64,000 bases of DNA from Natronococcus occultus SP4. Its GTDB lineage: Archaea > Halobacteriota > Halobacteria > Halobacteriales > Natrialbaceae. Shown here in pieces: positions 1 to 64,000 of this stretch. Both the position numbers and the translations under genes were made by a program. Numbering within the stretch: the stretch's first letter is position 1; each line of letters opens with the position of its first letter. Location: contig NC_019974.1 in NCBI RefSeq assembly GCF_000328685.1, forward strand, positions 1,293,001 through 1,357,000, given 5' to 3'. Under the pieces are notes generated by a model. It did no database searches. It had not been told where the DNA came from and saw only the letters and a list, made by a program, of their open reading frames with translations.

Positions 1-1314
1 AACACGATCTTCGAGGGGATGACACAGCCGGTCGCGGTGACGGCGATCGTCGCCTGGATCTGGGCGGGGATGTTCGCAGAGATCCTGCAGGACGGCGGGT
101 TCGTCGACGGACTGGTCTGGCTGGCCGACGTCGGCGGAATCGGCGCGACGCTGTTCCCGGCGATTACCTTCGTTCTGGCAGGGCTTTTCACGACCGGGAT
201 CGGAACGGGATACGGCGCGGCGATCGCGTTCGTCACGCTGTTTTTCCCGGCAGGAATTCTGCTCGGGGCGAATCCGGTGTTGATGTTCGCCGCGATCCTC
301 TCGGGGGCGATCTTCGGCGACAATCTCGCTCCCGTCAGTGACACGACGATCGTCAGCGCGGTGACACAGGACTCGGACATCGGGGGCGTCGTCGCCTCCC
401 GGTTCAAGTACGTAATCATCGCCGCGGTGCTTGCGTTCGTGGGCTACATTATCGCCGGCCAGTTCATGGGCGGCCTCGAGATCGGCGGCGACGCCCGGGA
501 GATCCTCGTCGCCCAGAGCGAACCCATCGGGCTGATCCATCTCGTCTCGATGGGGATCGTGATCGGTGCGGCGGTCGCCGGCCGTCACATCGTCGAAGCG
601 ATCTCGTGGGGAATCGTCGTCGCGGCCGCCTTCAGCCTCGCGCTGGGGCTGATGTCGGTCGGCGATATCGTGATGTTCAACGCTCCCGAGGACGCGCCGG
701 TCGCCGAACCGCTCGAGTTTCTGCCGGTGTTGACGATCGTCGAAGACGCCGACGCGGTCGGCGTCGGGGGCAGTCTCATCGACGGCGCGGCCGGCTTCTT
801 CGAGCTGGCAATTCTTGTGTTGTTGATCATCGCAGCCGCACAGATCATGATCCGCGGGGGTGCCTTCCAGTTGATCCTGGATTGGTCGATCGAGAACCTC
901 GCGACGAACGTTCGCAACGCCGAGCTGACGATGGTCGGTTCCTCGGCGCTGATCAACGCCGTCATCACGATCAACACGGCGGCGGAGGTTGCGATCGGGC
1001 CGTACATCTCGAAGATCGGCGAACGGTTCAACCTGAACGGCTACCGGCGGGCGAACATCCTCGACGCCCAGACCGCGGCGCTCGGGTACATCTTCCCGTG
1101 GTCCGGCGGCGTCCTCGCCGGATTCACGGCGATGCAGGATCTCCCCGGTGAGTACGACTGGTTCACGACGGAGATGCTCGTGACGCCGATCGACGTCGTT
1201 CCGTTCGTCTTCCAGGGGTGGCTGCTGGTCGCGGTGTTCGTCGTCGCAGCGATCACCGGGTTCGGACGTGAGTACATTATCGATCGCGAGAGCGAGGAGG
1301 TGGCACGACTATGA
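1..1314 (+). CDS. NhaC-family Na+/H+ antiporter, 5' end outside window
   Basis: Reading frame is open from base 1, so the true start lies to the left; about 437 residues are visible. The protein is a chain of hydrophobic helices and carries the motif DNLAPVSDTTI around residue 110, which is the conserved ion-path motif of the NhaC/ArsB-like antiporter group (family knowledge). It should exchange Na+ for H+ across the membrane. The stop overlaps the next start as ATGA, so the downstream small protein is translationally coupled. A second, distinct NhaC protein lies at 20230. Ion specificity cannot be read from sequence. Confidence 0.9.
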   Translation, partial: NTIFEGMTQPVAVTAIVAWIWAGMFAEILQDGGFVDGLVWLADVGGIGATLFPAITFVLAGLFTTGIGTGYGAAIAFVTLFFPAGILLGANPVLMFAAILSGAIFGDNLAPVSDTTIVSAVTQDSDIGGVVASRFKYVIIAAVLAFVGYIIAGQFMGGLEIGGDAREILVAQSEPIGLIHLVSMGIVIGAAVAGRHIVEAISWGIVVAAAFSLALGLMSVGDIVMFNAPEDAPVAEPLEFLPVLTIVEDADAVGVGGSLIDGAAGFFELAILVLLIIAAAQIMIRGGAFQLILDWSIENLATNVRNAELTMVGSSALINAVITINTAAEVAIGPYISKIGERFNLNGYRRANILDAQTAALGYIFPWSGGVLAGFTAMQDLPGEYDWFTTEMLVTPIDVVPFVFQGWLLVAVFVVAAITGFGREYIIDRESEEVARL

Positions 1315-1586
1315 GTCTGTTCGAGAAGTACCTCAAGGGATGGCGCTTCCGCGAGACGAATCCGTCGCTCGATGAGGGTGACGTGATCGACGTCTTCATC
1401 GCGGAGTCGAACAGTTCGACCGACGGACACGTCTACATCGGTGACACGCACCTGATCGTCGAAGGTGCGGGCCCCGAGACGGTCGAGAAACGCGTTCGAG
1501 TTCGGGTGACCGAGTTCGACGACTCGACGACGACCGGTCGCGGGGAGTTCCTCGAGATCGTCGGCGAGAGCTCCTACACCAGCTAA
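1311..1586 (+). CDS. Small haloarchaeal protein with TRAM-like beta barrel
   Basis: 91 residues. After a short N-terminal segment the residues from about 22 to 86 follow a TRAM/OB-like pattern: GDVIDVFI, a glycine turn, GDTHLIVEGAGPE, then an alternating RVRVRVTEF strand and a final GRGEFLEIV. TRAM domains usually bind RNA. The gene overlaps the NhaC stop by ATGA and is therefore coupled to it, an odd pairing of a membrane antiporter with a nucleic-acid-type fold. Function unknown; the fold call is my pattern reading, not a search result. Confidence 0.75.
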   Translation: MSLFEKYLKGWRFRETNPSLDEGDVIDVFIAESNSSTDGHVYIGDTHLIVEGAGPETVEKRVRVRVTEFDDSTTTGRGEFLEIVGESSYTS

Positions 1587-1638
1587 CGACCCACGAACGC
1601 GCTTTTAAGTACTCCGAGCGACCACTCGGGGACGTGTT

Positions 1639-2679
1639 ATGGCCGACGGGGACCGCCATCGACAGAGCCGACTGGTTACGGACGACGACGGCGCGTTCGA
1701 CGCCGAGCGGGCCCAGGAGGAGTCGCTACCGATCGAGGACGGCGAGGTGATCGACACCGACGAGCTCGCCGACCACCAGCGCTACGTCGAGGGACGTGGC
1801 GTCTACGACGAGCGCAACCGCGTCAACGACCTCACCGGCAGGGAGTGGAAGTACGCCACGAAGTCGGTCATCGACGAGCGGTATCCGCCGGACGTCCAAC
1901 ACGAACTGCGAAGCGAACACGGCGGCCAGAAACCACCGCGGCTCTGTGCCGAGCTGATCGGACGGTTCAGCAAGGCCGGAGAGACGGTGCTTGACCCGTT
2001 CGCCGGCGTCGGCGGCACCTTGCTCGGAGCAAGCTTCTGCGAACACGAGGGGACCGGGCTCCGGGAGGCGATCGGCTTCGAGCGAAACGAGCAGTGGGTC
2101 GAACTCTACGCGGACGTCCTCGAGCGCGAGAACGAGCAGCGGCGGGCCCGCGGCGAGGCGCCTCTGGCCGAACAGGAGCTCCGGTGTGGAGACTGTGCCG
2201 ACCTGATCGAGGACGTCCCTGACGACAGTGTCGACCTGCTGTTGACTGACGTTCCCTACTGGAACATGGACGAGCTCGAACAGACCCGAAACGAGGCCGC
2301 GACCCGCGAGAGCAAGCTCGGTGCGTTCGACGCGGCCGAAACCGACGGTGCCGACGGTGACGCCCCCGGCAGGGGAGAGACGACGACCAAGGCGGCATGG
2401 CTCGAGGACATGGCCGCGAAGTTTGATCGGTTCGCCGACGCCGTTACTCCGGAGGGACACGTCGTCGTCTTTATCGGCGACATGTACCGCGACCAGTCCT
2501 ACGAGTTCCTCTCCGCGGAGCTGGCGCGGGCGATCGAGTCGACCGCGCCGCTCGTCCTCGCAGCGAATCTGGTCTGGTACGATCCGACGAAAGACCTCCA
2601 CGTCTACGGCTACCCGTTCTCCTTTGTCCCCTCGATGGTCCACCAGAACGTTCTGGTGTTTCGACTCGAGAAGCAGTAG
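1639..2679 (+). CDS. DNA methyltransferase-like protein (N4/N6 amino type), orphan
   Basis: 346 residues. The AdoMet-binding motif DPFAGVGG is at residues 119-126, preceded by a KPPRLCAELI segment as in N4/N6 amino-methyltransferases. The catalytic-type motif follows as TDVPYW at 203-208, where DPPY or SPPYW is usual. The order is therefore X-I then IV, with no room for a long target-recognition domain between or after. The C-terminus has YPFSFVPSMVHQNVLVFR, typical of this group. No restriction endonuclease neighbours it. Target could be DNA or RNA. Confidence 0.8.
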   Translation: MADGDRHRQSRLVTDDDGAFDAERAQEESLPIEDGEVIDTDELADHQRYVEGRGVYDERNRVNDLTGREWKYATKSVIDERYPPDVQHELRSEHGGQKPPRLCAELIGRFSKAGETVLDPFAGVGGTLLGASFCEHEGTGLREAIGFERNEQWVELYADVLERENEQRRARGEAPLAEQELRCGDCADLIEDVPDDSVDLLLTDVPYWNMDELEQTRNEAATRESKLGAFDAAETDGADGDAPGRGETTTKAAWLEDMAAKFDRFADAVTPEGHVVVFIGDMYRDQSYEFLSAELARAIESTAPLVLAANLVWYDPTKDLHVYGYPFSFVPSMVHQNVLVFRLEKQ

Positions 2680-2813
2680 TGTGGCTGTGTCAGCCGCCCG
2701 TCTGACGTGGTTTTATTGGTGAACCCGTTGTCGGACTCGACGGGCGCGTCGATACGATACCCCATCCCATCTCGAGCGCGTCCACGGCTCTCTGCGCCGC
2801 CCCGTTTTTTCGC

Positions 2814-3476
2814 TCAGGCCGACGCTGGAAGCAGCATCGCCCGGAGTTCGTCGACGCGATCGGTCTCGGCGACGACAGCGACCTCGTCGCCGACGTCGAG
2901 TTCGGTCCCGGGAAGCGGAATCGTCAGGGATTCGCGAGCGCGACCGTGAGCGTAGATCCGCGCCGACTCCGGCAGATCGAGCTCGCTCATCCGCTTGCCG
3001 ACCGCGGGAGAGCCCTCCCGGATCTCGAGGACGGTCAGCTGGAGGTTCGCGGCGAGGTCGGCGACGACGTTGAAATCCCCTCCAAGCATGGCGGTCTTTG
3101 CGCCCGCGGCGCCGAGCCGTTCGGGGTAGATGATGTCGTCGACGTCCTCGGCGTACTTCTCGTAGATATCCTCCCGGTAGTCCTCGTCGATCCGCAGGAC
3201 GGTCCGGCAGTCGTGGTGGTTGCCCACCATACAGGCTGCGAAGTTGACGTTGAGATCCGGGGTAAAGGCCCCGATTGCGTCGGCCTCGTCGATTCCCGCC
3301 TCGAGTAACACCGCCTCGTCGGCACCGTCGCCCTCCACGGTGTCGAACCCGTCGTTCGTGGCCCGTTCGATCCGGTCGGAGTCGTCGTCGACGACGACGA
3401 GCTCGTGGCCCTCCTCCGTGAGGATGCGTGCCGTGTGCGAGCCGACTCGGCCGTATCCCACGATGACAAATCGCAT
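2814..3476 (-). CDS. TrkA-like K+ transport NAD-binding protein (RCK)
   Basis: 220 residues. N-terminal Rossmann fold begins MRFVIVGYGRVG with the GxGxxG motif at 7-12 and an acidic end of strand two (VVVDDD), so NAD(H) is the likely ligand. The C-terminal 70 residues form a TrkA-C type domain. Such proteins gate Trk/Ktr potassium channels from the cytoplasmic side. No membrane subunit is adjacent: the convergent neighbour is a methyltransferase and the divergent one an NCS2 permease. Confidence 0.9.
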   Translation of the reverse strand: MRFVIVGYGRVGSHTARILTEEGHELVVVDDDSDRIERATNDGFDTVEGDGADEAVLLEAGIDEADAIGAFTPDLNVNFAACMVGNHHDCRTVLRIDEDYREDIYEKYAEDVDDIIYPERLGAAGAKTAMLGGDFNVVADLAANLQLTVLEIREGSPAVGKRMSELDLPESARIYAHGRARESLTIPLPGTELDVGDEVAVVAETDRVDELRAMLLPASA

Positions 3477-3635
3477 GGTAGTCGGATACGTGCTCGGGGG
3501 ACAAATACGTTCGTTCGGAGCGGCCGCGACGGTTCGTCGGTCGAGGCGACGTCCTATCCACGCTCGTGTATACTAATCGGCGACCGGAGACGGGAACGTT
3601 TAACTGAGCCGTATGGGTATGCTCGACCATCCAAC

Positions 3636-5033
3636 ATGGGGGTTTCCGACCGGATCGCGGCGTACTTCGGGTTCGATGAGTACGACACCAGCCTCGAGAC
3701 GGAGTCGATTGCGGGGCTGACGACCTTCCTGGCGATGTCGTACATCATCGCCGTCAACCCGGCGATCCTGAGCGAGGCGATCGATATCGAGGGGTACAGC
3801 AGCGTGGAAGTCTTCCAGATGATCGCGGTCGCGACGATCCTCGCGTCGGTCGTCGGCACGCTGGTGATGGCGTTCTGGGCCAACCGGCCGTTCGGGCTCG
3901 CCCCCGGGATGGGGCTGAACGCCTTCTTCGCGTTTACCGTCGTTGTCGGGCTCGGCGTCCCCTGGGAAGTCGCCCTCGCGGCGGTGTTCGTTGAGGGAAT
4001 CATCTTCATCGCGCTGACAGCGGTCGGGGCGCGACGCTACATCATCGAGCTGTTTCCCGAACCGGTCAAGTTCGCCGTCGGCGCCGGGATCGGCGTCTTC
4101 CTGCTCTTCCTCGGGCTGCAGGAGATGGAACTCGTCGTCTCCGATCCCGAGACGCTCGTCTACCTCGGTAACGTCGCGACCAGTCCCGTCGCGGCCGTCT
4201 CGGTCGTCGGCCTCGCGCTGACGTTCGTGCTCTACGCCCGCGGGATCCGCGGTGCGATCGTCCTCGGGATCGTCGCGACGGCGCTTTTGGGCTGGCTGTT
4301 GACCGTCGCCGGCGTCGTCGCTCCCGGCGTCCTCACGCCCGATCAGGACATTCAGGTGCAGTACGACTTCACGCCGCTTTTCTCGGGGTTCCTTGATGGG
4401 TTCGGCATGATCGCCGAGGACCCGCTCGTCTTCGGGCTGGTCGTGTTCACGTTCTTCTTCGTTGATTTCTTCGATACGGCGGGAACGCTCATCGGTGTCT
4501 CCCAGATCGGCGGCTTCCTCGACGAGGAGGGAAACCTCCCGGAGATGGAACGGCCGCTGATGGCCGACGCCGTCGGCACCACCGTCGGCGCGATGGTCGG
4601 CACCTCGACCGTGACGACGTTCGTCGAGTCCTCGGCCGGACTCGAGGAAGGTGGCCGAACCGGGTTCACCGCGCTCGTCGTCGGCGCGCTGTTTGCGGTG
4701 TCGCTGGTACTCGTTCCGGTGATCGCTGCGATTCCCCAGTACGCGACCTACGTGGCCGTCGTCGTCGTCGGGATCATCATGCTCCAGGGGGTCGCCGACA
4801 TCGACTGGCAGGCTCCCGCCTGGTCGATCTCTGCCGGACTGACGATCACGATCATGCCCCTGACCGCCTCGATCGCGAACGGGCTCGCCGCCGGGATCAT
4901 GAGCTATCCGATCATCAAGACCGCCGTCGGCGAACGCGAGGACGTCTCGCTCGGCCAGTGGGCGCTCGTGGTCGCGTTCGTGGTCTACTTCGCTGCGTAC
5001 TTCGCGACCGACGCGGGGCTGCTCGCGTTCTGA
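3636..5033 (+). CDS. NCS2-family nucleobase permease (AzgA-like)
   Basis: 465 residues from the ATG chosen here (MGVSDRIAAYFGFDEYDT), which matches family N-termini; the longer open frame upstream is poorly coding. The protein has about 12-14 hydrophobic helices with LTTFLAMSYIIAVNPAIL, PFGLAPGMGLNAFF and DTAGTLIGV, all hallmarks of the AzgA/guanine-hypoxanthine-type branch of NCS2. It should import a purine base with protons. Divergent from the TrkA-like gene across about 160 bp. Confidence 0.92.
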   Translation: MGVSDRIAAYFGFDEYDTSLETESIAGLTTFLAMSYIIAVNPAILSEAIDIEGYSSVEVFQMIAVATILASVVGTLVMAFWANRPFGLAPGMGLNAFFAFTVVVGLGVPWEVALAAVFVEGIIFIALTAVGARRYIIELFPEPVKFAVGAGIGVFLLFLGLQEMELVVSDPETLVYLGNVATSPVAAVSVVGLALTFVLYARGIRGAIVLGIVATALLGWLLTVAGVVAPGVLTPDQDIQVQYDFTPLFSGFLDGFGMIAEDPLVFGLVVFTFFFVDFFDTAGTLIGVSQIGGFLDEEGNLPEMERPLMADAVGTTVGAMVGTSTVTTFVESSAGLEEGGRTGFTALVVGALFAVSLVLVPVIAAIPQYATYVAVVVVGIIMLQGVADIDWQAPAWSISAGLTITIMPLTASIANGLAAGIMSYPIIKTAVGEREDVSLGQWALVVAFVVYFAAYFATDAGLLAF

Positions 5034-5095
5034 GGGGTTCCGGCAACGCCCCTGTCGACCGGTGGCCTCATGGGCGTGCCGCCACTACCGCAGGT

Positions 5096-5341
5096 ATGTC
5101 CGATATCACGCTGTATGAACTGCCGGGCTGTCCGTTCTGTGCGAAGGTACGAACGAAACTGGACGAGCTCGAGCTCGACTACGACGTGATCGAGGTCCCT
5201 CGCTCTCACGAGGACCGCACCGAGGTCGAACGCGTCAGCGGCCAGACCGGAGTTCCGGTGATCACGGACGAGGCCCAGGACGTCGAGGGAATGCACGAGA
5301 GCGACGACATCGTCGACTACCTCGAAGAGACGTACGCCTGA
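5096..5341 (+). CDS. Glutaredoxin-like protein
   Basis: 81 residues: thioredoxin fold with the redox motif CPFC at residues 12-15, cis-proline segment GVPVITD and a C-terminal helix. Reduces disulfides or carries thiols in the cytoplasm. The ATG at 5096 gives a standard glutaredoxin N-terminus (MSDITLYELPGC); the frame stays open upstream but that part overlaps the permease gene and lacks family similarity. Convergent with the rhodanese/MBL gene. Confidence 0.9.
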   Translation: MSDITLYELPGCPFCAKVRTKLDELELDYDVIEVPRSHEDRTEVERVSGQTGVPVITDEAQDVEGMHESDDIVDYLEETYA

Positions 5342-5378
5342 TCGCTCGTTCGGCTCTTTCGTCCCCCGATCGGAGTCA

Positions 5379-6548
5379 TCAGTTCGCCGCGCAGTTGTTC
5401 GGCCCCAGCTCCAGCTCCTCGACGTCGTCGCCGGGCTGGCGTTTGCCCCAGTTGATCTGCTTGATCTCGTTGTAGTTCGCCGGCTCGTCGGCCAGGCTCT
5501 CGACGATCGTCTCGACGAACGCTTCCTCGTCACCCTCCTCCACGTAGCCCAGCAGCTCGTTCGTGGCCTCCTCGCGGAGCTCCCCGAGACCGGTCGCCAG
5601 CGGCCGAATCGATTCGTCGCTGAAGTGGCCGGGGAGCACGACTCGATCGTCCCCGAACTCGGTTAGTCGATCGAGACTCTCGAACAGTTGGCTCGAGGCC
5701 GCTCGGATCGCGTCCTCGTCGCCGTCTCGCGGGTCCCCCGCTCGACTGGTCGCGCCGCCTTGTGTCGCGCTCTCCTCGAGGTCGGGACGGCCGACGCTGC
5801 GGAGAAACAGCGTGTCCCCCGACAGCAACGCGTCGCCGAACGTAAACGAGACGCTCCCGGGCGTGTGACCCGGGGTGTGGACGACCTCGAGCGATCGGCC
5901 CCCGACGAGGACGGTATCACCGTCCTCGAACTCGGTCAGTCGGTCGAGCTCGCCGGCGTCGTCCCCGTGGAGGTAGTAGGGGACGTCGAGTTCGCCGGCG
6001 AGCCGTCGTGCACCCGAGACGTGATCGGCGTGGGCGTGGGTGTCCGCGACGCCGACGATTTCGAGGTCCCGTTCGTCGGCCTCGCTCAGGTAGTAGTCGA
6101 CGTACTGGCTCGGATCGACGACGACGGCCGCGTTTCCGTCGTGGACGAGATAGGAGAGACAGCCCGTCCCGGGGCGGATGATCTGGACGACGCCGTCGAC
6201 GTCCTCGATCTCGGAGGCGCGGTGGACGCGGCCCCAGCCGTTCATCCCGTCGTCGACCGACTTCGCGTCGAATCCGCGCTCGCGCAGGAAGTCGGCGGCT
6301 CGCGCCGACGTGATCCCGGCGACACAGACGATCGCGATCTCTCGATCCGCGGGGAGGTCCTCGAGATTGTCCTCCAGCGTGGAGTAGTCGTGCTCGAGCA
6401 ACTCGTCGTAGATCGGCAGGTTCGTGCTGTCCTCGATCCGCCACTCCTCGTAGTCGTCCTCGTTTCTCACGTCGAGGACGAAGAGATCCTCATTACCCTC
6501 GTCGATGCGACGTGCGACCTCCGCGGGGTCGAATGCGGTGTTGCTCAT
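5379..6548 (-). CDS. Rhodanese-metallo-beta-lactamase fusion (persulfide dioxygenase-like)
   Basis: 389 residues. Residues 1-110 form a rhodanese domain with the active-site loop CVAGITS (Cys75). Residues 120-389 form a metallo-beta-lactamase domain with HAHADH at 171-176, His228, Asp245 and a late His308, the metal ligands of the ETHE1/glyoxalase II group. The combination suggests sulfur-transfer and oxidation of glutathione-like or other low-molecular-weight persulfides; in haloarchaea the thiol would probably be gamma-glutamylcysteine (inference). A perfect palindrome sits immediately upstream and probably controls it. Confidence 0.9.
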   Translation of the reverse strand: MSNTAFDPAEVARRIDEGNEDLFVLDVRNEDDYEEWRIEDSTNLPIYDELLEHDYSTLEDNLEDLPADREIAIVCVAGITSARAADFLRERGFDAKSVDDGMNGWGRVHRASEIEDVDGVVQIIRPGTGCLSYLVHDGNAAVVVDPSQYVDYYLSEADERDLEIVGVADTHAHADHVSGARRLAGELDVPYYLHGDDAGELDRLTEFEDGDTVLVGGRSLEVVHTPGHTPGSVSFTFGDALLSGDTLFLRSVGRPDLEESATQGGATSRAGDPRDGDEDAIRAASSQLFESLDRLTEFGDDRVVLPGHFSDESIRPLATGLGELREEATNELLGYVEEGDEEAFVETIVESLADEPANYNEIKQINWGKRQPGDDVEELELGPNNCAAN

Positions 6549-6551
6549 ACA

Positions 6552-6565
6552 TCACAATATTGTGA
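6552..6565. promoter_or_regulatory. Perfect 14-bp palindrome, probable operator
   Basis: TCACAATATTGTGA, perfect dyad, four bases before the start codon of the rhodanese/MBL gene (minus strand). A TATA-like TTTAAGAG lies about 25 bp further upstream, so the palindrome covers the predicted transcription start. This arrangement fits repression by a small winged-helix (ArsR/SmtB type) dimer that senses sulfur species; regulator identity is inference. Confidence 0.7.
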
Positions 6566-6632
6566 ATCGTTGCCTCTTAAATCCGCTGCACGAAACCGCC
6601 ACCAGCGGGCTGGGGCGAGAACGCGAAATCAG

Positions 6633-7820
6633 TCAGTACTCGAGCCCGAGCAGCGAGTTGAGCGCGAGCGCCAGCCCGACTGCCCCGAGCAAGGCAGCGA
6701 GAAAGCCAAAGGAGACGGCCCAGCCGAACAGATCTGCGAGGACGCCGACGACGACCGAACCGAGGGCGGCGACGATCATGTAGACGGTGCGAACGAGTCC
6801 GAAGCCGGCGTTTTGTTCCTCAGCGGAGAGTTCCTGCAGGAATCGGGGCATCAGCGCCGCTCCGAAGCTCATACCGATCCCCACGAGGACGACCCCCACG
6901 CCGATCGCGAGCGTCCCGGAGGTCGCGATCAGCACGCCGAATCCGGCGACGCCAGCCAGCATACAGATTCCGATCGCACTGTCCCGACCGATCCGATCGG
7001 AGAGGGCGCCGACGCCGATCTGGGCGAGACCCTGCACGACGAAGTACGCCGAGAACAGCGCTCCCGCGAGCGTCGTGGAGGCGCCCTGGTGTTCGATGAG
7101 AAACGTCGGCAGGAACGAGGCGGTTCCCTGCCAGGCGAACTCGCTGACGATCGCGACGAACAGCGTGAACGCGATTGGCGGGCGCGAGAGCAGTTCGACG
7201 AGGGGGCCGACCTGCAGTCGGTCCCGCAGCGGCGTCTCGGGTCGGCGCGGCTCCGTGGGTCGGATCTTCCAGGCGAAGAGGACCGTCGAGGGGATCCCGA
7301 TCAGCGCGACGGCGGCGACCGCGACGCGCCACCCGAACCGGACCGCGAGCCAGGCAACGGCGACGGGGGTCACGAGCCCGGCGATCGTCGCACCGGTGTT
7401 GTGGACGCCGACGGCGGTGCCGACGTTGTCGTAGGTGCGAGCGAGCAGCGTCGTCGCGACGCTGTAGTGGAGTCCCGCGACCGCGCCGAGCAGGATCGTC
7501 GCGAGGAAAAACAGCGCGAACGCGGGCGTGACCGAGACGGCGAGCGCCGCCAGCGTCGAGCCGCCGACGGCGACGAGGATGATCAGCCGTTCGCCGTAGC
7601 GGTCGGCCAGAATTCCGCTTGGGTACTGGGAGAGGCCGTAGGCGAGCCACATCCCGCTCAGCGAGAGCCCGACGACCGCGTTCGAGACCGCGAACGTCTC
7701 GACGACGTCGGGGATGATCGGGCTGATCGCCAGCCGTCCGACCATCGTGACGAAGAACGCGAGCGTACACAGCGCCAGCACCGTCTCCCGATACCGCCAG
7801 CGTGTCGAAATCGTTCCCAA
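6633..7820 (-). CDS. MFS transporter
   Basis: 395 residues with about 12 membrane helices. The loop between helices 2 and 3 carries GILADRYGERLII, the MFS signature, and GALSDRIGRDSAIG repeats it in the second half. The start is uncertain: the longest form begins at a TTG (GTISTRWRYRET) and later GTG/ATG codons exist inside the first helix. Substrate unknown. Confidence 0.88.
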   Translation of the reverse strand: MGTISTRWRYRETVLALCTLAFFVTMVGRLAISPIIPDVVETFAVSNAVVGLSLSGMWLAYGLSQYPSGILADRYGERLIILVAVGGSTLAALAVSVTPAFALFFLATILLGAVAGLHYSVATTLLARTYDNVGTAVGVHNTGATIAGLVTPVAVAWLAVRFGWRVAVAAVALIGIPSTVLFAWKIRPTEPRRPETPLRDRLQVGPLVELLSRPPIAFTLFVAIVSEFAWQGTASFLPTFLIEHQGASTTLAGALFSAYFVVQGLAQIGVGALSDRIGRDSAIGICMLAGVAGFGVLIATSGTLAIGVGVVLVGIGMSFGAALMPRFLQELSAEEQNAGFGLVRTVYMIVAALGSVVVGVLADLFGWAVSFGFLAALLGAVGLALALNSLLGLEY

Positions 7821-8165
7821 CTCGTTTCGGTCGAAACGCGTCCGGACACTTATCGGAACCGATCCGATTCACCCCACGAACGACGCCTTCGATCGAACGG
7901 TCGCGGGGCCTTCCGGGCGACGGTCGGTCGGTTTCCCCGGCCATCGAACCAGCGGTTCGGAGTCCAGAGTGTCGGAGTTTGGCCGAGTGACAAACAAAAA
8001 CGAAGGTGATTCGACCTTCACTGCTTCAGAGAGAACAGTTCATGAAGTGGTTCATCTCTCGCTACCCACCTATTATCATAATTATGACACAAATGGGCGG
8101 AAACAATCTATCGTAGCGAAAGTTGTCACTCAGAGCTAAGCTCACCAGAAGAGTATATACCGCCG
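7821..8165. other. Intergenic, nothing recognised
   Basis: No convincing gene. The right part becomes clearly AT-richer (for example 8060-8110) than the surrounding DNA, which is consistent with imported or degraded sequence next to the transposase remnant at 8166. Confidence 0.5.
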
Positions 8166-8348
8166 CTATCCAATCCCGTCAGGGCCGAGACAAAGCAAGA
8201 GAATCTCCGTTATTTCCCCAGCAGGGACTGGTGGTGACTCTCCAAGATGCACGTCCACCCACGACCGCAACAGGAGGTTTGTCAATCGCCACACGTTGTA
8301 CATCAGGGAGTCGTAGGTACCGTTTCGATATAGCAGTATCTGGTTCAC
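8166..8348 (-). pseudogene. C-terminal remnant of an IS4/ISH3-like transposase
   Basis: About 60 codons ending in a natural stop. The segment LMYNVWRLTNLLL matches the pattern of the last helix of haloarchaeal DDE transposases of the IS4/ISH3 group, and the end PDGIG resembles their usual C-terminal GIG. The catalytic part is absent, so the element is dead. Recognition is by memory of the family pattern and should be checked by a search against IS elements. Confidence 0.5.
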
Positions 8349-8438
8349 CGAAGACGTCCGCTGATCGAGATACCGACTGGCAACGCGAACGGAGCCGAAC
8401 CGCCGTCGCGTTTCCGTCTGACGTGCTTTTATATTATC

Positions 8439-8464
8439 TGCAAACGCTTGCGCAAACGGACACG
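8439..8464. repeat. 6-bp-phased CG array A, upstream of parA-like gene
   Basis: Units at exact 6-bp spacing: TGCAAA, CGCTTG, CGCAAA, CGGACA, CG. The heptamer GCAAACG occurs at 8440 and 8452, 12 bp apart. It lies between a TATA-like stretch (CTTTTATATTAT, 8426-8436) and the ATG at 8468, a position expected for a repressor or autoregulatory site. Confidence 0.65.
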
Positions 8465-8467
8465 TAG

Positions 8468-9328
8468 ATGGCAGTCAGCACCAACCGAGCCGCGACCTTT
8501 CTCGACAAGGGTGGTACCGGAAAGACGACCTCCGCAGCCCACCTCGGCGTTGCGCTCGCCGAGACGGGCGAGGACGTTCTTCTCATCGATCTCGCAGGCA
8601 AGCAGGGCGACCTGGCGAAACACTTCGGCGTCTGGTCGGACGTACAGACCGAGATCGACGCCGACGACGACTGGCCGAACATCTCGACGGTGTTCGCCGA
8701 GGAGTGGGACCAGATCGCCTCGAAACTGGGCGACGCGGCCGTCGACAGCCTGATCGTCGAGACCGACGAGGGCGTCGACCTGATCCCTGCCCACCCCGGG
8801 CTCGACTCGCTGGACGCGGATCTCGGCAACATCGACGACGCCAGGGAACGATACTCCCGACTCGAACGCTTCCTCGACGAGTACATCGACGGGCGCTACG
8901 ACACCGTCCTCATCGATCTCCCCGGACTCACCAACAACGTCACGTACAACGGTCTGTGGGCGACGCGCAACGTCGTCGCGCCCGTCGAGATGGGTCCCTT
9001 CGAGAGCGAGCAGGCGACGGCGCTAGAACGGGACCTCGAGAAGATCGACGACCAGTTCGGCGTCGACGTCGACCTCGCGATGATCCTGCCGAACAAGGTC
9101 GACACCCGGACGAAACTCGCCACCGAGTACCTCGAAGGGTTCGGTGAGGAGTACGAGGGTGCCATTGCACCCGAACACGTCCCCGCGAGCCAGGACATCC
9201 GGAACGCCGCCGACGAGGGCCGAACGGTGTTCGCCCTCGAGGAACCGTCGACGACCGCCGAGCGCGCTCGAGAGGCCTTCCTCGAGAGTGCTGCGAAACT
9301 GCAGCAGCGACTGGGTGAGTCCCGATGA
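8468..9328 (+). CDS. ParA/MinD-type ATPase
   Basis: 286 residues. Deviant Walker A KGGTGKTT at residues 14-21 with the signature lysine, Walker A' LLIDLAG, and Walker B DTVLIDLPG. The usual DPQGN after Walker A' is replaced by AGKQGDL. ParA proteins dimerise on ATP and bind DNA non-specifically to move plasmids, chromosomes or other cargo. The second gene of the operon overlaps by ATGA. CG-phased arrays lie directly upstream and downstream, which is the layout of a partition cassette, but the same arrays also occur away from it. Confidence 0.9.
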   Translation: MAVSTNRAATFLDKGGTGKTTSAAHLGVALAETGEDVLLIDLAGKQGDLAKHFGVWSDVQTEIDADDDWPNISTVFAEEWDQIASKLGDAAVDSLIVETDEGVDLIPAHPGLDSLDADLGNIDDARERYSRLERFLDEYIDGRYDTVLIDLPGLTNNVTYNGLWATRNVVAPVEMGPFESEQATALERDLEKIDDQFGVDVDLAMILPNKVDTRTKLATEYLEGFGEEYEGAIAPEHVPASQDIRNAADEGRTVFALEEPSTTAERAREAFLESAAKLQQRLGESR

Positions 9329-9705
9329 GCGACGAGCTCGAGGAGCTGCGCAAGAAGACCGAACGGGGCGACCGAAACGACGAGATCAGGTCCGAAGCCG
9401 ACTCGGCGTTCGTCGACGAGCTCGTCGACGCGATCGAGGCCGTCGACAGCGGCGCCCGTCCGAAGACTGTCGCCGTCCGCGACCAGCCCGTGGCGGCGCT
9501 GCTTGCCGCCCTCGACGAGGACGACGCCGAGATGACTGCGGTCGGCAACGCACTCGAGTCCTCGCTAGGTCGGGAGCGCTCCGAGGAGTTCGATCGCAGC
9601 GAGATCGTCCGGCTGGCCGTCCGCGTCGGCCTCGAGACCGCGACGCCCGAGAAGAGCGAACAGCTCAGCGACGCCGTCGGACGCCACGCCCAGCGGAACC
9701 TGTAA
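9325..9705 (+). CDS. Small partner of ParA, possible ribbon-helix-helix DNA-binding protein
   Basis: 126 residues, highly charged. The central and C-terminal part reads PKTVAVRDQPVAALLAAL ... RSEIVRLAVRVGLE, which could be a ribbon-helix-helix or similar short DNA-binding unit; no other domain is recognised. It starts inside the stop of the ParA gene (ATGA) and is followed at once by CG array E. In ParA cassettes the second gene encodes the site-binding adaptor, so this protein is the first candidate to bind the arrays (inference). Confidence 0.75.
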   Translation: MSDELEELRKKTERGDRNDEIRSEADSAFVDELVDAIEAVDSGARPKTVAVRDQPVAALLAALDEDDAEMTAVGNALESSLGRERSEEFDRSEIVRLAVRVGLETATPEKSEQLSDAVGRHAQRNL

Positions 9706-9774
9706 TCGTTTTCGATTCCGTTTGCATTTTCGCTTGCGGAGTCAGTTGCGGTATCGTATACGAAATCGTTTCTG
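9701..9774. repeat. 6-bp-phased CG array E, downstream of the ParA operon
   Basis: Thirteen consecutive positions spaced 6 bp (9701 to 9773) carry CG at nine and CA or TG at four. The clearest units are CGTTTTCG at 9707, CGTTTGCA at 9719, CGCTTGCG at 9731, CGTATACG at 9755 and CGTTTCTG at 9767, all 12 bp or multiples apart. The array begins at the stop codon of the ParA partner gene. It codes for nothing. Confidence 0.7.
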
Positions 9775-9942
9775 CCCTATCGTTCTCGGCACTCTCTCGC
9801 GTGTCCGTGGCCAGAGACCGCGAACGGTGCGGGTGGTCGTCCGGTCTCGAACCGCTCAGATCGTCCTCGCGACTGACTGTAAACTACATTTCGCTTGATA
9901 GAGCCCTCCGACGAGCGGGACCGAAACCGCTTTGAGTACTAA

Positions 9943-9958
9943 CTGACTAGGCAGTCAG
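9943..9958. promoter_or_regulatory. Inverted repeat, probable TetR-type operator of the MFS exporter
   Basis: CTGACT-AGGC-AGTCAG, perfect 6-bp arms. It lies between a TATA-like TTTGAGTA (9931-9938) and the predicted leaderless start at 9960, so binding would block initiation. ACTGACT-type dyads are seen before drug exporters controlled by TetR/AcrR-family proteins in haloarchaea (recollection). No TetR gene is in the window. Confidence 0.65.
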
Positions 9959-9959
9959 G

Positions 9960-10016
9960 ATGGGAGACGAACGGCTCGAGCGAACGCGCCCGAGGACGGA
10001 AACGGTGTCCGAATGA
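9960..10016 (+). CDS. 18-codon upstream ORF coupled to the MFS gene
   Basis: ATG at 9960 opens a frame MGDERLERTRPRTETVSE that ends in TGA overlapping the ATG of the MFS gene (ATGA). The first ATG lies about 25 bp after the TATA-like box, where a leaderless transcript would begin. It may be a short coupling peptide that brings ribosomes to the MFS start. It could also be chance; no family is known. Confidence 0.35.
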   Translation: MGDERLERTRPRTETVSE

Positions 10017-11275
10017 GCCGGACCCTGTCGCGAGCGATCGATCGACTGCGCCGGGAGGACGGCCGGTACCTCGTCATCGGGTCGGTGATCCTCAGTACCT
10101 TCTTCATCGGATTCGGTGGCGGGGTGATCTTCCCGATCCTGCCGAATCTGGGCGTGCTATTGGGAATCTCGCCGTTCATGGTCGGCGTGATCCTCAGCGC
10201 GAACCGGTTCTCGCGGCTGGTGGCGAACGCGCCCGCGGGCGTCCTCGTCGATCGGATCGGGACCCGGAAACCGTTCGTCGTCGGGATGTTCGTCCAGGGG
10301 TTCGCCACGTTCGGTTACGTCGTCGCGATCGTCGCGCCCGCCCCCGAGGCGTGGTTTCTGAGCGCCCGGTTCCTGTGGGGCGTCGGCAGCGCGCTGGTGT
10401 TTGCGACCGCGTACACGATCGCGGCCGACGTCAGCGACGGCGGCTCCCGGGGAACCAGCATGGGTCTCATCAGGGGCGGCGTCCTTTTTGGCGTCCCGGC
10501 GGGGATGGTCGTCGGCGGCGTCGTCAGCGAGCTCGGCGGGGAGATCGCCGCCTTCCTCCTCGCGACGGTGTTCGCGTTCGTCGCCAGTGGCCTGGCGTAC
10601 GCAACGATCCCGGAGACCCACGTCGAGGGCGGGGCTCGCGAGGCGGTGAAGCCGTGGGACGTCGACGTCAGCGTGCCGGCCGTAACGGTCGGATTGATCA
10701 ACTTCGCGGTGCTGTTCGTCTACTTCGGCGTGCTGTTCTCGACGCTGGTGCTGTTTCTCGGCGAGAACGACATCGGTCTGCTCGGACTGGATGCCCAGGG
10801 CACCTCCGGGCTGTTCATGGCGATCACCGTCGTCACCGCGGGGATCTTTATGTTCGTCGGGGGGTACGTCAGCGATCTCCGGGAGTCCCGCGTCCCGGTG
10901 TTGCTCACGTTCCTCGGGGTCCTGTTCGTCGGCTTTCTCCTGCTTGGTCTCTCCGACTCGGCGGGCACCCTCGCAGTGGCCTGTCTGTTCATCGGGGCCG
11001 GACAGGGCGGGACGAGCGGTCCGATGATGGCCCTGCTGGGCGATCTCACCGCCGACGACCGTATGGGCCGAGCGGTCGGGACGAACAACGTCCTGGGCGA
11101 CGTCGGCGGCGGCGTCGGGCCGATGGTCTCGCTTCCGGTAACCGAAGTCGTCGGCTTCGCACCCGTCTACCTCGCCTGTGCGGCGTTGCCGCTGGTCGCG
11201 GCGACGGTGCTTTTGGGCGGCGTCTACCGGGAGACCGGCCAGTTCCTTCCGGCGACCGAGATTCCGAACCTGTAG
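10013..11275 (+). CDS. MFS transporter, probable drug exporter
   Basis: 420 residues, about 12 helices. Loop 2-3 reads GVLVDRIGTRKPFVVG (MFS signature) and helix 5 region has GVLFGVPAGMVVGG. N-terminus up to the first helix is short and basic. Overlaps the 18-codon ORF by ATGA and is controlled by a TetR-like dyad upstream. The gap before it holds array E and the promoter only. Confidence 0.9.
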   Translation: MSRTLSRAIDRLRREDGRYLVIGSVILSTFFIGFGGGVIFPILPNLGVLLGISPFMVGVILSANRFSRLVANAPAGVLVDRIGTRKPFVVGMFVQGFATFGYVVAIVAPAPEAWFLSARFLWGVGSALVFATAYTIAADVSDGGSRGTSMGLIRGGVLFGVPAGMVVGGVVSELGGEIAAFLLATVFAFVASGLAYATIPETHVEGGAREAVKPWDVDVSVPAVTVGLINFAVLFVYFGVLFSTLVLFLGENDIGLLGLDAQGTSGLFMAITVVTAGIFMFVGGYVSDLRESRVPVLLTFLGVLFVGFLLLGLSDSAGTLAVACLFIGAGQGGTSGPMMALLGDLTADDRMGRAVGTNNVLGDVGGGVGPMVSLPVTEVVGFAPVYLACAALPLVAATVLLGGVYRETGQFLPATEIPNL

Positions 11276-11283
11276 CCCAACCG

Positions 11284-11584
11284 TCAATCCCGACGCGCTC
11301 GCACCGGCTGGTCACGTTCGGCGCTCGAGAGCTGGGGCTCTCGCGGCTCGTCCCGCGGTCGCTCCTCGAGCCGGCTGGGGCGGAGCACGCGCCAGGCGAC
11401 GCCGGGGCGAAGCAGCGAGGACGACGGTTGTTGCATCAAGAGCACGTGCAGGAAGGCGTCGGTCAGCGTACTGTCGTGTGGGCCGTCCGAAAGAGCCGCG
11501 AGAGATAGCGGTCGAAGACGGCTCGTCCATGCGGGTTGGCGGCTCCGCCACCGTCGTACTGCGGACCGGTCGCGAGAGTCACGG
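11284..11584 (-). pseudogene. Frameshifted C-terminal fragment of an FAD-dependent oxidoreductase-like gene
   Basis: Two minus-strand frames join near 11463-11470. The first reads GPQYDGGGAANPHGR then FDRYLSRLFRTAHTT, the second continues TLTDAFLHVLLMQQPSSSLL and PGVAWRVL and ends at a stop at 11284. Together they look like the last ~100 residues of a flavin oxidoreductase of the geranylgeranyl-reductase type. The N-terminal part is missing; the cupin gene begins where it should be. Family assignment is tentative. Confidence 0.4.
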
Positions 11585-12121
11585 TCAGCAGTCGACCGGT
11601 TCGACCCACTCGGTCGCCGGTTCGCCGTCGGGGATCCCCAGGAACGTGACGGAGGCGACGGCGCCGTCCTCGCTGTCGGCCTTGTGGATATGGCCCGGAT
11701 CGATCCAGGCGTCGCCGGCCTCGTACGTCCGCGAAACACAGTCGTCCTCCATCGTGTGGTCGATCTCGCCCTCGAGCATCCTGACGATCGACATCCCGGG
11801 ATGGCGGTGCCAGCCCGAGCGCGCTCCTTCTTCCCAGACGGCCTCCGCGAGGACGACCGTCGACGCGTCCTCGAGGTTGACGGTGATGGGGTCCTCGGCG
11901 TCGTCGTAGGTCACGTCGAACGTCGCGGCGACCTCGTCGGGAAACGGCGCGTGTTCGGCAACTACCGTTACCTCGAAGCCGTCGGGTTCGTCGACGTCGG
12001 TCTCGTCCTCGTCGTCTGCGGTCGCCGAGGCGCTCAGCGCGATCGCACCCGACGCGGCGGCGCCGGCTTTCAGCACCGTTCTGCGGGAGAAATTCCCGAG
12101 TGAACTGGTGTTGGTACCCAT
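11585..12121 (-). CDS. Exported cupin-domain protein (Tat signal)
   Basis: 178 residues. SRRTVLK at 12-18 plus a hydrophobic alanine-rich stretch to about residue 34 is a twin-arginine signal, so the protein is exported folded. The remainder is a single cupin barrel with GWHRHPG (His105, His107), Glu in MLEGEIDH and a later HIHKA, the usual metal-binding set. Catalytic role unknown. Cleavage probably follows the ASATA segment. Confidence 0.88.
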   Translation of the reverse strand: MGTNTSSLGNFSRRTVLKAGAAASGAIALSASATADDEDETDVDEPDGFEVTVVAEHAPFPDEVAATFDVTYDDAEDPITVNLEDASTVVLAEAVWEEGARSGWHRHPGMSIVRMLEGEIDHTMEDDCVSRTYEAGDAWIDPGHIHKADSEDGAVASVTFLGIPDGEPATEWVEPVDC

Positions 12122-12231
12122 ACCTTTCGGTCGGGTGCAAGCGAGAGATAGCTATCCCGTGCCCGTTCTGCGGCGGTCGGTGGGTTCGCAACTACCGATG
12201 ATCGGTCACCCGCTGCACGGACGGCGATCGG

Positions 12232-12900
12232 TTACTCCCCCGGGTCGCCGTCCTGACCGATGACGACGGTGTTCTGGACGAGGCTTCGGTGGGCCCGTCG
12301 GAGCCGTTCCGAGAGCGCCTGGTGGGAGATGTCGATCTCCTCGGCCAGCGCCATCATGTCCGCTTCGCGGGGGATCTGGTAGTAACCGCGTTCGAAGGCC
12401 ATTTCGAGGGTATCCTGCTGGTCGTCGGTGAGCCCGAATCGCCCCTGCCGCCCCTCTTCGAGGCTGTAGACGGAGTGAAGCGTGAATCGAATCCCGTTAG
12501 ACCGACAGTAGTCGTTCGTCCGCGAGAGGCTATCCCGGTCCGGAAACAGCAGCCGGAACTGCCATCCGTCGGCGTCACCGGCTGCCGAGAGGACGGTGCC
12601 CTCTTCCTCGACGAGCATCTGAACGAGCGCGTCGACCCGACGAACCCAGTCCATCTGATAGAGCCGTTCCCCGTCGACGTCCGCGAGGAGCTGTACGTTG
12701 TCGACGGTCTCGTCGCTCTCGAACGCCGCCTCGATCCCCTCGAGATCGGGTGCGTCGACCCAGAGAAACGGCATGACCTCGCCGTCGGCGTTCGCGACGA
12801 TCCGTTCGCCCTCGCACTCGAGCCCCTCGATGTCGTCGATCGTCTCCTCGAGGACGAACTCCGCCGGCGAGAGTTCGATCTCCGCGACTGTCCCTCCCAT
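12232..12900 (-). CDS. Bat-type helix-turn-helix transcription regulator
   Basis: 222 residues. The N-terminal 150 residues form a bacterio-opsin-activator-type sensory module; residues about 160-215 contain the HTH_10 domain, with FGLTDDQQDTLEMAFERGYY, then IPREADMMALAEEIDIS and SERLRRAHRSLV. Predicted cytoplasmic DNA-binding regulator without a separate kinase. CG array B lies 70 bp before the start, in the promoter region, and is shared with the 3' end of the upstream regulator gene. Confidence 0.9.
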   Translation of the reverse strand: MGGTVAEIELSPAEFVLEETIDDIEGLECEGERIVANADGEVMPFLWVDAPDLEGIEAAFESDETVDNVQLLADVDGERLYQMDWVRRVDALVQMLVEEEGTVLSAAGDADGWQFRLLFPDRDSLSRTNDYCRSNGIRFTLHSVYSLEEGRQGRFGLTDDQQDTLEMAFERGYYQIPREADMMALAEEIDISHQALSERLRRAHRSLVQNTVVIGQDGDPGE

Positions 12901-12969
12901 ACCCTCCGGTAGGAGCGAACCGCCTTGGATTCATCGGACTCGTCGTTCGCGAGCGAGGCGGATAACGGA

Positions 12970-13043
12970 CGAAAACGTACTTCGATTCGTAGACGTTTGC
13001 GCAAACGCCTCCGCAAACGTTATCGATAACGATTCCGTTTACG
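12970..13043. repeat. 6-bp-phased CG array B between two bat-type regulators
   Basis: CG occurs at 12 of 13 consecutive positions spaced 6 bp (12970 to 13042; only 12982 departs). Core is the perfect palindrome CGTTTGCGCAAACG at 12994-13007, followed by CGCAAACG at 13012, CGATAACG at 13024 and CGTTTACG at 13036. The last unit reaches into the stop codon of the gene ending at 13039. The array is upstream of the regulator starting at 12900. Confidence 0.75.
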
Positions 13044-15240
13044 ACCGGTTCGCGGGTTCTTCCGGGGCCGAAAACAGCGACTCGAGGACTTTCAGCTCGG
13101 CCGTCCGGAGGTGCTGGTGGAGCGTCGGCGGTGCGATATCCAGCGACTCGGCGAGCTCGGTCCCGGAAGTCTCTCTCGGCCACTCGAAAAAGCCCGCGTA
13201 GTAGGCGGCCGAAAGCACGGCGTGTTGTCGATCCGTGAGATCCGCCGCGAGACGGCGCTGGATGGGCCGAGGATCGTCCGCGGGCCGGATGATCTGGCGA
13301 TGACAGCGCAGTTCGGCGTCCGGAGAGGCCGACTCGACCGTCTCGACGACGCGCTGGACGTCGACGCTCGGCGCGAGGTGAATCGTCACCCGGTAGTCGC
13401 CGTCCTCGATCACGGCGTCGTCGACGTACCCGTTCCGGGACGCGACGGCCGACAGTATCGGGGGATCGGTCACCCGGAGCTCGAATCCTGTCGGCGTCGC
13501 CTCCGTGTGGAGCGTGATGTCCGTCGGCCCGGGTAGCGCCCCGGCGAGCCCGCGGACGGTTTCGATCGCGTCCGGCGTCGCGGTTCCGTAGACGAGAAGC
13601 TCGCCGTCACCGATCGGGATCGTGTGGTCGAAGGTGATCGTTCCTGCCGTCTCGGTCGGAACGTCGAACGCCGAACCGACGTCCCGGATCCAGAACTCGA
13701 GCTCGACGAGGTCGTCGCCAAGCAACGCACGCTTGCGTTCGGTGGCGGCGATCGCGTGACCGATGATGTCGCCGAGCTGCGTAATTCGGTGCCCTTCGGG
13801 TCCTTCGAAGGCGTTCGGCCGTTCGGCGTAAACGTTCAACACGCCGTAGAGTGCACCTTCGTGAGTGATCGGGATCGCCGCGGACGACCGAACCCCGTAG
13901 TCCCTGGCTCGGTCCCGCCAGGGGTCGTACCGGGGCTCGTCTCCGAGCCGCTGCATCGTCTGGACCTCGCCCCGACGGAGCGCTCGACCGGTCGGCCCCC
14001 AGCTTCGCTCGTCGTCCGGATCGACCGAGATCGTGACGTCGTCGAGATACCCCTCGACCCCGGCTTCGGCCCGGACGTTCACCGTCCGAGTCGCGGCGCC
14101 GACGTCGCCGATCCAGGCGAACAGGTACGACTCCGAGTCTGCGAGGTGTTCACAGACCGTCGTTTCGACGTCCTCGCGAGTCGGCTGACCGATGATGGCG
14201 TGGACGATCCCGTTTGCGACCTCGCCCAGACTCGTCACCGCCGCGAGCTGCTCGCGCTGGCGCTCGAGTTCGCGCTCGTCCTCAACACGGTCGGTGACGT
14301 CGCGAACGACGCCGACCCGTCCGGCTTCGCCGTTCGCAAGCTCGAGCCGATCGAGACGGCTCTCGACGGGAACCGACTCTCCGTCGGCGCCGTACAGCGA
14401 CTCCTCGGTAACGGCGACGCGTCGACTCCCCGCGTCGAGTTCGGAGCGCGGCGTCCGAGACCGTTCGTCGAACACGAGGGTCGCGCGAGCTCCAAGCAGT
14501 TCGTCACGGTCGTATCCGGTCATCGAAGCGAACGTGTCGTTGACGAACGCGAACCGCCCGTCTCCGTCGAGGACGTAGATCCCGTCGTCGACGGTTTCGA
14601 CGATCCGTTCGTACCGTTCGAGCGTTCGCTCGCGGATCTTCCGTTCCGTGATGTCGGTAAAGTAGACCGAGAGTCCGGATTTGGAGGGGTGGACGATGTC
14701 CCGATACCACCCCTCCAGCGGCGGGAAGTAGGCCTCGACGGAGTTGGGTTTCTGGCGTTTCATCGCCGTTCGGTAGGTCGTCTCGAACGGCGTGTCGACC
14801 AACCCGGGGGCGACGTCCCACAGCCGCGCTCCCAGCGGATCCGCCACGTCCTCGTCGATCATCTCCGCGGCGACGTCATTGTAGTAGCTGAGCCGCCACT
14901 CGTCGTCGACCGCGAAGAACCCGTCGCTGATCCGTTTGATCTCTGCTTCGAGCCCGGATCGGGGAGTGCCGTGTCGTTGACGGTCCCCGGCCGCCTCGGT
15001 ACTGTCGCCTTCGGGCGGCAGCCACCAGACCCGGGCGCTCGCACCGACGCGTTTCGTCCGGAGTTGGTCTCGCTCGGCGAGTCGCTCCAGTCGGGCGTAC
15101 ACGCTTCGTCGGCCCAACTCCAGCCGTTCGGCCACCTCCGTCGTCGTTCGTGGCTCGCCCGAGCCGTCGAAGACCGCAAGCGTCTCCCGTAACGCGTCGG
15201 TCAGTTCGTCCATCGGTTCGTGTTCCTCGGTCCCGTCCAT
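13039..15240 (-). CDS. Multidomain sensor-regulator: HTH, two PAS, GAF, bat-type HTH
   Basis: 733 residues from the ATG at 15240 (an ATG at 15213 is also possible). Residues 13-75 form an N-terminal winged HTH (TEVAERLELGRRSVYARLER). Two PAS domains follow, about 95-210 and 222-335 (GIYVLDGDGRFAFVNDTF), then a GAF domain (about 360-510) and a bacterio-opsin-activator C-terminal region ending in HTH_10 (DLTDRQHAVLSAAYYAGFFE). It should sense small ligands, redox or light and bind DNA directly. The open frame extends to 15744 but the added part overlaps a plus-strand gene and has no family features. Confidence 0.9.
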   Translation of the reverse strand: MDGTEEHEPMDELTDALRETLAVFDGSGEPRTTTEVAERLELGRRSVYARLERLAERDQLRTKRVGASARVWWLPPEGDSTEAAGDRQRHGTPRSGLEAEIKRISDGFFAVDDEWRLSYYNDVAAEMIDEDVADPLGARLWDVAPGLVDTPFETTYRTAMKRQKPNSVEAYFPPLEGWYRDIVHPSKSGLSVYFTDITERKIRERTLERYERIVETVDDGIYVLDGDGRFAFVNDTFASMTGYDRDELLGARATLVFDERSRTPRSELDAGSRRVAVTEESLYGADGESVPVESRLDRLELANGEAGRVGVVRDVTDRVEDERELERQREQLAAVTSLGEVANGIVHAIIGQPTREDVETTVCEHLADSESYLFAWIGDVGAATRTVNVRAEAGVEGYLDDVTISVDPDDERSWGPTGRALRRGEVQTMQRLGDEPRYDPWRDRARDYGVRSSAAIPITHEGALYGVLNVYAERPNAFEGPEGHRITQLGDIIGHAIAATERKRALLGDDLVELEFWIRDVGSAFDVPTETAGTITFDHTIPIGDGELLVYGTATPDAIETVRGLAGALPGPTDITLHTEATPTGFELRVTDPPILSAVASRNGYVDDAVIEDGDYRVTIHLAPSVDVQRVVETVESASPDAELRCHRQIIRPADDPRPIQRRLAADLTDRQHAVLSAAYYAGFFEWPRETSGTELAESLDIAPPTLHQHLRTAELKVLESLFSAPEEPANRS

Positions 15241-15404
15241 CAATCTTCCGTCGACGGAGTCTTCCGACCGCAACCGATCCCAAATTGCGATCGGAACCAC
15301 GGTTATCGTCGTTTCACTGCAGAGTGTACCTAACAGTTTTTGCCCGCCGCTTACGGTCGAACAACCACTCGGCCGACGTATCGACAACCGATTCCGATCA
15401 GGCA

Positions 15405-15680
15405 ATGACAATCGAGACGACGGCGGCGTGCCACGACCGACTGACGGAGAACCGACACCGACTGACACTCGAGGCGCTGGCGGCCCTGACCGTCCCAGCC
15501 GGTCTCGAGGAGTTGGCCGCGGCGGTCGCGGAACATGACGACTCGTCGATGACCGTCGAGCGCGTCGCGATCGAACTGCACCACGCCCACCTCCCCCGGA
15601 TGACCGACAATGGCGTCCTCGACTACGACCCGGAGCGACGCCTGGTCGAGTCGGTCGCGTCCTCGATCGACGCCGACTAG
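15405..15680 (+). CDS. Winged-helix protein of the DUF7344 type
   Basis: 91 residues, no signal. The pattern ENRHRLTLEALAAL ... LEELAAAVAEHD ... VERVAIELHHAHLPRMTDNG followed by VLDYDPERRLVE is that of short haloarchaeal winged-helix proteins that accompany bat-type and HalOD1 genes. Likely a DNA-binding or protein-interaction module of a signalling network. Start ATG at 15405 keeps it clear of the divergent regulator. Confidence 0.8.
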   Translation: MTIETTAACHDRLTENRHRLTLEALAALTVPAGLEELAAAVAEHDDSSMTVERVAIELHHAHLPRMTDNGVLDYDPERRLVESVASSIDAD

Positions 15681-15727
15681 GGATCGGGCGCACCGGTGGG
15701 TCGCCGGCTTTGCGGGTGCTTCTAGAC

Positions 15728-15759
15728 CGTTTCCGTTTACGCAAACGGAAACGTATTCG
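15728..15759. repeat. 6-bp-phased CG array C, near-perfect palindrome
   Basis: Six consecutive CG at 6-bp steps from 15728 to 15758: units CGTTTC, CGTTTA, CGCAAA, CGGAAA, CGTATT, CG. The first 26 bases form a dyad with 11-bp arms (CGTTTCCGTTT and AAACGGAAACG) around ACGC. It lies between two convergent genes, so it is not in a simple promoter position. Confidence 0.7.
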
Positions 15760-15803
15760 TTGGACGACCGTTGCCGATCCGAATCACTGAGATCGATCGA
15801 CGC

Positions 15804-16067
15804 TCACGACGTCGGCCCTTCGGAAACGGTGATCTCGCGAGTCTCGTCGAACGGAACGGTAACGTAGTAGCCGGCGTAGGAGAACTCGACACCGCCTCGC
15901 TGCTGGCGGTCGATCTGGGGCGGTTCGAACAGTGAGTCGAGCGCCTCCGAGTCGATGACGCGGTGAAGCGAGGGGAGATTCTCCGGTTCCCGGTCGGTCC
16001 GTTCCGCGACCCGTCTGACGATCTCGACGCTCACGGTGTCCTGTCCGCTCGGGCTGGCACCACTCAT
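15804..16067 (-). CDS. HalOD1-type output domain protein
   Basis: 87 residues: SVEIVRRVAERTDREPENLP, then LHRVIDSEALDSLF and FSYAGYYVTV. This is the HalOD1 pattern, a small domain common as a signalling output in haloarchaea. No other domain. A TATA-like TTTAATTATT on the minus-strand side (plus positions 16091-16103, TATATTTAATTAT) precedes the ATG by about 25-35 bp, so the mRNA is probably leaderless. Confidence 0.85.
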   Translation of the reverse strand: MSGASPSGQDTVSVEIVRRVAERTDREPENLPSLHRVIDSEALDSLFEPPQIDRQQRGGVEFSYAGYYVTVPFDETREITVSEGPTS

Positions 16068-16185
16068 ATGTTCGTCTGCCGATGCGACCGCTATATTTAA
16101 TTATTGCCGATAATTTCACAGCTCCAGGAGTTAGTTCGTCGGTATCAGGCAATCGATCGAACGACGAGGACGCGATCGCTCGCGC

Positions 16186-17151
16186 TCAGGCCGCTTCCTC
16201 GTGTTCGGCCCGTTCCCGAATCACCGCGCGGAGATCGTCCGCGTCGCGGAGTTCCTCGAGCTCCTCGCGTTCGACGAGGGCGGTGCCGTCGACGGAGTCA
16301 CGCTTCGCCCGGTCGACGACGTACACCGACTGAGACCGGGTCACCTGCCCGATCGAACTCATGATTCGGGCCCGCTTCTCGGCGGCCTCGGTGAACTTCG
16401 AGTGACCGGTGAGGACGACGCCACTGTCGTCTTCGTCCTCGCTGACGGCCTTGAACGGGGAGCGGACGGTCGGGTGGACCCGGTAGCCGGCCCGCGTGAA
16501 GACGGCGACGACCCGTTCGTCGGTCGGATCGGCGTCGGGATCCTCCGGGGTCGACTCGCTCTCGTGGACGTCGTCGGCGCCCTCGAGGACGTCGACGGGG
16601 CTCGTGAGGGAGGCGTCGAACAGGTCCTCCAGCGCCATCGCGATCTCGACGGAGGCGTTCATCCCGTCCTCGTACTTCGAGACGGTTCGTCGGGAGACGC
16701 CGAGCTGGCTGGCGAGCTGTCCGAGGCTCAGCTCGCGGTCCTCGCGTTCGTCGGCCAGCAGGTCGCCGTCGATGTTGACGTACAGTCCCCCGGGTGCCGC
16801 GTAGATGAGTGGCGGGACGTCCTCGATGAAGAGGTTGTACGCCGTATCGGGGCTGAGAACGGGAACACCGTGGCGGAAGTAGGTGACGTCGGGTTTCAGA
16901 TCCTCGTCTCGGCTACGCAGTCCGATCACCAGCGGCGTCGCCTGCAGGTAGGTCCCCAGGCGCCGCATCTCGTGACCGGTCTCCTCGTTGAAGGCGTCGA
17001 TGTTGCCCAGGATCTTCACGAGCAACAAGTTGTCGCCGCGGCGCGCCGCGACGTCGAAGCTCTTCGGACGGATCGCACACCGGTCGCTGACCACGAATCC
17101 CGCGTCCTCTAACATCGCGGTAACGTTGCCGACCAGTGCCGAGCGGGACAT
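16186..17151 (-). CDS. XRE-type transcription regulator of the conserved archaeal family
   Basis: 321 residues. An N-terminal nuclease-like fold (residues 1-130, [20 protein letters not shown]) is followed by an XRE helix-turn-helix at 141-165 ([20 protein letters not shown]) and a C-terminal domain repeating the N-terminal pattern ([20 protein letters not shown] ... VVLTGHS). This is the widely conserved archaeal putative HTH regulator family of unknown target. The protein starts at a leaderless promoter (TATA at 17171-17180). Confidence 0.9.
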
Positions 17152-17170
17152 AGGGGATTGTAAGTGAGTC

Positions 17171-17180
17171 CATCTATATG
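17171..17180 (-). promoter_or_regulatory. TATA box for the XRE regulator
   Basis: On the minus strand the sequence reads CATATAGATG, centred about 25 bp before the ATG at 17151, which predicts a leaderless transcript. Confidence 0.55.
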
Positions 17181-17312
17181 AGTGTTGTCCCGCCGATCCC
17201 CGGGTGCAGGGTGGCGATTCGCCGACCGATCGGGAGGTACGCTTTTATATCAAAAGACGCCTCAGCGGCGGGATCCGAAGGTAGTTATCCGCCGATCCGG
17301 TACCGTCGACCG

Positions 17313-18602
17313 ATGACTGTCGTCGGGCTCGACGATACCGACTCGCGGGAGCGAGGGATGTGTACGACCTACGTCGCCAGGACGATCGCCGTCCGTCTCG
17401 AGCGGGCGGGTGCGTCAGTATCGCGGCTGGTGCTCGTCCGGCTCAACCCCGCCGTCGAGTACAAGACTCGGGGTAACGCCGCGCTGGCAATCCACACCGA
17501 CTGCGATCCCGGCCGGGCTCTCGAGATCGCCCGCGACCGCCTCGACGTCCTCGCGGAGACCGCCGACGAGCGGACCCACCCCGGGGTAGTCGTCGCCGAC
17601 CACGATCCCGACGAGGCGCCGGAGACGGTGAGTCGGTTCGCCCGACGGGCGATCCGAACGCACCTTGAACGGACCGACGCGACGGCGCTGATCGATCGTC
17701 ACGACTACCGGTCGTGGCACGCGGGCAACGGTCGCGGCCGCATCGGCGCCCTGGCCGCGATCGGCGCCTGGCGCGAACTCGCAGACTGGACTTACGAACA
17801 CATCTCCTATCGGGACTCCGATCGGTGGGGAACGACCCGCGAAGTCGACGCCGAGAGCGTCTTCACCGCGGCTGACCGGGGTTACCCCGAGGTCTGGGAT
17901 ACCGTCGATCGCGAGGAGGGAGAGACGGTCTGCGTTCCACACGCGCCGGGCCCGATCCTGTACGGGATCAGGGGCGACGATCCCGACGCGGTCCGGGAGG
18001 TCGGCGATCGGATCGAGAGCGAGCCCGTCGACGCGAGCCAGCTGTTCGTCACCAACCAGGGGACCGATGTCCACCTTCGGGAGGGTCGACTCGCGGACGT
18101 TCGGGACGGACGGGCCTACCGTCTCGACGGCCGGATCGCGAGCGAGCCCGAGACGGTCCGAGGCGGGCACGTGTTCGTGACCCTCGAGGCGACGGACGAC
18201 GACGAGAACGGCGAGTCGCTGACCCTCGAGTGTGCGGCCTTCGAGCCGACCAAGCGGTTCCGCGACCGCGTCCGGGCGCTGCGGGTCGGCGACCGACTCA
18301 CCGTCTGCGGCGAGGTCTCGCGGGGAACGCTCAAGCTCGAGAAGTTCGCCGTCCGTGCACTGGTCACCACCGAGCGGGTCACGCCGACCTGTCCCGACTG
18401 TGGACGAACGATGAAAAGCGCGGGCCGAGACCAGGGGTATCGCTGCCGTGACTGTGAGACGAGCAGCGCGGGGAAAGAACGGGTGCCGCTCGAGCGCGAA
18501 CTCGAGAAAGGCTGGTACGAGGTGCCGCCCTGTGCGCGCCGTCACGTCGCGAAACCGCTGGTTCGAGGCGGGTTCGACGCGCCGATCCATCCCGAGCGGT
18601 AG
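17313..18602 (+). CDS. tiaS: tRNA(Ile2) 2-agmatinylcytidine synthetase TiaS
   Basis: 429 residues. Starts MTVVGLDDTDSRERGMCTTY, the TiaS N-terminus, with RLNPAVEYKTRGNAA following. It ligates agmatine to C34 of tRNA-Ile(CAU) using ATP so that AUA is read as Ile. Domains: N-terminal TCKD-like ATP-binding region, ferredoxin-like, an OB-fold (about 270-350) and a C-terminal zinc ribbon CPDCGRTM ... CRDCET. A TATA-like CTTTTATATC (17237-17246) lies about 70 bp upstream, giving a leader of about 45 nt. Confidence 0.95.
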   Translation: MTVVGLDDTDSRERGMCTTYVARTIAVRLERAGASVSRLVLVRLNPAVEYKTRGNAALAIHTDCDPGRALEIARDRLDVLAETADERTHPGVVVADHDPDEAPETVSRFARRAIRTHLERTDATALIDRHDYRSWHAGNGRGRIGALAAIGAWRELADWTYEHISYRDSDRWGTTREVDAESVFTAADRGYPEVWDTVDREEGETVCVPHAPGPILYGIRGDDPDAVREVGDRIESEPVDASQLFVTNQGTDVHLREGRLADVRDGRAYRLDGRIASEPETVRGGHVFVTLEATDDDENGESLTLECAAFEPTKRFRDRVRALRVGDRLTVCGEVSRGTLKLEKFAVRALVTTERVTPTCPDCGRTMKSAGRDQGYRCRDCETSSAGKERVPLERELEKGWYEVPPCARRHVAKPLVRGGFDAPIHPER

Positions 18603-18626
18603 CCGCGACGGGCGTCCTCGGGGCGC

Positions 18627-18830
18627 CTACTCGACCGCGATCCCGCGTCGAGTGAGGAACTCGCTGACGTCCTTGATCTCGACCGGACTGCCGACGATCC
18701 GACAGCGGTCCTCGTCCTCCGGAACCACGGTAACGGTAAACTCCTCGTCGAGTCGTGGCTCGATGGACTCGACCGTCTCGCGGGGGAGCACGATCTGGGT
18801 ACTATCGCGCAACTGCGACGGTTCCGGCAT
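18627..18830 (-). CDS. Small VNG_1110C-like protein
   Basis: 67 residues from ATG at 18830 (an ATG at 18881 would add 17). Pattern DSTQIVLPRETVES ... DEEFTVTVVPEDED ... RIVGSPVEIKDVSEFL is that of a conserved haloarchaeal family named after Halobacterium VNG_1110C. A short swapped-hairpin (AbrB-like) fold is possible. Function unknown. Confidence 0.75.
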   Translation of the reverse strand: MPEPSQLRDSTQIVLPRETVESIEPRLDEEFTVTVVPEDEDRCRIVGSPVEIKDVSEFLTRRGIAVE

Positions 18831-19047
18831 TGATTGGCCGGAGCTACTGCCGCCGAAGGGATATGCGTGTCGACCTCTCATCGTCGATCGTTCCGAGACC
18901 GGGTGGTAGTACTCGGTGTTTTCGACGACCGGGATCGTATGCCGGGACAACGGGAGACGGAACGCGACACTTCCGGGCCGACGAGGACCGTCGCACGCGG
19001 GGTCGCATGGAAAGCGTTTTTCGGTGCGACCGGTTGAGTACAGACAA

Positions 19048-20163
19048 ATGGGGCTCGAGGACGATATCGAGGAGATCGAAGAGGAGATCGCCAACACGCC
19101 CTACAACAAGTCGACCGAGGCCCACATCGGTCGGCTGAAGTCCAAGCTCGCAGAGAAGAAGGAGAAGCTCGAAAACCAGCAGTCGGGCTCAGGGGGTGGT
19201 GGCGGCTACTCCGTAGAGAAACACGGCGACGCGACGGTCGCGCTCGTCGGCTTCCCGAGCGTCGGCAAATCGTCGTTACTGAACTCGTTGACCAACGCCG
19301 AGAGCGAGACGGGCTCCTACGAGTTTACGACGCTCGACGTCAACCCGGGAATGCTCAACCACCGCGGGGCGAACATCCAGCTGCTCGACGTCCCCGGACT
19401 GATCGAGGGGGCGGCGTCCGGGAAGGGCGACGGCCAGCAGGTGCTGGCGGTCGTTCGCAACGCCGACCTGATCGTCTTCGTGCTCTCGGTGTTCGAGATC
19501 GACCAGTACGACCGCCTCCAGGAGGAGCTGTACGACATCAACATCCGCGTCGACGAAGAGCCCCCGCGGGTGACGGTCCGTCCGAAGATCAAAGACGGGA
19601 TCAAGATCACCTCGAGCGCCGACCAGGACTTAGACGAGGAGACGATCTCGGACGTGTTGCGCGACCAGGGCTACGTCAACGCCGACCTGAACCTCCAGGA
19701 GAACGTCTCGATCGATCGGCTGATCGACGGGCTGATGGACAACCGAGAATACATCCCCTCGATCACCTGCGTCAACAAGGTCGATCTGATCGACCCCGAC
19801 TACAAGGAGCAGGTCGACGACCAGCTCCGTGAACGCGGGCTCGACCCCGAGGCGGAGGTCACCTTCATCAGCGCCGAGGCCGAGAAGGGACTCGACGCGC
19901 TCAAAGACCGCATCTGGGAGAACCTCGGGCTCATCCGAGTGTACATGGACAAACCGGGACGGGGCGTCGACTGGGAGGAGCCGCTCGTGATCGAGGAGGG
20001 CTCGACCGTCGGCGAGGCCATCGAAAAACTCGGTGGCGAGATGGAAAACCGGTTCCGCTTCGCCCGCGTCAGTGGCCCCAGCGCCACCCACGACGAACAG
20101 CAGGTCGGCACCGACCACGTCCTCGAGGACGAGGACGTCCTGAAGCTCATCTTGCGCCGGTAG
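19048..20163 (+). CDS. DRG/Obg-type GTPase with TGS domain
   Basis: 371 residues. Basic-acidic coiled N-terminus (1-45), then G1 GFPSVGKSS at 68-76, G3 DVPGLIEGAASGKG, G4 NKVDL, and a C-terminal TGS domain. Matches archaeal developmentally-regulated GTP-binding (DRG) proteins that associate with ribosomes. The DRG-specific insertion lies between G3 and G4. Predicted cytoplasmic translation or ribosome factor. Confidence 0.93.
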   Translation: MGLEDDIEEIEEEIANTPYNKSTEAHIGRLKSKLAEKKEKLENQQSGSGGGGGYSVEKHGDATVALVGFPSVGKSSLLNSLTNAESETGSYEFTTLDVNPGMLNHRGANIQLLDVPGLIEGAASGKGDGQQVLAVVRNADLIVFVLSVFEIDQYDRLQEELYDINIRVDEEPPRVTVRPKIKDGIKITSSADQDLDEETISDVLRDQGYVNADLNLQENVSIDRLIDGLMDNREYIPSITCVNKVDLIDPDYKEQVDDQLRERGLDPEAEVTFISAEAEKGLDALKDRIWENLGLIRVYMDKPGRGVDWEEPLVIEEGSTVGEAIEKLGGEMENRFRFARVSGPSATHDEQQVGTDHVLEDEDVLKLILRR

Positions 20164-20172
20164 GAGGTCGCT

Positions 20173-20190
20173 TCGGAGCGATCGCTCCGA
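20173..20190. promoter_or_regulatory. Perfect 18-bp palindrome before the second NhaC gene
   Basis: TCGGAGCGATCGCTCCGA, perfect dyad. It lies 10 bp after the GTPase stop and just upstream of a TATA-like GAATTATCA (20197-20205) that predicts a leaderless start at 20230. May be a regulator site or, as RNA, a strong hairpin ending the GTPase transcript; no T-tract follows, which favours the first. Confidence 0.6.
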
Positions 20191-20229
20191 TGAATCAGAA
20201 TTATCAGCGTCGACGGCATCGACACAGGT

Positions 20230-21903
20230 ATGTCTGAGTTCGGGATACTATCGCTGCTACCGCCGTTGCTGGCGATCGTGCTCGCGGTCGTCACGCGGCG
20301 ACCGATGCTCTCGCTGTTTCTCGGCGTCTGGTCGGGTGCGATCATCTACACCGAGAGCCTCGGCATCGGACAGACCTTCGACTGGATCGTCGGTGCAATC
20401 ATCGCCGACGAGGGCTTTCACGTCCAGATCCTGCTGTTTACGATCCTGCTCGGCTCGGGCGTCGCGTTGATCTGGCGGCTCGGCGGTGCGACCGCGGTTC
20501 GTAACTGGGCGACCAGCCGCCTCGAGAGCCAGCGTACGGTCGGGTTAACGGCATGGGTGCTGGGGATGCTCATGTTCTTCGACGACTACGCCAACACGGC
20601 GATCGTCGGCTCCACGATGCGCGAGATCTCCGATCAGTTCCGGATCTCCCGGGAGAAGCTCTCCTACATCGTCGACTCGACGGCCGCGCCCGTCGCGACG
20701 ATCGGGCTCTCGAGCTGGGTCGCCTTCCAGCTCTCGCTGATCGCGGGCGCCTACGAGGACCTCGGCGTCGACGGCGAGGCGCCGACGGCGTTCGAGACGT
20801 TCGTCTGGTCGATCCCGTACAACACCTACGCGCTGCTCGCGATCGCGATGGTTGGGATCGTCGTTTACACGCGACGGGACTTCGGCGAGATGCTCGACGC
20901 CGAACACCGCTCGTGGAAACGCGGGCTCGTCAGCCGCGAGGACGCCACCCCGCTCCAGGAGGTCGAGAAGGACCTCGGGAAGCCGATCGACGACCGTCCG
21001 ATGCTGCGGACGTTCTTCGCGCCCGTCGTCGTCCTCATCGCGGTCACCCTCGCCGGCGCCTTCTGGACCGGGTACGAGGCCTGGACCGCCGAGCAGGCCG
21101 AGGAGGGGGCGCCGACGGCGATCGGCGCCGCCGCCGAGGAGGTGGGGCTGATCCAGGTCCTCGTCGATATCGTCGGCGCCGGGGACTTCGCCGGCGCGCT
21201 CGTCTGGGGCTCGTTCGCCATGGTCGTCGCCGCGATCGCGATCGGCGTCGTCTACGACCTCTTCGACGTCGGCGACGGCGTCGACACCGTCATCGACGGC
21301 TTCCGGCTGATGGCGACGGCGGTGACGATCCTCGTCCTCGCGTGGGCGATCAGCGACGTCGCGGAGGCGCTCGGCACGGGTGACTTCGTCGCGGGGTACG
21401 TCGGCGACGCCATCCCGCTCGAGCTGCTGCCGATCGTCGTCCTGTTCGTCGCGGCCTTCGTCGCGTTCACGATGGGATCGTCGTGGGCGACGATGGGGAT
21501 CGTCACGCCGATCGCGATCCAGATCGTCTACGAGCTGACCGGCTCGTTCGACCTGATGCCCGTCGTCGTCGGCGCCGTCTTCTCGGGAGCGATCTTCGGC
21601 GACCACACCTCGCCGATCTCCGATACGTCCGTGCTGTCCTCGACGTTCACCGGGGCGGACCTGATCGACCACGTGCGCACGCAGTTTTACTACGCCGCGA
21701 CCGTCATGACCGTCGTGGTGGTCTGTTACCTGCTCTATGGCTACCTCGGGCTCTCGCCCGCGATCTTCCTGCCGATCGGGCTCGGCGTCCTCGCCGGGCT
21801 CGTCTACGGGCTCTCGGAGCTCGACGCGAGACGCAAGGGCGTCCGACCGATCGCCGCCGAGGCCGACCGCCCCGAGGACGGCTCGTCCGACGACGCCGAG
21901 TAG
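20230..21903 (+). CDS. NhaC-family Na+/H+ antiporter
   Basis: 557 residues, about 12 helices. Contains MLMFFDDYANTAIVGSTMRE and the ion-path motif FGDHTSPISDTSV in the second half, typical of NhaC/YuiF-type antiporters. Differs from the partial homologue at the left edge in having a DDY motif and a long central loop. Should expel Na+ in exchange for H+. Acidic C-terminal tail of about 25 residues. Confidence 0.92.
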   Translation: MSEFGILSLLPPLLAIVLAVVTRRPMLSLFLGVWSGAIIYTESLGIGQTFDWIVGAIIADEGFHVQILLFTILLGSGVALIWRLGGATAVRNWATSRLESQRTVGLTAWVLGMLMFFDDYANTAIVGSTMREISDQFRISREKLSYIVDSTAAPVATIGLSSWVAFQLSLIAGAYEDLGVDGEAPTAFETFVWSIPYNTYALLAIAMVGIVVYTRRDFGEMLDAEHRSWKRGLVSREDATPLQEVEKDLGKPIDDRPMLRTFFAPVVVLIAVTLAGAFWTGYEAWTAEQAEEGAPTAIGAAAEEVGLIQVLVDIVGAGDFAGALVWGSFAMVVAAIAIGVVYDLFDVGDGVDTVIDGFRLMATAVTILVLAWAISDVAEALGTGDFVAGYVGDAIPLELLPIVVLFVAAFVAFTMGSSWATMGIVTPIAIQIVYELTGSFDLMPVVVGAVFSGAIFGDHTSPISDTSVLSSTFTGADLIDHVRTQFYYAATVMTVVVVCYLLYGYLGLSPAIFLPIGLGVLAGLVYGLSELDARRKGVRPIAAEADRPEDGSSDDAE

Positions 21904-21951
21904 ACCGCCGGCTTCGCCACGCTTTTGAGATTTCCCGGCGTTGGTCCGGGT

Positions 21952-22746
21952 ATGGACGGTACGCTCGATCACGTCATGCTTCGCGTCGGCGATCTGGAGG
22001 AGTCGCTGGACTGGTACCAGACCCACCTCGAGTACGAGGAGAAAGACCGCCACGAGGGCGACGGCTTCACCATCGTCTACCTCGGCCCCGAGGAGATGGG
22101 TGAGGACGAGGCGATGCTCGAGCTTACCCACAACGAGGGCGAGGACGTCGAGCTCGGCGACGCCTGGGGTCACATCGCCGTCCGCGTGCCGGAGGGCGAA
22201 CTCGAGGACCACTACGAGCAGCTGATGGAGGAGGGCGTCGAGGACTATCGCGACCCCGAATCTTGTGGCGGCCGATACGCCTTCGTGACGGATCCCGACG
22301 GCCACGAGGTCGAGATCGTCCAGCGCGATCCCGAGCAAGGCGGGACCTGGTCGCTGGATCACACCATGATTCGCGTCGAGGACGCCGACGACGCACTCGG
22401 CTTCTGGACCCGCAAGTTCGAGTACGAACACACCGGTCGCTGGGAGTCGGATTCGTTCGCGAACTACTTCATGAAACCCGAGGACGCCGGCGAGGAGGCG
22501 ATGGCCGTCGAGCTTACCTACAATTACGACGGCCGCAGCTACGAGTTCGGCGACGCCTGGGGTCACCTCTGTGTCCGCATGGACGACCTCGAGGACGACT
22601 GGGACCAGCTGATGACCCGCGAAGCGGAAGACTACCGTGACCCCGAGAGCAACGACAACATGTACGCCTTCACGAAAGACCAAGACGGCCACGAGATCGA
22701 GCTGCTCGAGCGCGATCCCGACGCCGACTCGCTGTTCCCGTTCTGA
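21952..22746 (+). CDS. Two-domain VOC (glyoxalase/dioxygenase fold) protein
   Basis: 264 residues with two repeated VOC modules: first starts LDHVMLRVGDLEESLDWY, second LDHTMIRVEDADDALGFW. Each ends with DPDGHEVEIV or DQDGHEIELL, the usual glutamate metal ligand. Resembles lactoylglutathione lyase-type proteins; in haloarchaea the substrate would be methylglyoxal or another small metabolite adduct (inference). A T-rich stretch (GATTTTTCG) follows the stop. Confidence 0.9.
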   Translation: MDGTLDHVMLRVGDLEESLDWYQTHLEYEEKDRHEGDGFTIVYLGPEEMGEDEAMLELTHNEGEDVELGDAWGHIAVRVPEGELEDHYEQLMEEGVEDYRDPESCGGRYAFVTDPDGHEVEIVQRDPEQGGTWSLDHTMIRVEDADDALGFWTRKFEYEHTGRWESDSFANYFMKPEDAGEEAMAVELTYNYDGRSYEFGDAWGHLCVRMDDLEDDWDQLMTREAEDYRDPESNDNMYAFTKDQDGHEIELLERDPDADSLFPF

Positions 22747-22841
22747 GTCGCAGGCTCGATTTTTCGACGAGAGCGATACCGCGAGCGCAGGCGCGCGATC
22801 GAAACGCGAACCGTTTCCCCGCTCCCGTCCCGCCCTGAAAT

Positions 22842-23591
22842 ATGAGCCGCAGCGTCGGCGCGACCGAACTCCTCCGCGAGTTTCTCCCCGAGTGGACGAC
22901 GCTGCTGTTCGTCGCGCTCTCCTACCCTGGGAAGCTGACGCTGCTTGTCCCTGTGCTCGGACTGTTCTACCTCCAGGACGTCGGGCGAACGCTCCGGACG
23001 GGAGTCCCCGATGGGCGAGCGCTCTGTTCCGAGCGGACCGCGTACGTCCTCGCGGTCGCGCTCGGGGGGCTCGCGTTCGTCGTCCTGATCAAGGGCGCGT
23101 TCGCGCTTCCCCGCACCGACCCCAGTCTGCACGCGGTGTCCTCGAGCGAGCACGGCTTCCCGAGCGGCCACGTCATGGCGGCGGTGAGCACCTGGGGTGC
23201 GTTCGCGTTGTGGACGACCCGTAGCACTCGCGTTCGGCGGCTGCTCGCTGCCAGCGCGGTCGTCGCCGTCGTCGGCTTCGCCCGACTCGCGCTCGGCATC
23301 CACTACCTCGTCGACGTCCCCGCCTCGGTCGCGTTCGCTGTCGCGTACCTCGGCGCGATCGCCTGGGTCGCTCGCGGCGACCCCCGACGGGCGTTTCTCG
23401 CGGCAATCGTGATCGCCGTCCTCGCGGTCCTCGTCGACGCCGCCAGCACGCGGGCGCTGCTCTCCCTGGTCGGCACCGTCGGCGCCGTCGTCGGCTGGCG
23501 CGTCCTGGAGGCGCCGCCGGTCCGTCGGCGGCTCCGGGCGCGGTTTGGCGGAGAGAGCACAACGCCTATGTCCGACGGCTCCCGCGGATGA
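22842..23591 (+). CDS. PAP2-family membrane phosphatase
   Basis: 249 residues, about 6 helices. All three PAP2 motifs are present: K84 x6 R91 (KGAFALPRTDP), PSGH at 107-110 and RLALGIHYLVD (Arg148, His154, Asp158). Acts on a lipid or isoprenoid phosphate at the membrane. First gene of an overlapping operon: the next gene begins in its stop codon (ATGA). Confidence 0.92.
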   Translation: MSRSVGATELLREFLPEWTTLLFVALSYPGKLTLLVPVLGLFYLQDVGRTLRTGVPDGRALCSERTAYVLAVALGGLAFVVLIKGAFALPRTDPSLHAVSSSEHGFPSGHVMAAVSTWGAFALWTTRSTRVRRLLAASAVVAVVGFARLALGIHYLVDVPASVAFAVAYLGAIAWVARGDPRRAFLAAIVIAVLAVLVDAASTRALLSLVGTVGAVVGWRVLEAPPVRRRLRARFGGESTTPMSDGSRG

Positions 23592-24214
23592 ACCGAATGA
23601 CGAAACCGGAGCCGTTCGGTCAGGGCGTTCGCGTCCTCGCGATCGTCGCCCTCCTCGCGGCGCTGGCCGGGCTCGTGGTCTGGGCGGGTGCCAGCCCCGC
23701 CGAACCGATGGAACAGGAGCCGCCCAACGAGGTCGAGGTCGAACCCGACCGCGGCAGCTACGTCGGCGAGGACGTGATCCTCGGCGGCGAGGTCGTCGAG
23801 ACCGACCCCCTCGTGATCGCGACGCGCGCGAGCGGCTACGGTCAGTTTACGATCCTCGTGGACGGCAAGACCGATCGAAACGTCGAGGGCGACCTCGAAT
23901 CGGGCGACCAGGTGACGACCTACGGGACCCTCGAGGACGAGGAGACGCTGGCGGCCGAGCGGGTTACGGTCCAGAACCCCTCGGACACCCGCTACATGAT
24001 GCTCGTCTCGCTTGTGGGCGGGCTGCTGGTCGTCGGGCGCGTCCTCCGGGACTGGCGGTTCGATCTCGGCCGCCTCGCGTTCGTTCCGCGCGACCGTGCA
24101 CGCCCGCGTAGTGACGACAGTAGCGATTCGGCCCTCGGATCCGGGTCCGGGAACGCCCGTGCGCAGTCCGACGACGGCCTGGAGGCGCCCGCGGGAGGTG
24201 ATCGCGGTGGCTGA
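23588..24214 (+). CDS. Membrane-anchored OB-fold-like protein
   Basis: 208 residues. One helix near residues 16-36, then an extracytoplasmic beta-rich domain (residues 45-140: VGEDVILGGEVVETDP ... GDQVTTYGTLEDEETL) with the pattern of a small OB fold, then a second helix around 144-160 and a low-complexity serine-rich cytoplasmic tail. Sandwiched between a PAP2 phosphatase and a DUF457 protein with overlaps on both sides. Function unknown. Confidence 0.8.
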   Translation: MNRMTKPEPFGQGVRVLAIVALLAALAGLVVWAGASPAEPMEQEPPNEVEVEPDRGSYVGEDVILGGEVVETDPLVIATRASGYGQFTILVDGKTDRNVEGDLESGDQVTTYGTLEDEETLAAERVTVQNPSDTRYMMLVSLVGGLLVVGRVLRDWRFDLGRLAFVPRDRARPRSDDSSDSALGSGSGNARAQSDDGLEAPAGGDRGG

Positions 24215-24710
24215 CGTCCTCACCCACGTGCTGGCGGGCTACGTGCTGGGAATGGTGCTTGCCTTCCGCTACGACTGGATGGGGCCGGCCCACGTCACGA
24301 TCGTCATGGTCGGCGCGCTCGCGCCCGACTTCGTGAAAGCCGAGATCTTCCTGCCCGACGGCCTAATGCAGTACCTCCTGGGGATCCCCTTCTCCTGGGC
24401 GCCGTTGCACACGCTCGGCGGAACGATCGTCCTCGGGCTGTTGACGGCGCTGTTGCTCGCGCCCGAGTACCGCCGGCAGGCGCTCGTGCTCTTTTTGCTC
24501 GGCGCCGCCTCCCACCACGTGCTGGACGTCGCGCTCATCACCCCGTCGGGGGAGGCCTACGCCGTCTTCTGGCCCCTGCTGGAGTATCGTCCGCCCGCGG
24601 GCGGGCTCTACCTGAGCAGCGACCGCTGGCCCGCCGTGGTCGCGGGACTTGCGTCCGTCGCGGTGTGGGCGCTCCACCGGTACCGCGGTTCTCGAGACGA
24701 AATTCCGTAG
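24207..24710 (+). CDS. DUF457-type membrane-bound metal-dependent hydrolase-like protein
   Basis: 167 residues from GTG at 24207 (an earlier GTG at 24198 is possible). Begins VADVLTHVLAGYVLG and has GALAPDFVKA and a later SHHVLDVAL, the His/Asp pattern of the YdjM/DUF457 membrane family. Four hydrophobic segments. The start overlaps the OB-fold gene by 8 nt, so the three genes form one operon. Confidence 0.85.
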   Translation: MADVLTHVLAGYVLGMVLAFRYDWMGPAHVTIVMVGALAPDFVKAEIFLPDGLMQYLLGIPFSWAPLHTLGGTIVLGLLTALLLAPEYRRQALVLFLLGAASHHVLDVALITPSGEAYAVFWPLLEYRPPAGGLYLSSDRWPAVVAGLASVAVWALHRYRGSRDEIP

Positions 24711-24738
24711 GTCGTGGTTGCTCGGCTGGGACCGCTTT

Positions 24739-24828
24739 GTTCGAGTCGTTTTGGTTCGGATGGGGTGTCCGGTTCGAGTGAGACGTTCTGGTTCGAGTCG
24801 GACGTCCTTGTTCGAGTCGGACGTCCTC
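24739..24828. repeat. Five degenerate tandem repeats of about 19 bp
   Basis: Units begin with GTTCG at 24739, 24754, 24772, 24791 and 24810. The last two share GTTCGAGTCGGACGTCCT in full; the first three are diverged and shorter. Located just after the membrane operon and about 400 bp before the S-layer gene. Non-coding. Confidence 0.75.
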
Positions 24829-25225
24829 GGGGTATCGCGGGGTCGACTGCGTGAGTTCGATCCGAGTTTGCCGCTCAGAGTTTGCAATATCGGAGGAGGC
24901 TGAAGTAACTACATAGCTGAGTCTGGGTTACATCTATTCTATACTCATAACTAAGAAATACGTACGCTAGAGAAGTAGACTCAATAGATTCGTACTTTCC
25001 AATAACAGCTCACTCAGAGACAAAACTGCTCCGAAAATCAAAATACAGGCACTCTAGGACGGAATCGGATATATTGGAAAGTAGAGTGGTCGGTCAGAAA
25101 GCTTATTACACACTTGCCAAAAGAGGCGATTACCCCTACCCGGGGCGAGTCGGCTGCGACACGGCTGATGGTTGACTCGCTCTCCGCTCGATCGCACGCA
25201 AACCAACCCAACAAGACAACAACAA
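24829..25225 (+). promoter_or_regulatory. AT-rich upstream region of the S-layer gene
   Basis: Bases 24900-25115 are markedly AT-rich. GCTTATTACA at 25101-25110 is a plausible TATA box and would give a leader of about 95 nt, in keeping with the long leaders known for haloarchaeal S-layer mRNAs. The last 25 bases before the ATG are almost only A and C (ACCAACCCAACAAGACAAC), with no Shine-Dalgarno sequence, so the start should be unstructured. Confidence 0.6.
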
Positions 25226-27694
25226 ATGACAAGCGAAACTTCATTCCGCGAAAAGGGACGTGCAGTGTTCCTGGCCGCGCTGATGGTTATGTCTGTTTTC
25301 GCCATGTCCGCAGCGTTTGCGGGCGGGGCGGCTGCAGAGGAGACCGAAGACGTTCCAGACGAAATAGATGCTGACCGCTACTACGAAGACCTGGATGCCC
25401 TCAGCGATGACGGCGTCTTAGTCGGACAAGAGATCGCTGTCGGCGGCTTCGATGAAGCCGACGGTGCTGAGATCCGCGAAGGATTCGCGGGCAGTGACGG
25501 CGACACCGTCGACACCTCGAGCGTCGAAGAGGTCGAGATTGACGGTGAGGACGTCGGCGTCGTTACCTTCGAGACAGACGACCTCGAGGACGATGACGCG
25601 TACCACGTTTACGTCCACGGTGAGTACCTCAACGACGAGGACGAGCTTGAGGAAAACCTGGAAGCAACCTTCTGGGCATCTGACGACGTCATCACCGTTG
25701 AGTTCGACGACGACTCCGTCGAACTCAACGACGACTCCGACGAGGCCACCACTGACCTTATCGTTGACACTGACCGCGAAGAGGTCGATGTCTACGTGAG
25801 CGGTGAACTCGGAAACGAGTCCGTCGACGATGACGACCTCGAAGCGATCTTCGGGGACGACCTCAATGCCGATGACAACGAAGTCCTGATCGAGGGCGTC
25901 GACTCGAACATCGAGGCTGACTTCTCTGACCAGAGCTCCGGCGACTACGAGTTCACGGTCGAGGTCGCTGACACGACGGCCGAGGATACGGCTGAGATCA
26001 CGGTCGACGAGCCGGCCGATGTTGACGCTCAGTTCGACGAGTCCACCTACGAGCAGAACGTCGGTGACGTCGCCGAGTACGAAATCGAACACACCGGCAC
26101 CGACAACCTCACGGTCGAGATGACCGACGAGGAAGAGTTCTACAACGCCACCATCGAGATCGAGGGCGTTGAGAACGAGGACAACGTGACGGTGCAGTAC
26201 AACACGTACTACGCGGGTCAGGAAGACCATAGCGGTGACGACGTCGTGACCGTTCTCGACGACGAAGGCGACGAGCTGGCTGTCGAGGACGTAACTGTCA
26301 CGGAGGAACTCGACGGTGACGAGAGCGACACCCTCGACGAGGGTGAGCGCCTCCTCCCCGGTGACTACGAGCTTGAAGTCATCCCGGCCGTTGCGGACGA
26401 CGAGGATGAACTCGACGAAGAAGAAACTGACGCCGCGGTCCTCCTCCTCGAGGAGCGATCGACCGGTGACATGAACACGTGGGCCCTCGCGGGTGACAAC
26501 TTCGATGCCGAGGACGTTGAACTCGAGGACATCGAAGACTCCGCAGTCTCCACCGACTCCGTTGCTGACGAGGACCTCCTCGTTGTCGGTGTCGAAGCGT
26601 CCGGTATCTACGGCTACGCGATCGATGACGGTCAGTGGACCGATGAAGGCGACGTCGAACTCGACTTCACCGACACTGACGAGCCACGCTACGGCGACGC
26701 TGACGAATTCAGCCTCGAAGACGGTGACGAGGTCATCGTTGACGAGGACGAGGACCGATTCTTCGTCGTCGTTGAGGCAACCGAGGAGTACATGGACGTT
26801 GACGAGACCTGGGACGTGACGTTCACGGTCGAAGACGGTAACGACTACGTTGACGACGACGAGACCGCTGACGCCCAGATCAACATTGAGGAAGCCTTCG
26901 TCGAACTCGTCGGCGACCAGGACGAGGACGACCGCTTCCAGATCGAAGCTGACAACGAGTCCGAGCTGACCGCCGAGACGAACCTCGCGCCCAGCACGGA
27001 CGGTGACTTCCGCCTCCGTACGACCTCCGAGGTCTACACCTCCGACGCCGAGGTCGACGGTGACGGCCTGCTGACGACGACCTTCGACCTCAGCGACCAC
27101 GAGGACGGTGACGAGATCCGAACCCTCCGCGTGAACGCTGGCGACGACAACCAGGCTGAGGCCGAGGGTGTCTTCGTCTCCGCTGCTGACGACGACGAGG
27201 AGATGAAGGACGGCTTCAAGATTGACGCCGACGCTCCGTCCGAGGTTACCGTTGACGACGACGCTAGCCTCGACGTGACCGTCGTGAACAACAACGACGA
27301 GGCCGGCACCGCGACGCTCGAGGCCACCGTCGGTGACGAGGAGTACACCGAGGAGCTCGAGCTCGACGCCGGTGACTCCGTGACCGAGTCCTTCGACTTC
27401 GACACCAGCGAGGAAGCTGAGATCGACTGGTCCGTCGAAACCGGTGACGACAGCGACTCCGGTACGCTGACCGTCAGCGACGAGGACGCGGCGAACGGTG
27501 AGAACGGCGCCAACGGCGAGAACGGTGCCAACGGCGAGAACGGTGCCAACGGTGAGAACGGCGCCAACGGCGACGACGCCAACGGTGCTGACGACGGCGA
27601 GGACGACGACGAGACCGTGCCCGGATTCGGTGTCGCCGTCGCCATCGTCGCTCTGCTCGGCGCCGCCATGCTCGCGACCCGCCGCCAGAACTAA
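25226..27694 (+). CDS. Major S-layer glycoprotein precursor
   Basis: 822 residues. Residues 1-35 are the surface-glycoprotein signal peptide (FREKGRAVFLAALMVMSVFA). The mature part is extremely acidic and beta-rich. Five N-glycosylation sequons: Asn197, 294, 307, 320 and 577. A (GENGAN) linker at about 757-786 replaces the usual threonine-rich stretch, and the protein ends with a PGF motif at 799-801, a hydrophobic helix and TRRQN, the archaeosortase (ArtA)/PGF-CTERM lipid-anchor signal. It forms the cell surface lattice. Codon use in the gene is more T-ending than in neighbours. Confidence 0.93.
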   Translation: MTSETSFREKGRAVFLAALMVMSVFAMSAAFAGGAAAEETEDVPDEIDADRYYEDLDALSDDGVLVGQEIAVGGFDEADGAEIREGFAGSDGDTVDTSSVEEVEIDGEDVGVVTFETDDLEDDDAYHVYVHGEYLNDEDELEENLEATFWASDDVITVEFDDDSVELNDDSDEATTDLIVDTDREEVDVYVSGELGNESVDDDDLEAIFGDDLNADDNEVLIEGVDSNIEADFSDQSSGDYEFTVEVADTTAEDTAEITVDEPADVDAQFDESTYEQNVGDVAEYEIEHTGTDNLTVEMTDEEEFYNATIEIEGVENEDNVTVQYNTYYAGQEDHSGDDVVTVLDDEGDELAVEDVTVTEELDGDESDTLDEGERLLPGDYELEVIPAVADDEDELDEEETDAAVLLLEERSTGDMNTWALAGDNFDAEDVELEDIEDSAVSTDSVADEDLLVVGVEASGIYGYAIDDGQWTDEGDVELDFTDTDEPRYGDADEFSLEDGDEVIVDEDEDRFFVVVEATEEYMDVDETWDVTFTVEDGNDYVDDDETADAQINIEEAFVELVGDQDEDDRFQIEADNESELTAETNLAPSTDGDFRLRTTSEVYTSDAEVDGDGLLTTTFDLSDHEDGDEIRTLRVNAGDDNQAEAEGVFVSAADDDEEMKDGFKIDADAPSEVTVDDDASLDVTVVNNNDEAGTATLEATVGDEEYTEELELDAGDSVTESFDFDTSEEAEIDWSVETGDDSDSGTLTVSDEDAANGENGANGENGANGENGANGENGANGDDANGADDGEDDDETVPGFGVAVAIVALLGAAMLATRRQN
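27494..27565 (+). repeat. Four 18-bp in-frame repeats encoding NGENGA
   Basis: Units AACGGYGAGAACGGYGCC at 27494, 27512, 27530 and 27548, differing only in synonymous third positions. They code for the linker between the mature S-layer domain and the membrane anchor. Slippage could change linker length. Confidence 0.9.
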
Positions 27695-27707
27695 CGCCGA
27701 CTAACTA

Positions 27708-27751
27708 CCGGACCTCGTCCGGCTCTTGCGATTCGCGGTTTTCCATTTTTT
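27708..27751 (+). terminator. Hairpin and T-tract after the S-layer gene
   Basis: CCGGAC-CTC-GTCCGG at 27708-27722 is a perfect 6-bp stem, followed by TTTTCCATTTTTT (27739-27751). Archaeal termination mainly needs the T-tract; the stem may stabilise this highly expressed mRNA. Confidence 0.75.
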
Positions 27752-28164
27752 GGACGTCACGCCCCGAAGTGGCGACGCTTCACAGGATGGTGAGTCCAAT
27801 TCGTCGGGCAAAAAGTACGGGCTCGATCTATTGCGGTAGCTGAAAATAGCGTACTGGGACTTTTGGACACACGGAATTTCCACGCCCTCCCCAGCCGATT
27901 CGCTCGATCGCGTCGCTTCCTCGGTCATCCCTCATACGGCATCGGCGATCGGTTCTCGCTATCGCTCGAACCGATCGCCAGCGCGCGCCACCACAGCGTG
28001 ACTCGAGGGGGCCCGGAGACGAGGCTGGCTCCCGCTCGTGCGATCGGTTACCGAACGCGGACCGGGCAGTGAACGCCACGCAATTCTAACTCACGCTCGC
28101 AGAGACTGACTGGGGCCTCAAGCCGACCAGTACGCTCAAGCCGTCCTCGAACCCACACCCGACA
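27752..28164. other. Intergenic, no gene recognised
   Basis: Short frames on both strands have neither family features nor plausible starts. The left 100 bp are AT-richer; the right end carries the promoter of the small membrane protein at 28165. Confidence 0.55.
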
Positions 28165-28362
28165 ATGAACGAGACGGGCGAAACGATGAGCGATCGGGAA
28201 CGGACCGCGAAGGCACTCGCGGTCGGACTTGCCTGTGGGGTCGTCATCGCCGTCGGTTTCGTCGCCGTCTTCGACGAGCTCCTGCTCGGAGCCTCGTCGG
28301 GACTGACTTTCGGCGTCGTGATCGCGGCGCTGTTGGCGGATCGCTGGGAAAACAGCTCCTGA
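28165..28362 (+). CDS. Small hypothetical membrane protein
   Basis: 65 residues with two hydrophobic segments (AVGLACGVVIAVGFVAVF and GLTFGVVIAALLA) joined by a short acidic loop, charged N-terminus. ATG at 28186 (MSDRERTAK) is an alternative start. No known family. It is convergent with the thioredoxin reductase gene. Confidence 0.6.
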   Translation: MNETGETMSDRERTAKALAVGLACGVVIAVGFVAVFDELLLGASSGLTFGVVIAALLADRWENSS

Positions 28363-28382
28363 CTCGAGAACGGCCGCTTCGA

Positions 28383-29783
28383 TCAGTCGTCGGCCGCGAC
28401 GGTCTCGGTCTCGGCGCTCGACTCGGCCCGCTCGACGTCCTCGAGGTACTCGTCGACGTCGAGTGCGGCCTTGCTGCCCATGCCCGCGGCGGTGACGGCC
28501 TGCTGGTAGTGGTAGTCGACGACGTCGCCGGCACCGAAGATACCGGGAACGTCGGTCTCGGTCTGGCCGCCGCCGTCGCCGCCCTGGGTGCGCAGATACC
28601 CCTCGTCGTCCATCCGAACGCCCGTTCCTTCGAGGTACTCCGTGTTCGGCGTGTGGCCGATCGCGTAGAAGACGGCGCCGACGTCGAACTCGAACTCGTT
28701 CGTCTCGGGGTCGTCGAGTCGATCGGTCGGGTGGCCCTTCTCGTTTTCGACCAGCGTAACGTGATCGACGCCCTCCTCCTGGGAGCCGTGGATCTCGACC
28801 AGTTCCGTGTTTTTCATGATCTCGATCTCGCCGTCCTCGACCTTTTCGTGGACGCGGTCGACCCAGTACTGTTCGGCGCGGAACTCCTCGCGGCGGTGGG
28901 CGATGTAGACGGTGTCGGCGAACTTCGTGAGGAAGGTCGCCTCCTCCATGGCGGCGTCGCCGCCGCCGACGACGAGCATGTCCTCGTCGCGGAAGAAGGC
29001 GCCGTCGCAGGTCGCACACGTCGAGAGCCCGTAGCCCATGAGTTCGTCCTCGCCCGGGACGCCCAGCGTCCGGGCCGAGGCGCCGGAGGCGGCGATCACG
29101 GCGTCTGCGGTGTAGACGTCGCCGTTCGTGAGCTCGACGCGGAACGGCCGCTGGTCGGCGCCACCGGAACGGGGCGCGTTCTGGGAGTCGACGCGCTCGA
29201 CGCTCTCGATGATCCCGTTTTCGAGCTCGGCGCCGAACTGCTTGGCCTGCTCTTTCATGTTGTTGACGAGCTCGGGGCCGCCGATCCCGTCGGGGAAGCC
29301 GGGGTAGTTGGCGACGTCGGTAGTGAGTGTGAGCTGGCCGCCGGGCTCGTCGCCCTCGATGACGAGTGGATCGTTGTCGCCCCGTCCCGCGTAGATCGCC
29401 GCGGTGAGGCCGGCGATCCCCGTGCCGGCAATGATCAGTTTGCGGTGTTCGACGGCTTCGGCGGCTGCGCCGCCTTCGTCTCGATGCCCCGTCGGCGCAT
29501 CGCTCCCACCGTCGGTGACGAGCCCGAGCTTCTCGTCGAGTTCGCCAGTTTCGTCGAGGGCGCTCGTCTGGTCCCAGCCGCCGATCAGTTCGTCGTCGAT
29601 GAACACTTCGGGAGCGGTCTTGCGGCCGTCGGCGCGCTCGACCATCTCCTCGAACAGTTCGTCGTCGCCGGTGACGTTGTAGGTCTCGTACTCGACGCCC
29701 TTGCTGTCGAAGAGGTCCTTGGCCTTGTCACAGTAGGGACACTGATCCTTCGTATAGATCTCGACGCGTGGCTGCTCACTCAT
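28383..29783 (-). CDS. Glutaredoxin-thioredoxin reductase fusion
   Basis: 466 residues. Residues 1-88 are a glutaredoxin domain with CPYC at 15-18. After a linker rich in glycine and alanine, residues 113-440 form a thioredoxin-disulfide reductase: FAD motif AGTGIAGL (119-126), active-site CATC at 256-259, NADPH motif GGGDAA at 273-278 and a C-terminal GAGDVVDY. The C-terminal 30 residues are acidic. The enzyme would carry electrons from NADPH through the flavin to its own glutaredoxin. Family members usually lack the first domain. Confidence 0.93.
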   Translation of the reverse strand: MSEQPRVEIYTKDQCPYCDKAKDLFDSKGVEYETYNVTGDDELFEEMVERADGRKTAPEVFIDDELIGGWDQTSALDETGELDEKLGLVTDGGSDAPTGHRDEGGAAAEAVEHRKLIIAGTGIAGLTAAIYAGRGDNDPLVIEGDEPGGQLTLTTDVANYPGFPDGIGGPELVNNMKEQAKQFGAELENGIIESVERVDSQNAPRSGGADQRPFRVELTNGDVYTADAVIAASGASARTLGVPGEDELMGYGLSTCATCDGAFFRDEDMLVVGGGDAAMEEATFLTKFADTVYIAHRREEFRAEQYWVDRVHEKVEDGEIEIMKNTELVEIHGSQEEGVDHVTLVENEKGHPTDRLDDPETNEFEFDVGAVFYAIGHTPNTEYLEGTGVRMDDEGYLRTQGGDGGGQTETDVPGIFGAGDVVDYHYQQAVTAAGMGSKAALDVDEYLEDVERAESSAETETVAADD

Positions 29784-29851
29784 ACCCCGTTGTTAGGAAA
29801 CTGGACCTAAACCCCTTGCGTTCTCGGCACCGTTCGGGCCGTACAACCGGT

Positions 29852-31147
29852 CTATCCGTCCGCAGCCGCTCCCTCGATAAACTCGAGGATGACGGACACC
29901 TCGTGATCGGTCTGGGCCTCGAGTGTGGCCTCGATGGTCGTCGCAAGGTCGGGGTACGGGACGTCGGCCGGGCGCCGAACGACAACGGTCACCCCTGTCT
30001 CATCGCTGATCATCCCGCTGTCGTAGAACTCCGTCTCGAGTTCGACCAGTTCGAGCTCCTCGTACTCGTCGTCGTCGAGTACTGACCGAACTTCGTCGTT
30101 GACCTCGCTTTCGAAGGCGACGTGCTGTCCGAGCACGACGCCGGAACCGGCCAGCACCACGACACTGATGAGTGCCATGACAGCGACCGTACCGAGCCGG
30201 TCTTTGGTGACGTTCGCCCGGAGGTTGCCGCGGGTCCACCCGTCTGGCCGATAGCCGAGATACCAGAAGACGACGAGGCCAGCGAGCAGGATCGACGTGG
30301 CGTTGACCGCAACCAGAACGAACGCGCCGATCGCGACGCCGATGTGCCCCCAGGCGAGCCCGATTCCGACCGCCGCGGCTGCCGGGATGAGGGCGGCGGC
30401 AATCATCACGCCGACCAGCGAGACTGGAATCGCCGTCGCGAGGCCGAACGCACCCGCGGCGCCGGCACAGACGCCGACGACGAGCGCGAGCAGCCCCGGC
30501 GAGATTCGGTTCTGTACCTGCTCGATCGCCGTGATATCGATGGTACCCGGAACGACGCCGCCGGACCGGACCAGCCAGGCGAACGCGAACGCCCCGAGCA
30601 TGGCGACGATCAGTCCGACCACCATCGCCGACACACCGTCGACGAACATTTGGCGGTCGTCGAGGACGAGGCCGACGGTCCCGGTCAGGGCCGCGCTGAT
30701 CTGGGGTGCGATCACCATCGAGCCGACGACGATCGCCGGCGAGTCGAGCAGTAACCCTGCTGTCGCCACGATCGCGCTCAGCAGGGTCATGACGTAGTAG
30801 GTGACCGGTCCCGGCGTCATATTCAGCGCCTTCGACCGGATCTCCGCTCTGGAGATACTGTCGTCCTCCTCGCGACCGTTGACGAACCGTTCCTCGAGTT
30901 CCTGAATCCGCGGCGTCCGAGCAGTCTCGATCGCGGAGACGACGATGAACTCGTCCTCGATACCGACCTCACGAAGCGAGCTGAGGACGTGGTCGACGGC
31001 CTGTGTCGGGACCGGAAGCGTGACGAGTTCGGCGTCGACGTCGTCGCTACACTCACTGGTACGGACGTAGTCGAGCCCTTCGTCGTCGAGAACCCGCAGT
31101 GCGTCGTCCCGTTTCTCATCGGGAACGAGCACCTGGAGCAATCGCAT
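29852..31147 (-). CDS. DUF389 (TIGR00341-type) membrane protein
   Basis: 431 residues. The N-terminus is a soluble ferredoxin-like domain (RLLQVLVPDEKRDDALRVLD) followed by about 8 membrane helices; SPAIVVGSMVIAPQISAALT is the DUF389 signature. The C-terminus is soluble and acidic. Role unknown; transport or sensing has been proposed for the family. Divergent from the DUF357 gene. Confidence 0.9.
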   Translation of the reverse strand: MRLLQVLVPDEKRDDALRVLDDEGLDYVRTSECSDDVDAELVTLPVPTQAVDHVLSSLREVGIEDEFIVVSAIETARTPRIQELEERFVNGREEDDSISRAEIRSKALNMTPGPVTYYVMTLLSAIVATAGLLLDSPAIVVGSMVIAPQISAALTGTVGLVLDDRQMFVDGVSAMVVGLIVAMLGAFAFAWLVRSGGVVPGTIDITAIEQVQNRISPGLLALVVGVCAGAAGAFGLATAIPVSLVGVMIAAALIPAAAAVGIGLAWGHIGVAIGAFVLVAVNATSILLAGLVVFWYLGYRPDGWTRGNLRANVTKDRLGTVAVMALISVVVLAGSGVVLGQHVAFESEVNDEVRSVLDDDEYEELELVELETEFYDSGMISDETGVTVVVRRPADVPYPDLATTIEATLEAQTDHEVSVILEFIEGAAADG

Positions 31148-31244
31148 CCACCACTCGTCTCTTGGCCACGCTCAAATGCGTACCGTTGTTCGGTTGGGAC
31201 GTCCTCGGCGACGCACTTACGGTTCCGAGCGACGACGATCGGGT

Positions 31245-31532
31245 ATGGCCGCTGACCTCGAGGAGAAGACGGACCGGTACGGCGAACTGCTCGCGGAGGC
31301 ACTGGAGGCGGCGACGGTCGCGCCGCCGCCGGAGACGCCGATGGCAGACGCCGCCGAGGACTGCTACGAGATGGCTACCTCCTACCTCGAGGACGGGCGC
31401 CACTTTCGGGAGCAGGACGACCCGGTGAACGCACTCGCGTCGTTCTCGTACGGTCACGCCTGGCTCGATGCAGGTGCCCGTGTCGGGCTGTTCGAGGTAC
31501 CGACGGACGGCCATCTCTTCACCGTCGAGTAG
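31245..31532 (+). CDS. DUF357 family protein
   Basis: 95 residues, alpha-helical: two long helices (EKTDRYGELLAEALEAA and AEDCYEMATSYLEDGRHF) and a third with DPVNALASFSYGHAWLDAG. This is the DUF357 pattern of small archaeal helical-bundle proteins. No known activity. Promoter lies in the short gap to the DUF389 gene. Confidence 0.88.
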   Translation: MAADLEEKTDRYGELLAEALEAATVAPPPETPMADAAEDCYEMATSYLEDGRHFREQDDPVNALASFSYGHAWLDAGARVGLFEVPTDGHLFTVE

Positions 31533-31563
31533 CCGGATTCACGATGATTAATCACTATATAGC

Positions 31564-31620
31564 CGAAACATATATAATGGTAAACCCGATTAGTTTATAA
31601 GGTAGGCGAAACCTTTATAT
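31564..31620 (+). promoter_or_regulatory. Two strong BRE/TATA promoters before tfb
   Basis: CGAAAC-ATATATAA (31564-31577) and CGAAAC-CTTTATAT (31607-31620) share the same BRE hexamer followed directly by a TATA box. The second predicts transcription start at about 31639-31642, exactly at the ATG of a short ORF; the first predicts a start near 31600. Confidence 0.75.
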
Positions 31621-31638
31621 GCGTTACGGTCTTACAAT

Positions 31639-31695
31639 ATGTTAGCTGAGGCGACCGGGGTTCTTCTGGCACTCCCACCCGGTAGCCCCGAGTAA
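31639..31695 (+). CDS. 18-codon upstream ORF in the tfb leader
   Basis: ATG at 31639 opens MLAEATGVLLALPPGSPE with TAA at 31693-31695, 11 bp before the tfb ATG. Its first base coincides with the start site predicted from the second promoter, so it would be translated as a leaderless ORF and tfb would depend on re-initiation. It may be a leader peptide or simply chance; conservation upstream of tfb in related genomes would decide. Confidence 0.4.
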   Translation: MLAEATGVLLALPPGSPE

Positions 31696-31706
31696 CCATC
31701 CCAACA

Positions 31707-32684
31707 ATGACTGACAACATCCGAACCTACACCCGAGAGGACGAAGCAACGACCGAGGAGGAAACCCAGGCGGAACAGGGTGAGAAAGAACAGTGTCCGG
31801 AGTGTGGCGGTCGGCTGATCTCGGACACCGAGCACGCCGAGACGGTATGCCAGGACTGTGGACTCGTCGTCGAGGAAGACGAGATCGACCGCGGTCCCGA
31901 GTGGCGAGCGTTCGACGCCGCCGAGAAAGACGAGAAGTCCCGCGTCGGCGCCCCGACGACGAACATGATGCACGACCAGGGGCTGTCGACGAACATCGGC
32001 TGGCAGGACAAGGACGCCTACGGCCGCTCGCTGTCGAGCCGCCAGCGCCAGAAGATGCAGCGGCTGCGCACCTGGAACGAGCGCTTCCGTACCCGTGACT
32101 CCAAGGAGCGCAACCTCAAGCAGGCGCTCGGCGAGATCGACCGCATGGCCTCGGCGCTCGGACTCCCCGAGAACGTCCGCGAGACCGCTTCGGTGATCTA
32201 CCGCCGGGCCCTCGAGGAGGACCTGCTGCCCGGCCGCTCGATCGAGGGCGTCGCCACCTCCTCGCTGTACGCGGCCGCCCGCCAGGCCGGCACTCCCCGC
32301 AGCCTCGACGAGATCTCGGCGGTCTCGCGAGTCGACAAAATGGAGCTGACCCGCACGTACCGGTACATCATCCGGGAGCTGGGACTGGAGGTCAAGCCCG
32401 CCGACCCCGAACACTACGTCCCGCGGTTCGTCAGCGATCTCGATCTCTCCGACGAGACCGAGCGCATGGCCCGCGAACTGCTCGACTCGGCCCGCGAGGA
32501 GGGCGTCCACAGCGGCAAGTCGCCAGTCGGTCTCGCGGCTGCCGCGGTGTACGCCGCAGCCCTGCTCACCAACGAGAAGGTCACCCAGAACGACGTCAGC
32601 GAGGTCGCCAGCATCTCCGAGGTTACGATCCGGAACCGGTACAAGGAGCTGCTCGAGGCCTCCGATTCGGCAGCACCCGCCTAA
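31707..32684 (+). CDS. tfb: Transcription initiation factor IIB (TFB)
   Basis: 325 residues. N-terminal zinc ribbon CPECGGRLISDTEHAETVCQ followed by DCGLV, B-finger/linker, then two cyclin-like repeats (about 130-215 and 225-315; AAARQAGTPRSLDEISAVSR, AAAVYAAALLTNEKVTQNDV). It recognises the BRE, bridges TBP and RNA polymerase and sets the start site. Haloarchaea carry many tfb paralogues; which one this is cannot be told. Strong double promoter indicates high expression. Confidence 0.95.
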   Translation: MTDNIRTYTREDEATTEEETQAEQGEKEQCPECGGRLISDTEHAETVCQDCGLVVEEDEIDRGPEWRAFDAAEKDEKSRVGAPTTNMMHDQGLSTNIGWQDKDAYGRSLSSRQRQKMQRLRTWNERFRTRDSKERNLKQALGEIDRMASALGLPENVRETASVIYRRALEEDLLPGRSIEGVATSSLYAAARQAGTPRSLDEISAVSRVDKMELTRTYRYIIRELGLEVKPADPEHYVPRFVSDLDLSDETERMARELLDSAREEGVHSGKSPVGLAAAAVYAAALLTNEKVTQNDVSEVASISEVTIRNRYKELLEASDSAAPA

Positions 32685-32825
32685 CGCGGCAGTTGGGAGC
32701 TGGTTCTCGGCGTTTCCTTTCGTTTCGAACGTTCCGAAGAGCTGACGGCATGGGTTCGGCCCCTTCGCCTGACCCGGAATAAGACTGCGACAAAGCTTTT
32801 CATCTCTAGTGTGAAACGATGTAGC

Positions 32826-33005
32826 ATGGACGAAACGACCGTTCAACTGTTGTGTCCCGAGTGTGCCAAGGATTGGCAGGTTTCTCCCGGCGAGCTACCC
32901 AACTCCACGGAGATGTTCCACTGTCCGAACTGCCACGCGTCCCGACGGACTGCCGAGTTCACGCGAACCGATCGCGACCTCCAGACGCTGAAGCAGCTCG
33001 GCTAG
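32826..33005 (+). CDS. Small zinc-ribbon protein
   Basis: 59 residues: LCPECAKDWQV (CxxC) and FHCPNCHASR (CxxC) form a treble-clef or ribbon zinc site, then a basic helix. Start ATG at 32826; a longer frame begins at 32811. Conserved haloarchaeal family of unknown role (DUF7836-like, by recollection). Confidence 0.8.
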   Translation: MDETTVQLLCPECAKDWQVSPGELPNSTEMFHCPNCHASRRTAEFTRTDRDLQTLKQLG

Positions 33006-33282
33006 CCGGAGTCCGACTCGCCATTCGAACTCTCTTTTCGGCAGTACATTCGTCCAATTATGAATGTTTAGTACTCGGGACAGAACGTGAGTGAAACTGA
33101 ACAGAAACGGATAGTTACGCGGCTAACCGATCGTTGTAGCTGCTCCCTTCGTGGGGTTTCACGCGAGTAATACCAGCGTTCGTTCCGGTCTCGAACGTGA
33201 TAGGCGGTCGATTTCGGTCGAGATCTGTGCTAACGCGACTCAAGATAATAATATAACCCTGCAGCGATAGGAATGCATGGTT

Positions 33283-33519
33283 ATGAAGAAACAGGAGCTC
33301 ATTCACCTTCACGGCCTTCTTGCGGAAGTATCGAACCAGTGCGCGGAGTGGGACAACTGTCAGATCGACCTCGAGGAGTACGAGTCGCGCGGTATCCGAC
33401 CGACATCGATCCACAAATCCAAGACCGACCACAAGGCCGCCGTATTTGCCCTCGCCGGCGGAATCACGACGAACATGCGCGAGGACGAGCAGGAAGCCGT
33501 CGCCGCTACTGCAGACTAG
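33283..33519 (+). CDS. UPF0058 family protein
   Basis: 78 residues: MKKQELIHLHGLLAEVSNQC, WDNCQIDLEEYESRGIRPTS, IHKSKTDHKAAVFALAGGIT. This is the UPF0058 pattern, with conserved His/Cys that may bind metal. ATAATATAA at 33249-33257 is the TATA box, placing the start at or near the ATG at 33277, which would add MV. The 277 bp before it contain nothing else recognisable. Confidence 0.88.
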   Translation: MKKQELIHLHGLLAEVSNQCAEWDNCQIDLEEYESRGIRPTSIHKSKTDHKAAVFALAGGITTNMREDEQEAVAATAD

Positions 33520-33631
33520 TTGTCAGGACGTCTCCTTCGATCGCTACGTTCTACTGGCAAGACCGTTCTCCGTCCGTCGATTCAGCTAAAGTGACGACAA
33601 CTGGACGGAACAATCCGAGTTACACGAGGGA

Positions 33632-34140
33632 CAGGCGAAAGCCCACGGCTTCAGTCGTGGGACGAAGCGGCCACCGCTGACACAAACCACGCGTCTCAGC
33701 CTGCCCGCATCACCCACGCAATCTGCAACGACAGAGTCATACGAATCACTGCAGCGTTTTACGTAGCCATGCGACATGTTGCTGCGGGGAACCCGCTCAC
33801 GCTCAAGCCGGCTACGAGTGGGTCTCAACACTCACACACCTTCACAACCCAACCAGCAGTATGGTTGGCATGTCATCCGACGACCCCCTATCGTGGTTGG
33901 AATCAGAGGGCCAGGCCGATGGCGCGGCCCACTGTCCACGGTGCTTGACGCCCGTGGGAGCCACCTCGCACTGCGAGGGGCTACGCTGAGTGAATAGCCA
34001 AGACCACTACAATCCTCGATTCGAGGACTGAAGCCGGGTCAGTAAACCCGCAAGTTCACAGCCGGTGGCGAGCCCGCATTGTGCCGGGCTGTGACGCCCA
34101 CGGAGGAATCCCACGGCTTTAGCCGTGCGGAGGATGTCAA
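33632..34140. mobile_element. Remnant of an IS200/IS605-type (IS1341/TnpB) element or PATE
   Basis: Both ends carry the same hairpin family: CCCACGGCTTCAGTCGTGGG at 33642-33661 and CCCACGGCTTTAGCCGTG at 34110-34127, the latter followed by CGGAGGATGTCAA, the usual right end of haloarchaeal IS1341-type elements. The 380 bp between have no transposase gene. The right 130 bp (from GGACTGAAGCC at 34026) resembles the structured 3' end from which TnpB guide (omega) RNA is made. Non-autonomous palindrome-associated elements of this kind are known in haloarchaea. Confidence 0.55.
33861..33989 (+). CDS. Possible 42-residue zinc-finger miniprotein inside the IS remnant
   Basis: ATG at 33861, TGA at 33987-33989: begins MVGMSSDDPLSWLESEGQ, ends with HCPRCLTPVGATSHCEGLR, which has a CPRC knuckle plus a second His/Cys pair 9 residues later. 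Haloarchaea encode many such micro-proteins, but it could also be a fragment of the lost element gene. Too short for a firm call. Confidence 0.35.
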   Translation: MVGMSSDDPLSWLESEGQADGAAHCPRCLTPVGATSHCEGLR

Positions 34141-34165
34141 TCGACGAACCAGATACCGGTTCCCG

Positions 34166-34627
34166 TTACTCGACGAGGTCCTCGAACTCGGGGAGGATCT
34201 CGTCGTCGTCTGTGTCTTGGTCACGCGTTGTCTCGCCCCCATCCGAATCCGTCTCCGTCGACTCCGTCTCGTCGTCTTCGTCGTCTTCGTCGTCCTCGAT
34301 CAGCTCCACTTCGATCACTTCGAGCGGGATGTTTTCGAGGCGCTGACCGATCTCCTTGCGGGCGATTCGGGAGGCGTGTTCTTCGCGCTCGACGTTGAAA
34401 ACGGTCATCTCGAGTTCGAGCGCGACCAGCGCCTCGTCGGCCGCGATAAACGCCGGGGGGAGCTCCTCCCCCTCTGGCGAGGTTCGCTCGCCCATGTTGA
34501 TCTCGACGTAGTTGAGGTCAGGGTTCAACATCTCGCCGGTCTTCGAGATGGCGATGCGGATCGCCTCGTCTTCCGTCTCGACGTCGAACACCGGAACGGC
34601 AGCCTCGACGACAACCCTGCAGTTCAT
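34166..34627 (-). CDS. UPF0212 (DUF555) family protein
   Basis: 153 residues. The core (residues 1-105) begins MNCRVVVEAAVPVFDVET with AIRIAISKTGEMLNPDLNYV and ASRIARKEIGQRLE, the DUF555 pattern; the last 45 residues are a very acidic low-complexity tail (DDEDDEDDETEST...). Start ATG at 34627 is chosen by family N-terminus. Role unknown. Confidence 0.88.
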   Translation of the reverse strand: MNCRVVVEAAVPVFDVETEDEAIRIAISKTGEMLNPDLNYVEINMGERTSPEGEELPPAFIAADEALVALELEMTVFNVEREEHASRIARKEIGQRLENIPLEVIEVELIEDDEDDEDDETESTETDSDGGETTRDQDTDDDEILPEFEDLVE

Positions 34628-34739
34628 ACGGAAACGTACCGTCGCATACAGTATCAAGGTTCGCCCCAAGCACCCGTCGATCGCGATCCACGAACCGGCT
34701 CCGAAAGCCCCAAGCCGTCGCTCTCGAAGGCAGGGACAG

Positions 34740-35621
34740 ATGCACTCCGGCGAACTCGACCTCGAGGCGCTGTCCGGCGGGCTCGATCTCTACCGCACCC
34801 TCGAGAGCGGACAGACCTACCTCTGGCGGCGAACCGACGGAGCGATGTACGGCGGCGAGCCGGCACCCGAAGCGTGGTACTACACCGTCGTCGACGGCGC
34901 CGTCGTTCGCGTTCGGAGCGAGGACGGCGTCCTCGAGTGGGAGGCCTCGATCGCTGCCGAACCGCTCGTTCGCCGGCTGCTCCGGCTGGACGACGATCTG
35001 GAGGCGATCGTCGCGGCCGCGCCCGACGATCCGCTGTTAGACGAGGCTTACGCGGCCTACCGCGGGATGCGACTGATCGACGATCCGCCGTTCGGGACGC
35101 TGATCTCGTTTATCTGTTCGGCCCAGATGCGGGTCGATCGCATCCACGACATGGTCTCGGCGCTGGCCCGCGAGTACGGCGAGCCGATCGCGTTCGACGG
35201 GCGGACGTACCACGCGTTCCCGACGCCCGAGCGGCTCGCGGCGGCCACAGCGGACGAACTGCGCGAACTCGGGCTCGGGTACCGCGCTCCCTACGTCGTT
35301 CGCACCGCGGAGATGGTCGCCGACGGCGAGGCCCACCCCGAGGTGGCTCGCGACCTTGAGTACGAGGACGCCCGCGAATATCTGAAGCGGTTCGTCGGCG
35401 TCGGCGACAAGGTCGCGGACTGCGTGTTGCTGTTCTCGCTGGGGTTCGACCAGGCCGTCCCGCTCGATACGTGGCTCAAGACGGCGGTCGAGGAGTACTA
35501 CCCCGACTGCGACCGGGGGTCGTACGCGGCGACCTCGCGGGCGCTTCGCGAGCGGTTCGGGGGCGAGTACGCGGGCTACGCCCAGACCTACGTTTTCCAC
35601 CACCTGCGGACGCGGGAGTAA
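34740..35621 (+). CDS. 8-oxoguanine DNA glycosylase/lyase (OGG type)
   Basis: 293 residues. N-terminal OGG-like beta domain, then a helical core with helix-hairpin-helix FVGVGDKVADCVLLFSLG and VPLDTWLK: catalytic Lys224 and Asp243 are both present, as in bifunctional OGG1 enzymes. It removes 8-oxoguanine opposite C and cuts the strand by beta-elimination. Divergent from the UPF0212 gene across about 110 bp. Confidence 0.92.
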   Translation: MHSGELDLEALSGGLDLYRTLESGQTYLWRRTDGAMYGGEPAPEAWYYTVVDGAVVRVRSEDGVLEWEASIAAEPLVRRLLRLDDDLEAIVAAAPDDPLLDEAYAAYRGMRLIDDPPFGTLISFICSAQMRVDRIHDMVSALAREYGEPIAFDGRTYHAFPTPERLAAATADELRELGLGYRAPYVVRTAEMVADGEAHPEVARDLEYEDAREYLKRFVGVGDKVADCVLLFSLGFDQAVPLDTWLKTAVEEYYPDCDRGSYAATSRALRERFGGEYAGYAQTYVFHHLRTRE

Positions 35622-35656
35622 GCCGGCGTTCCGTTCACAACGTTTTCAACGGTTCA

Positions 35657-35911
35657 TTACTCGCGTTGCTCGTAATCCTCCCGCCCGGTAATCGCCCAGT
35701 ACGCCTGCGAAACGATCGTGATCACGAACACGACGGACAGTCCCGCGGCGACGTACAGCGCGATCGTCTCCCCTAGCAGGTATCGGGTTAGCGCCCAGGC
35801 TGCGAGGACGAACAGGATCGCCCCGCCCAGTAATTCGAGCAGCTCCCGGACGGTCGCACGGCTCGTCGAGACGTCGAGATACTCGTCCTCGATGCGTTCG
35901 ATGGGACCCAT
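35657..35911 (-). CDS. Small two-helix membrane protein
   Basis: 84 residues from ATG at 35911 (MGPIERIEDEYLDVSTSR). Two hydrophobic segments (LLGGAILFVLAAWALTRYLL and ALYVAAGLSVVFVITIV), charged ends. A longer frame extends upstream but overlaps the divergent acylphosphatase promoter. No known family. Confidence 0.7.
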   Translation of the reverse strand: MGPIERIEDEYLDVSTSRATVRELLELLGGAILFVLAAWALTRYLLGETIALYVAAGLSVVFVITIVSQAYWAITGREDYEQRE

Positions 35912-36006
35912 CTGCCGGGAGGTTGTCGCCGGAGGGTTCTTTCGGTGTCGCTTCGTCCCGCGAGCGGACGGCTGGATTTTTCCCGGTCGCCGCCGACGCC
36001 ACGCAC

Positions 36007-36285
36007 ATGACGGACCGAACCCGCGCACACGTCTTCGTCACCGGCAACGTACAGGGCGTCTACTACCGCGCGACCACCCGCGACACGGCCCGTGAGGAAG
36101 GCGTCGACGGCTGGGTGAAGAACCTCGAGGACGGGCGGGTCGAGGCGGTGTTCGAGGGCCCCGAACCGGCGGTCGAGTCGATGATCGAGTTCTGCCACGA
36201 GGGGAGTCCGGCGGCCGACGTCGAGGACGTCGAAGTCGAGTACGAGCAGCCCGAGGGCGAGGACGGGTTCGAGATCCGGTACTAA
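36007..36285 (+). CDS. acyP: Acylphosphatase
   Basis: 92 residues. RAHVFVTGNVQGVYYRATTR carries the phosphate loop and Arg23-type residue, WVKNLEDGRVEAVFEG the second motif with catalytic Asn. Hydrolyses carboxyl-phosphate bonds such as acetyl phosphate. Convergent with the 172-residue protein, whose stop lies directly after this gene. Confidence 0.93.
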   Translation: MTDRTRAHVFVTGNVQGVYYRATTRDTAREEGVDGWVKNLEDGRVEAVFEGPEPAVESMIEFCHEGSPAADVEDVEVEYEQPEGEDGFEIRY

Positions 36286-36804
36286 TCAGTCCTCGGTACG
36301 GACGTCCGAGCCCGCGGCGTCGAGGGACGCTTCGAGCCACGGCGGCTCCTCGGTGTGAGCCCAGGTGGCCCACTCGGCCTTTTCGCCGGCGTAGTACGCC
36401 CGGTAGGCCGCGACGGGATCGCCAGGCCGTTTGTACTCGTCCGGCATCGCCTGCGGGCGCGGCGTCGGCTCGTCGGTGGGAAAGACGATCTCGTCGGGCT
36501 CGATCCGTTCGATCACCGTCCAGCTGGCGTGATCGTCGTCTTTCTCGTAGCGCTCGACGAACTCCGCGTTGAGCGCCGCGGCGTGGTCGCGCAGGCGTAG
36601 CCAGTTCGCTCGTGACTCGGTCGCCCACTCGGTGACGGGGTGGCCGGTGTGGGTTGGAGCGTAGAGAAACGCCCGCTCGTAGCCGTTCTCGCGGGCCGCG
36701 GTACACAGGACCTGCGCGGCCTCGAGCAGCAGCTTGTTGACGTGCTCGTCACAGTGGTAGCGGGCGGCGAGCCGGGAGTCCTCGTCGAGCCAGAAGACGT
36801 TCAC
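36286..36804 (-). CDS. Conserved hypothetical protein with HCDEHVNK motif
   Basis: 172 residues from a GTG start (VNVFWLDEDSRLAARYHCDE). Carries HCDEHVNKLLLEAAQVLCTA, HPVTEWATESRANWLRLRDH and a C-terminal AYRAYYAGEKAEWATWAH. Similar proteins with an HCDKHV motif and a W-A-R/S-N block occur in phages and bacteria, always without known function. The invariant His/Cys/Asp residues suggest a metal site or nuclease-like active site (inference). Divergent from the NAD(P)HX repair gene. Confidence 0.8.
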   Translation of the reverse strand: MNVFWLDEDSRLAARYHCDEHVNKLLLEAAQVLCTAARENGYERAFLYAPTHTGHPVTEWATESRANWLRLRDHAAALNAEFVERYEKDDDHASWTVIERIEPDEIVFPTDEPTPRPQAMPDEYKRPGDPVAAYRAYYAGEKAEWATWAHTEEPPWLEASLDAAGSDVRTED

Positions 36805-36879
36805 GACCGGGGTTGGGACCCGACCTGATTGAGCGTTTCGTCCGCAATCTTCAACGGCGCGCCCCGCGAACGCACGGCC

Positions 36880-38307
36880 ATGATCACAGGCGAGCGGATG
36901 GCCGCCGTCGACGAGAACGCCGCGGCGCTTGGCGTCTCGCAGAAGCAGCTGATGGAATCCAGCGGCAACGCGGTCGCGCGAGCGGTCCGCGAGACCGCGG
37001 AGCCGGGCTCGAGCGTCGCCGTCGTCGCCGGACGCGGAAACAACGGCGGGGACGCGTTCGTCGCGGCCCGCTTTCTCGACCGCTACGACGTCACCACGCT
37101 CCTGCTCGGACGCGCCGAGCGCATCGGCACCGAGATCGCCCGCGAGAACTGGGATGCCCTGCAGGAGGCGGGCTACGAGACCCGGGAGATCACGGACTCG
37201 AGCGGGTTCGAACTCCCCGACTGCGACGTCGTCGTCGACGCGATGCTCGGTACCGGCATCAGCGGCGACCTCCGCGAGCCAGCCGCAACTGCGGCCGAGG
37301 CGATCAACGCCGCTGACGCGACCGTCGTCGCCGTCGACGTCCCCTCGGGGTTCGACGCCGACGCCGGCGCGGTCGCCGACAACGCCGTCGAGACCGACCG
37401 AGTCGTCACCTTCCACGACACGAAACCCGGCCTCGCGGACCTCGATTGCGAACTCACGGTCGCCGACATCGGCATCCCCGCCGCGGCCGAGCGGGACGTC
37501 GGCCCCGGCGACGTCTCCCTCGCGGAGCCCGAGGGACGGGACGGCCGGGCCTACGTGATCGGTGGGGGGCCCTACACGGGCGCGCCAGCGCTGGCCGCCC
37601 AGGCTGCCCTGCGAGCCGGCGCCGAACTGTCTTTCGTCGCGGCGCCCGACGCCGTCGCCGGTGAGATCCAGGGGTACGCCGAGGACCTCATCGTCCAGCC
37701 CTACGAGAACGAGATCCTCACGCCCGAGATCGCCGAGGACCTCCTCGAGACCGCGGCCCAGTACGACAACGTCGTCGTCATCGGCCCCGGGCTGGGTACC
37801 GACGACGCGACGCTCGAGGCCGCGCGGCGGTTCCTCGTGGAGTACGAGGGTCCCGCGGTCGTCGACGCCGACGCCCTCAAGGTCGTCCCGGAGATCGAGA
37901 CCGACGCGACGCTGGTCTGTACGCCCAACCGCGGCGAGCTCGCCCGGATGGGCGGACCCGACACCGACGACCTGGCGGCCGTCGCCGACGAGATCGAGAC
38001 CTTCGCAGCCGAGCTGGGCCACGTCGTCCTCGCGAAGGGGGAAAACGACGTGATCACCGACGGCGAACGGACCCGGATCAGCCGCTCGGGGACCGTCGGC
38101 ATGAAGGTCGGCGGCACCGGGGACACGCTCGCGGGGATCGTCGCTGCCCTGCTCGAGGACGCCGAGCCGATGGACGCCGCGGCCGCGGGGGCCCACGTCA
38201 ACGGACTCGCGGGCGAACGGCTTGCCGACCGCCACGAGGAGGGCTTTCTCGCCTCCGAGCTACTCGAGGAGCTTCCCGCGGTCCTGTGGGGTGATCGCGA
38301 TGTCTGA
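36880..38307 (+). CDS. nnr: Bifunctional NAD(P)HX epimerase/dehydratase
   Basis: 475 residues. N-terminal epimerase half (NnrE/YjeF-N, residues 1-210) with NNGGDAFVAARFL and DAMLGTG; C-terminal ADP/ATP-dependent dehydratase half (NnrD) with GGGPYTGAPALAAQAAL, GPGLGTDDATLEAA and GMKVGGTGDTLAG. Repairs hydrated NADH/NADPH. The moaC start lies 8 nt inside this gene, so the two are coupled. Confidence 0.95.
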   Translation: MITGERMAAVDENAAALGVSQKQLMESSGNAVARAVRETAEPGSSVAVVAGRGNNGGDAFVAARFLDRYDVTTLLLGRAERIGTEIARENWDALQEAGYETREITDSSGFELPDCDVVVDAMLGTGISGDLREPAATAAEAINAADATVVAVDVPSGFDADAGAVADNAVETDRVVTFHDTKPGLADLDCELTVADIGIPAAAERDVGPGDVSLAEPEGRDGRAYVIGGGPYTGAPALAAQAALRAGAELSFVAAPDAVAGEIQGYAEDLIVQPYENEILTPEIAEDLLETAAQYDNVVVIGPGLGTDDATLEAARRFLVEYEGPAVVDADALKVVPEIETDATLVCTPNRGELARMGGPDTDDLAAVADEIETFAAELGHVVLAKGENDVITDGERTRISRSGTVGMKVGGTGDTLAGIVAALLEDAEPMDAAAAGAHVNGLAGERLADRHEEGFLASELLEELPAVLWGDRDV

Positions 38308-38839
38308 CGATCCGTCTCCCGCCGAGGGGACGAACCCGGATCCGCGAAGCGACGAGGATCCCGGCGCCGACGAGCTGACCCACACCACCGACGAGGGCGA
38401 GGTCCAGATGGTCGACGTCGGCGACAAACCCGACAGCGAGCGCCGGGCGGTCGCCGTCGGCGAGATCCGCCTGCAGCCCTCGACCGTCGAGGCGATCAGC
38501 GAGGACGCGGTCGGGAAAGGCGACGTCCTCGCGACGGCCCGCGTCGGCGCGATCCAGGCGGTCAAACACACCTGGGAGACGATTCCGATGTGTCACCAGA
38601 TTCCGATCACGAACGTCGACACCGCCTTCGAGCTGGGCGAGGATCGGGTCGAGCTTGAGGTCGCCGTCGAGACCACTGGGAAGACCGGCTGCGAGATGGA
38701 GGCCCTCGAGGGGGTCACGACGGGGCTGAACGTCGTCTGGGACATGGTCAAGGCCGTCGAGAAAGACGCCGAGGGCCAGTACCCCGACACGGGGATCGAG
38801 AACGTCCGCGTCCTCGAGAAGGAAAAACGACGGCGCTGA
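38300..38839 (+). CDS. moaC: Cyclic pyranopterin monophosphate synthase MoaC
   Basis: 179 residues. After an acidic haloarchaeal extension (1-25) the protein follows the MoaC pattern: LTHTTDEGEVQMVDVGDK, TIPMCHQIPIT, TTGKTGCEMEALEGVT, DMVKAVEKD. It makes cPMP in molybdenum/tungsten cofactor synthesis. Operon with nnr; a tungstate regulator and transporter follow convergently, giving a cofactor locus. Confidence 0.95.
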   Translation: MSDDPSPAEGTNPDPRSDEDPGADELTHTTDEGEVQMVDVGDKPDSERRAVAVGEIRLQPSTVEAISEDAVGKGDVLATARVGAIQAVKHTWETIPMCHQIPITNVDTAFELGEDRVELEVAVETTGKTGCEMEALEGVTTGLNVVWDMVKAVEKDAEGQYPDTGIENVRVLEKEKRRR

Positions 38840-38869
38840 GAGCGCCGCCGTCGGGCGACTCGGTCGCCC

Positions 38870-39559
38870 TCAATCGATCCGGATCGCTCTGGCCGCGGTC
38901 GCCTTGAACGAGGCCCGGATCGGCTCTCCGACCGCGACGTCGAGTCGCTCCGCACTGGCGTTGGTGATCAGCGCCTGGAGCTCGGCGTCGTCGCCGAGCC
39001 GAACCGTCACTCGCGTGATCGTCTCGCCGGCTTCCAGCTCCTCGACGACGCCCGTAAACTGGTTTCGGAGGCTCGTCTCGTCCGCTCGGAGCGACTCCTC
39101 GGGGTTCCCCAGCACGACCGCGTCGGAGCGGACGGTGACCTGAACGTCGGTCGCCCCGTCCGGGACCAGTGCCACGATCGGCCCGACCGCCGTCTCCACG
39201 GTCGCCAGCTCGCCGGTTCGGTCCCGAACGGTCCCCGCAAGGACCGACTCCGTCGCCTGCGCGACGCCGTCGAGCTCGGTCTCGTGTCGGGTGAACTGGC
39301 GACGCAGCTCGTGGGCGGTCTCGGTGAGCTCCGTTCCGCCGCCGCCGCTTCCACCCCGCCGGCGCTCCGTGAGCTCCCCGACGGCGTTCTCGAGTTCGAC
39401 GAGCCGTCGCTGGAGCCAGGCGTACGAGCGCCCGAGCTCGTCGGCCGCCCGCTGCAGGGAGCCGTACTGGTCGATGGCGTCGAGCATCTCGATGTCGCGT
39501 CGATCGATCGTGACGCCGTCGGCGGCCAGCTGCGTACTGTATTCCTTTTCGATCGTCAT
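38870..39559 (-). CDS. ModE-like regulator with TOBE (Mop) domains
   Basis: 229 residues. Residues 15-75 form a ModE/LysR-type winged helix (LDAIDQYGSLQRAADELGRSYA), followed by a glycine-rich hinge (RRRGGSGGGG). The second half carries molbindin-type strands (ASFKATAARAIRID and SLRNQFTGVVEELEAGE), which bind molybdate or tungstate. Located just downstream of the tup transporter, it probably represses it when metal is plentiful. Confidence 0.88.
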   Translation of the reverse strand: MTIEKEYSTQLAADGVTIDRRDIEMLDAIDQYGSLQRAADELGRSYAWLQRRLVELENAVGELTERRRGGSGGGGTELTETAHELRRQFTRHETELDGVAQATESVLAGTVRDRTGELATVETAVGPIVALVPDGATDVQVTVRSDAVVLGNPEESLRADETSLRNQFTGVVEELEAGETITRVTVRLGDDAELQALITNASAERLDVAVGEPIRASFKATAARAIRID

Positions 39560-39596
39560 TTTCGGCTGGAAAGGCGGCGTGAGCCGCCGTCACGGC

Positions 39597-40361
39597 TCAG
39601 TATATCAGTTCCCCGTCGATAAACTTCCGGGTCCGATCGTCGGTCGGACTCTCGAAGACGCCCTCGGTCGGGCCGACCTCGATGATGTCGTTTTCCAGAA
39701 GCACCGCGACCCGATCCGCAACCCGCTCGGCCTGGTGCATGTCGTGGGTGGCGATCGCCACGCCGATCTCCCGGTCGCGAGCCTTGAGGACGGCGTCCTC
39801 GATCAGCGCCGTGTTTCGCGGATCGAGATCGGAGGTCGGCTCGTCGAGCAAGAGGACGTCCGGATCGTACGCGAGCGCGCGGGCGAACGCGACGCGCTGG
39901 GCTTCGCCGCCCGAGAGCGACGCAGCGTCCTGGTCGACCTTCTCGCGCAGGCCGACGGTTTCGAGGGCCTCGATCTCGGCGCCGGTGCCGTTCCGTTGGC
40001 CGACGAGATCGGCGAACTCGCGGCGAAGGCGGTCGGTCCAGGACTCGCGGACCCGCAGCCCGTACTCGGCGTTGCGTCGAACGCTCGCGTCGAACAGGCT
40101 CGCCTCCTGGAAGACCATCCCGATCCGACGCCGAAGCTCGAGGCGTCGCCGTTCGGAGACGGTCCAGACGTCGGTGCCGTCGTACTCGACGGCTCCCCGG
40201 TCGGGAGCGTCGAACAGCGCGAGCAGCCGCAGGAGCGTCGACTTGCCGACGCCCGACGGGCCGATGATCGCGACGACCTCGCCCGGGGTGACCGAAAGCG
40301 AGACGTTCTCGAAGACCGGTTCGCCGTCGTAGCCGTGGTAGATATCGCTTGCCGTGAGCAT
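39597..40361 (-). CDS. tupC: Tungstate ABC transporter ATP-binding protein
   Basis: 254 residues. Walker A GPSGVGKSTLL, signature LSGGEAQRV, Walker B LLLDEPTSDL and H-loop ATHDM all intact. The start overlaps the permease stop by one base. It powers import by the adjacent permease. Confidence 0.9.
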   Translation of the reverse strand: MLTASDIYHGYDGEPVFENVSLSVTPGEVVAIIGPSGVGKSTLLRLLALFDAPDRGAVEYDGTDVWTVSERRRLELRRRIGMVFQEASLFDASVRRNAEYGLRVRESWTDRLRREFADLVGQRNGTGAEIEALETVGLREKVDQDAASLSGGEAQRVAFARALAYDPDVLLLDEPTSDLDPRNTALIEDAVLKARDREIGVAIATHDMHQAERVADRVAVLLENDIIEVGPTEGVFESPTDDRTRKFIDGELIY

Positions 40362-41077
40362 TATCGGTACCCTCCGTCGTCGCTTCCCAGTCGAACGACG
40401 ATCGCGTTGACGAGCAAGACGAGGACGACGAGGATCGCTCCGAGTATCATCGCGGTCTCGAAGCGGCCCTGGCGGGCCTCGAGCTGAATCGCGGTCGTCA
40501 GCGTCCGAGTGTAGGACTCCCCGTCCGCGCCGGCGATATTACCCCCGACGATGAGCACGGAGCCGACCTCGCTGATCGCCCGGCCGAAGCCGGCCAGAAG
40601 CGCCGTCGCGATGCCGTACCGGGCCTCCTTGATCGTGACGAGGGCGACGTCGAACCGCGTGCCGCCCATCGCGTAGGCCGCGTCGCGGACGTTCTGTTCG
40701 ACGCTGCTGACAGCGGCGAGGCTCACGCCCGTGATCACCGGCGTTGCGAGGACGAACTGCGAGATGATCATCGCCTCAGGGGTGAAAACGAGGTCGAACG
40801 ATCCCAGCGGTCCCTCGTTCGAGAGCGCAAACAGGACGACGAGGCCGACGACGACGCTCGGGAACCCCATCCCGGTGTTGATGATCGAGGTGACAAGCGC
40901 CTTGCCACGGAACTGCTTGAAACCGATCAGCAGCGCCACCGGGAGGCTACACAGCGTGCTCAGCGTCACGGCGACGAGGCTCACGTACAGCGAGACGCGG
41001 ACGATACTGCGGATGTAGTTCCACTCGAAGGGGAACTCGGCGAGCAGTGCGAGGTGTGTCGCTTGGTCGAGTGGCAT
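40361..41077 (-). CDS. tupB: Tungstate ABC transporter permease
   Basis: 238 residues, 5-6 helices, with the ABC coupling-helix motif [20 protein letters not shown] and [20 protein letters not shown], characteristic of the TupB group. Lies between tupA and tupC in one minus-strand operon. Confidence 0.9.
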
Positions 41078-41086
41078 CGATCCGGC

Positions 41087-42007
41087 TCAGTCGTCGGGCT
41101 CCCAGTCTTCGGGGACGTACTGCTGGAAGTTGGGCTCTTCCGAGATTGCTTCGGGGAAGAACAGCTGTTCGTCCTCGACGGTGTACTCCTCGATGATCTC
41201 CTGGCCCTCGGGACCCGTCAGGTAGCCGATGTAGGCCATCGCCAGATCGTACTCGACGTCGTCGTGAACGCCCGGGTTGACGGCGACGATCCCGTAGGGG
41301 TTCGCAAGCAGCTCCGTGCCGCCCTCGATCGGCCCCTCGACGTGGATCTCGAGGTCGATCTCTGACTGCATCGAGAGGACGGTCCCCCGGTCGGCGAGCG
41401 TGTAGTCGCCGGTCTGATCGACCTGCGTGATGACCTCGCCCATCCCCTGGCCGGCCTCCCGGTACCACTCGCCGAACTCGTCGACGCCGGCGGCCTCCCA
41501 GAGCTCGAGTTCCTTCGTGTGGGTTCCGGACTCGTCGCCCCGGGAGACGAACGTCGCTCCCTCCTCGGCGATCGCGACAAACGCCTCCTCGACGTCGTCT
41601 CCGCCGCCGATCCCGGCCGGATCGTCCGATGTACCGACGACGACGAAGTCGTTGAACATGAGATCGCGGCGGTTCACGCCGTAGCCGTCCTCCATGAACT
41701 CGTCCTCGAGCGACCGGGCGTGGACCATCACGACATCGGAGTCGCCGCTACGGCCCGTCTCGAGGGCGGCGCCCGTTCCCTGGAAGACGGTGTCGACGGT
41801 GACCCCGTACCGGTCCTCGAACGGCGCGTTGAGTTCGTCGAGCAGCCCCGTGTCGTACGTGCTCGTTGTCGTCGTCAGCGTGAGCGTTTCCCCGCTGATC
41901 TCCGGATCGTCGTCGCCGGCGTCCTCGTCGCTGCTGAGGCAGCCGGCGAGGCCGATCGTGGCGCTCCCCCCGACCCCCGCGAGCATTTTGCGCCGATGTA
42001 TCGCCAT
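41087..42007 (-). CDS. tupA: Tungstate-binding lipoprotein
   Basis: 306 residues. Tat-like start (HRRKML) with lipobox LAGC (Cys23). The mature protein begins with [17 protein letters not shown], the TupA tungstate-binding signature TTTSTxDTGLL, and has [12 protein letters not shown] and a later LFFPEA. High-affinity oxyanion binding on the cell surface. Anion choice between tungstate and molybdate is inferred from the TupA signature. CG array D lies in its 271-bp upstream region. Confidence 0.92.
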
Positions 42008-42183
42008 AGATACTACGTCGAACGCTCCATATAAATCGATTTCGGAGAGCAGTTTACTCGATGGCGATATGGCGCGAGAATCCGCTCTCTTGTAACTGAA
42101 TTTGGTTACGGGTCCGGAAGGTGCGCGACGCTACTCGAGTACGCTATCCGGATCGCCCGAGAGACGCTTCTGTCACGCAGTAG

Positions 42184-42222
42184 CGAGGACGTAGTCGCAA
42201 ACGCATGCGGAAACGCAAACGT
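42184..42222. repeat. 6-bp-phased CG array D upstream of tupA
   Basis: Seven consecutive CG at 6-bp steps: 42184, 42190, 42196, 42202, 42208, 42214, 42220, with units CGAGGA, CGTAGT, CGCAAA, CGCATG, CGGAAA, CGCAAA, CG; CA at 42178 continues the phase. Lies between the end of phaB and the tup operon, 180 bp before the tupA ATG. Confidence 0.65.
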
Positions 42223-42278
42223 ATGGGATCTCGAAGGCGACGGCTCCGGTGGGTACCCCGAGAGAACGGTGTTACGGC

Positions 42279-43022
42279 CTAGAGGTCCATCCCGCCGTTG
42301 ACGTCGATTACCTCGCCCGTGATGTACGAGGACTCCTCGCTCGCCAGGAAGCGAACGACGGCGGCGATATCCTCGACCTCGGCCAGCCGCTCGAGGGGGA
42401 TCCCCGAGATGATCCGTTCGAGGACGTGGTCGGGAACGCCCTCGACCATGTCGGTCCGGGTGAACCCGGGGGCGACGCAGTTGGCCGTCGAGCTGCCCTG
42501 GGCGAACTCCAGGGCGATCGTCCGAGTGAACCCGAACATCCCGCTTTTCGCGGTGGCGTAGTTGGCCTGTCCGAAGTTGCCCTGCTTGCCGACGACACTC
42601 GAGATGTTGATGAGCCGCCCCTCGTCGGCGTTCCAGATGTCGTCGTAGAACGTCTGGGTGCAGTTGAACATCCCGCCGAGGTTGACGTCCATCACGCGAT
42701 CCCACTCCGCGCGGGACATCTCGGTGAACTGCTTGTCGGCGGTGATGCCGGCGTTGTTCACCAGTACGTCCGCCGGGCCGAACGCGTCGTGACAGACCTC
42801 GCGCATGTGCTCGACGTCCTCGGGGACCGCGACGTCGGCCTGGGCCGTGACGGCCTGCCCGCCCGCGTCCTCGATCGCCTCGACGGCCTCGTGTGCGGCC
42901 CCCTCCGACGACCGGTAGTTGATGACGACGTTCGCACCCTTCTCGCCGAGGTGTTCCGCGATTCCGCGTCCGATCCCACGCGCCGATCCCGTGATGACAC
43001 AGGTACGTCCCTCCATGGACAT
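42279..43022 (-). CDS. phaB: Acetoacetyl-CoA reductase PhaB-like (SDR)
   Basis: 247 residues from MSMEGRTCVITGSARG. NAD(P) motif TGSARGIGRG (11-20), NNAGIT, catalytic Ser142, Tyr155, Lys159 (GNFGQANYATAKSG). Adjacent to the PHA synthase genes, so it most likely reduces acetoacetyl-CoA to (R)-3-hydroxybutyryl-CoA with NADPH. Could also act as an ACP/CoA reductase elsewhere. An upstream ATG (43043, MVEYRVT) is less likely. Confidence 0.85.
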   Translation of the reverse strand: MSMEGRTCVITGSARGIGRGIAEHLGEKGANVVINYRSSEGAAHEAVEAIEDAGGQAVTAQADVAVPEDVEHMREVCHDAFGPADVLVNNAGITADKQFTEMSRAEWDRVMDVNLGGMFNCTQTFYDDIWNADEGRLINISSVVGKQGNFGQANYATAKSGMFGFTRTIALEFAQGSSTANCVAPGFTRTDMVEGVPDHVLERIISGIPLERLAEVEDIAAVVRFLASEESSYITGEVIDVNGGMDL

Positions 43023-43154
43023 CGTTACCCTATACTCCACCACCGATTGTTATATAACGACCTGTCGAGTTTCATCCAATACTGTGTCGAATAAAAGATG
43101 AAGCGGTCGGCCTGGTGGCCCGGATGACCGGTTCTCGCGGCGCGTCGACGGCCG

Positions 43155-44576
43155 CTACCGGTCGGCGGCCTGCTCGATCCAGTCTTCGAGGCGGGCCGCG
43201 GCGATCTCGGTTTCCTCGGCGAGCTCGTCGGCGTCGGCCTCGGCGAGCTCCTCGAAGGTGGTGATCCCGACCGCGGCGAGGTCGTTCGCGTAGGACTGTC
43301 CGACGCCGTCGAGTTCGGTCAGGTCGTCGACCTCCGTCTCCTCGAGGGCGTCCTCGGAGAACTCGTCGAGTCCGGTCTCGTCGCCCTCGACGTCGCCGGC
43401 CAGCCCCGCGTCGGGCTCGTCAGGTTCGGGCGTCTCGGGTTCGGCGTCGGGCTCGTCAGGTTCGGGCGTCTCGGGTTCGGCGTCGGTCTCGACGGTCGAG
43501 CGGGCCTCGAACCAGTCACAGACGTCGGGCCAGAGCTCGGCGTGGCTCCGGGAGGAGACCGACATCCCGATGTGGCCCGTCGCGAACTCCATGACCTCGG
43601 TGTCGTCGGAGGCGACCGACTCGTTGAACGGCTTCGAGGCACCCGGCGGGATGAGGTGGTCGTACTCCGCGACGATCTGTAATACGGGCATGTCGATGTT
43701 CGAGACGTCGACTTCCTCCCCGCCCAGCTCGAGCTCGTTCGCGACGAGCTTGTTCTCCTGGTAGATGTCGCGGATGAACTCCTCGTAGGCCTTCCCCGCG
43801 ACGTCGATCCCCTCGTCGAGCCACCGCTCCATCCGGCCGAAGTTCTCGACGAAGTCCTCGTCTTCCATGTTGTCGTAGAAGCGGACGTACTTCGTCACGT
43901 TGTTCGCGACCGGATCCATCAGCGCAAAGCCGATGTCCAGGAACTCGGCGGGAACGTTGTCGAAGGTCTCGGTGACGGTCTCGGGGTCGTAGTAGTCCTC
44001 GCTACCCCACAGCTCGAGGACGCCGCCCTCGCCCGCAAAGCAGAGGCCGGCGGCCATCAGGGCGAGGTTCTCGACCTTCTCGGGGTGCTGGGCGGCGTAC
44101 ATGGCCGACATCGTCCCGCCCATGCAGTAGCCAAGCACGTTGATCGAGTCCTGGCCCGAACGCTCCCGGACCTCGTCGACGCAGTTGTCGATGTAGCGGT
44201 TGACGTAGTCGTCGAGGCCGAGCTGGCGGTCGAGCTTCGAGGGCTCGCCCCAGTCGATCAGGTAGACGTCGAAGCCAGCCTCGAGCAGTGTCTGGACGAC
44301 CGAGCGGTCGGGCTGGAGATCGAGGATGTAGGGTTTGTTGATCAGCGCGTAGACGATGAGGATCGGGATGTCGTGTTGCTCCTCGGTCTTTGGCTCGTAG
44401 TGGAGCAACTGGAGCTTGTTCTCCTCGTAGACGACCTCGCTTGGCGTCTGGCCGACCGCGACGTTCTCGAGGGTTTCGGTGCGATCGGGTGTGACCTGGG
44501 TCTTCTCGGCGAGATCGGCGGCACCCTCCCAGGCCTGCCGTTGCATCTCCAGGGCTGTCGTGTACGGATTCTTCAT
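43155..44576 (-). CDS. phaC: Class III polyhydroxyalkanoate synthase PhaC
   Basis: 473 residues. Alpha/beta hydrolase with the PHA-synthase box GYCMGG (Cys151), Asp306 and His335. Works with PhaE, whose gene overlaps its start. Residues 360-473 are an added tail: two copies of [12 protein letters not shown], an acidic hinge, then a helix-hairpin-helix-like unit ([20 protein letters not shown] ... [17 protein letters not shown]). C-terminally extended synthases are typical of haloarchaea; the HhH resemblance is unexplained. Confidence 0.95.
43408..43479. repeat. Two exact 36-bp tandem repeats within phaC
   Basis: Copies at 43408-43443 and 43444-43479 are identical as DNA and encode the acidic-proline linker of PhaC, residues about 368-390. 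Recent duplication. Confidence 0.9.
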
Positions 44577-45118
44577 TGCTCCTCGAGGTGGTCGAGAACG
44601 CGGTCGAGTTTCTGCTCGACGGCGTGCTGTCGGCGCTCGAGCTCGACGAGCCGGTCGCCGACCTCGACGACGTCGCTCTCGGTCGGGAAACCAAGCGAGC
44701 GCAGCGTCTCCTCGGCGGCCTCGTCGGCCTCCTGCTGGAGTTCGAGGACGTCGCCGACGGTCTCGCCGGTCATCTTCGCGAAGGCGGTCGTCGACATGAC
44801 CTCCTTGAACGCCTCGTTTGCGGTGTTGAGCCAGACGTCACGGAACTCCTCGATCTCGACGTCCTCGCCCTCGAACTGGTCGTTCATCCGTTCGACCATC
44901 TGCTGGGAGGCGTTCATCCAGGCCTCGTAGGCGCGGGCGTAACCCTCGACGCCGTCGGAGAACTCGGCGTCGTCGCTCATCTCGCCGACGGTTTCGGCCC
45001 AGCTCTCGACGAATCGGGCCTGGGCCTCGACGTTGTTCTCGAAGGCCTCGAGGAACTGCTCGTTCCACTGTTCGGCGAACGCGTTCCAGTTCTGTGACTG
45101 CGGCGGTGTGTCTGTCAT
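44573..45118 (-). CDS. phaE: PHA synthase subunit PhaE
   Basis: 181 residues, mostly helical, with [20 protein letters not shown] and a C-terminal coiled coil ([20 protein letters not shown]). Haloarchaeal PhaE pairs with class III PhaC on granules. Start of phaC overlaps the stop by 4 bases. Divergent in sequence from bacterial PhaE, so the name rests on context as well. Confidence 0.9.
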
Positions 45119-45160
45119 TGTGTGGGAAAATTGGGGCGTGTGATCAAAAGGCTATGGTCG

Positions 45161-45646
45161 TTACGCCGAAACGTCGAACTCCTCGGCCACGGCGTCGACG
45201 TTCTCGGTCATCGCCGACACGTTCTCCTCGGTCTGCTCGTGGGCCTCGAGGACGGCCTCGAAGCTCGTGTCGACGACCTCGGCGTAGCTGGCGGCGAACT
45301 CGTCGTAGGCGGCCTCGGACTCCCGGAGCGCCTCGGCGACGGCCGACAGCGACTCCTGCTGGGCCTCGGTCATCGCGTCGACGTTCTCCTCGAACTGTCC
45401 GCGGAACTCCTCGAGGTCGAGGCCGTCCTCGGGCAGCGACGCCTCGACGGCGTCGAAGTAGGCCTCGACGGCGCCTTTGGTGAACTCGGCGTTGGTCTCG
45501 ACGGCCGAGTTCGAGGACTCGACGGCGTCGACGACGGCGCCGATGGAGGCCTTCTGGGCCTCGAGGGCGTCGTGGGTGAGCTGCTGGCTCTGTTCGATGG
45601 CGGTGCGCTGTGCGGTGAACATGGCGGTGAGTGGGTTCTGAGTCAT
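45161..45646 (-). CDS. phaP: Phasin PhaP
   Basis: 161 residues, all helical, low in aromatic residues: MTQNPLTAMFTAQRTAIEQS, then repeated amphipathic heptads (EENVDAMTEAQQESLSAVAE, EENVSAMTENVDAVAEEF). Typical phasin that coats PHA granules. Overlaps the phaR stop by ATGA and sits directly before phaE. Confidence 0.9.
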   Translation of the reverse strand: MTQNPLTAMFTAQRTAIEQSQQLTHDALEAQKASIGAVVDAVESSNSAVETNAEFTKGAVEAYFDAVEASLPEDGLDLEEFRGQFEENVDAMTEAQQESLSAVAEALRESEAAYDEFAASYAEVVDTSFEAVLEAHEQTEENVSAMTENVDAVAEEFDVSA

Positions 45647-45963
45647 GAGTTTTCCTCTCGGTTGCGTTTGACGGGAACGACGATCGTCTGGACGATATCG
45701 CCCTCTTCGATGTCGAGGGCTTCCCGTTCGGGTTCGGGAATACTGATCCGACCGCCGCTCTGGACCCGCGCCTTGAACGTCGCCGTCCCCATGTTCATCG
45801 GCCCGAAGCTCGAGGCGCTCTCGAGGGGGTTCGCGGAGCCGGCCTCCAGCAACTGCTTCAGCATCTCCTGCTGGGATTCGGCGACCTGTTCGCCGGCGCT
45901 TTGCATCTGCTCGGCGAACATCGACGGTGGGAACCAGGGCGATCGGTCGGAGTCGTCCGTCAT
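45643..45963 (-). CDS. phaR: PhaR-like AbrB-domain regulator of PHA genes
   Basis: 106 residues from ATG at 45963 (MTDDSDRSPWFPPSMFAEQM). First half is a helix that could bind granules; residues about 60-100 form an AbrB/SpoVT swapped-hairpin domain (KARVQSGGRISIPEPEREAL, DIEEGDIVQTIVVPVKR). First gene of phaR-P-E-C, the same order as in Haloferax. Represses its own operon when free of granules in Haloferax (literature); assumed here. Confidence 0.88.
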   Translation of the reverse strand: MTDDSDRSPWFPPSMFAEQMQSAGEQVAESQQEMLKQLLEAGSANPLESASSFGPMNMGTATFKARVQSGGRISIPEPEREALDIEEGDIVQTIVVPVKRNREENS

Positions 45964-46194
45964 CAATACAGTCAACACGCTCCGGACGGATAAACGTTTC
46001 CGCTGCATACCATCGAGTGCCATTGAGTGGTTTCAGTTGCATATTAGGGGCTATCGTCGCCCCCTCGTGTGGTTTTCCGCCAAACCCGCGTCGCGGTCGG
46101 ACGAAAGCGTCGGTTACCGCTCCGTCGTCTCCGCGGATAACCGCGCATTGTGTAGCCAAAGACGTATAATGGGTTCGTCCCTATGCGAAAGTAG

Positions 46195-46818
46195 ATGTCC
46201 CACCAGAACGCCGGCGAGAACGGCTTTGGCGCCCTGGCAAACGCCTGGTCGACAGCGACCAGATCGGTCCTCCGGAGCGCGACCGCGGCCAACCGCGCCG
46301 CCGTCGCCGCGATGGGTTCGACCGAATCGAGCGACGACTACTCCGACGCGTCGGTCCCTTCTCTCGAGTTCGCCGACCCCGACTGGACGTTCGAACGCAG
46401 CGTCGAGGACCCGACGGCGCTTGCCCCCGGCGACAACGTCACCTTCGAGAAGGAGCTATCCGACGAGGACGTCCGCGCGTTCGCAGAGATCAGCGGCGAC
46501 ACGAACCGGCTCCACCTCGACGAGGAGTTCGCCGCCGACACCCGCTTCGGCGGCCGCATCGTCCACGGCACGCTCGTTTCGGGACTGATCAGCGCTGCGC
46601 TGGCACGGCTGCCGGGGTTGACGATCTATCTCTCCCAGGATCTCGAGTTCGCCGGTCCCGTCGGGATCGGCGATCGGGTTTCGGCCCGCGTCGAGATCGT
46701 CGAGGACCTGGGCAACGCCCAGTACCGCCTCGAGACGGTCGTCCGAGACGAGAACAACGACACGACCGTCGTCGACGGTGAGGCCGTCGTCCTGATCGAC
46801 GACCTCCCCGAGGCGTAA
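46195..46818 (+). CDS. phaJ: (R)-enoyl-CoA hydratase PhaJ-like (MaoC)
   Basis: 207 residues. Residues 75-207 are a MaoC hot-dog domain with FAEISGDTNRLHLDEEFA (Asp102, His107) and GRIVHGTLVSGLISA. An N-terminal helical extension of about 70 residues is unusual and could anchor the enzyme to granules. Divergent from phaR over 230 bp. Should convert enoyl-CoA from beta-oxidation to (R)-3-hydroxyacyl-CoA for PHA. Confidence 0.9.
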   Translation: MSHQNAGENGFGALANAWSTATRSVLRSATAANRAAVAAMGSTESSDDYSDASVPSLEFADPDWTFERSVEDPTALAPGDNVTFEKELSDEDVRAFAEISGDTNRLHLDEEFAADTRFGGRIVHGTLVSGLISAALARLPGLTIYLSQDLEFAGPVGIGDRVSARVEIVEDLGNAQYRLETVVRDENNDTTVVDGEAVVLIDDLPEA

Positions 46819-46861
46819 CACGTTCGAGTCGAATAAGTAGCTCCTCGCGGAACGGCCCACC

Positions 46862-48229
46862 ATGACACTGTTCGGGACCGCGGGGATCCGGGGCCCAGTC
46901 GAGGACGTATCGCCATCGCTTGCGCTCTCGGTCGGTCAGGCCGCGGGCGAACCCGGTACCACGTTCGTCGTCGGCCGCGACGGGCGCGAGACGGGACCAG
47001 CGCTCGCCGCGGCGATGGAGGCCGGCCTCGAGAGTGCCGGCGCCGACGTTCGTCGGGTCGGCCGCGTGCCGACGCCGGCGCTTGCGTTCGCGTCCCGGGG
47101 ACGACGCGGCGTGATGCTCACCGCGAGCCACAACCCGCCCAGCGACAACGGGATCAAGCTGTTCGTCGACGGCGTCGAGTACGACAGCAACGCGGAGGCG
47201 CTGATCGACGAACAGGTCAGTGCCGAGGAGTCCGGACTCGCCAGCTGGGAGGCGTGGGGCCGCTCGGAGCGGGCCGACGTCCTCGGCGAGTACCGCGACG
47301 CCGTCGCGGACTACGTCCGAACCAGATTCGCCGACCGGGCCCCGCTCTCGGGGCTGTCGATCGCGGTCGACTGCGGGAACGGCGTCGGCGCGCTGGCGAC
47401 CCCGCAGGTTCTCGACGCGCTCGGCGCCGATGTCGTCGGCGTCAACGCCACCGTCGACGGCCACTTCTCCGGCCGGGAGAGCAAGCCGACCCCCGAGACG
47501 CTGACGGAGTTCAGCGAGTTCCTCGCCGAAGGCTCGTTCGACCTCGGGCTCGCCCACGACGGGGACGCGGATCGGCTCGTCGTCCTCGAGCCCGACGGCT
47601 CGGTCGTCCACGAGGACACCGTCCTCGCGGTCGCGGCCGAACACTACGCGGCGGGAAGCGACGTCTCCGATCCCGTCGTCGTCACGACGCCAAACGCCTC
47701 GGCCCGGATCGACGAGCGGGTTCGGGAGGCCGGCGGTCGCGTCGAGCGGGTCCGTCTGGGTGCGCTCCACGAGGGGATCGCTCGGGAACGCGGGCGGGCG
47801 GACGAGAACGCCGCGGTCGTCTTCGCGGCCGAGCCCTGGAAACACATCCATGTCCCCTTCGGCGGCTGGATCGACGGCGTCGCGAGCGCCGCCGTCGTCG
47901 CCGCGCTCGTCGCCGAGGCCGGAGACGTCGCGAGCCTGCGGGAGCCGGTCACGGAGCGTCCCTACCGGAAGGTCAGCGTCGACTGCCCCGATCGTCTCAA
48001 GGCCGACGCGATGGCCCGGCTCGAGTCCGAGCTTCCCGCAGCGTTCCCCGAGGCGGGCGTCGACACCGACTACGGCGTGCGCCTCGAGTTCGCGGACGCC
48101 TCGTGGTTGTTGGTCCGTCCGAGCGGTACGGAGCCCTACGTTCGGCTCTACGCCGAGAGCGACGAGGTCGACGAGCTCGTCGCGGAGGGGCGGTCCGTTA
48201 TCGAGACGGCGATCGAAGCGGCCCGCTGA
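46862..48229 (+). CDS. Phosphohexomutase-family enzyme, possible phosphopentomutase
   Basis: 455 residues. Four-domain alpha-D-phosphohexomutase: TASHNPPSDNGIKL with phosphoserine Ser89, metal loop DGDADRLVV, sugar loop and C-terminal RPSGTEPYVRLY. Could be phosphoglucosamine, phosphomannose or phosphoglucose mutase. Located 100 bp before a nucleoside transporter operon and near cytidine deaminase and a nucleoside phosphorylase, so a pentose-1-phosphate mutase role is plausible (inference). Confidence 0.9.
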   Translation: MTLFGTAGIRGPVEDVSPSLALSVGQAAGEPGTTFVVGRDGRETGPALAAAMEAGLESAGADVRRVGRVPTPALAFASRGRRGVMLTASHNPPSDNGIKLFVDGVEYDSNAEALIDEQVSAEESGLASWEAWGRSERADVLGEYRDAVADYVRTRFADRAPLSGLSIAVDCGNGVGALATPQVLDALGADVVGVNATVDGHFSGRESKPTPETLTEFSEFLAEGSFDLGLAHDGDADRLVVLEPDGSVVHEDTVLAVAAEHYAAGSDVSDPVVVTTPNASARIDERVREAGGRVERVRLGALHEGIARERGRADENAAVVFAAEPWKHIHVPFGGWIDGVASAAVVAALVAEAGDVASLREPVTERPYRKVSVDCPDRLKADAMARLESELPAAFPEAGVDTDYGVRLEFADASWLLVRPSGTEPYVRLYAESDEVDELVAEGRSVIETAIEAAR

Positions 48230-48332
48230 GAGTCGTCGAACGTAATTAACGATCAGCGTAGATACACGACTGTCCAACCTCGAGCAGTATTTCGTACCAT
48301 TTAACCCACCTTCGTGGACTAGCAGTACCACG

Positions 48333-49385
48333 ATGGCACGCGAAAGACGGGAGGTTCTGCGCGCGGCCGGGGTAACCGGCTGTGTCGCACTGGCCGGCTG
48401 CGTCAGCGGGTTCGACGAGGCCGGCAGGGATCCGGACGTCAACGTCGGGGTGGTCTACGCCTCCGGCGGCCTCGGTGACAACTCGTTCAACGACATGGCC
48501 CAGCAGGGCGCCATGCGGGCCGAGGAGGAGTTCGACGTCCTGTTCGATCAGGCCGAGCCCGAGTCGGAGGGGGAGTTCGACGGCACGCAGCGGAACTTCG
48601 CCGAATCGGGGCGGTACGATCTGATCTGTTGTATCGGCTACGCACAGGAGGGAGCCCTCGCCGAGAACGCCGCGGCCTACACCGACCAGGAGTTCATCAT
48701 CGTCGACTCGGTCGTCGAGGCGCCCAACGTCCGAAGCTACGTCTTCGACGAGCCCGGCGGCTCGTTTCAGGCCGGCCACCTCGCCGGCCTGCTGACCCAG
48801 ACGGAGTTTTCGGCGGGCGACGGCTCGACCAACCCCGACGAGTCGGTGGTCGGCTTCGTCGGCGGGACCGAAACGCCGCTGATCGAGTCGTTCCACGCCG
48901 GCTTCGCGGCCGGCGTCGAGTACGTCGACCCCGACATCGAACTCCTCTCGAGTTACGTCGGGGAGTTCAACGACACCGCGGCCGGCCAGGAGACCGCACG
49001 CCTGATGTACGATCGGGGCGCAGACGTCGTCTTCCACGCGGCCGGCCGCACCGGCATCGGCGTCTTCCAGGCGGCCCAGTCGGAAGGACGGTTCGCGATC
49101 GGCGTCGACGACGACCAGTCGGTCAGCGAGGACGACTACGCCGACGTCATCGTCGCGAGCATGGTCAAACAGGTCGACCGGGCGGTGTTTACCGCGATCG
49201 AGTCGGCCGTCGAGGGAACGTTCGAGGGTGGCGAGGTCGAGGAGCTCGGCCTCGAGGACGACGGCGTCGACGTCGTCTACGGGCAGTCACTCGGCGACGA
49301 GATTCCCGAGGAGATCAGGGCCGAGCTCGCGGACTCCCGCGAGAAGCTCATCGACGGCGAGATCGACGTCCCGGGGGAGCTATGA
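48333..49385 (+). CDS. BMP-family nucleoside-binding lipoprotein
   Basis: 350 residues. Lipobox LAGC (Cys23), then VNVGVVYASGGLGDNSFNDM, the BMP/PnrA signature, and PGGSFQAGHLAGLL plus GGTETPLIESFHAGF. Binds purine or pyrimidine nucleosides outside the cell. First gene of a four-gene ABC importer operon; GADVVFHAAGRTGIGVFQAA is also typical. Confidence 0.93.
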   Translation: MARERREVLRAAGVTGCVALAGCVSGFDEAGRDPDVNVGVVYASGGLGDNSFNDMAQQGAMRAEEEFDVLFDQAEPESEGEFDGTQRNFAESGRYDLICCIGYAQEGALAENAAAYTDQEFIIVDSVVEAPNVRSYVFDEPGGSFQAGHLAGLLTQTEFSAGDGSTNPDESVVGFVGGTETPLIESFHAGFAAGVEYVDPDIELLSSYVGEFNDTAAGQETARLMYDRGADVVFHAAGRTGIGVFQAAQSEGRFAIGVDDDQSVSEDDYADVIVASMVKQVDRAVFTAIESAVEGTFEGGEVEELGLEDDGVDVVYGQSLGDEIPEEIRAELADSREKLIDGEIDVPGEL

Positions 49386-49392
49386 GCCAGCG

Positions 49393-51015
49393 ATGACCGG
49401 AACAGACGCGGCCGCAAGCGACGTGCGGACCGACGAGGAGCTCGCGGTTCACCTCGATGGAATCACCAAGCGGTTCCCCGGCGTCGTCGCCAACGACGAC
49501 GTCGACCTCCGGGTCGAACGCGGGAACGTCCACGCGCTGCTGGGCGAGAACGGGGCCGGCAAGACGACGCTGATGAACGTCCTCTACGGGCTCTACGGAC
49601 CCACTGAGGGACGGGTGATCGTCGACGGTCAGGAACGGTCCTTCGACAGGCCCCGGGACGCGATCGACGCCGGCGTCGGGATGATCCACCAGCACTTCAT
49701 GCTGGTCGAGACGATGACCGTCGCCGAGAACATCGCGCTTGGCAACGAGCCCAAGAAGTGGGGCGGGCTCGCCGTCGACCGCGCGCGCATCGACCGCGAG
49801 ATCCGAGATCTCTGCGATCGGTACGGCTTCGACGTCGACCCCTCGGCGACGGTCGCCGAGCTGAGCGTCGGCGCCCGCCAGCGCGTCGAAATCTTGAAGA
49901 CGCTGTACCGGGGCGCCGACGTGCTCATCTTCGACGAGCCGACGGCCGTGCTCACCCCCCAGGAGGTCGAGGACCTCTACGGCGTCTTCGAGGCCCTGAC
50001 CGAGCGCGGGAAGACGATCATCTTCATCACCCACAAGCTCGGCGAGGCGACACACGCCGCCGACGGCGTCACCGTCCTCCGTGACGGACGGGCCGTCGCG
50101 AGCGTCGAGCCGACCGAGACCACCCGCGAGGAGCTCGCGGAGCTGATGGTCGGCCGGGAGGTCCTGCTGGAGGCCGACAGCGATCCCGTCAAAACCGGCG
50201 ACCCCGTCCTGGCGACCGCGGACGTCACCGTCGAGGACGACCGCGGGGTCAAGGTCGTCTCGGGGATCGACCTCGAGGTTCGGGCCGGCGAGGTCGTCGG
50301 GATCGCGGGCGTCGACGGCAACGGCCAGAGCGAGCTGATCGAGGCAATCACGGGGCTACGAACGCCGGACGGCGGAACGGTCCGCTTCGACGGCGAGGAC
50401 GTCACCGACTGGTCTCGCCGTCGCCGGATCGAGGGCGGCATGGCCCACGTCCCGGAGGATCGCCACGAGCAGGGGCTGGTCATGCCGTTCGATCTCGTCG
50501 AGAACGCCGTGCTGGGCAGCCAGCGCTCGGCGCGGTTCGCCCGGAACGGACGCATCGACTGGGCCGACGTCCGGGACCACGCCGAGGACGTCATCGAGAC
50601 CTACGACGTACGCCCGCCGACCGCCGACGCCGACGCCGAATCGTTCTCCGGAGGGAACCAGCAGAAGTTCGTCGTCGGCCGCGAACTCGAGCGCGATCCG
50701 GAGCTCGTGGTCGCGACCCACCCCACGCGGGGGGTCGACATCGGCTCGACCGAGTTCATCCACGAGCGGCTGCTCGACCTCCGGCGGGAGGGGAAGGCGG
50801 TGCTGGTCGTCTCCTCGAACCTCGACGAGGTGCAGGCGCTGTCGGACCGGCTCGCGGTGATCTACGAGGGCGAGTTCGTCGCTGTCACGGATCCCGACGA
50901 CGTCACCGAGGAGGAGCTCGGCCTGCTGATGGCCGGGGAGCGACCGGACGAGGGGACACAGCCCGCGAGGGCAGGCGGCGCCGACGCCAACGCCAACGCC
51001 GGAGGTGAGCGCTGA
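49393..51015 (+). CDS. Nucleoside ABC transporter, tandem ATP-binding protein
   Basis: 540 residues, two ATPase halves. First: Walker A LGENGAGKTTLM, signature LSVGARQRVE, Walker B LIFDEPTAVL. Second: degenerate Walker A GVDGNGQSELIE and signature FSGGNQQKFV, as is usual in this sugar/nucleoside importer type. An alternative frame upstream is noise. The start is 7 bp after the lipoprotein stop; the stop overlaps the next start by one base (TGATG). Confidence 0.92.
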   Translation: MTGTDAAASDVRTDEELAVHLDGITKRFPGVVANDDVDLRVERGNVHALLGENGAGKTTLMNVLYGLYGPTEGRVIVDGQERSFDRPRDAIDAGVGMIHQHFMLVETMTVAENIALGNEPKKWGGLAVDRARIDREIRDLCDRYGFDVDPSATVAELSVGARQRVEILKTLYRGADVLIFDEPTAVLTPQEVEDLYGVFEALTERGKTIIFITHKLGEATHAADGVTVLRDGRAVASVEPTETTREELAELMVGREVLLEADSDPVKTGDPVLATADVTVEDDRGVKVVSGIDLEVRAGEVVGIAGVDGNGQSELIEAITGLRTPDGGTVRFDGEDVTDWSRRRRIEGGMAHVPEDRHEQGLVMPFDLVENAVLGSQRSARFARNGRIDWADVRDHAEDVIETYDVRPPTADADAESFSGGNQQKFVVGRELERDPELVVATHPTRGVDIGSTEFIHERLLDLRREGKAVLVVSSNLDEVQALSDRLAVIYEGEFVAVTDPDDVTEEELGLLMAGERPDEGTQPARAGGADANANAGGER

Positions 51016-52241
51016 TGCGCGAGGACTTCGAACGGCTGCTCGAGCGACTCGTCCACGCGTCGGTGCTCGAACGCGTCGCGATCAGCGTCGCGGCGCTGCT
51101 GACGGCGATCCTGCTCGGGGGCGTCCTCGTGTTCGTTTCGGGGGCGTTCGCGACCTGTCGGGCGGGGCTCGACCTCGCCGGGGCGACGTTCTGTTACAAC
51201 CCGATGCAGGTCTACTACGAGCTGTTCCTCGGCGCGCTGGGACACCCCCTCGAGGGCGGCTGGGAGCTGCACAACTACAACCTCGCGACGACGCTTCGCC
51301 AGACCACGCTGTTGATCTTCGCCGGGCTGTCGGTCGCCGTCGCCTTCCGGGCCGGGCTGTTCAACATCGGAACCCAGGGCCAGCTCGTCGTCGGCGGGCT
51401 GACGACCGCGGTGACCGTGCTGTTCGCCGCCTCCTACCTCCCCGGCGGCTTCGTCGGTACCGTCCTGTTGGTCCCGATCGGCGTCCTCGCGGGCGCGGTC
51501 GGCGGGGGGTTCTACGGGGCGATCCCCGGCGCGCTCAAGGCCTACGCGGGCGCCAACGAGGTCATCACGACGATCATGCTCAACTTCATTGCCGTCGGCG
51601 TCACCTCGACGCTGCTGTCCTGGCGGTTCCAGGATCCGGCGAGTGACAACCCCCAGACCCGGGCCATCCCCGAGTACGCGGAGATCCCGAACCTGCCGCT
51701 GGTCGGGTTCAGCCCGCGGATGAACTTCTCGCTGCTCGCGCTGGGCTTCGCAATCGCGCTCATCGTCGGGATCGCCTGGCTGCTCGCCCGGACCGCCTTC
51801 GGCTACGAGCTGCGGACGACCGGGGTCCAGCCCGCTGCGGCCGCCTACGGCGGCGTCGACGAGAAGCGCATGACCGTCGCGAGCATGACTCTCTCGGGGG
51901 CGCTGGGTGGTATCGCCGGCGCCTTCTGGGTGCTGATGGAGCACGGCCGCTGGCTCGAGAACGTCCCCGACATCGGGTTCGACGGGATCGCCGTCTCGAT
52001 CCTCGCGGGGAACAACCCGCTCGGGGTCGGCGCCGCGGCGTTCCTGTTCGGCGTCCTCGACAGCGGCGCGAGCTCGATCAACACCGCGACCGACGTCCCG
52101 CCCGAACTCGTCGGCATCCTCTCGGGGACCATCATCCTCTTCGTGGCGATGCCCGAGTTCTTCCGTATGATCGGGCGACGCTACGTCGACGTCGAGGAGC
52201 CGGAACCGGCCCGGTCGACCGGAGGTGAGGTCGATGATTGA
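51015..52241 (+). CDS. Nucleoside ABC transporter permease 1
   Basis: 408 residues, about 9-10 helices. Contains FRAGLFNIGTQGQLVVGGLT and GANEVITTIMLNFIAV, signatures of the BmpC/NupB-type permease. Larger than its partner because of an extra extracytoplasmic loop near residues 35-65 with two cysteines (CRAGL and FCYNP). Confidence 0.9.
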   Translation: MREDFERLLERLVHASVLERVAISVAALLTAILLGGVLVFVSGAFATCRAGLDLAGATFCYNPMQVYYELFLGALGHPLEGGWELHNYNLATTLRQTTLLIFAGLSVAVAFRAGLFNIGTQGQLVVGGLTTAVTVLFAASYLPGGFVGTVLLVPIGVLAGAVGGGFYGAIPGALKAYAGANEVITTIMLNFIAVGVTSTLLSWRFQDPASDNPQTRAIPEYAEIPNLPLVGFSPRMNFSLLALGFAIALIVGIAWLLARTAFGYELRTTGVQPAAAAYGGVDEKRMTVASMTLSGALGGIAGAFWVLMEHGRWLENVPDIGFDGIAVSILAGNNPLGVGAAAFLFGVLDSGASSINTATDVPPELVGILSGTIILFVAMPEFFRMIGRRYVDVEEPEPARSTGGEVDD

Positions 52242-53310
52242 GCTTCCCTCCCGACCCGATCGCCGGAGCCTGCTCGCCGGCCTCGGCGTCCTCGCGGCGC
52301 TGTGGATCGCCGCCGGCCTCGCGTTCCCCGACTCCTGGGCCGGCGCCCTGCTCTCGATCGCGGCCAGCCCGAGCACCCACACCGCGATGTTGCGCCTCGC
52401 CGTCCCGATCGCGCTGGCGGCCATCGGCGGTATCTTCGCCGAGAAGAGCGGCGTCATCAACATCGGGATCGAGGGACTGCTGATCGTCTCGGCGTTCTCG
52501 GCGATCCTCGTCACGTTCTGGCTCGGCGCCGGCGAGTCGACGCTGGCGCTCTCTCATCACTGGTGGGGCTTCGCCGTCGGCGTCCTCACGAGCACGCTCT
52601 TTGCCCTCCTCTTTGCGATCGTCTGTATCGATTTCAAGGCCGACCAGATCATCGCCGGTCTCGCGGTCTGGCTGATCGCGCTGGGGCTGGCGCCGTTCGC
52701 TTCACGGATCGTCTTCCAGAGCCCCAACACCGCGGGCGTCGGTCGCTTCGAGAACGTCACGATCCCAGTGCTCTCCGAGCTGCCGGTGGTCGGCTACCTG
52801 CTGTTCGACACGCCCCCGCAGGTGTATCTCATGCTCGGGGCCGCCGTCGCGGGCTGGTACCTGCTCAACCGGACGTCGTTCGGCCGCTGGGTCGTCGCCA
52901 GCGGCGAGAACCCGAAGGCGCTAGACACCGCGGGCGTCGACGTCCGGCGGGTGCGGTACACCGCCGTGCTCCTGTCGGGCGTGTTCGCCGGCCTCGGCGG
53001 CGCCGGCTTCGCGCTCGGCCAGCTCGGCACCTTCGCCGGCAGCGGCGAGACCGCCATCGGCGGACGAGGGTTCATCGCGATCGCGACCTACCTCTTTGCG
53101 AACTACCACCCGATCGGCGCGCTGTTCGGCTCGTTCCTCTTCGCAGGCCTCGAGTCGGTCCAGATCCAGCTCCAGAACCTGGGTTACGCCGTCCCGACCG
53201 AGCTCATCCGGACGGTGCCGTACGTGACGGTGATCGTCGTCCTCGTCTTCGTCGGCAAGACCCGGCTTCCCGAGGCCGCCGGCGAGGCCTACGACGGCGA
53301 CGAGGACTGA
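52234..53310 (+). CDS. Nucleoside ABC transporter permease 2
   Basis: 358 residues, about 9 helices. EKSGVINIGIEGLLIVSAFS and DFKADQIIAGLAVWLIALG match the second permease of nucleoside importers, and GGRGFIAIATYLFANYHPIG follows. ATG at 52234 overlaps the previous stop by 8 nt. Together the two permeases form the channel. Confidence 0.92.
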   Translation: MIELPSRPDRRSLLAGLGVLAALWIAAGLAFPDSWAGALLSIAASPSTHTAMLRLAVPIALAAIGGIFAEKSGVINIGIEGLLIVSAFSAILVTFWLGAGESTLALSHHWWGFAVGVLTSTLFALLFAIVCIDFKADQIIAGLAVWLIALGLAPFASRIVFQSPNTAGVGRFENVTIPVLSELPVVGYLLFDTPPQVYLMLGAAVAGWYLLNRTSFGRWVVASGENPKALDTAGVDVRRVRYTAVLLSGVFAGLGGAGFALGQLGTFAGSGETAIGGRGFIAIATYLFANYHPIGALFGSFLFAGLESVQIQLQNLGYAVPTELIRTVPYVTVIVVLVFVGKTRLPEAAGEAYDGDED

Positions 53311-53356
53311 GCCCGCGGGTCGGTGCCTTCTTTGACCCGCTCGCAGTAGCGCCCGT

Positions 53357-53746
53357 ATGGACGAGCTGATCGACGCCGCCCGCGAGATTCAGGCCGATGC
53401 TCACGTCCCCTACTCGGAGTACCGCGTCGGCGCCGCTCTCGAGACCGAGGACGGTGAGGTGTTCGTCGGCTGTAACCTCGAGAACGCCAACTACAGCAAC
53501 AGCCTCCACGCCGAGGAGGTCGCGATCGCCGAGGCCGTCAAGAACGGCCACCGCGAGTTCTCCAGGCTCGCGGTCAGCTCCGACCGTCGGGACGGGGTCA
53601 CGCCCTGCGGGATGTGTCGCCAGACGCTCGCGGAGTTCTGCGACGGCGACCTTGTCGTGCTCTGTGACGAGGGCGACGACGCCGTCACCGAGTACACCCT
53701 CGAGGAGCTGCTGCCGAACACGATCACACAGGAGACACTCGAGTAG
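53357..53746 (+). CDS. cdd: Cytidine deaminase
   Basis: 129 residues. Zinc-site motifs HAEE (His51/Glu53 region; here a zinc ligand and catalytic Glu) and PCGMCRQ (Cys84, Cys87), with substrate segment NLENANYSNSLHAE. Converts (deoxy)cytidine to (deoxy)uridine. It follows the transporter operon by 46 bp and feeds the nucleoside phosphorylase at 55071. Confidence 0.95.
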   Translation: MDELIDAAREIQADAHVPYSEYRVGAALETEDGEVFVGCNLENANYSNSLHAEEVAIAEAVKNGHREFSRLAVSSDRRDGVTPCGMCRQTLAEFCDGDLVVLCDEGDDAVTEYTLEELLPNTITQETLE

Positions 53747-53761
53747 CGACGAGTCGACCGG

Positions 53762-54521
53762 TCACCGCGCCGTGAAGCCGCCGTCGATGGGGTTGGCGGT
53801 GCCCGTAACGAACGAGGACTCGTCGGAGCTGAGCCAGACGATGGCGCTGGCGACCTGCTCGGGCCGTCCCATTCGACCGAGCGGTTGCATTCCGACGAAC
53901 TGCTCGATCTCTTCGTGGTCCTCCTCGGCCGCCCGTTCGACCATCGCCGTCCCGATGACTCCGGGACAGACCGCGTTGACGCGGACGTCGGCCGAGGCAT
54001 ACTCCGTTGCAGCCACGCGTGTCAGTCCGACGACCCCGTGTTTGCTCGCGGCGTACGGCGCCGCCCCCGCGGCGGAGAGCCCCGCGATCGAGGACGTATT
54101 GACGACGGCGCCGCCACCGTTGGCGGCCATCTCCTGCAGTTCGTACTTCGTGCACAGCCAGACGCCTTTGCGGTTGATCTCGAGGACCCGGTCCTAGTTG
54201 GCCTCGGTCTGCTCGGCGGTCGGATCGTCCTCGCCTTCGATACCCGCGTTGTCGAGACTCCCGTACGCGTCGACGGCGGCCGTAACCATCGCCTCGACGG
54301 CGTCCGGTCGGTTACGTCGGTCTCGACGAACGTTGCGGCTCCGCCCGCCGACTCGATCTCCTCGACGACCGCTCGTCCCTCCTCGGCGAGGACGTCGGTG
54401 ACGACGACGTTCGCGCCTCCCTCGCGAACCGCAGTGCGGTGGTTCTCCCGATCCCGGACGCGCCCCCGGTCACGACGGCGGTCTTTCCATCCAGATTATA
54501 CGATATATGGTACCTTTCCAC
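53762..54521 (-). pseudogene. SDR dehydrogenase gene broken by two frameshifts and a stop
   Basis: From GTG at 54521 the protein reads DGKTAVVTGGASGIGR, then shifts frame near 54415 (into GANVVVTDVLAEEGRAVVEE), shifts again near 54305 (into DAVEAMVTAAVDAYGSLD), meets TAG at 54195-54197 where Trp is expected (AN-stop-DRVLEINRKGVWL), and then runs intact through NTSSIAGL, YAASKHG and PEQVASAIVWLSSD to the stop at 53762. NNAG has also lost residues (LDNAGI). A former SDR enzyme of the glucose-1-dehydrogenase/3-oxoacyl reductase type, now dead. Confidence 0.9.
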
Positions 54522-54574
54522 AAGAATCGCGGCAAAACGGCAGGGTGGTTCTCGACGCGCGGGGACAAACGCGA

Positions 54575-55012
54575 TCACCGCGACGACGATTCCTCGAGTC
54601 GTCCCCGCAGGATCGTCCGATGACACCGCTTTTTCTCGGTGTTTTCGTAACAGACCAGCGCCAGCGACTCCCCGTCGGCGAGTCGGTCCGTGAGCTCTTC
54701 GAGGGCGGCTTGTGCGTCGGCCGACCCCTCGAGGTGGCTGCGGTAGCGCTCGCCGAAATCCACCCGATCCCAGGCGGCGTTGTGCGCCCCCTCCTCGCAG
54801 AGGCCCTGCATCTTGAGATCGTCCTCGGCTGTTCGGACCGCCTCGAGGAGGTCGGCGGGCGGTCCCAGTTCGGGGACGTTCTCGTCGACGGCAGCGGAAA
54901 ACCACGGCGCAGGTTTCCGGACGACGCCGACCAGGGTCGCCTCGGGGGGCAGATCCGCCAGGTCGTGCTGGAGCGCGGCGACGTAGGTGTCCGCGAGCGT
55001 GCCGTCTGCCAT
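54575..55012 (-). CDS. DUF488 family protein
   Basis: 145 residues from ATG at 55012. DUF488 pattern with a final LALVCYENTEKKRCHRTIL (conserved Cys and His), and an internal GLCEEGAHNAAWDRVDFGER. Enzymatic role unknown; conserved Cys/His suggest a nucleotide- or thiol-related hydrolase. Divergent from the nucleoside phosphorylase. Confidence 0.85.
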   Translation of the reverse strand: MADGTLADTYVAALQHDLADLPPEATLVGVVRKPAPWFSAAVDENVPELGPPADLLEAVRTAEDDLKMQGLCEEGAHNAAWDRVDFGERYRSHLEGSADAQAALEELTDRLADGESLALVCYENTEKKRCHRTILRGRLEESSSR

Positions 55013-55070
55013 ACCCGGGCTACGGGAGCCCGGCATTTATATACACCGCGAGCGCGAACCGCGGAGCCGA

Positions 55071-55895
55071 ATGCCGGGAGACAGCGAAGATCCGAACGCG
55101 GACGTACAGTACCACCTCGAGGTCGCCGCCGAGGACGTCGCCGACACCGTCCTCCTGCCGGGCAACCCCGAGCGGCTCGAGGTCATCGTCGACTACTGGG
55201 ACGACCACGAGATCCGGGCTCACCACCGCGAGTACCGCACCGCGACGGGCAGCTACGAGGGGACGCCGATCTCGGTCACCTCGACGGGGATCGGCAGTCC
55301 CTCCGCGGCCATCGCCGTCGAGGAGCTGGCCCGTGTCGGCTGTGAGACGTTCATCCGCGTCGGCTCCTGTGGTGCCGTCCAGCCCGAGATGGACGTCGGC
55401 GACCTCGTGATCACCACCGGCGGCCTCCGCCAGGAAGGCACCAGCGACGAGTACGTCCGCGAGGACTACCCCGCCGCCGCGGACCACGAGGTCGTCAGCG
55501 CGCTGATCGCCGCCGCCGAGCGGCTGGGGTACGACTACCACACCGGCGTCACGATGAGCGCCGACTCGTTTTACGCCGGCCAGGGACGGCCCGGGTTCGA
55601 GGGGTTCGAGGCCGCCGGCTCAGAGGACCTGATCGAGGAGCTCGCCGCCGCGAACGTCAAGAACATCGAGATGGAGGCGAGCGCCATCATGACACTCGCG
55701 AGCGTCTACGGGCTGCGTGCGGGCGCGGTCTGTACGGTGTACGCCGACCGCCAGGGCGGGGAGTTCAGCACCGAGGGCGAATCCCGAGCCGCGGAGACCG
55801 CGACGCTCGCGACCCACCTGCTCGCGAGGATGGACGAGAAAAAGCGGGAAGCGGGCGTCGACCGCTGGCACGCCGGACTCTCGCTCGAGGACTAA
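55071..55895 (+). CDS. Nucleoside (uridine-type) phosphorylase
   Basis: 274 residues, PNP/UDP family: TVLLPGNPERLEVIVDYWDD, FIRVGSCGAVQPEMDVGDLV, and KNIEMEASAIMTLASVYGLR. Releases the base from a nucleoside with phosphate, giving (deoxy)ribose-1-phosphate. TATA box TTTATATA at 55036-55043 predicts a leaderless start at the ATG 55071. The end overlaps the convergent APC gene by 4 bp. Confidence 0.92.
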   Translation: MPGDSEDPNADVQYHLEVAAEDVADTVLLPGNPERLEVIVDYWDDHEIRAHHREYRTATGSYEGTPISVTSTGIGSPSAAIAVEELARVGCETFIRVGSCGAVQPEMDVGDLVITTGGLRQEGTSDEYVREDYPAAADHEVVSALIAAAERLGYDYHTGVTMSADSFYAGQGRPGFEGFEAAGSEDLIEELAAANVKNIEMEASAIMTLASVYGLRAGAVCTVYADRQGGEFSTEGESRAAETATLATHLLARMDEKKREAGVDRWHAGLSLED

Positions 55896-57277
55896 CCCTC
55901 CGGTTCGAGCTGCTCGTTCTCGTGGAGCCGTTGCATCCGTGTCTCGAGGTCGATCCCGCGCTCGCCGAAGTACCACAGTCGAGCGCGGTAGAAGGCGTAG
56001 CCAAGCGCCATCCAGCCGACCAGAACCGCGACCATCGCCGGGAGCTGCGTCGAGACCAGCACCCAGAGAAACGCCGCCGAGGCGACCGCGCCGACGGCCG
56101 TGACCTTGAGCAGCCACGGGGGGAGCCTGTACAGCGAGTACTCGTAGCGATCCGGGAACTCCTCGGGAAGCCGCCAGAGCGCGACGCCCGAGACGGCAAG
56201 TCCGAACAGGATCGTCAGCGAGAGCGCGACCGACAGCGTGACCGTTCCGGGTGAGATCGGCGCGACGAGCAGCGGCGGCACGCCCAGCAGGAGAACGGCG
56301 ACGTACGGCGAGTCGTACCGATCGTGGATCCGGGCGATCGAACCGGGGATGATGTCGTCGCGCCCGGCTCGCATCAGCAGCCGCGAGTAGGCGGTGTAGG
56401 TCATGTTGATCGACGTCAGCGCCCCCATCGCGGCGGCGACGAGGACAAGTGCCGTCAGCGCCGTCGGGACGTTCTCGATCGAGACCTGCGCGACGGCGGC
56501 GTCCATCCCGCCCAGCAGTTCGTGGTTCGTCGTCCCGACGAGGACGGCGACGAGGCCGACGAGCAACGAAAGCGAGACGACGGCCGACAGCGCCAGCACG
56601 CGGGGGATGTTCTTCGCCGGTTCTTTCATCTCCTCGCCGAGTTCGACGACGAGCCGGAACCCCCGAAGCGGAAAGTACAGCGAGACGACCGCGACGATGA
56701 CCTCGCCGCCGCCGTAGGGAAACAGCGGCGTGTAGTTGTCGACGTCGATCGCGAACGCGCCGGGAACGATAAACGCGAGCATTCCGACGACGATCAGCGA
56801 GACCATTAGAAACTGGACGACCGCGACCATCTTGATCCCGAGAACGTTTAGCACGATGAAGGGGAGCAACAGCCCGTAGATCAGAGCCAGCTCGGGGATC
56901 GCGGGAACGAACGGGACGGTGTCGGCGACGAAGCCGGCGTACTCGGCGAACCCGAGTCCGATGAACAGCATCCCCGCCCAGACGCCCGGAATGGTGATCC
57001 AGGGCAACAGGAATCCCCAGAACGGGCCGACCAGTCGTGAGGCGTAGACGTAGCTGCCGCCGGCGACCGGGATCGCGCTCCCGAGCTGCAGGGACATGAG
57101 GATCCCGAACCCGAGCGGGAGCATCGCGAGCCCGAGCGCGATCAGCACTCCCGGACCGGCGTCGCCGGCCAGCGGCCCCGGTAACACGAACGCGCTCACT
57201 CCGATGACGTTGCCGATGATGAGCACCGTCGCGCCGACGAGCCCGACCTTGGAGTCGATTATACCGTGGTTCGACAT
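55892..57277 (-). CDS. APC-family amino acid permease
   Basis: 461 residues, 12 helices. Begins KVGLVGATVLIIGNVIGVSA, the APC signature, with SAIPVAGGSYVYASRLVGPF. C-terminal end is short and charged. Substrate unknown. Its promoter is in the 228-bp gap to the MscS gene (TATA-like TTTATTAA on the minus strand at about 57300-57308). Confidence 0.92.
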   Translation of the reverse strand: MSNHGIIDSKVGLVGATVLIIGNVIGVSAFVLPGPLAGDAGPGVLIALGLAMLPLGFGILMSLQLGSAIPVAGGSYVYASRLVGPFWGFLLPWITIPGVWAGMLFIGLGFAEYAGFVADTVPFVPAIPELALIYGLLLPFIVLNVLGIKMVAVVQFLMVSLIVVGMLAFIVPGAFAIDVDNYTPLFPYGGGEVIVAVVSLYFPLRGFRLVVELGEEMKEPAKNIPRVLALSAVVSLSLLVGLVAVLVGTTNHELLGGMDAAVAQVSIENVPTALTALVLVAAAMGALTSINMTYTAYSRLLMRAGRDDIIPGSIARIHDRYDSPYVAVLLLGVPPLLVAPISPGTVTLSVALSLTILFGLAVSGVALWRLPEEFPDRYEYSLYRLPPWLLKVTAVGAVASAAFLWVLVSTQLPAMVAVLVGWMALGYAFYRARLWYFGERGIDLETRMQRLHENEQLEPEG

Positions 57278-57505
57278 TACACACCAAACTCGCCTGCTGT
57301 TTAATAAATATGTGTGTACCGATAACGGTGTTTTGTAATTCGGGATATTTCGCTTACAGTACTATTGGAGGTACTGCTCTCGGCGCGGACCCGCCCACGG
57401 CCGTCTCGAAACGAACGCGGCACTGACGAGGTTCGGACCGCTTCTCGCGACACGATCGCCGTTACCGTGGTTCGGGGCTCGACAGGACCACGCTCCCTCC
57501 CCCGC

Positions 57506-58270
57506 CTACTCCCGAACGCGGACGATCCCATTCTCGAAGACCTTCCGGTTCGGGACGATGTACTCCTCGGAGTCGTCCTCGATCTTCGTGACGAACAGAT
57601 CGACCTCCTGGACGATCCCGGTCTGGTCGCCGATCCGAATTCGGTCACCGATCCCGTAGGGCTGGTTGAGAAGCAGGTAGATTCCGGCCGCACTCGAGAC
57701 CAGAAAGTCCTGAAACGCGTAGGTGCCGACGAGAACGACTCCCGCAGCGTAAACGGCGAGTAGAATCAACAGCGCGAGAATGTGGACCCCGATCTGTCCA
57801 AGCGCGATAATCAGGGCGACATAGAGGACGGTGTACTTGACGACCTTCGGGATGACCGCTACCTCGGGGAGCTTGACGCTGCGGAGGTACTCGCTGACGA
57901 CCAGCTCCGACTTGTCGGCGACGATGAAGCCGACGATCATCACGAGGACGGCGACGAATACCTGCGGGATGAACTCCGTCACCCGAAGCCAGAACGCGTC
58001 GGTGTCCAGCAGCTGCGCGATGTGGATCGCGGTCAGGACGGCGATGCCGTAGATGAACCACGCGCTCAGCCGGGCGACGATCTCGACCGTCGAGGTACCG
58101 AGCGACTGTGCGGTTCGCTCGAAGGGCGTCCCCTCGACGGCTTCGGGGACACCCGAGGCCGTCAACAGCTCCTCGTTGAGTCGGCCGACCAGGTAGCCGA
58201 TCACGACCCCGAGGATCAACACCGCCGTTGCTATCACCGCCGGCTCGTCGATGAGCGTCTGCCAGTCCAT
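57506..58270 (-). CDS. MscS-family mechanosensitive channel
   Basis: 254 residues from ATG at 58270. About four membrane helices followed by a beta domain: QDFLVSSAAGIYLLLNQPYG, IGDRIRIGDQTGIVQEVDLF, and VPNRKVFENGIV match the MscS pore helix and cytoplasmic beta domain. Opens under tension to release osmolytes. Starts one base after the dacZ stop, so both are one operon. Confidence 0.92.
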   Translation of the reverse strand: MDWQTLIDEPAVIATAVLILGVVIGYLVGRLNEELLTASGVPEAVEGTPFERTAQSLGTSTVEIVARLSAWFIYGIAVLTAIHIAQLLDTDAFWLRVTEFIPQVFVAVLVMIVGFIVADKSELVVSEYLRSVKLPEVAVIPKVVKYTVLYVALIIALGQIGVHILALLILLAVYAAGVVLVGTYAFQDFLVSSAAGIYLLLNQPYGIGDRIRIGDQTGIVQEVDLFVTKIEDDSEEYIVPNRKVFENGIVRVRE

Positions 58271-58271
58271 G

Positions 58272-59096
58272 TTAGTACGCCTCCGGATCGACCTCCAGGA
58301 TGATCTCACCGGCCTTGAACGCCCGGACGAGACCGTCGCTCTCCGAGAGCACGATCGAGATCGCGTTCGTGTCCCGGGTGATCGCGCCGCCGGCCATGTG
58401 GCGGGCGCCTAACCCCTTCGGAATGTCGACCCCCTCGGCCGAGGGTTCGAGGTAGCGGTAAGCCGAGACGATCTTGCCCGCATCGGAGATGACGAAGGCG
58501 CCGTCGAGCCGTGAGAACTCCTTGAGCATCACGTTCACGATCGGGTCGCCGACGTGGACGTGGGATTTCTCGAAGGGGTTGTACGACAGCGGCCGGGACT
58601 TGTTCATCACCTTCCCCGCGTCGCCGACCACGAACAGGGCACCGACGGGTTTCCCCTTCTGGCCCTTCTGTCCCAGCTCGATCGCAAGCTCCAGTACCGA
58701 CTTGACGACCTCCGGATCGGCGCGCGAGCGGGCGAACAGATCGTAGATGCCGGTGTGGTTGTCCGCGTCAGCCCGCACCCGCGAGACGGTGTCGATGTCG
58801 TCGCTGAAGACGCTCGTCGCACACGCCAACGTGTCGCCGTCGTCGATGATGTCCTGGTCGAGCGCACCCTCGAGTCCGAACCGGATCCGATCCGAAATGT
58901 TGTCGAACTCGAGTGGAAGCTCGACGAACGTGTCCGCGCCGACGTCGTTTTCGGTGCCGACGACGATTACCTCGACCGCGTCGTCTTCGTCCTCGAGGTC
59001 GGCGAAGCGCTCGTAGTAGGAGCCACTCGGTGAGAACAGCGCAACGCCGTCGACGCTCGAAAAGAGGTCCCCGAAGACATCGTCTAACCCGGCCAT
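58272..59096 (-). CDS. dacZ: Diadenylate cyclase DacZ
   Basis: 274 residues. N-terminal half is a pyruvate-kinase-like regulatory domain; the C-terminal half is a DAC domain with DGAFVISDAGKIVSAYRYL (DGA 198-200) and GARHMAGGAIT (230-240). It makes c-di-AMP from two ATP. In Haloferax c-di-AMP is essential and linked to osmotic balance (literature). A TATA-like TTATTCG about 25 bp upstream suggests a leaderless message. Confidence 0.95.
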   Translation of the reverse strand: MAGLDDVFGDLFSSVDGVALFSPSGSYYERFADLEDEDDAVEVIVVGTENDVGADTFVELPLEFDNISDRIRFGLEGALDQDIIDDGDTLACATSVFSDDIDTVSRVRADADNHTGIYDLFARSRADPEVVKSVLELAIELGQKGQKGKPVGALFVVGDAGKVMNKSRPLSYNPFEKSHVHVGDPIVNVMLKEFSRLDGAFVISDAGKIVSAYRYLEPSAEGVDIPKGLGARHMAGGAITRDTNAISIVLSESDGLVRAFKAGEIILEVDPEAY

Positions 59097-59395
59097 TGCT
59101 CATACAAGCCGCTCCCGCGCGAATAAGCGTTGTGGACTGTCTGACGCCCATCTTGCCAACGTATACCACAGATAAAAAACCTCCTCGTCGGATCGGATCC
59201 CAGCGACAGCGAGACGTCTTCATGGCGGATGCAGGGCAGGGCTCGGTCGAGTCCTCGTGGCGATTGGGTCCCGGACGAGTGCGTCCTCGCGGAACGTCGG
59301 AACAGGACGCGCGAGACCGGGTTCGGACCTCGCCGAGACAATCGCTCTCGCTTCGCTCGGGCGCTGTGACTCGTCTGATTCGAATCCTCGTCGTG
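59097..59395. other. Intergenic, promoter side of dacZ; no gene
   Basis: Contains the dacZ promoter at the left end and a G+C-rich non-coding stretch. No reading frame has family features. Confidence 0.55.
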
Positions 59396-59429
59396 ATGCT
59401 TCTCCTCGCGGTAGTGCTCGGAGAAGCAT
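59396..59429 (-). terminator. Hairpin at the 3' end of tRNA-Leu
   Basis: ATGCTTCTCC (59396-59405) and GGAGAAGCAT (59420-59429) are a perfect 10-bp inverted repeat around a 14-nt loop. The outer base of one arm is the tRNA discriminator position. In the minus-strand transcript this forms a stem right after CCCGCGC, so it could be a terminator or a 3' processing signal. No T-tract follows directly. Confidence 0.65.
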
Positions 59430-59513
59430 GCGCGGGACCGGATTCGAACCGGCGGACCCCTACGGGACAGCGTCCTAAGCGCTGCGCCGTTGGCCTAGCT
59501 TGGCTACCCGCGC
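59429..59513 (-). tRNA. tRNA-Leu (UAG anticodon)
   Basis: 85 nt on the minus strand. Acceptor arms GCGCGGG / CCCGCGC plus discriminator A; D-arm GTAGCCAAGCTAGGCCAAC, anticodon stem GCGCT-TTAG..., loop CTTAGGA with anticodon TAG, a long variable arm (TGTCCCGTAGGGGTC) and T-arm CCGGTTCGAATCCGG. Class II tRNA with long variable arm fits Leu. No intron; CCA is not encoded. Confidence 0.93.
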
Positions 59514-59559
59514 TCGTTCCCTGGTTTTCGCGAGCCGAGTAAGAACCTGTCGATCCGGC

Positions 59560-59733
59560 TCACTCGTGTTTGACCGGCTCCTCGGGCGACCAGTCGGGCG
59601 GAACGATGAATGTGACGTGTTCTGCGTCGCGAAGCTGGTGGAGTTCGGCCGCCTGCTCGGCCAACGACCGATCGCGATAGGGCATCTCGAGACCGCAACC
59701 GGTACACACCAGCTTGCATGTTGGTTCTTTCAT
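59560..59733 (-). CDS. 57-residue zinc-finger-like protein
   Basis: 57 residues, MKEPTCKLVCTGCGLEMPYR then AEQAAELHQLRDAEHVTFIV and PPDWSPEEPVKHE. CxxxCxxC plus a later His resembles a small zinc site. Conserved look, but no known family name. Shorter than 60 residues. It lies beside the mini-TFB gene at 59978 (divergent over about 245 bp). Confidence 0.7.
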   Translation of the reverse strand: MKEPTCKLVCTGCGLEMPYRDRSLAEQAAELHQLRDAEHVTFIVPPDWSPEEPVKHE

Positions 59734-59977
59734 GGAGCGTACGAACCGCCGACTCGGTCGGAGCGACGGGCGTCGACTCGGGGTTCGAGAGAGCGGTGCT
59801 TTAGTAGTCGTGTCCTAGTGAAATCCGCAGCGAACGGCCAGTTCGGTGAGTCGTTCGTAGCTGAATGTTGCCGTGCCTAGCCGGCTATTGGGAGCCGGAC
59901 CGATCCGTTCGTTCGGGATTACCGTCACCTCGTGTACGGGCCGTAGGTTTATTCCCGGCGGCCGGATACGAAGACGC

Positions 59978-60286
59978 ATGCACAGCGCCCGGGATCGCGT
60001 CGAGTACGACGCCTGGCTCCAGGAACTCGAGCAGGCCGCCGACCGGCTGGAGCTGTCGAGCGAAGCCCGCTCGTGTGCGACGGAGCTGTTCCTGCTCGAC
60101 GTGCCGGAGGCCGACCGATCGAAGCGAGCGACGCTCGCGGCGAGCCTGTATGCGGGGTCGCTGGTCGCAAGCGACGGTCGCACCCAGGGGGAGGTCGCGT
60201 CGGCGACCGACGTCTCCCGGCTCTCGATTCAGTCACGCTGGAAGGAACTCCTCGAGGACGCCGGACTCGAACCGCCGCGGTGGTAG
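59978..60286 (+). CDS. Short TFB-like protein with one cyclin repeat
   Basis: 102 residues: MHSARDRVEYDAWLQELEQA, SSEARSCATELFLLDVPEAD, RATLAASLYAGSLVASDGRT, QGEVASATDVSRLSIQSRWK. This matches a single cyclin-like TFIIB repeat without zinc ribbon or second repeat. It may compete with or modulate full TFB, or bind another partner. TATA-like GGTTTATTC at 59946-59954 precedes the ATG by about 27 bp (leaderless). Confidence 0.8.
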   Translation: MHSARDRVEYDAWLQELEQAADRLELSSEARSCATELFLLDVPEADRSKRATLAASLYAGSLVASDGRTQGEVASATDVSRLSIQSRWKELLEDAGLEPPRW

Positions 60287-60401
60287 TAAGGACTGTTTCA
60301 CCGAACCTGCCACGCGTAAGTGTACGATATTGTGGCCGAAACCGGAGCGAACGATCGGATCGCTGATCAAAACTCGGAACGACGTTCCGTGTCGCCGACA
60401 G

Positions 60402-60896
60402 TTAGTGGTGTTCCTGCCGCTCGGGATCGTCGCCGTCCTCGAGGACGTTGCCGTGCTCGTCGATCTCGCCGCTGACGATCCGTGTACTCGAGATAATGTC
60501 GCCGTCGTCGGCCAGCGCGTGGGGGATGACGATGATCTCGAGGGGGTCGTGGCCGCGCTCGTGGCGGAGCTCGTTGATGCGTTTACCGCCCTCGATCGTC
60601 TCGGGCGAGACGACGAGGTAGTCGAACTGTGGCTCGGTCGCGATCCCCGTCGACTCCTCGAGCTTCCGGACCTCGAACGCCCTGTCGTGTTCGGCCGCCA
60701 GCGGCTCGAGCTCCTGTTCTAGGTTCTTCTTTCGCTCCGCGAAGGAGTTGACGTGGCGTTCGACGTGACGAGTCTTCGGTGCGAGCTCGTCGCTCGTGAG
60801 TCCGACGGTTACGTCCCCGAGTTCGAACGCCCGTTCGAACAGCCGTCGGTGGCCGTCGTGAACGGGGTCGAACGTCCCACCAAGCGCGACGTCCAT
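60402..60896 (-). CDS. coaD: Phosphopantetheine adenylyltransferase (archaeal CoaD)
   Basis: 164 residues. Nucleotidyltransferase motif [15 protein letters not shown] (6-20) and [11 protein letters not shown] near the end. Fourth step in CoA synthesis: 4'-phosphopantetheine plus ATP gives dephospho-CoA. C-terminal acidic tail [18 protein letters not shown]. Confidence 0.93.
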
Positions 60897-61022
60897 ACCG
60901 AATCCACTGGGGCGGCGCGTATAAAACGGTCGACTCCGTCAACGCTCCGTCCCGCCGGTGTTCGACGATCGTCGATTGTGCCTTTCGCATTGTTTTTAGT
61001 GGTATCCCACAGTGGCACGGGT

Positions 61023-63281
61023 ATGGGACTCGACGAGGACTCACTGGAGTACCACCGGGCGGATCCCCCGGGGAAGATCGAGATATCGACGACGAAACCG
61101 ACGAACACCCAGCGGGATCTCTCGCTTGCGTACTCGCCGGGCGTCGCCGCGCCGTGTCTGGAGATCGCCGAGGACGAAACCGACTCGTACTCCTACACGG
61201 CGAAGGGGAACCTGGTCGGCGTCGTCTCGAACGGCTCCGCGGTACTGGGGCTGGGCGACATCGGCGCTCAGGCCTCGAAGCCGGTGATGGAAGGGAAGGG
61301 GGTGCTGTTCAAACGGTTCGCCGACATCGACGTCTTTGACCTCGAACTCGACGAAAACGACCCCGAGGAGTTCATCAACGCCGTGCGGATGATGGGTCCG
61401 ACCTTCGGCGGGATCAACTTAGAGGACATCAAGGCGCCGGAGTGTTTCACTATCGAGGAGCGGCTGGGCGAGGAGATGGACATCCCGGTCTTCCACGACG
61501 ACCAGCACGGCACCGCGATCATCTCCGGGGCCGCGCTCGTCAACGCTGCCGACATCGCGGGCAAGGACCTGGAGGAGCTCGAGGTCGTCTTCTCCGGTGC
61601 GGGCGCGAGTGCGATCGCGACCGCCCGGTTCTACGTCTCGCTCGGCGTTCGCAAGGAGAACATCAGGATGTGTGACTCCTCGGGAATTATCACCGAACGC
61701 CGCGCCGAGGGCGGAGACGTCAACGAGTACAAACGGGAGTTCGCCCGGGCGCTGCCCGAGGGCGACCTCGCGGACGCGATGGAAGGGGCGGACGTACTCG
61801 TCGGGCTCTCGGCGGGCGGAATCGTCTCCCAGGAGATGGTCCAGTCGATGGCCTCCGACCCGATCATCTTCGCGATGGCCAACCCTGACCCCGAGATCGG
61901 CTACGAGGAGGCCAAAGCCGCCCGCGAGGACGACGTTATCATGGCGACGGGGCGGTCGGATTACCCCAACCAGGTCAACAACGTCCTGGGGTTCCCCTTT
62001 ATCTTCCGCGGAGCGCTCGACGTCCGCGCGACCGAGATCAACGAGGAGATGAAAGTCGCCTGCGCCCGCGCGCTCGCCCAGCTCGCCCGCGAGGACGTCC
62101 CTGACGCCGTCGTCAAGGCCTACGGCGACGAGCCACTGCAGTACGGGCCCGACTACATCATCCCGAAGCCGGTCGATCCGCGGGTCCTGTTCCGGGTTGC
62201 GCCCGCCGTCGCCGAGGCGGCGATGGAAAGCGGCGCCGCCCGCACCGAGATCGACCTCGACGAGTACGAAGAACAGCTGGAAGCCCGGCTGGGCAAGTCC
62301 CGCGAGATGATGCGGGTCGTCCTGAACAAGGCCAAAAGCGACCCCAAGCGGGTCGCCCTGGCGGAGGGCGAGAACGAGAAGATGATCCGGGCGGCCTACC
62401 AGATCCAGGAGCAGGGGATCGCGATGCCGATCCTGATCGGCGACGAGAGCGAGATCCGCCAGACCGCCGCGAACCTCGGGCTGGACTTCGAGCCCCAGGT
62501 CGCGGATCCGTCCGTCGGGGACTACGAGGCCTACGCCGAGCGGCTCCACGAGCTGCGCCAGCGCAAGGGGATCACCCGAACCGAGGCGGGCGAGCTCATC
62601 GAGACCGACTCGAACTACTTCGGGAGCGTGATGGTCGAACAGGGTGACGCCGACGCTCTGCTGACCGGGCTCTCGTATCACTACCCCTCCGCGCTGCGCC
62701 CGCCCTTGCAGGTGATCGGCACCGCCGACGACGTCGACTACGCCGCTGGCGTCTACATGCTCACGTTCAAGAATCGGGTCATCTTCATCGCCGACGCGAC
62801 GGTCAACCAGGACCCGGACGAGGAGGTCCTCGCGGAGGTGACCAAACAGACCGGCAAGCTCGCTCGCCGGTTCAACGTCGAGCCCCGCGCGGCGCTGTTG
62901 TCGTACTCGAACTTCGGCAGCGTCGACAACGAGGGGACCCGCAAACCCCGCCGAGCCGCAACCCAGCTCCAGAACGATCCCGAGGTTGACTTCCCGGTCG
63001 ACGGCGAGATGCAAGCCGACACCGCCGTCGTCGAGGACATCCTCGAGGGGACCTACGGCTTCTCCGAGCTCGAGGAACCCGCCAACGTGCTGGTCTTCCC
63101 GAACCTCGAGTCGGGCAACATCGGCTACAAGCTGCTCCAGCGACTCGGGGGCGCCGAGGCGATCGGACCGATGCTCGTCGGGATGGACGAGCCCGTCCAC
63201 GTCCTCCAGCGGGGCGACGAGGTCAAAGACATCGTCAACCTCGCGGGCGTGGCGGTCGTCGACGCCCAGCAGGACGAGTAA
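61023..63281 (+). CDS. maeB: NADP-dependent malic enzyme fused to phosphotransacetylase-like domain
   Basis: 752 residues. Residues 1-430: malic enzyme with [52 protein letters not shown] and NAD(P) site [12 protein letters not shown]. Residues 430-752: phosphate acetyltransferase-like domain ([20 protein letters not shown]), which in this enzyme type is regulatory and not catalytic. Oxidatively decarboxylates malate to pyruvate with NADP. ATG at 61023; divergent from coaD. Confidence 0.94.
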
Positions 63282-63432
63282 CACCCGCGAACGACCGGAG
63301 GGAGTGAGCGGCTCTTTTTTGGTCGAGATTTTTTGCGTGAGTGGTGGCGAGTAGAACGAGCCACCCGAACGGAAAAAAGGTCGGTCTAACCTCGCGGGCG
63401 TGGCGGTCGTCGACGCCCAGGAAGACGAGTAG
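63237..63432 (+). repeat. Direct repeat of the maeB 3' end
   Basis: 63237-63281 and 63388-63432 match with 33 identical leading bases and only a few changes after, including the stop codon (TAA against TAG). Offset is 151 bp. The second copy is in the intergenic region, with no coding frame upstream of it. Confidence 0.85.
63315..63334 (+). terminator. T-tracts after maeB
   Basis: Two runs of six T at 63315-63320 and 63329-63334, the usual archaeal termination signal, between the two copies of the maeB end. Confidence 0.55.
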
Positions 63433-63528
63433 TCGAACGATCGAGTCGCCTCGCGGCTCTCGCGTCCGCGAACACGAGGACGGACACCGAGATTCTTTTG
63501 TGGTATCGATCCCTCGAATTTTCACAGC

Positions 63529-64000
63529 ATGACAGATCGATCCGCGTCCTCGTCCACGAATACCGCCGCGGCGACCGACTCGCGCCATCGCAGACGGCTC
63601 CTCGGTGCCGTCGGCGCGGCCGCGACCGCGGGGCTCGCGGGGTGTACCCTGTGGGACCCGTCCGAGGACGACCCCGAGACGAACGCCGATCCGGACGTCG
63701 CCGAGGGCGTCTCGACGTACGCGACTCACCCGGACGACGACGTGACCATGTTCCGTCGGGGGCTGCGACGGCTCGGCTACTATCCCGACGAGACCGTCCC
63801 CGACGCCGTCAGCGTCAACTGGTCGTTCCCGATCAACAACGTCGGCCACACCGCGGCGAAGTCGAGCCCGCTGCCGACGCCCGACGGCGAGACGATCGTG
63901 ATCGCCGGGGACACCGGGTTCGTCCACGGCGTCCAGCCCTCGGGGGAGCCCCGCTGGCTGACCGAAACCGGCGCGACCGATCTCGGCTTTCACGGTTCGC
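63529..64000 (+). CDS. Tat lipoprotein with PQQ-like beta-propeller repeats, cut by window
   Basis: 157 residues visible, frame open to the right edge. RRRLLGAVGAAATAGLAGC (twin-Arg at 21-23, lipobox Cys39) marks a Tat-exported lipoprotein. Then come NWSFPINNVGHTAAKSSPLP and GETIVIAGDTGFVHGVQPSG followed by EPRWL, which are WD/PQQ-like propeller blades (DGxVHxxxPxGxxRW). Probable extracytoplasmic binding protein of unknown substrate. Confidence 0.85.
   Translation, partial: MTDRSASSSTNTAAATDSRHRRRLLGAVGAAATAGLAGCTLWDPSEDDPETNADPDVAEGVSTYATHPDDDVTMFRRGLRRLGYYPDETVPDAVSVNWSFPINNVGHTAAKSSPLPTPDGETIVIAGDTGFVHGVQPSGEPRWLTETGATDLGFHGS

Follow-up and report, generated by a model that had tools for sequence, protein, structure and literature searches.

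CG arrays on a 6-bp lattice as candidate partition sites of haloarchaeal ParA operons

Canonical ParABS systems use an HTH/CTPase ParB and a 16-bp parS site. ParF/ParG of TP228 pairs a Walker ATPase with a ribbon-helix-helix (RHH) partner, and the flexible N-terminal tail of the partner stimulates the ATPase. The delta/omega system of pSM19035 consists of a ParA ATPase and a small RHH partner that uses contiguous short repeats, one per dimer; these repeats sit in promoter regions and act as parS, and omega needs at least 4 contiguous heptads for full ParA activation (PMC9499535). In the SegAB system of the Sulfolobales the 3' end of segA overlaps the 5' end of segB, and SegB sites are found upstream of the segAB operon and elsewhere (PMC5120986, PMC12284271). 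The SegB site is a 13-bp palindrome, TCTAGASTCTAGA, and is mostly intragenic (PMC12284271). Segregation in the polyploid haloarchaea, which have many chromosome copies and large plasmids, has been described as an open question (PMC5120986, PMC10085750). No haloarchaeal centromere site was found in the literature searched, and the haloarchaeal ParA/parS literature that can be read without subscription yielded no description of the arrays reported here or of their partner family.

The locus studied here lies in a 64-kb stretch of Natronococcus DNA, which is called the window. It contains a ParA operon and five arrays in which CG dinucleotides recur every 6 bp. The arrays are very probably the cis-acting sites of a ParA-type partition system whose partner is a small dimeric DNA-binding protein, probably of the RHH type, a reading that is based on sequence comparison. 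New here are the partner family, the 6-bp lattice, a readable specificity code and a conserved chromosomal copy in Natronococcus. The features are as follows.

8416 to 8423, plus strand: promoter element GTCTGACG, whose TCTGAC core recurs in relatives
8427 to 8436, plus strand: TATA-box-like TTTTATATTA of the ParA operon; its spacing to GTCTGACG recurs in relatives
8439 to 8464, no strand: array 1, TGCAAACGCTTGCGCAAACGGACACG, downstream of the TATA box and ahead of the ParA start codon; putative operator; score 18.7
8468 to 9328, plus strand: ParA-family Walker ATPase, 286 aa, with the motif FLDKGGTGKTT
9325 to 9705, plus strand: partner protein, 126 aa, putative centromere-binding protein with the strand motif K47-T-V-A50-V-R52-D53
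9702 to 9771, no strand: array 2, beginning at the partner stop codon; putative parS-like site; score 54.8
12969 to 13044, no strand: array 3, the longest of the five, flanked by two bat-type genes; putative parS-like site; score 58.9
15720 to 15761, no strand: array 4, in the gap between two convergent genes (3' ends at 15680 and 15804); putative parS-like site; score 34.5
42181 to 42240, no strand: array 5, 33 kb from ParA; putative parS-like site; score 36.2

The first gene of the operon matches Pfam AAA_31 (1.8e-19), has ParA/Soj structures among its PDB matches, and matches NCBIfam ParA_partition at 1.5e-17, which is under the curated cut-off of that model. Its FLDKGGTGKTT motif carries the deviant Walker A (KGGxxKT) of type I ParA ATPases. 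In related operons a small partner gene also lies directly downstream of ParA, and ParA-partner operons have the repeated cis site near the operon that belongs to type I partition. The partner gene is present as a single copy in the genome, and its start overlaps the ParA stop by 4 bp (ATGA, 9325-9328), a likeness to SegAB. However, SegB sites are mostly intragenic while the arrays are intergenic, and no 13-bp site resembling TCTAGASTCTAGA is seen in the arrays. Delta/omega resembles the locus in combining a ParA ATPase with a small partner, in its contiguous short repeats and in their promoter position, but its repeats are 7-bp WATCACW heptads and those here are 6-bp CG hexads (12 or 13 bp in other classes). 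No homology of the partner to the delta/omega or SegAB partners was found, and no sequence match between the partner and ParF/ParG of TP228. The locus shares with canonical ParABS a ParA ATPase and sites clustered near the operon; the differences are a partner of 126 aa without a ParB domain match and sites that are long hexad arrays.

The fold of the partner was approached by profile and structure searches. No convincing family match was obtained in Pfam, NCBIfam, PHROGs or PDB sequence searches, and a profile search of PDB sequences, SegB included, found no SegB to E 10. RHH_1 matched 5 of 65 members of the partner family, at E 0.016 or worse. The AlphaFold2 model of the partner (pLDDT 91) has two N-terminal helices followed by an extended stretch at 43-53 and helices at 54-65, 67-80, 91-106 and 108-124, with an extra helix that counts against the RHH fold. 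When this model was compared with the PDB by Foldseek, the highest probability was given to the SegB-DNA complex 7dv2 (0.30, E 3.0; TM 0.57 by target length), a fold match that is not significant, and a model of the core only gave no RHH match. The order of strand and helix, the alternating pattern, the weak likeness to SegB and scattered weak RHH_1/aCcr1 matches led us to adopt RHH as the probable fold and working assumption. The partners of two Haladaptatus plasmid operons (L214, L215) seem to be without the extra helix of the window protein, which would bring them to nearly canonical RHH spacing.

The original prediction placed CG arrays at 8439-8464, 9701-9774, 12970-13043, 15728-15759 and 42184-42222, and all five are present there. 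In the longest, 12970-13043, CG occupies 12 of 13 successive 6-bp positions as had been claimed, with the single gap at 12982. Each array had also been said to include a characteristic octamer; this fails for array 2, which has CGTTTGCA in place of an exact CGTTTGCG or CGCAAACG. The arrays are indeed intergenic save for a few bases at stop codons, and array 5 comes after a PhaB/FabG-like gene on the minus strand (42279-43043), at its 3' end.

Arrays were scored by log-odds for CG every 6 bp with A/T spacers, and the null consisted of 60 sequences generated from the 64-kb window by a first-order Markov model (best score 29.0, mean 20.4). Against this null, arrays 2 to 5 lie beyond chance, with Gumbel P values of about 4e-9 for array 3, 3e-8 for array 2, 3e-4 for array 5 and 6e-4 for array 4. 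Array 1, at 18.7, falls within the null and is not significant alone. Arrays are found at the same position in the operons of relatives, and array 1 would stand only by its position and this conservation. A strict pattern, CGNWWN three times followed by CG, was scanned over the whole genome (4.31 Mb, 3 contigs). Of its 14 occurrences, 4 fall in the 33 kb around ParA (binomial P 6e-5), and the reversed control matched once in the whole genome. The 14-mer CGTTTGCGCAAACG was rejected as a genome-wide motif because it has only one palindromic place and is too strict.

A coding-like stretch at 26829-26916 that reads as acidic protein sequence scores 32.6 in a codon-driven manner, so acidic codon runs and arrays cannot be told apart by score alone. 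They are distinguished by the intergenic position and the A/T spacers of the arrays. The look-alike is rich in GAC/GAA codons, and is a warning for motif scans in haloarchaea.

Relatives of ParA were taken from named genomes, and about 100 distinct haloarchaeal operons, plasmid and chromosomal, were pooled. Autocorrelation of the pooled flanks of 100 operons, with no motif assumed, gave z 11.7/19.6 at lag 6. Self-match was present at lags 6, 12, 18, 24 and 30 and absent at 3, 9 and 15, so the lattice is not codon structure, as the original prediction had argued from the window. Upstream of ParA, 56 of the 100 related operons have the TCTGAC core near -60, whatever their array class. The fuller element, GTCTGAC(G), stands some 60 bp ahead of ParA and a few bases upstream of the TATA box; it is shared by operons of different array classes and may be a common activator site or a BRE-like site.

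The letters of the hexads differ with the class of the partner, which is named by residues 50 and 52 of its putative DNA-reading strand. A-x-R partners are accompanied by CGCAAA/CGTTTG, S-x-R partners by CGTATA, and G-x-R/K partners by CGATAC or CGGTAA. Partners with Trp or Tyr at position 52 go with CCTATAGG repeats, mostly at 12-bp steps (61 of about 100 spacings). In a third class, whose partners carry an N-terminal 'KRH' motif, GTATC recurs at 6/7-bp intervals that make 13-bp steps; this sister class of different geometry (L039-L045, L154-L174) has GTATC or GTAACC on the 6+7 step. CG arrays flank 22 of 27 operons of the Arg/Lys class, against 0 of 28 in the Trp/Tyr class (P 6e-11); with clustering at 60% identity the figures are 8 of 10 and 0 of 14 (P 6e-5). 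CTATAG has the opposite distribution. For background, the array threshold was reached by 8 of 707 windows of 240 bp drawn at random from the same loci. No scored CG array was found at the R-class operons L086, L142 and L148, nor at L213, which is a near-copy of L142.

In the ParA tree the partner classes interleave; 7 changes are required to explain the Trp class, and well supported branches make no fewer than 4 of them unavoidable. In 3-4 of the 4 independent tree contrasts a change of protein class is accompanied by the matching change of array type, and in none by the opposite one; four contrasts are too few to reach significance. Common descent appears not to be the whole explanation of the match between array and partner. 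Where two operons share one contig (L072, L077), each is flanked by its own matching array type. The repeat sequence appears to follow the partner, not the host.

These comparisons suggest that two partner residues, 50 and 52, decide which letters the array carries. Arg at 52 goes with CG hexads and Trp or Tyr with CCTATAGG. Within CG arrays, Ala50 partners have AA/TT at the spacer centre in 162 of 230 spacers, and this is the commonest centre in 20 of 20 operons; with Ser50 the centre is AT (48 of 66 spacers, 10 of 10 operons), and with Gly50 it is TA (12 of 16 spacers, 3 operons). When operons are clustered at 70%, 12 of 12 clusters fit the residue-50 code (permutation P 7e-5). Nearly all Trp/Tyr partners have Ser50 or Thr50, and their repeats have the AT centre too (CCTATAGG). 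Residues 48, 50 and 52 of the strand K47-T-x-[50]-x-[52]-D would lie on one side of it.

The code was applied to plasmid operons outside the set from which it was derived (Halovenus, Halocatena, three Haladaptatus types, Halarchaeum, Halococcus p5 and Haloquadratum), all of them less than 90% identical to any used in the derivation, and 8 of 8 fit. The test is out-of-sample and not strictly blind, since the strand of L214 and L215 was placed by eye after their DNA had been printed and the rule had not been written down beforehand. Three further plasmid records, L213 among them, are near-copies of training members and were not counted.

Arrays are found beside ParA-partner operons across genera and plasmids, which answers the question of conservation raised with the original prediction. 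An array lies directly after the partner gene, and usually also before ParA, in Natronococcus, Haloterrigena, Natrinema, Natronorubrum and six Halorussus. Among plasmid records, ParA occurs in 43 and the partner in 22, where it is annotated as hypothetical protein. The 434-kb plasmid of Halorussus aquaticus has eight arrays at 64-79 kb, with ParA at 65.8 kb, and two 50-kb control stretches of the same plasmid have none. All four arrays in the 21 kb read of a Natrinema plasmid fall within 2.3 kb of the operon. The system of ParA, partner and arrays in Natronococcus lies on the chromosome and is conserved between species. Other Natronococcus genomes have arrays in the gaps orthologous to those of arrays 2-5, although the array DNA is mostly no longer alignable, and for array 5 the orthologous gap of two relatives also holds an array. 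The six Natronococcus genomes with a close partner have 5-9 strict matches each. Strict matches number 0 in G089, which is without a close partner, in G094, where the partner is broken, and likewise in G093, whose partner is divergent; no close bat orthologues at which the bat gap could be compared were found in these three genomes.

Of the 125 related genomes, 68 have at least one strict match, but the partner is present in only 26. Relatives lacking the partner also contain CG hexamer repeats, so the lattice alone is not diagnostic, and strict-array presence was rejected as a family-wide marker of the partner. Many CG hexamer repeats (CGGATT, CGGTTC, CGGAAA) were seen in the Natrialbaceae genomes G007, G008, G010, G042, G046 and G081-G083. 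The repeats in Natrialbaceae are part coding and part intergenic, and several of the genomes have no close relative of the partner.

Such repeats are the case for regarding the arrays as neutral hexanucleotide repeats or low-complexity drift, which is frequent in these genomes; several Natrialbaceae have 15-27 matches and no close partner. Neutral drift is nevertheless very improbable here, in that the spacers vary within arrays while CG stays, the arrays are kept in orthologous gaps though the DNA no longer aligns, and they are associated with the operon and co-vary with the partner. The same tracking of the ParA partner by array type weighs against two functions put forward in the original prediction. 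A regulon of the neighbouring bat-type (HTH_10) regulators would account for array 3, which is directly upstream of the HTH_10 gene at 12232-12900. However, arrays also accompany the ParA operon at loci and on plasmids where no bat gene is adjacent, and array 4 lies between convergent 3' ends; the bat link looks incidental, and we give this explanation very little credence. Replication iterons or origin elements share with the arrays the general form of repeated short sites near ParA that is seen in plasmid iterons, but 0 of 16 Orc1/Cdc6 genes lie near the window, the nearest being about 120 and 370 kb from ParA, and a role in replication is highly unlikely.

The arrays might be operators only, with a partner that autoregulates its own operon and represses neighbours and has no centromere role. 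Array 1 lies between the TATA box and the start codon, and relatives also have an array in the ParA promoter. Arrays 2 and 4, however, are outside obvious promoters, one after the partner gene and the other between convergent genes, and long arrays after the partner gene and clusters spread over 15 kb exceed what an operator needs. We consider operators alone unlikely, though less so than the other three explanations. A partition iteron, also among the functions originally proposed, is strongly supported, since arrays accompany ParA-partner operons in different genera and on plasmids. The claim that a protein is spaced every 6 bp likewise gains strong support, as the letters of the array co-vary with the putative DNA-reading strand of the partner.

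The sequences show that the arrays exist, where they lie, their lattice, their conservation and their covariation with the partner. For the partition system we infer DNA binding, dimer geometry, autoregulation and centromere function as follows. The strand K-T-x-[50]-x-[52]-D would sit in the major groove, one hexad being read per dimer, and adjacent dimers would load at 6-bp intervals. The flanking letters would be chosen by residue 52 (Arg for CG, Trp or Tyr for CC..GG) and the spacer centre by residue 50 (Ala for AA/TT, Ser for AT, Gly for TA). We propose that dimers packed in this way along consecutive hexads form a nucleoprotein stretch. At the array in the ParA promoter the partner would repress the operon and so autoregulate it. 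The arrays that follow the partner gene or lie in gaps close by may be parS-like centromeres on which the partition complex forms, and this complex would stimulate ParA through the N-terminal tail of the partner, as omega of pSM19035 does.

A wider reading is put forward tentatively: the partners may form a large undescribed haloarchaeal family of centromere-binding proteins with a two-residue code and a 6-bp lattice, and the window may hold a conserved chromosomal centromere of Natronococcus, with four or more arrays spread over 33 kb. The work gives candidate sites on chromosomes and plasmids for a family annotated as hypothetical, together with a specificity code. If the reading is true, parS sites could be predicted for dozens of haloarchaeal plasmids, and the family would be a clean model of protein-DNA co-evolution.

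A stretch of about 3.4 kb at 38840-42283, which includes a substrate-binding lipoprotein gene (41087-42007), is absent from two other Natronococcus genomes and ends beside array 5. Outside cellular genomes, phages gave one weak ParA match and viral contigs gave no relatives. A contig labelled Candidatus Nealsonbacteria (L087, PUMP01000007.1) carries a ParA operon of haloarchaeal type with CGTATA arrays, and is probably a mis-binned haloarchaeal plasmid.
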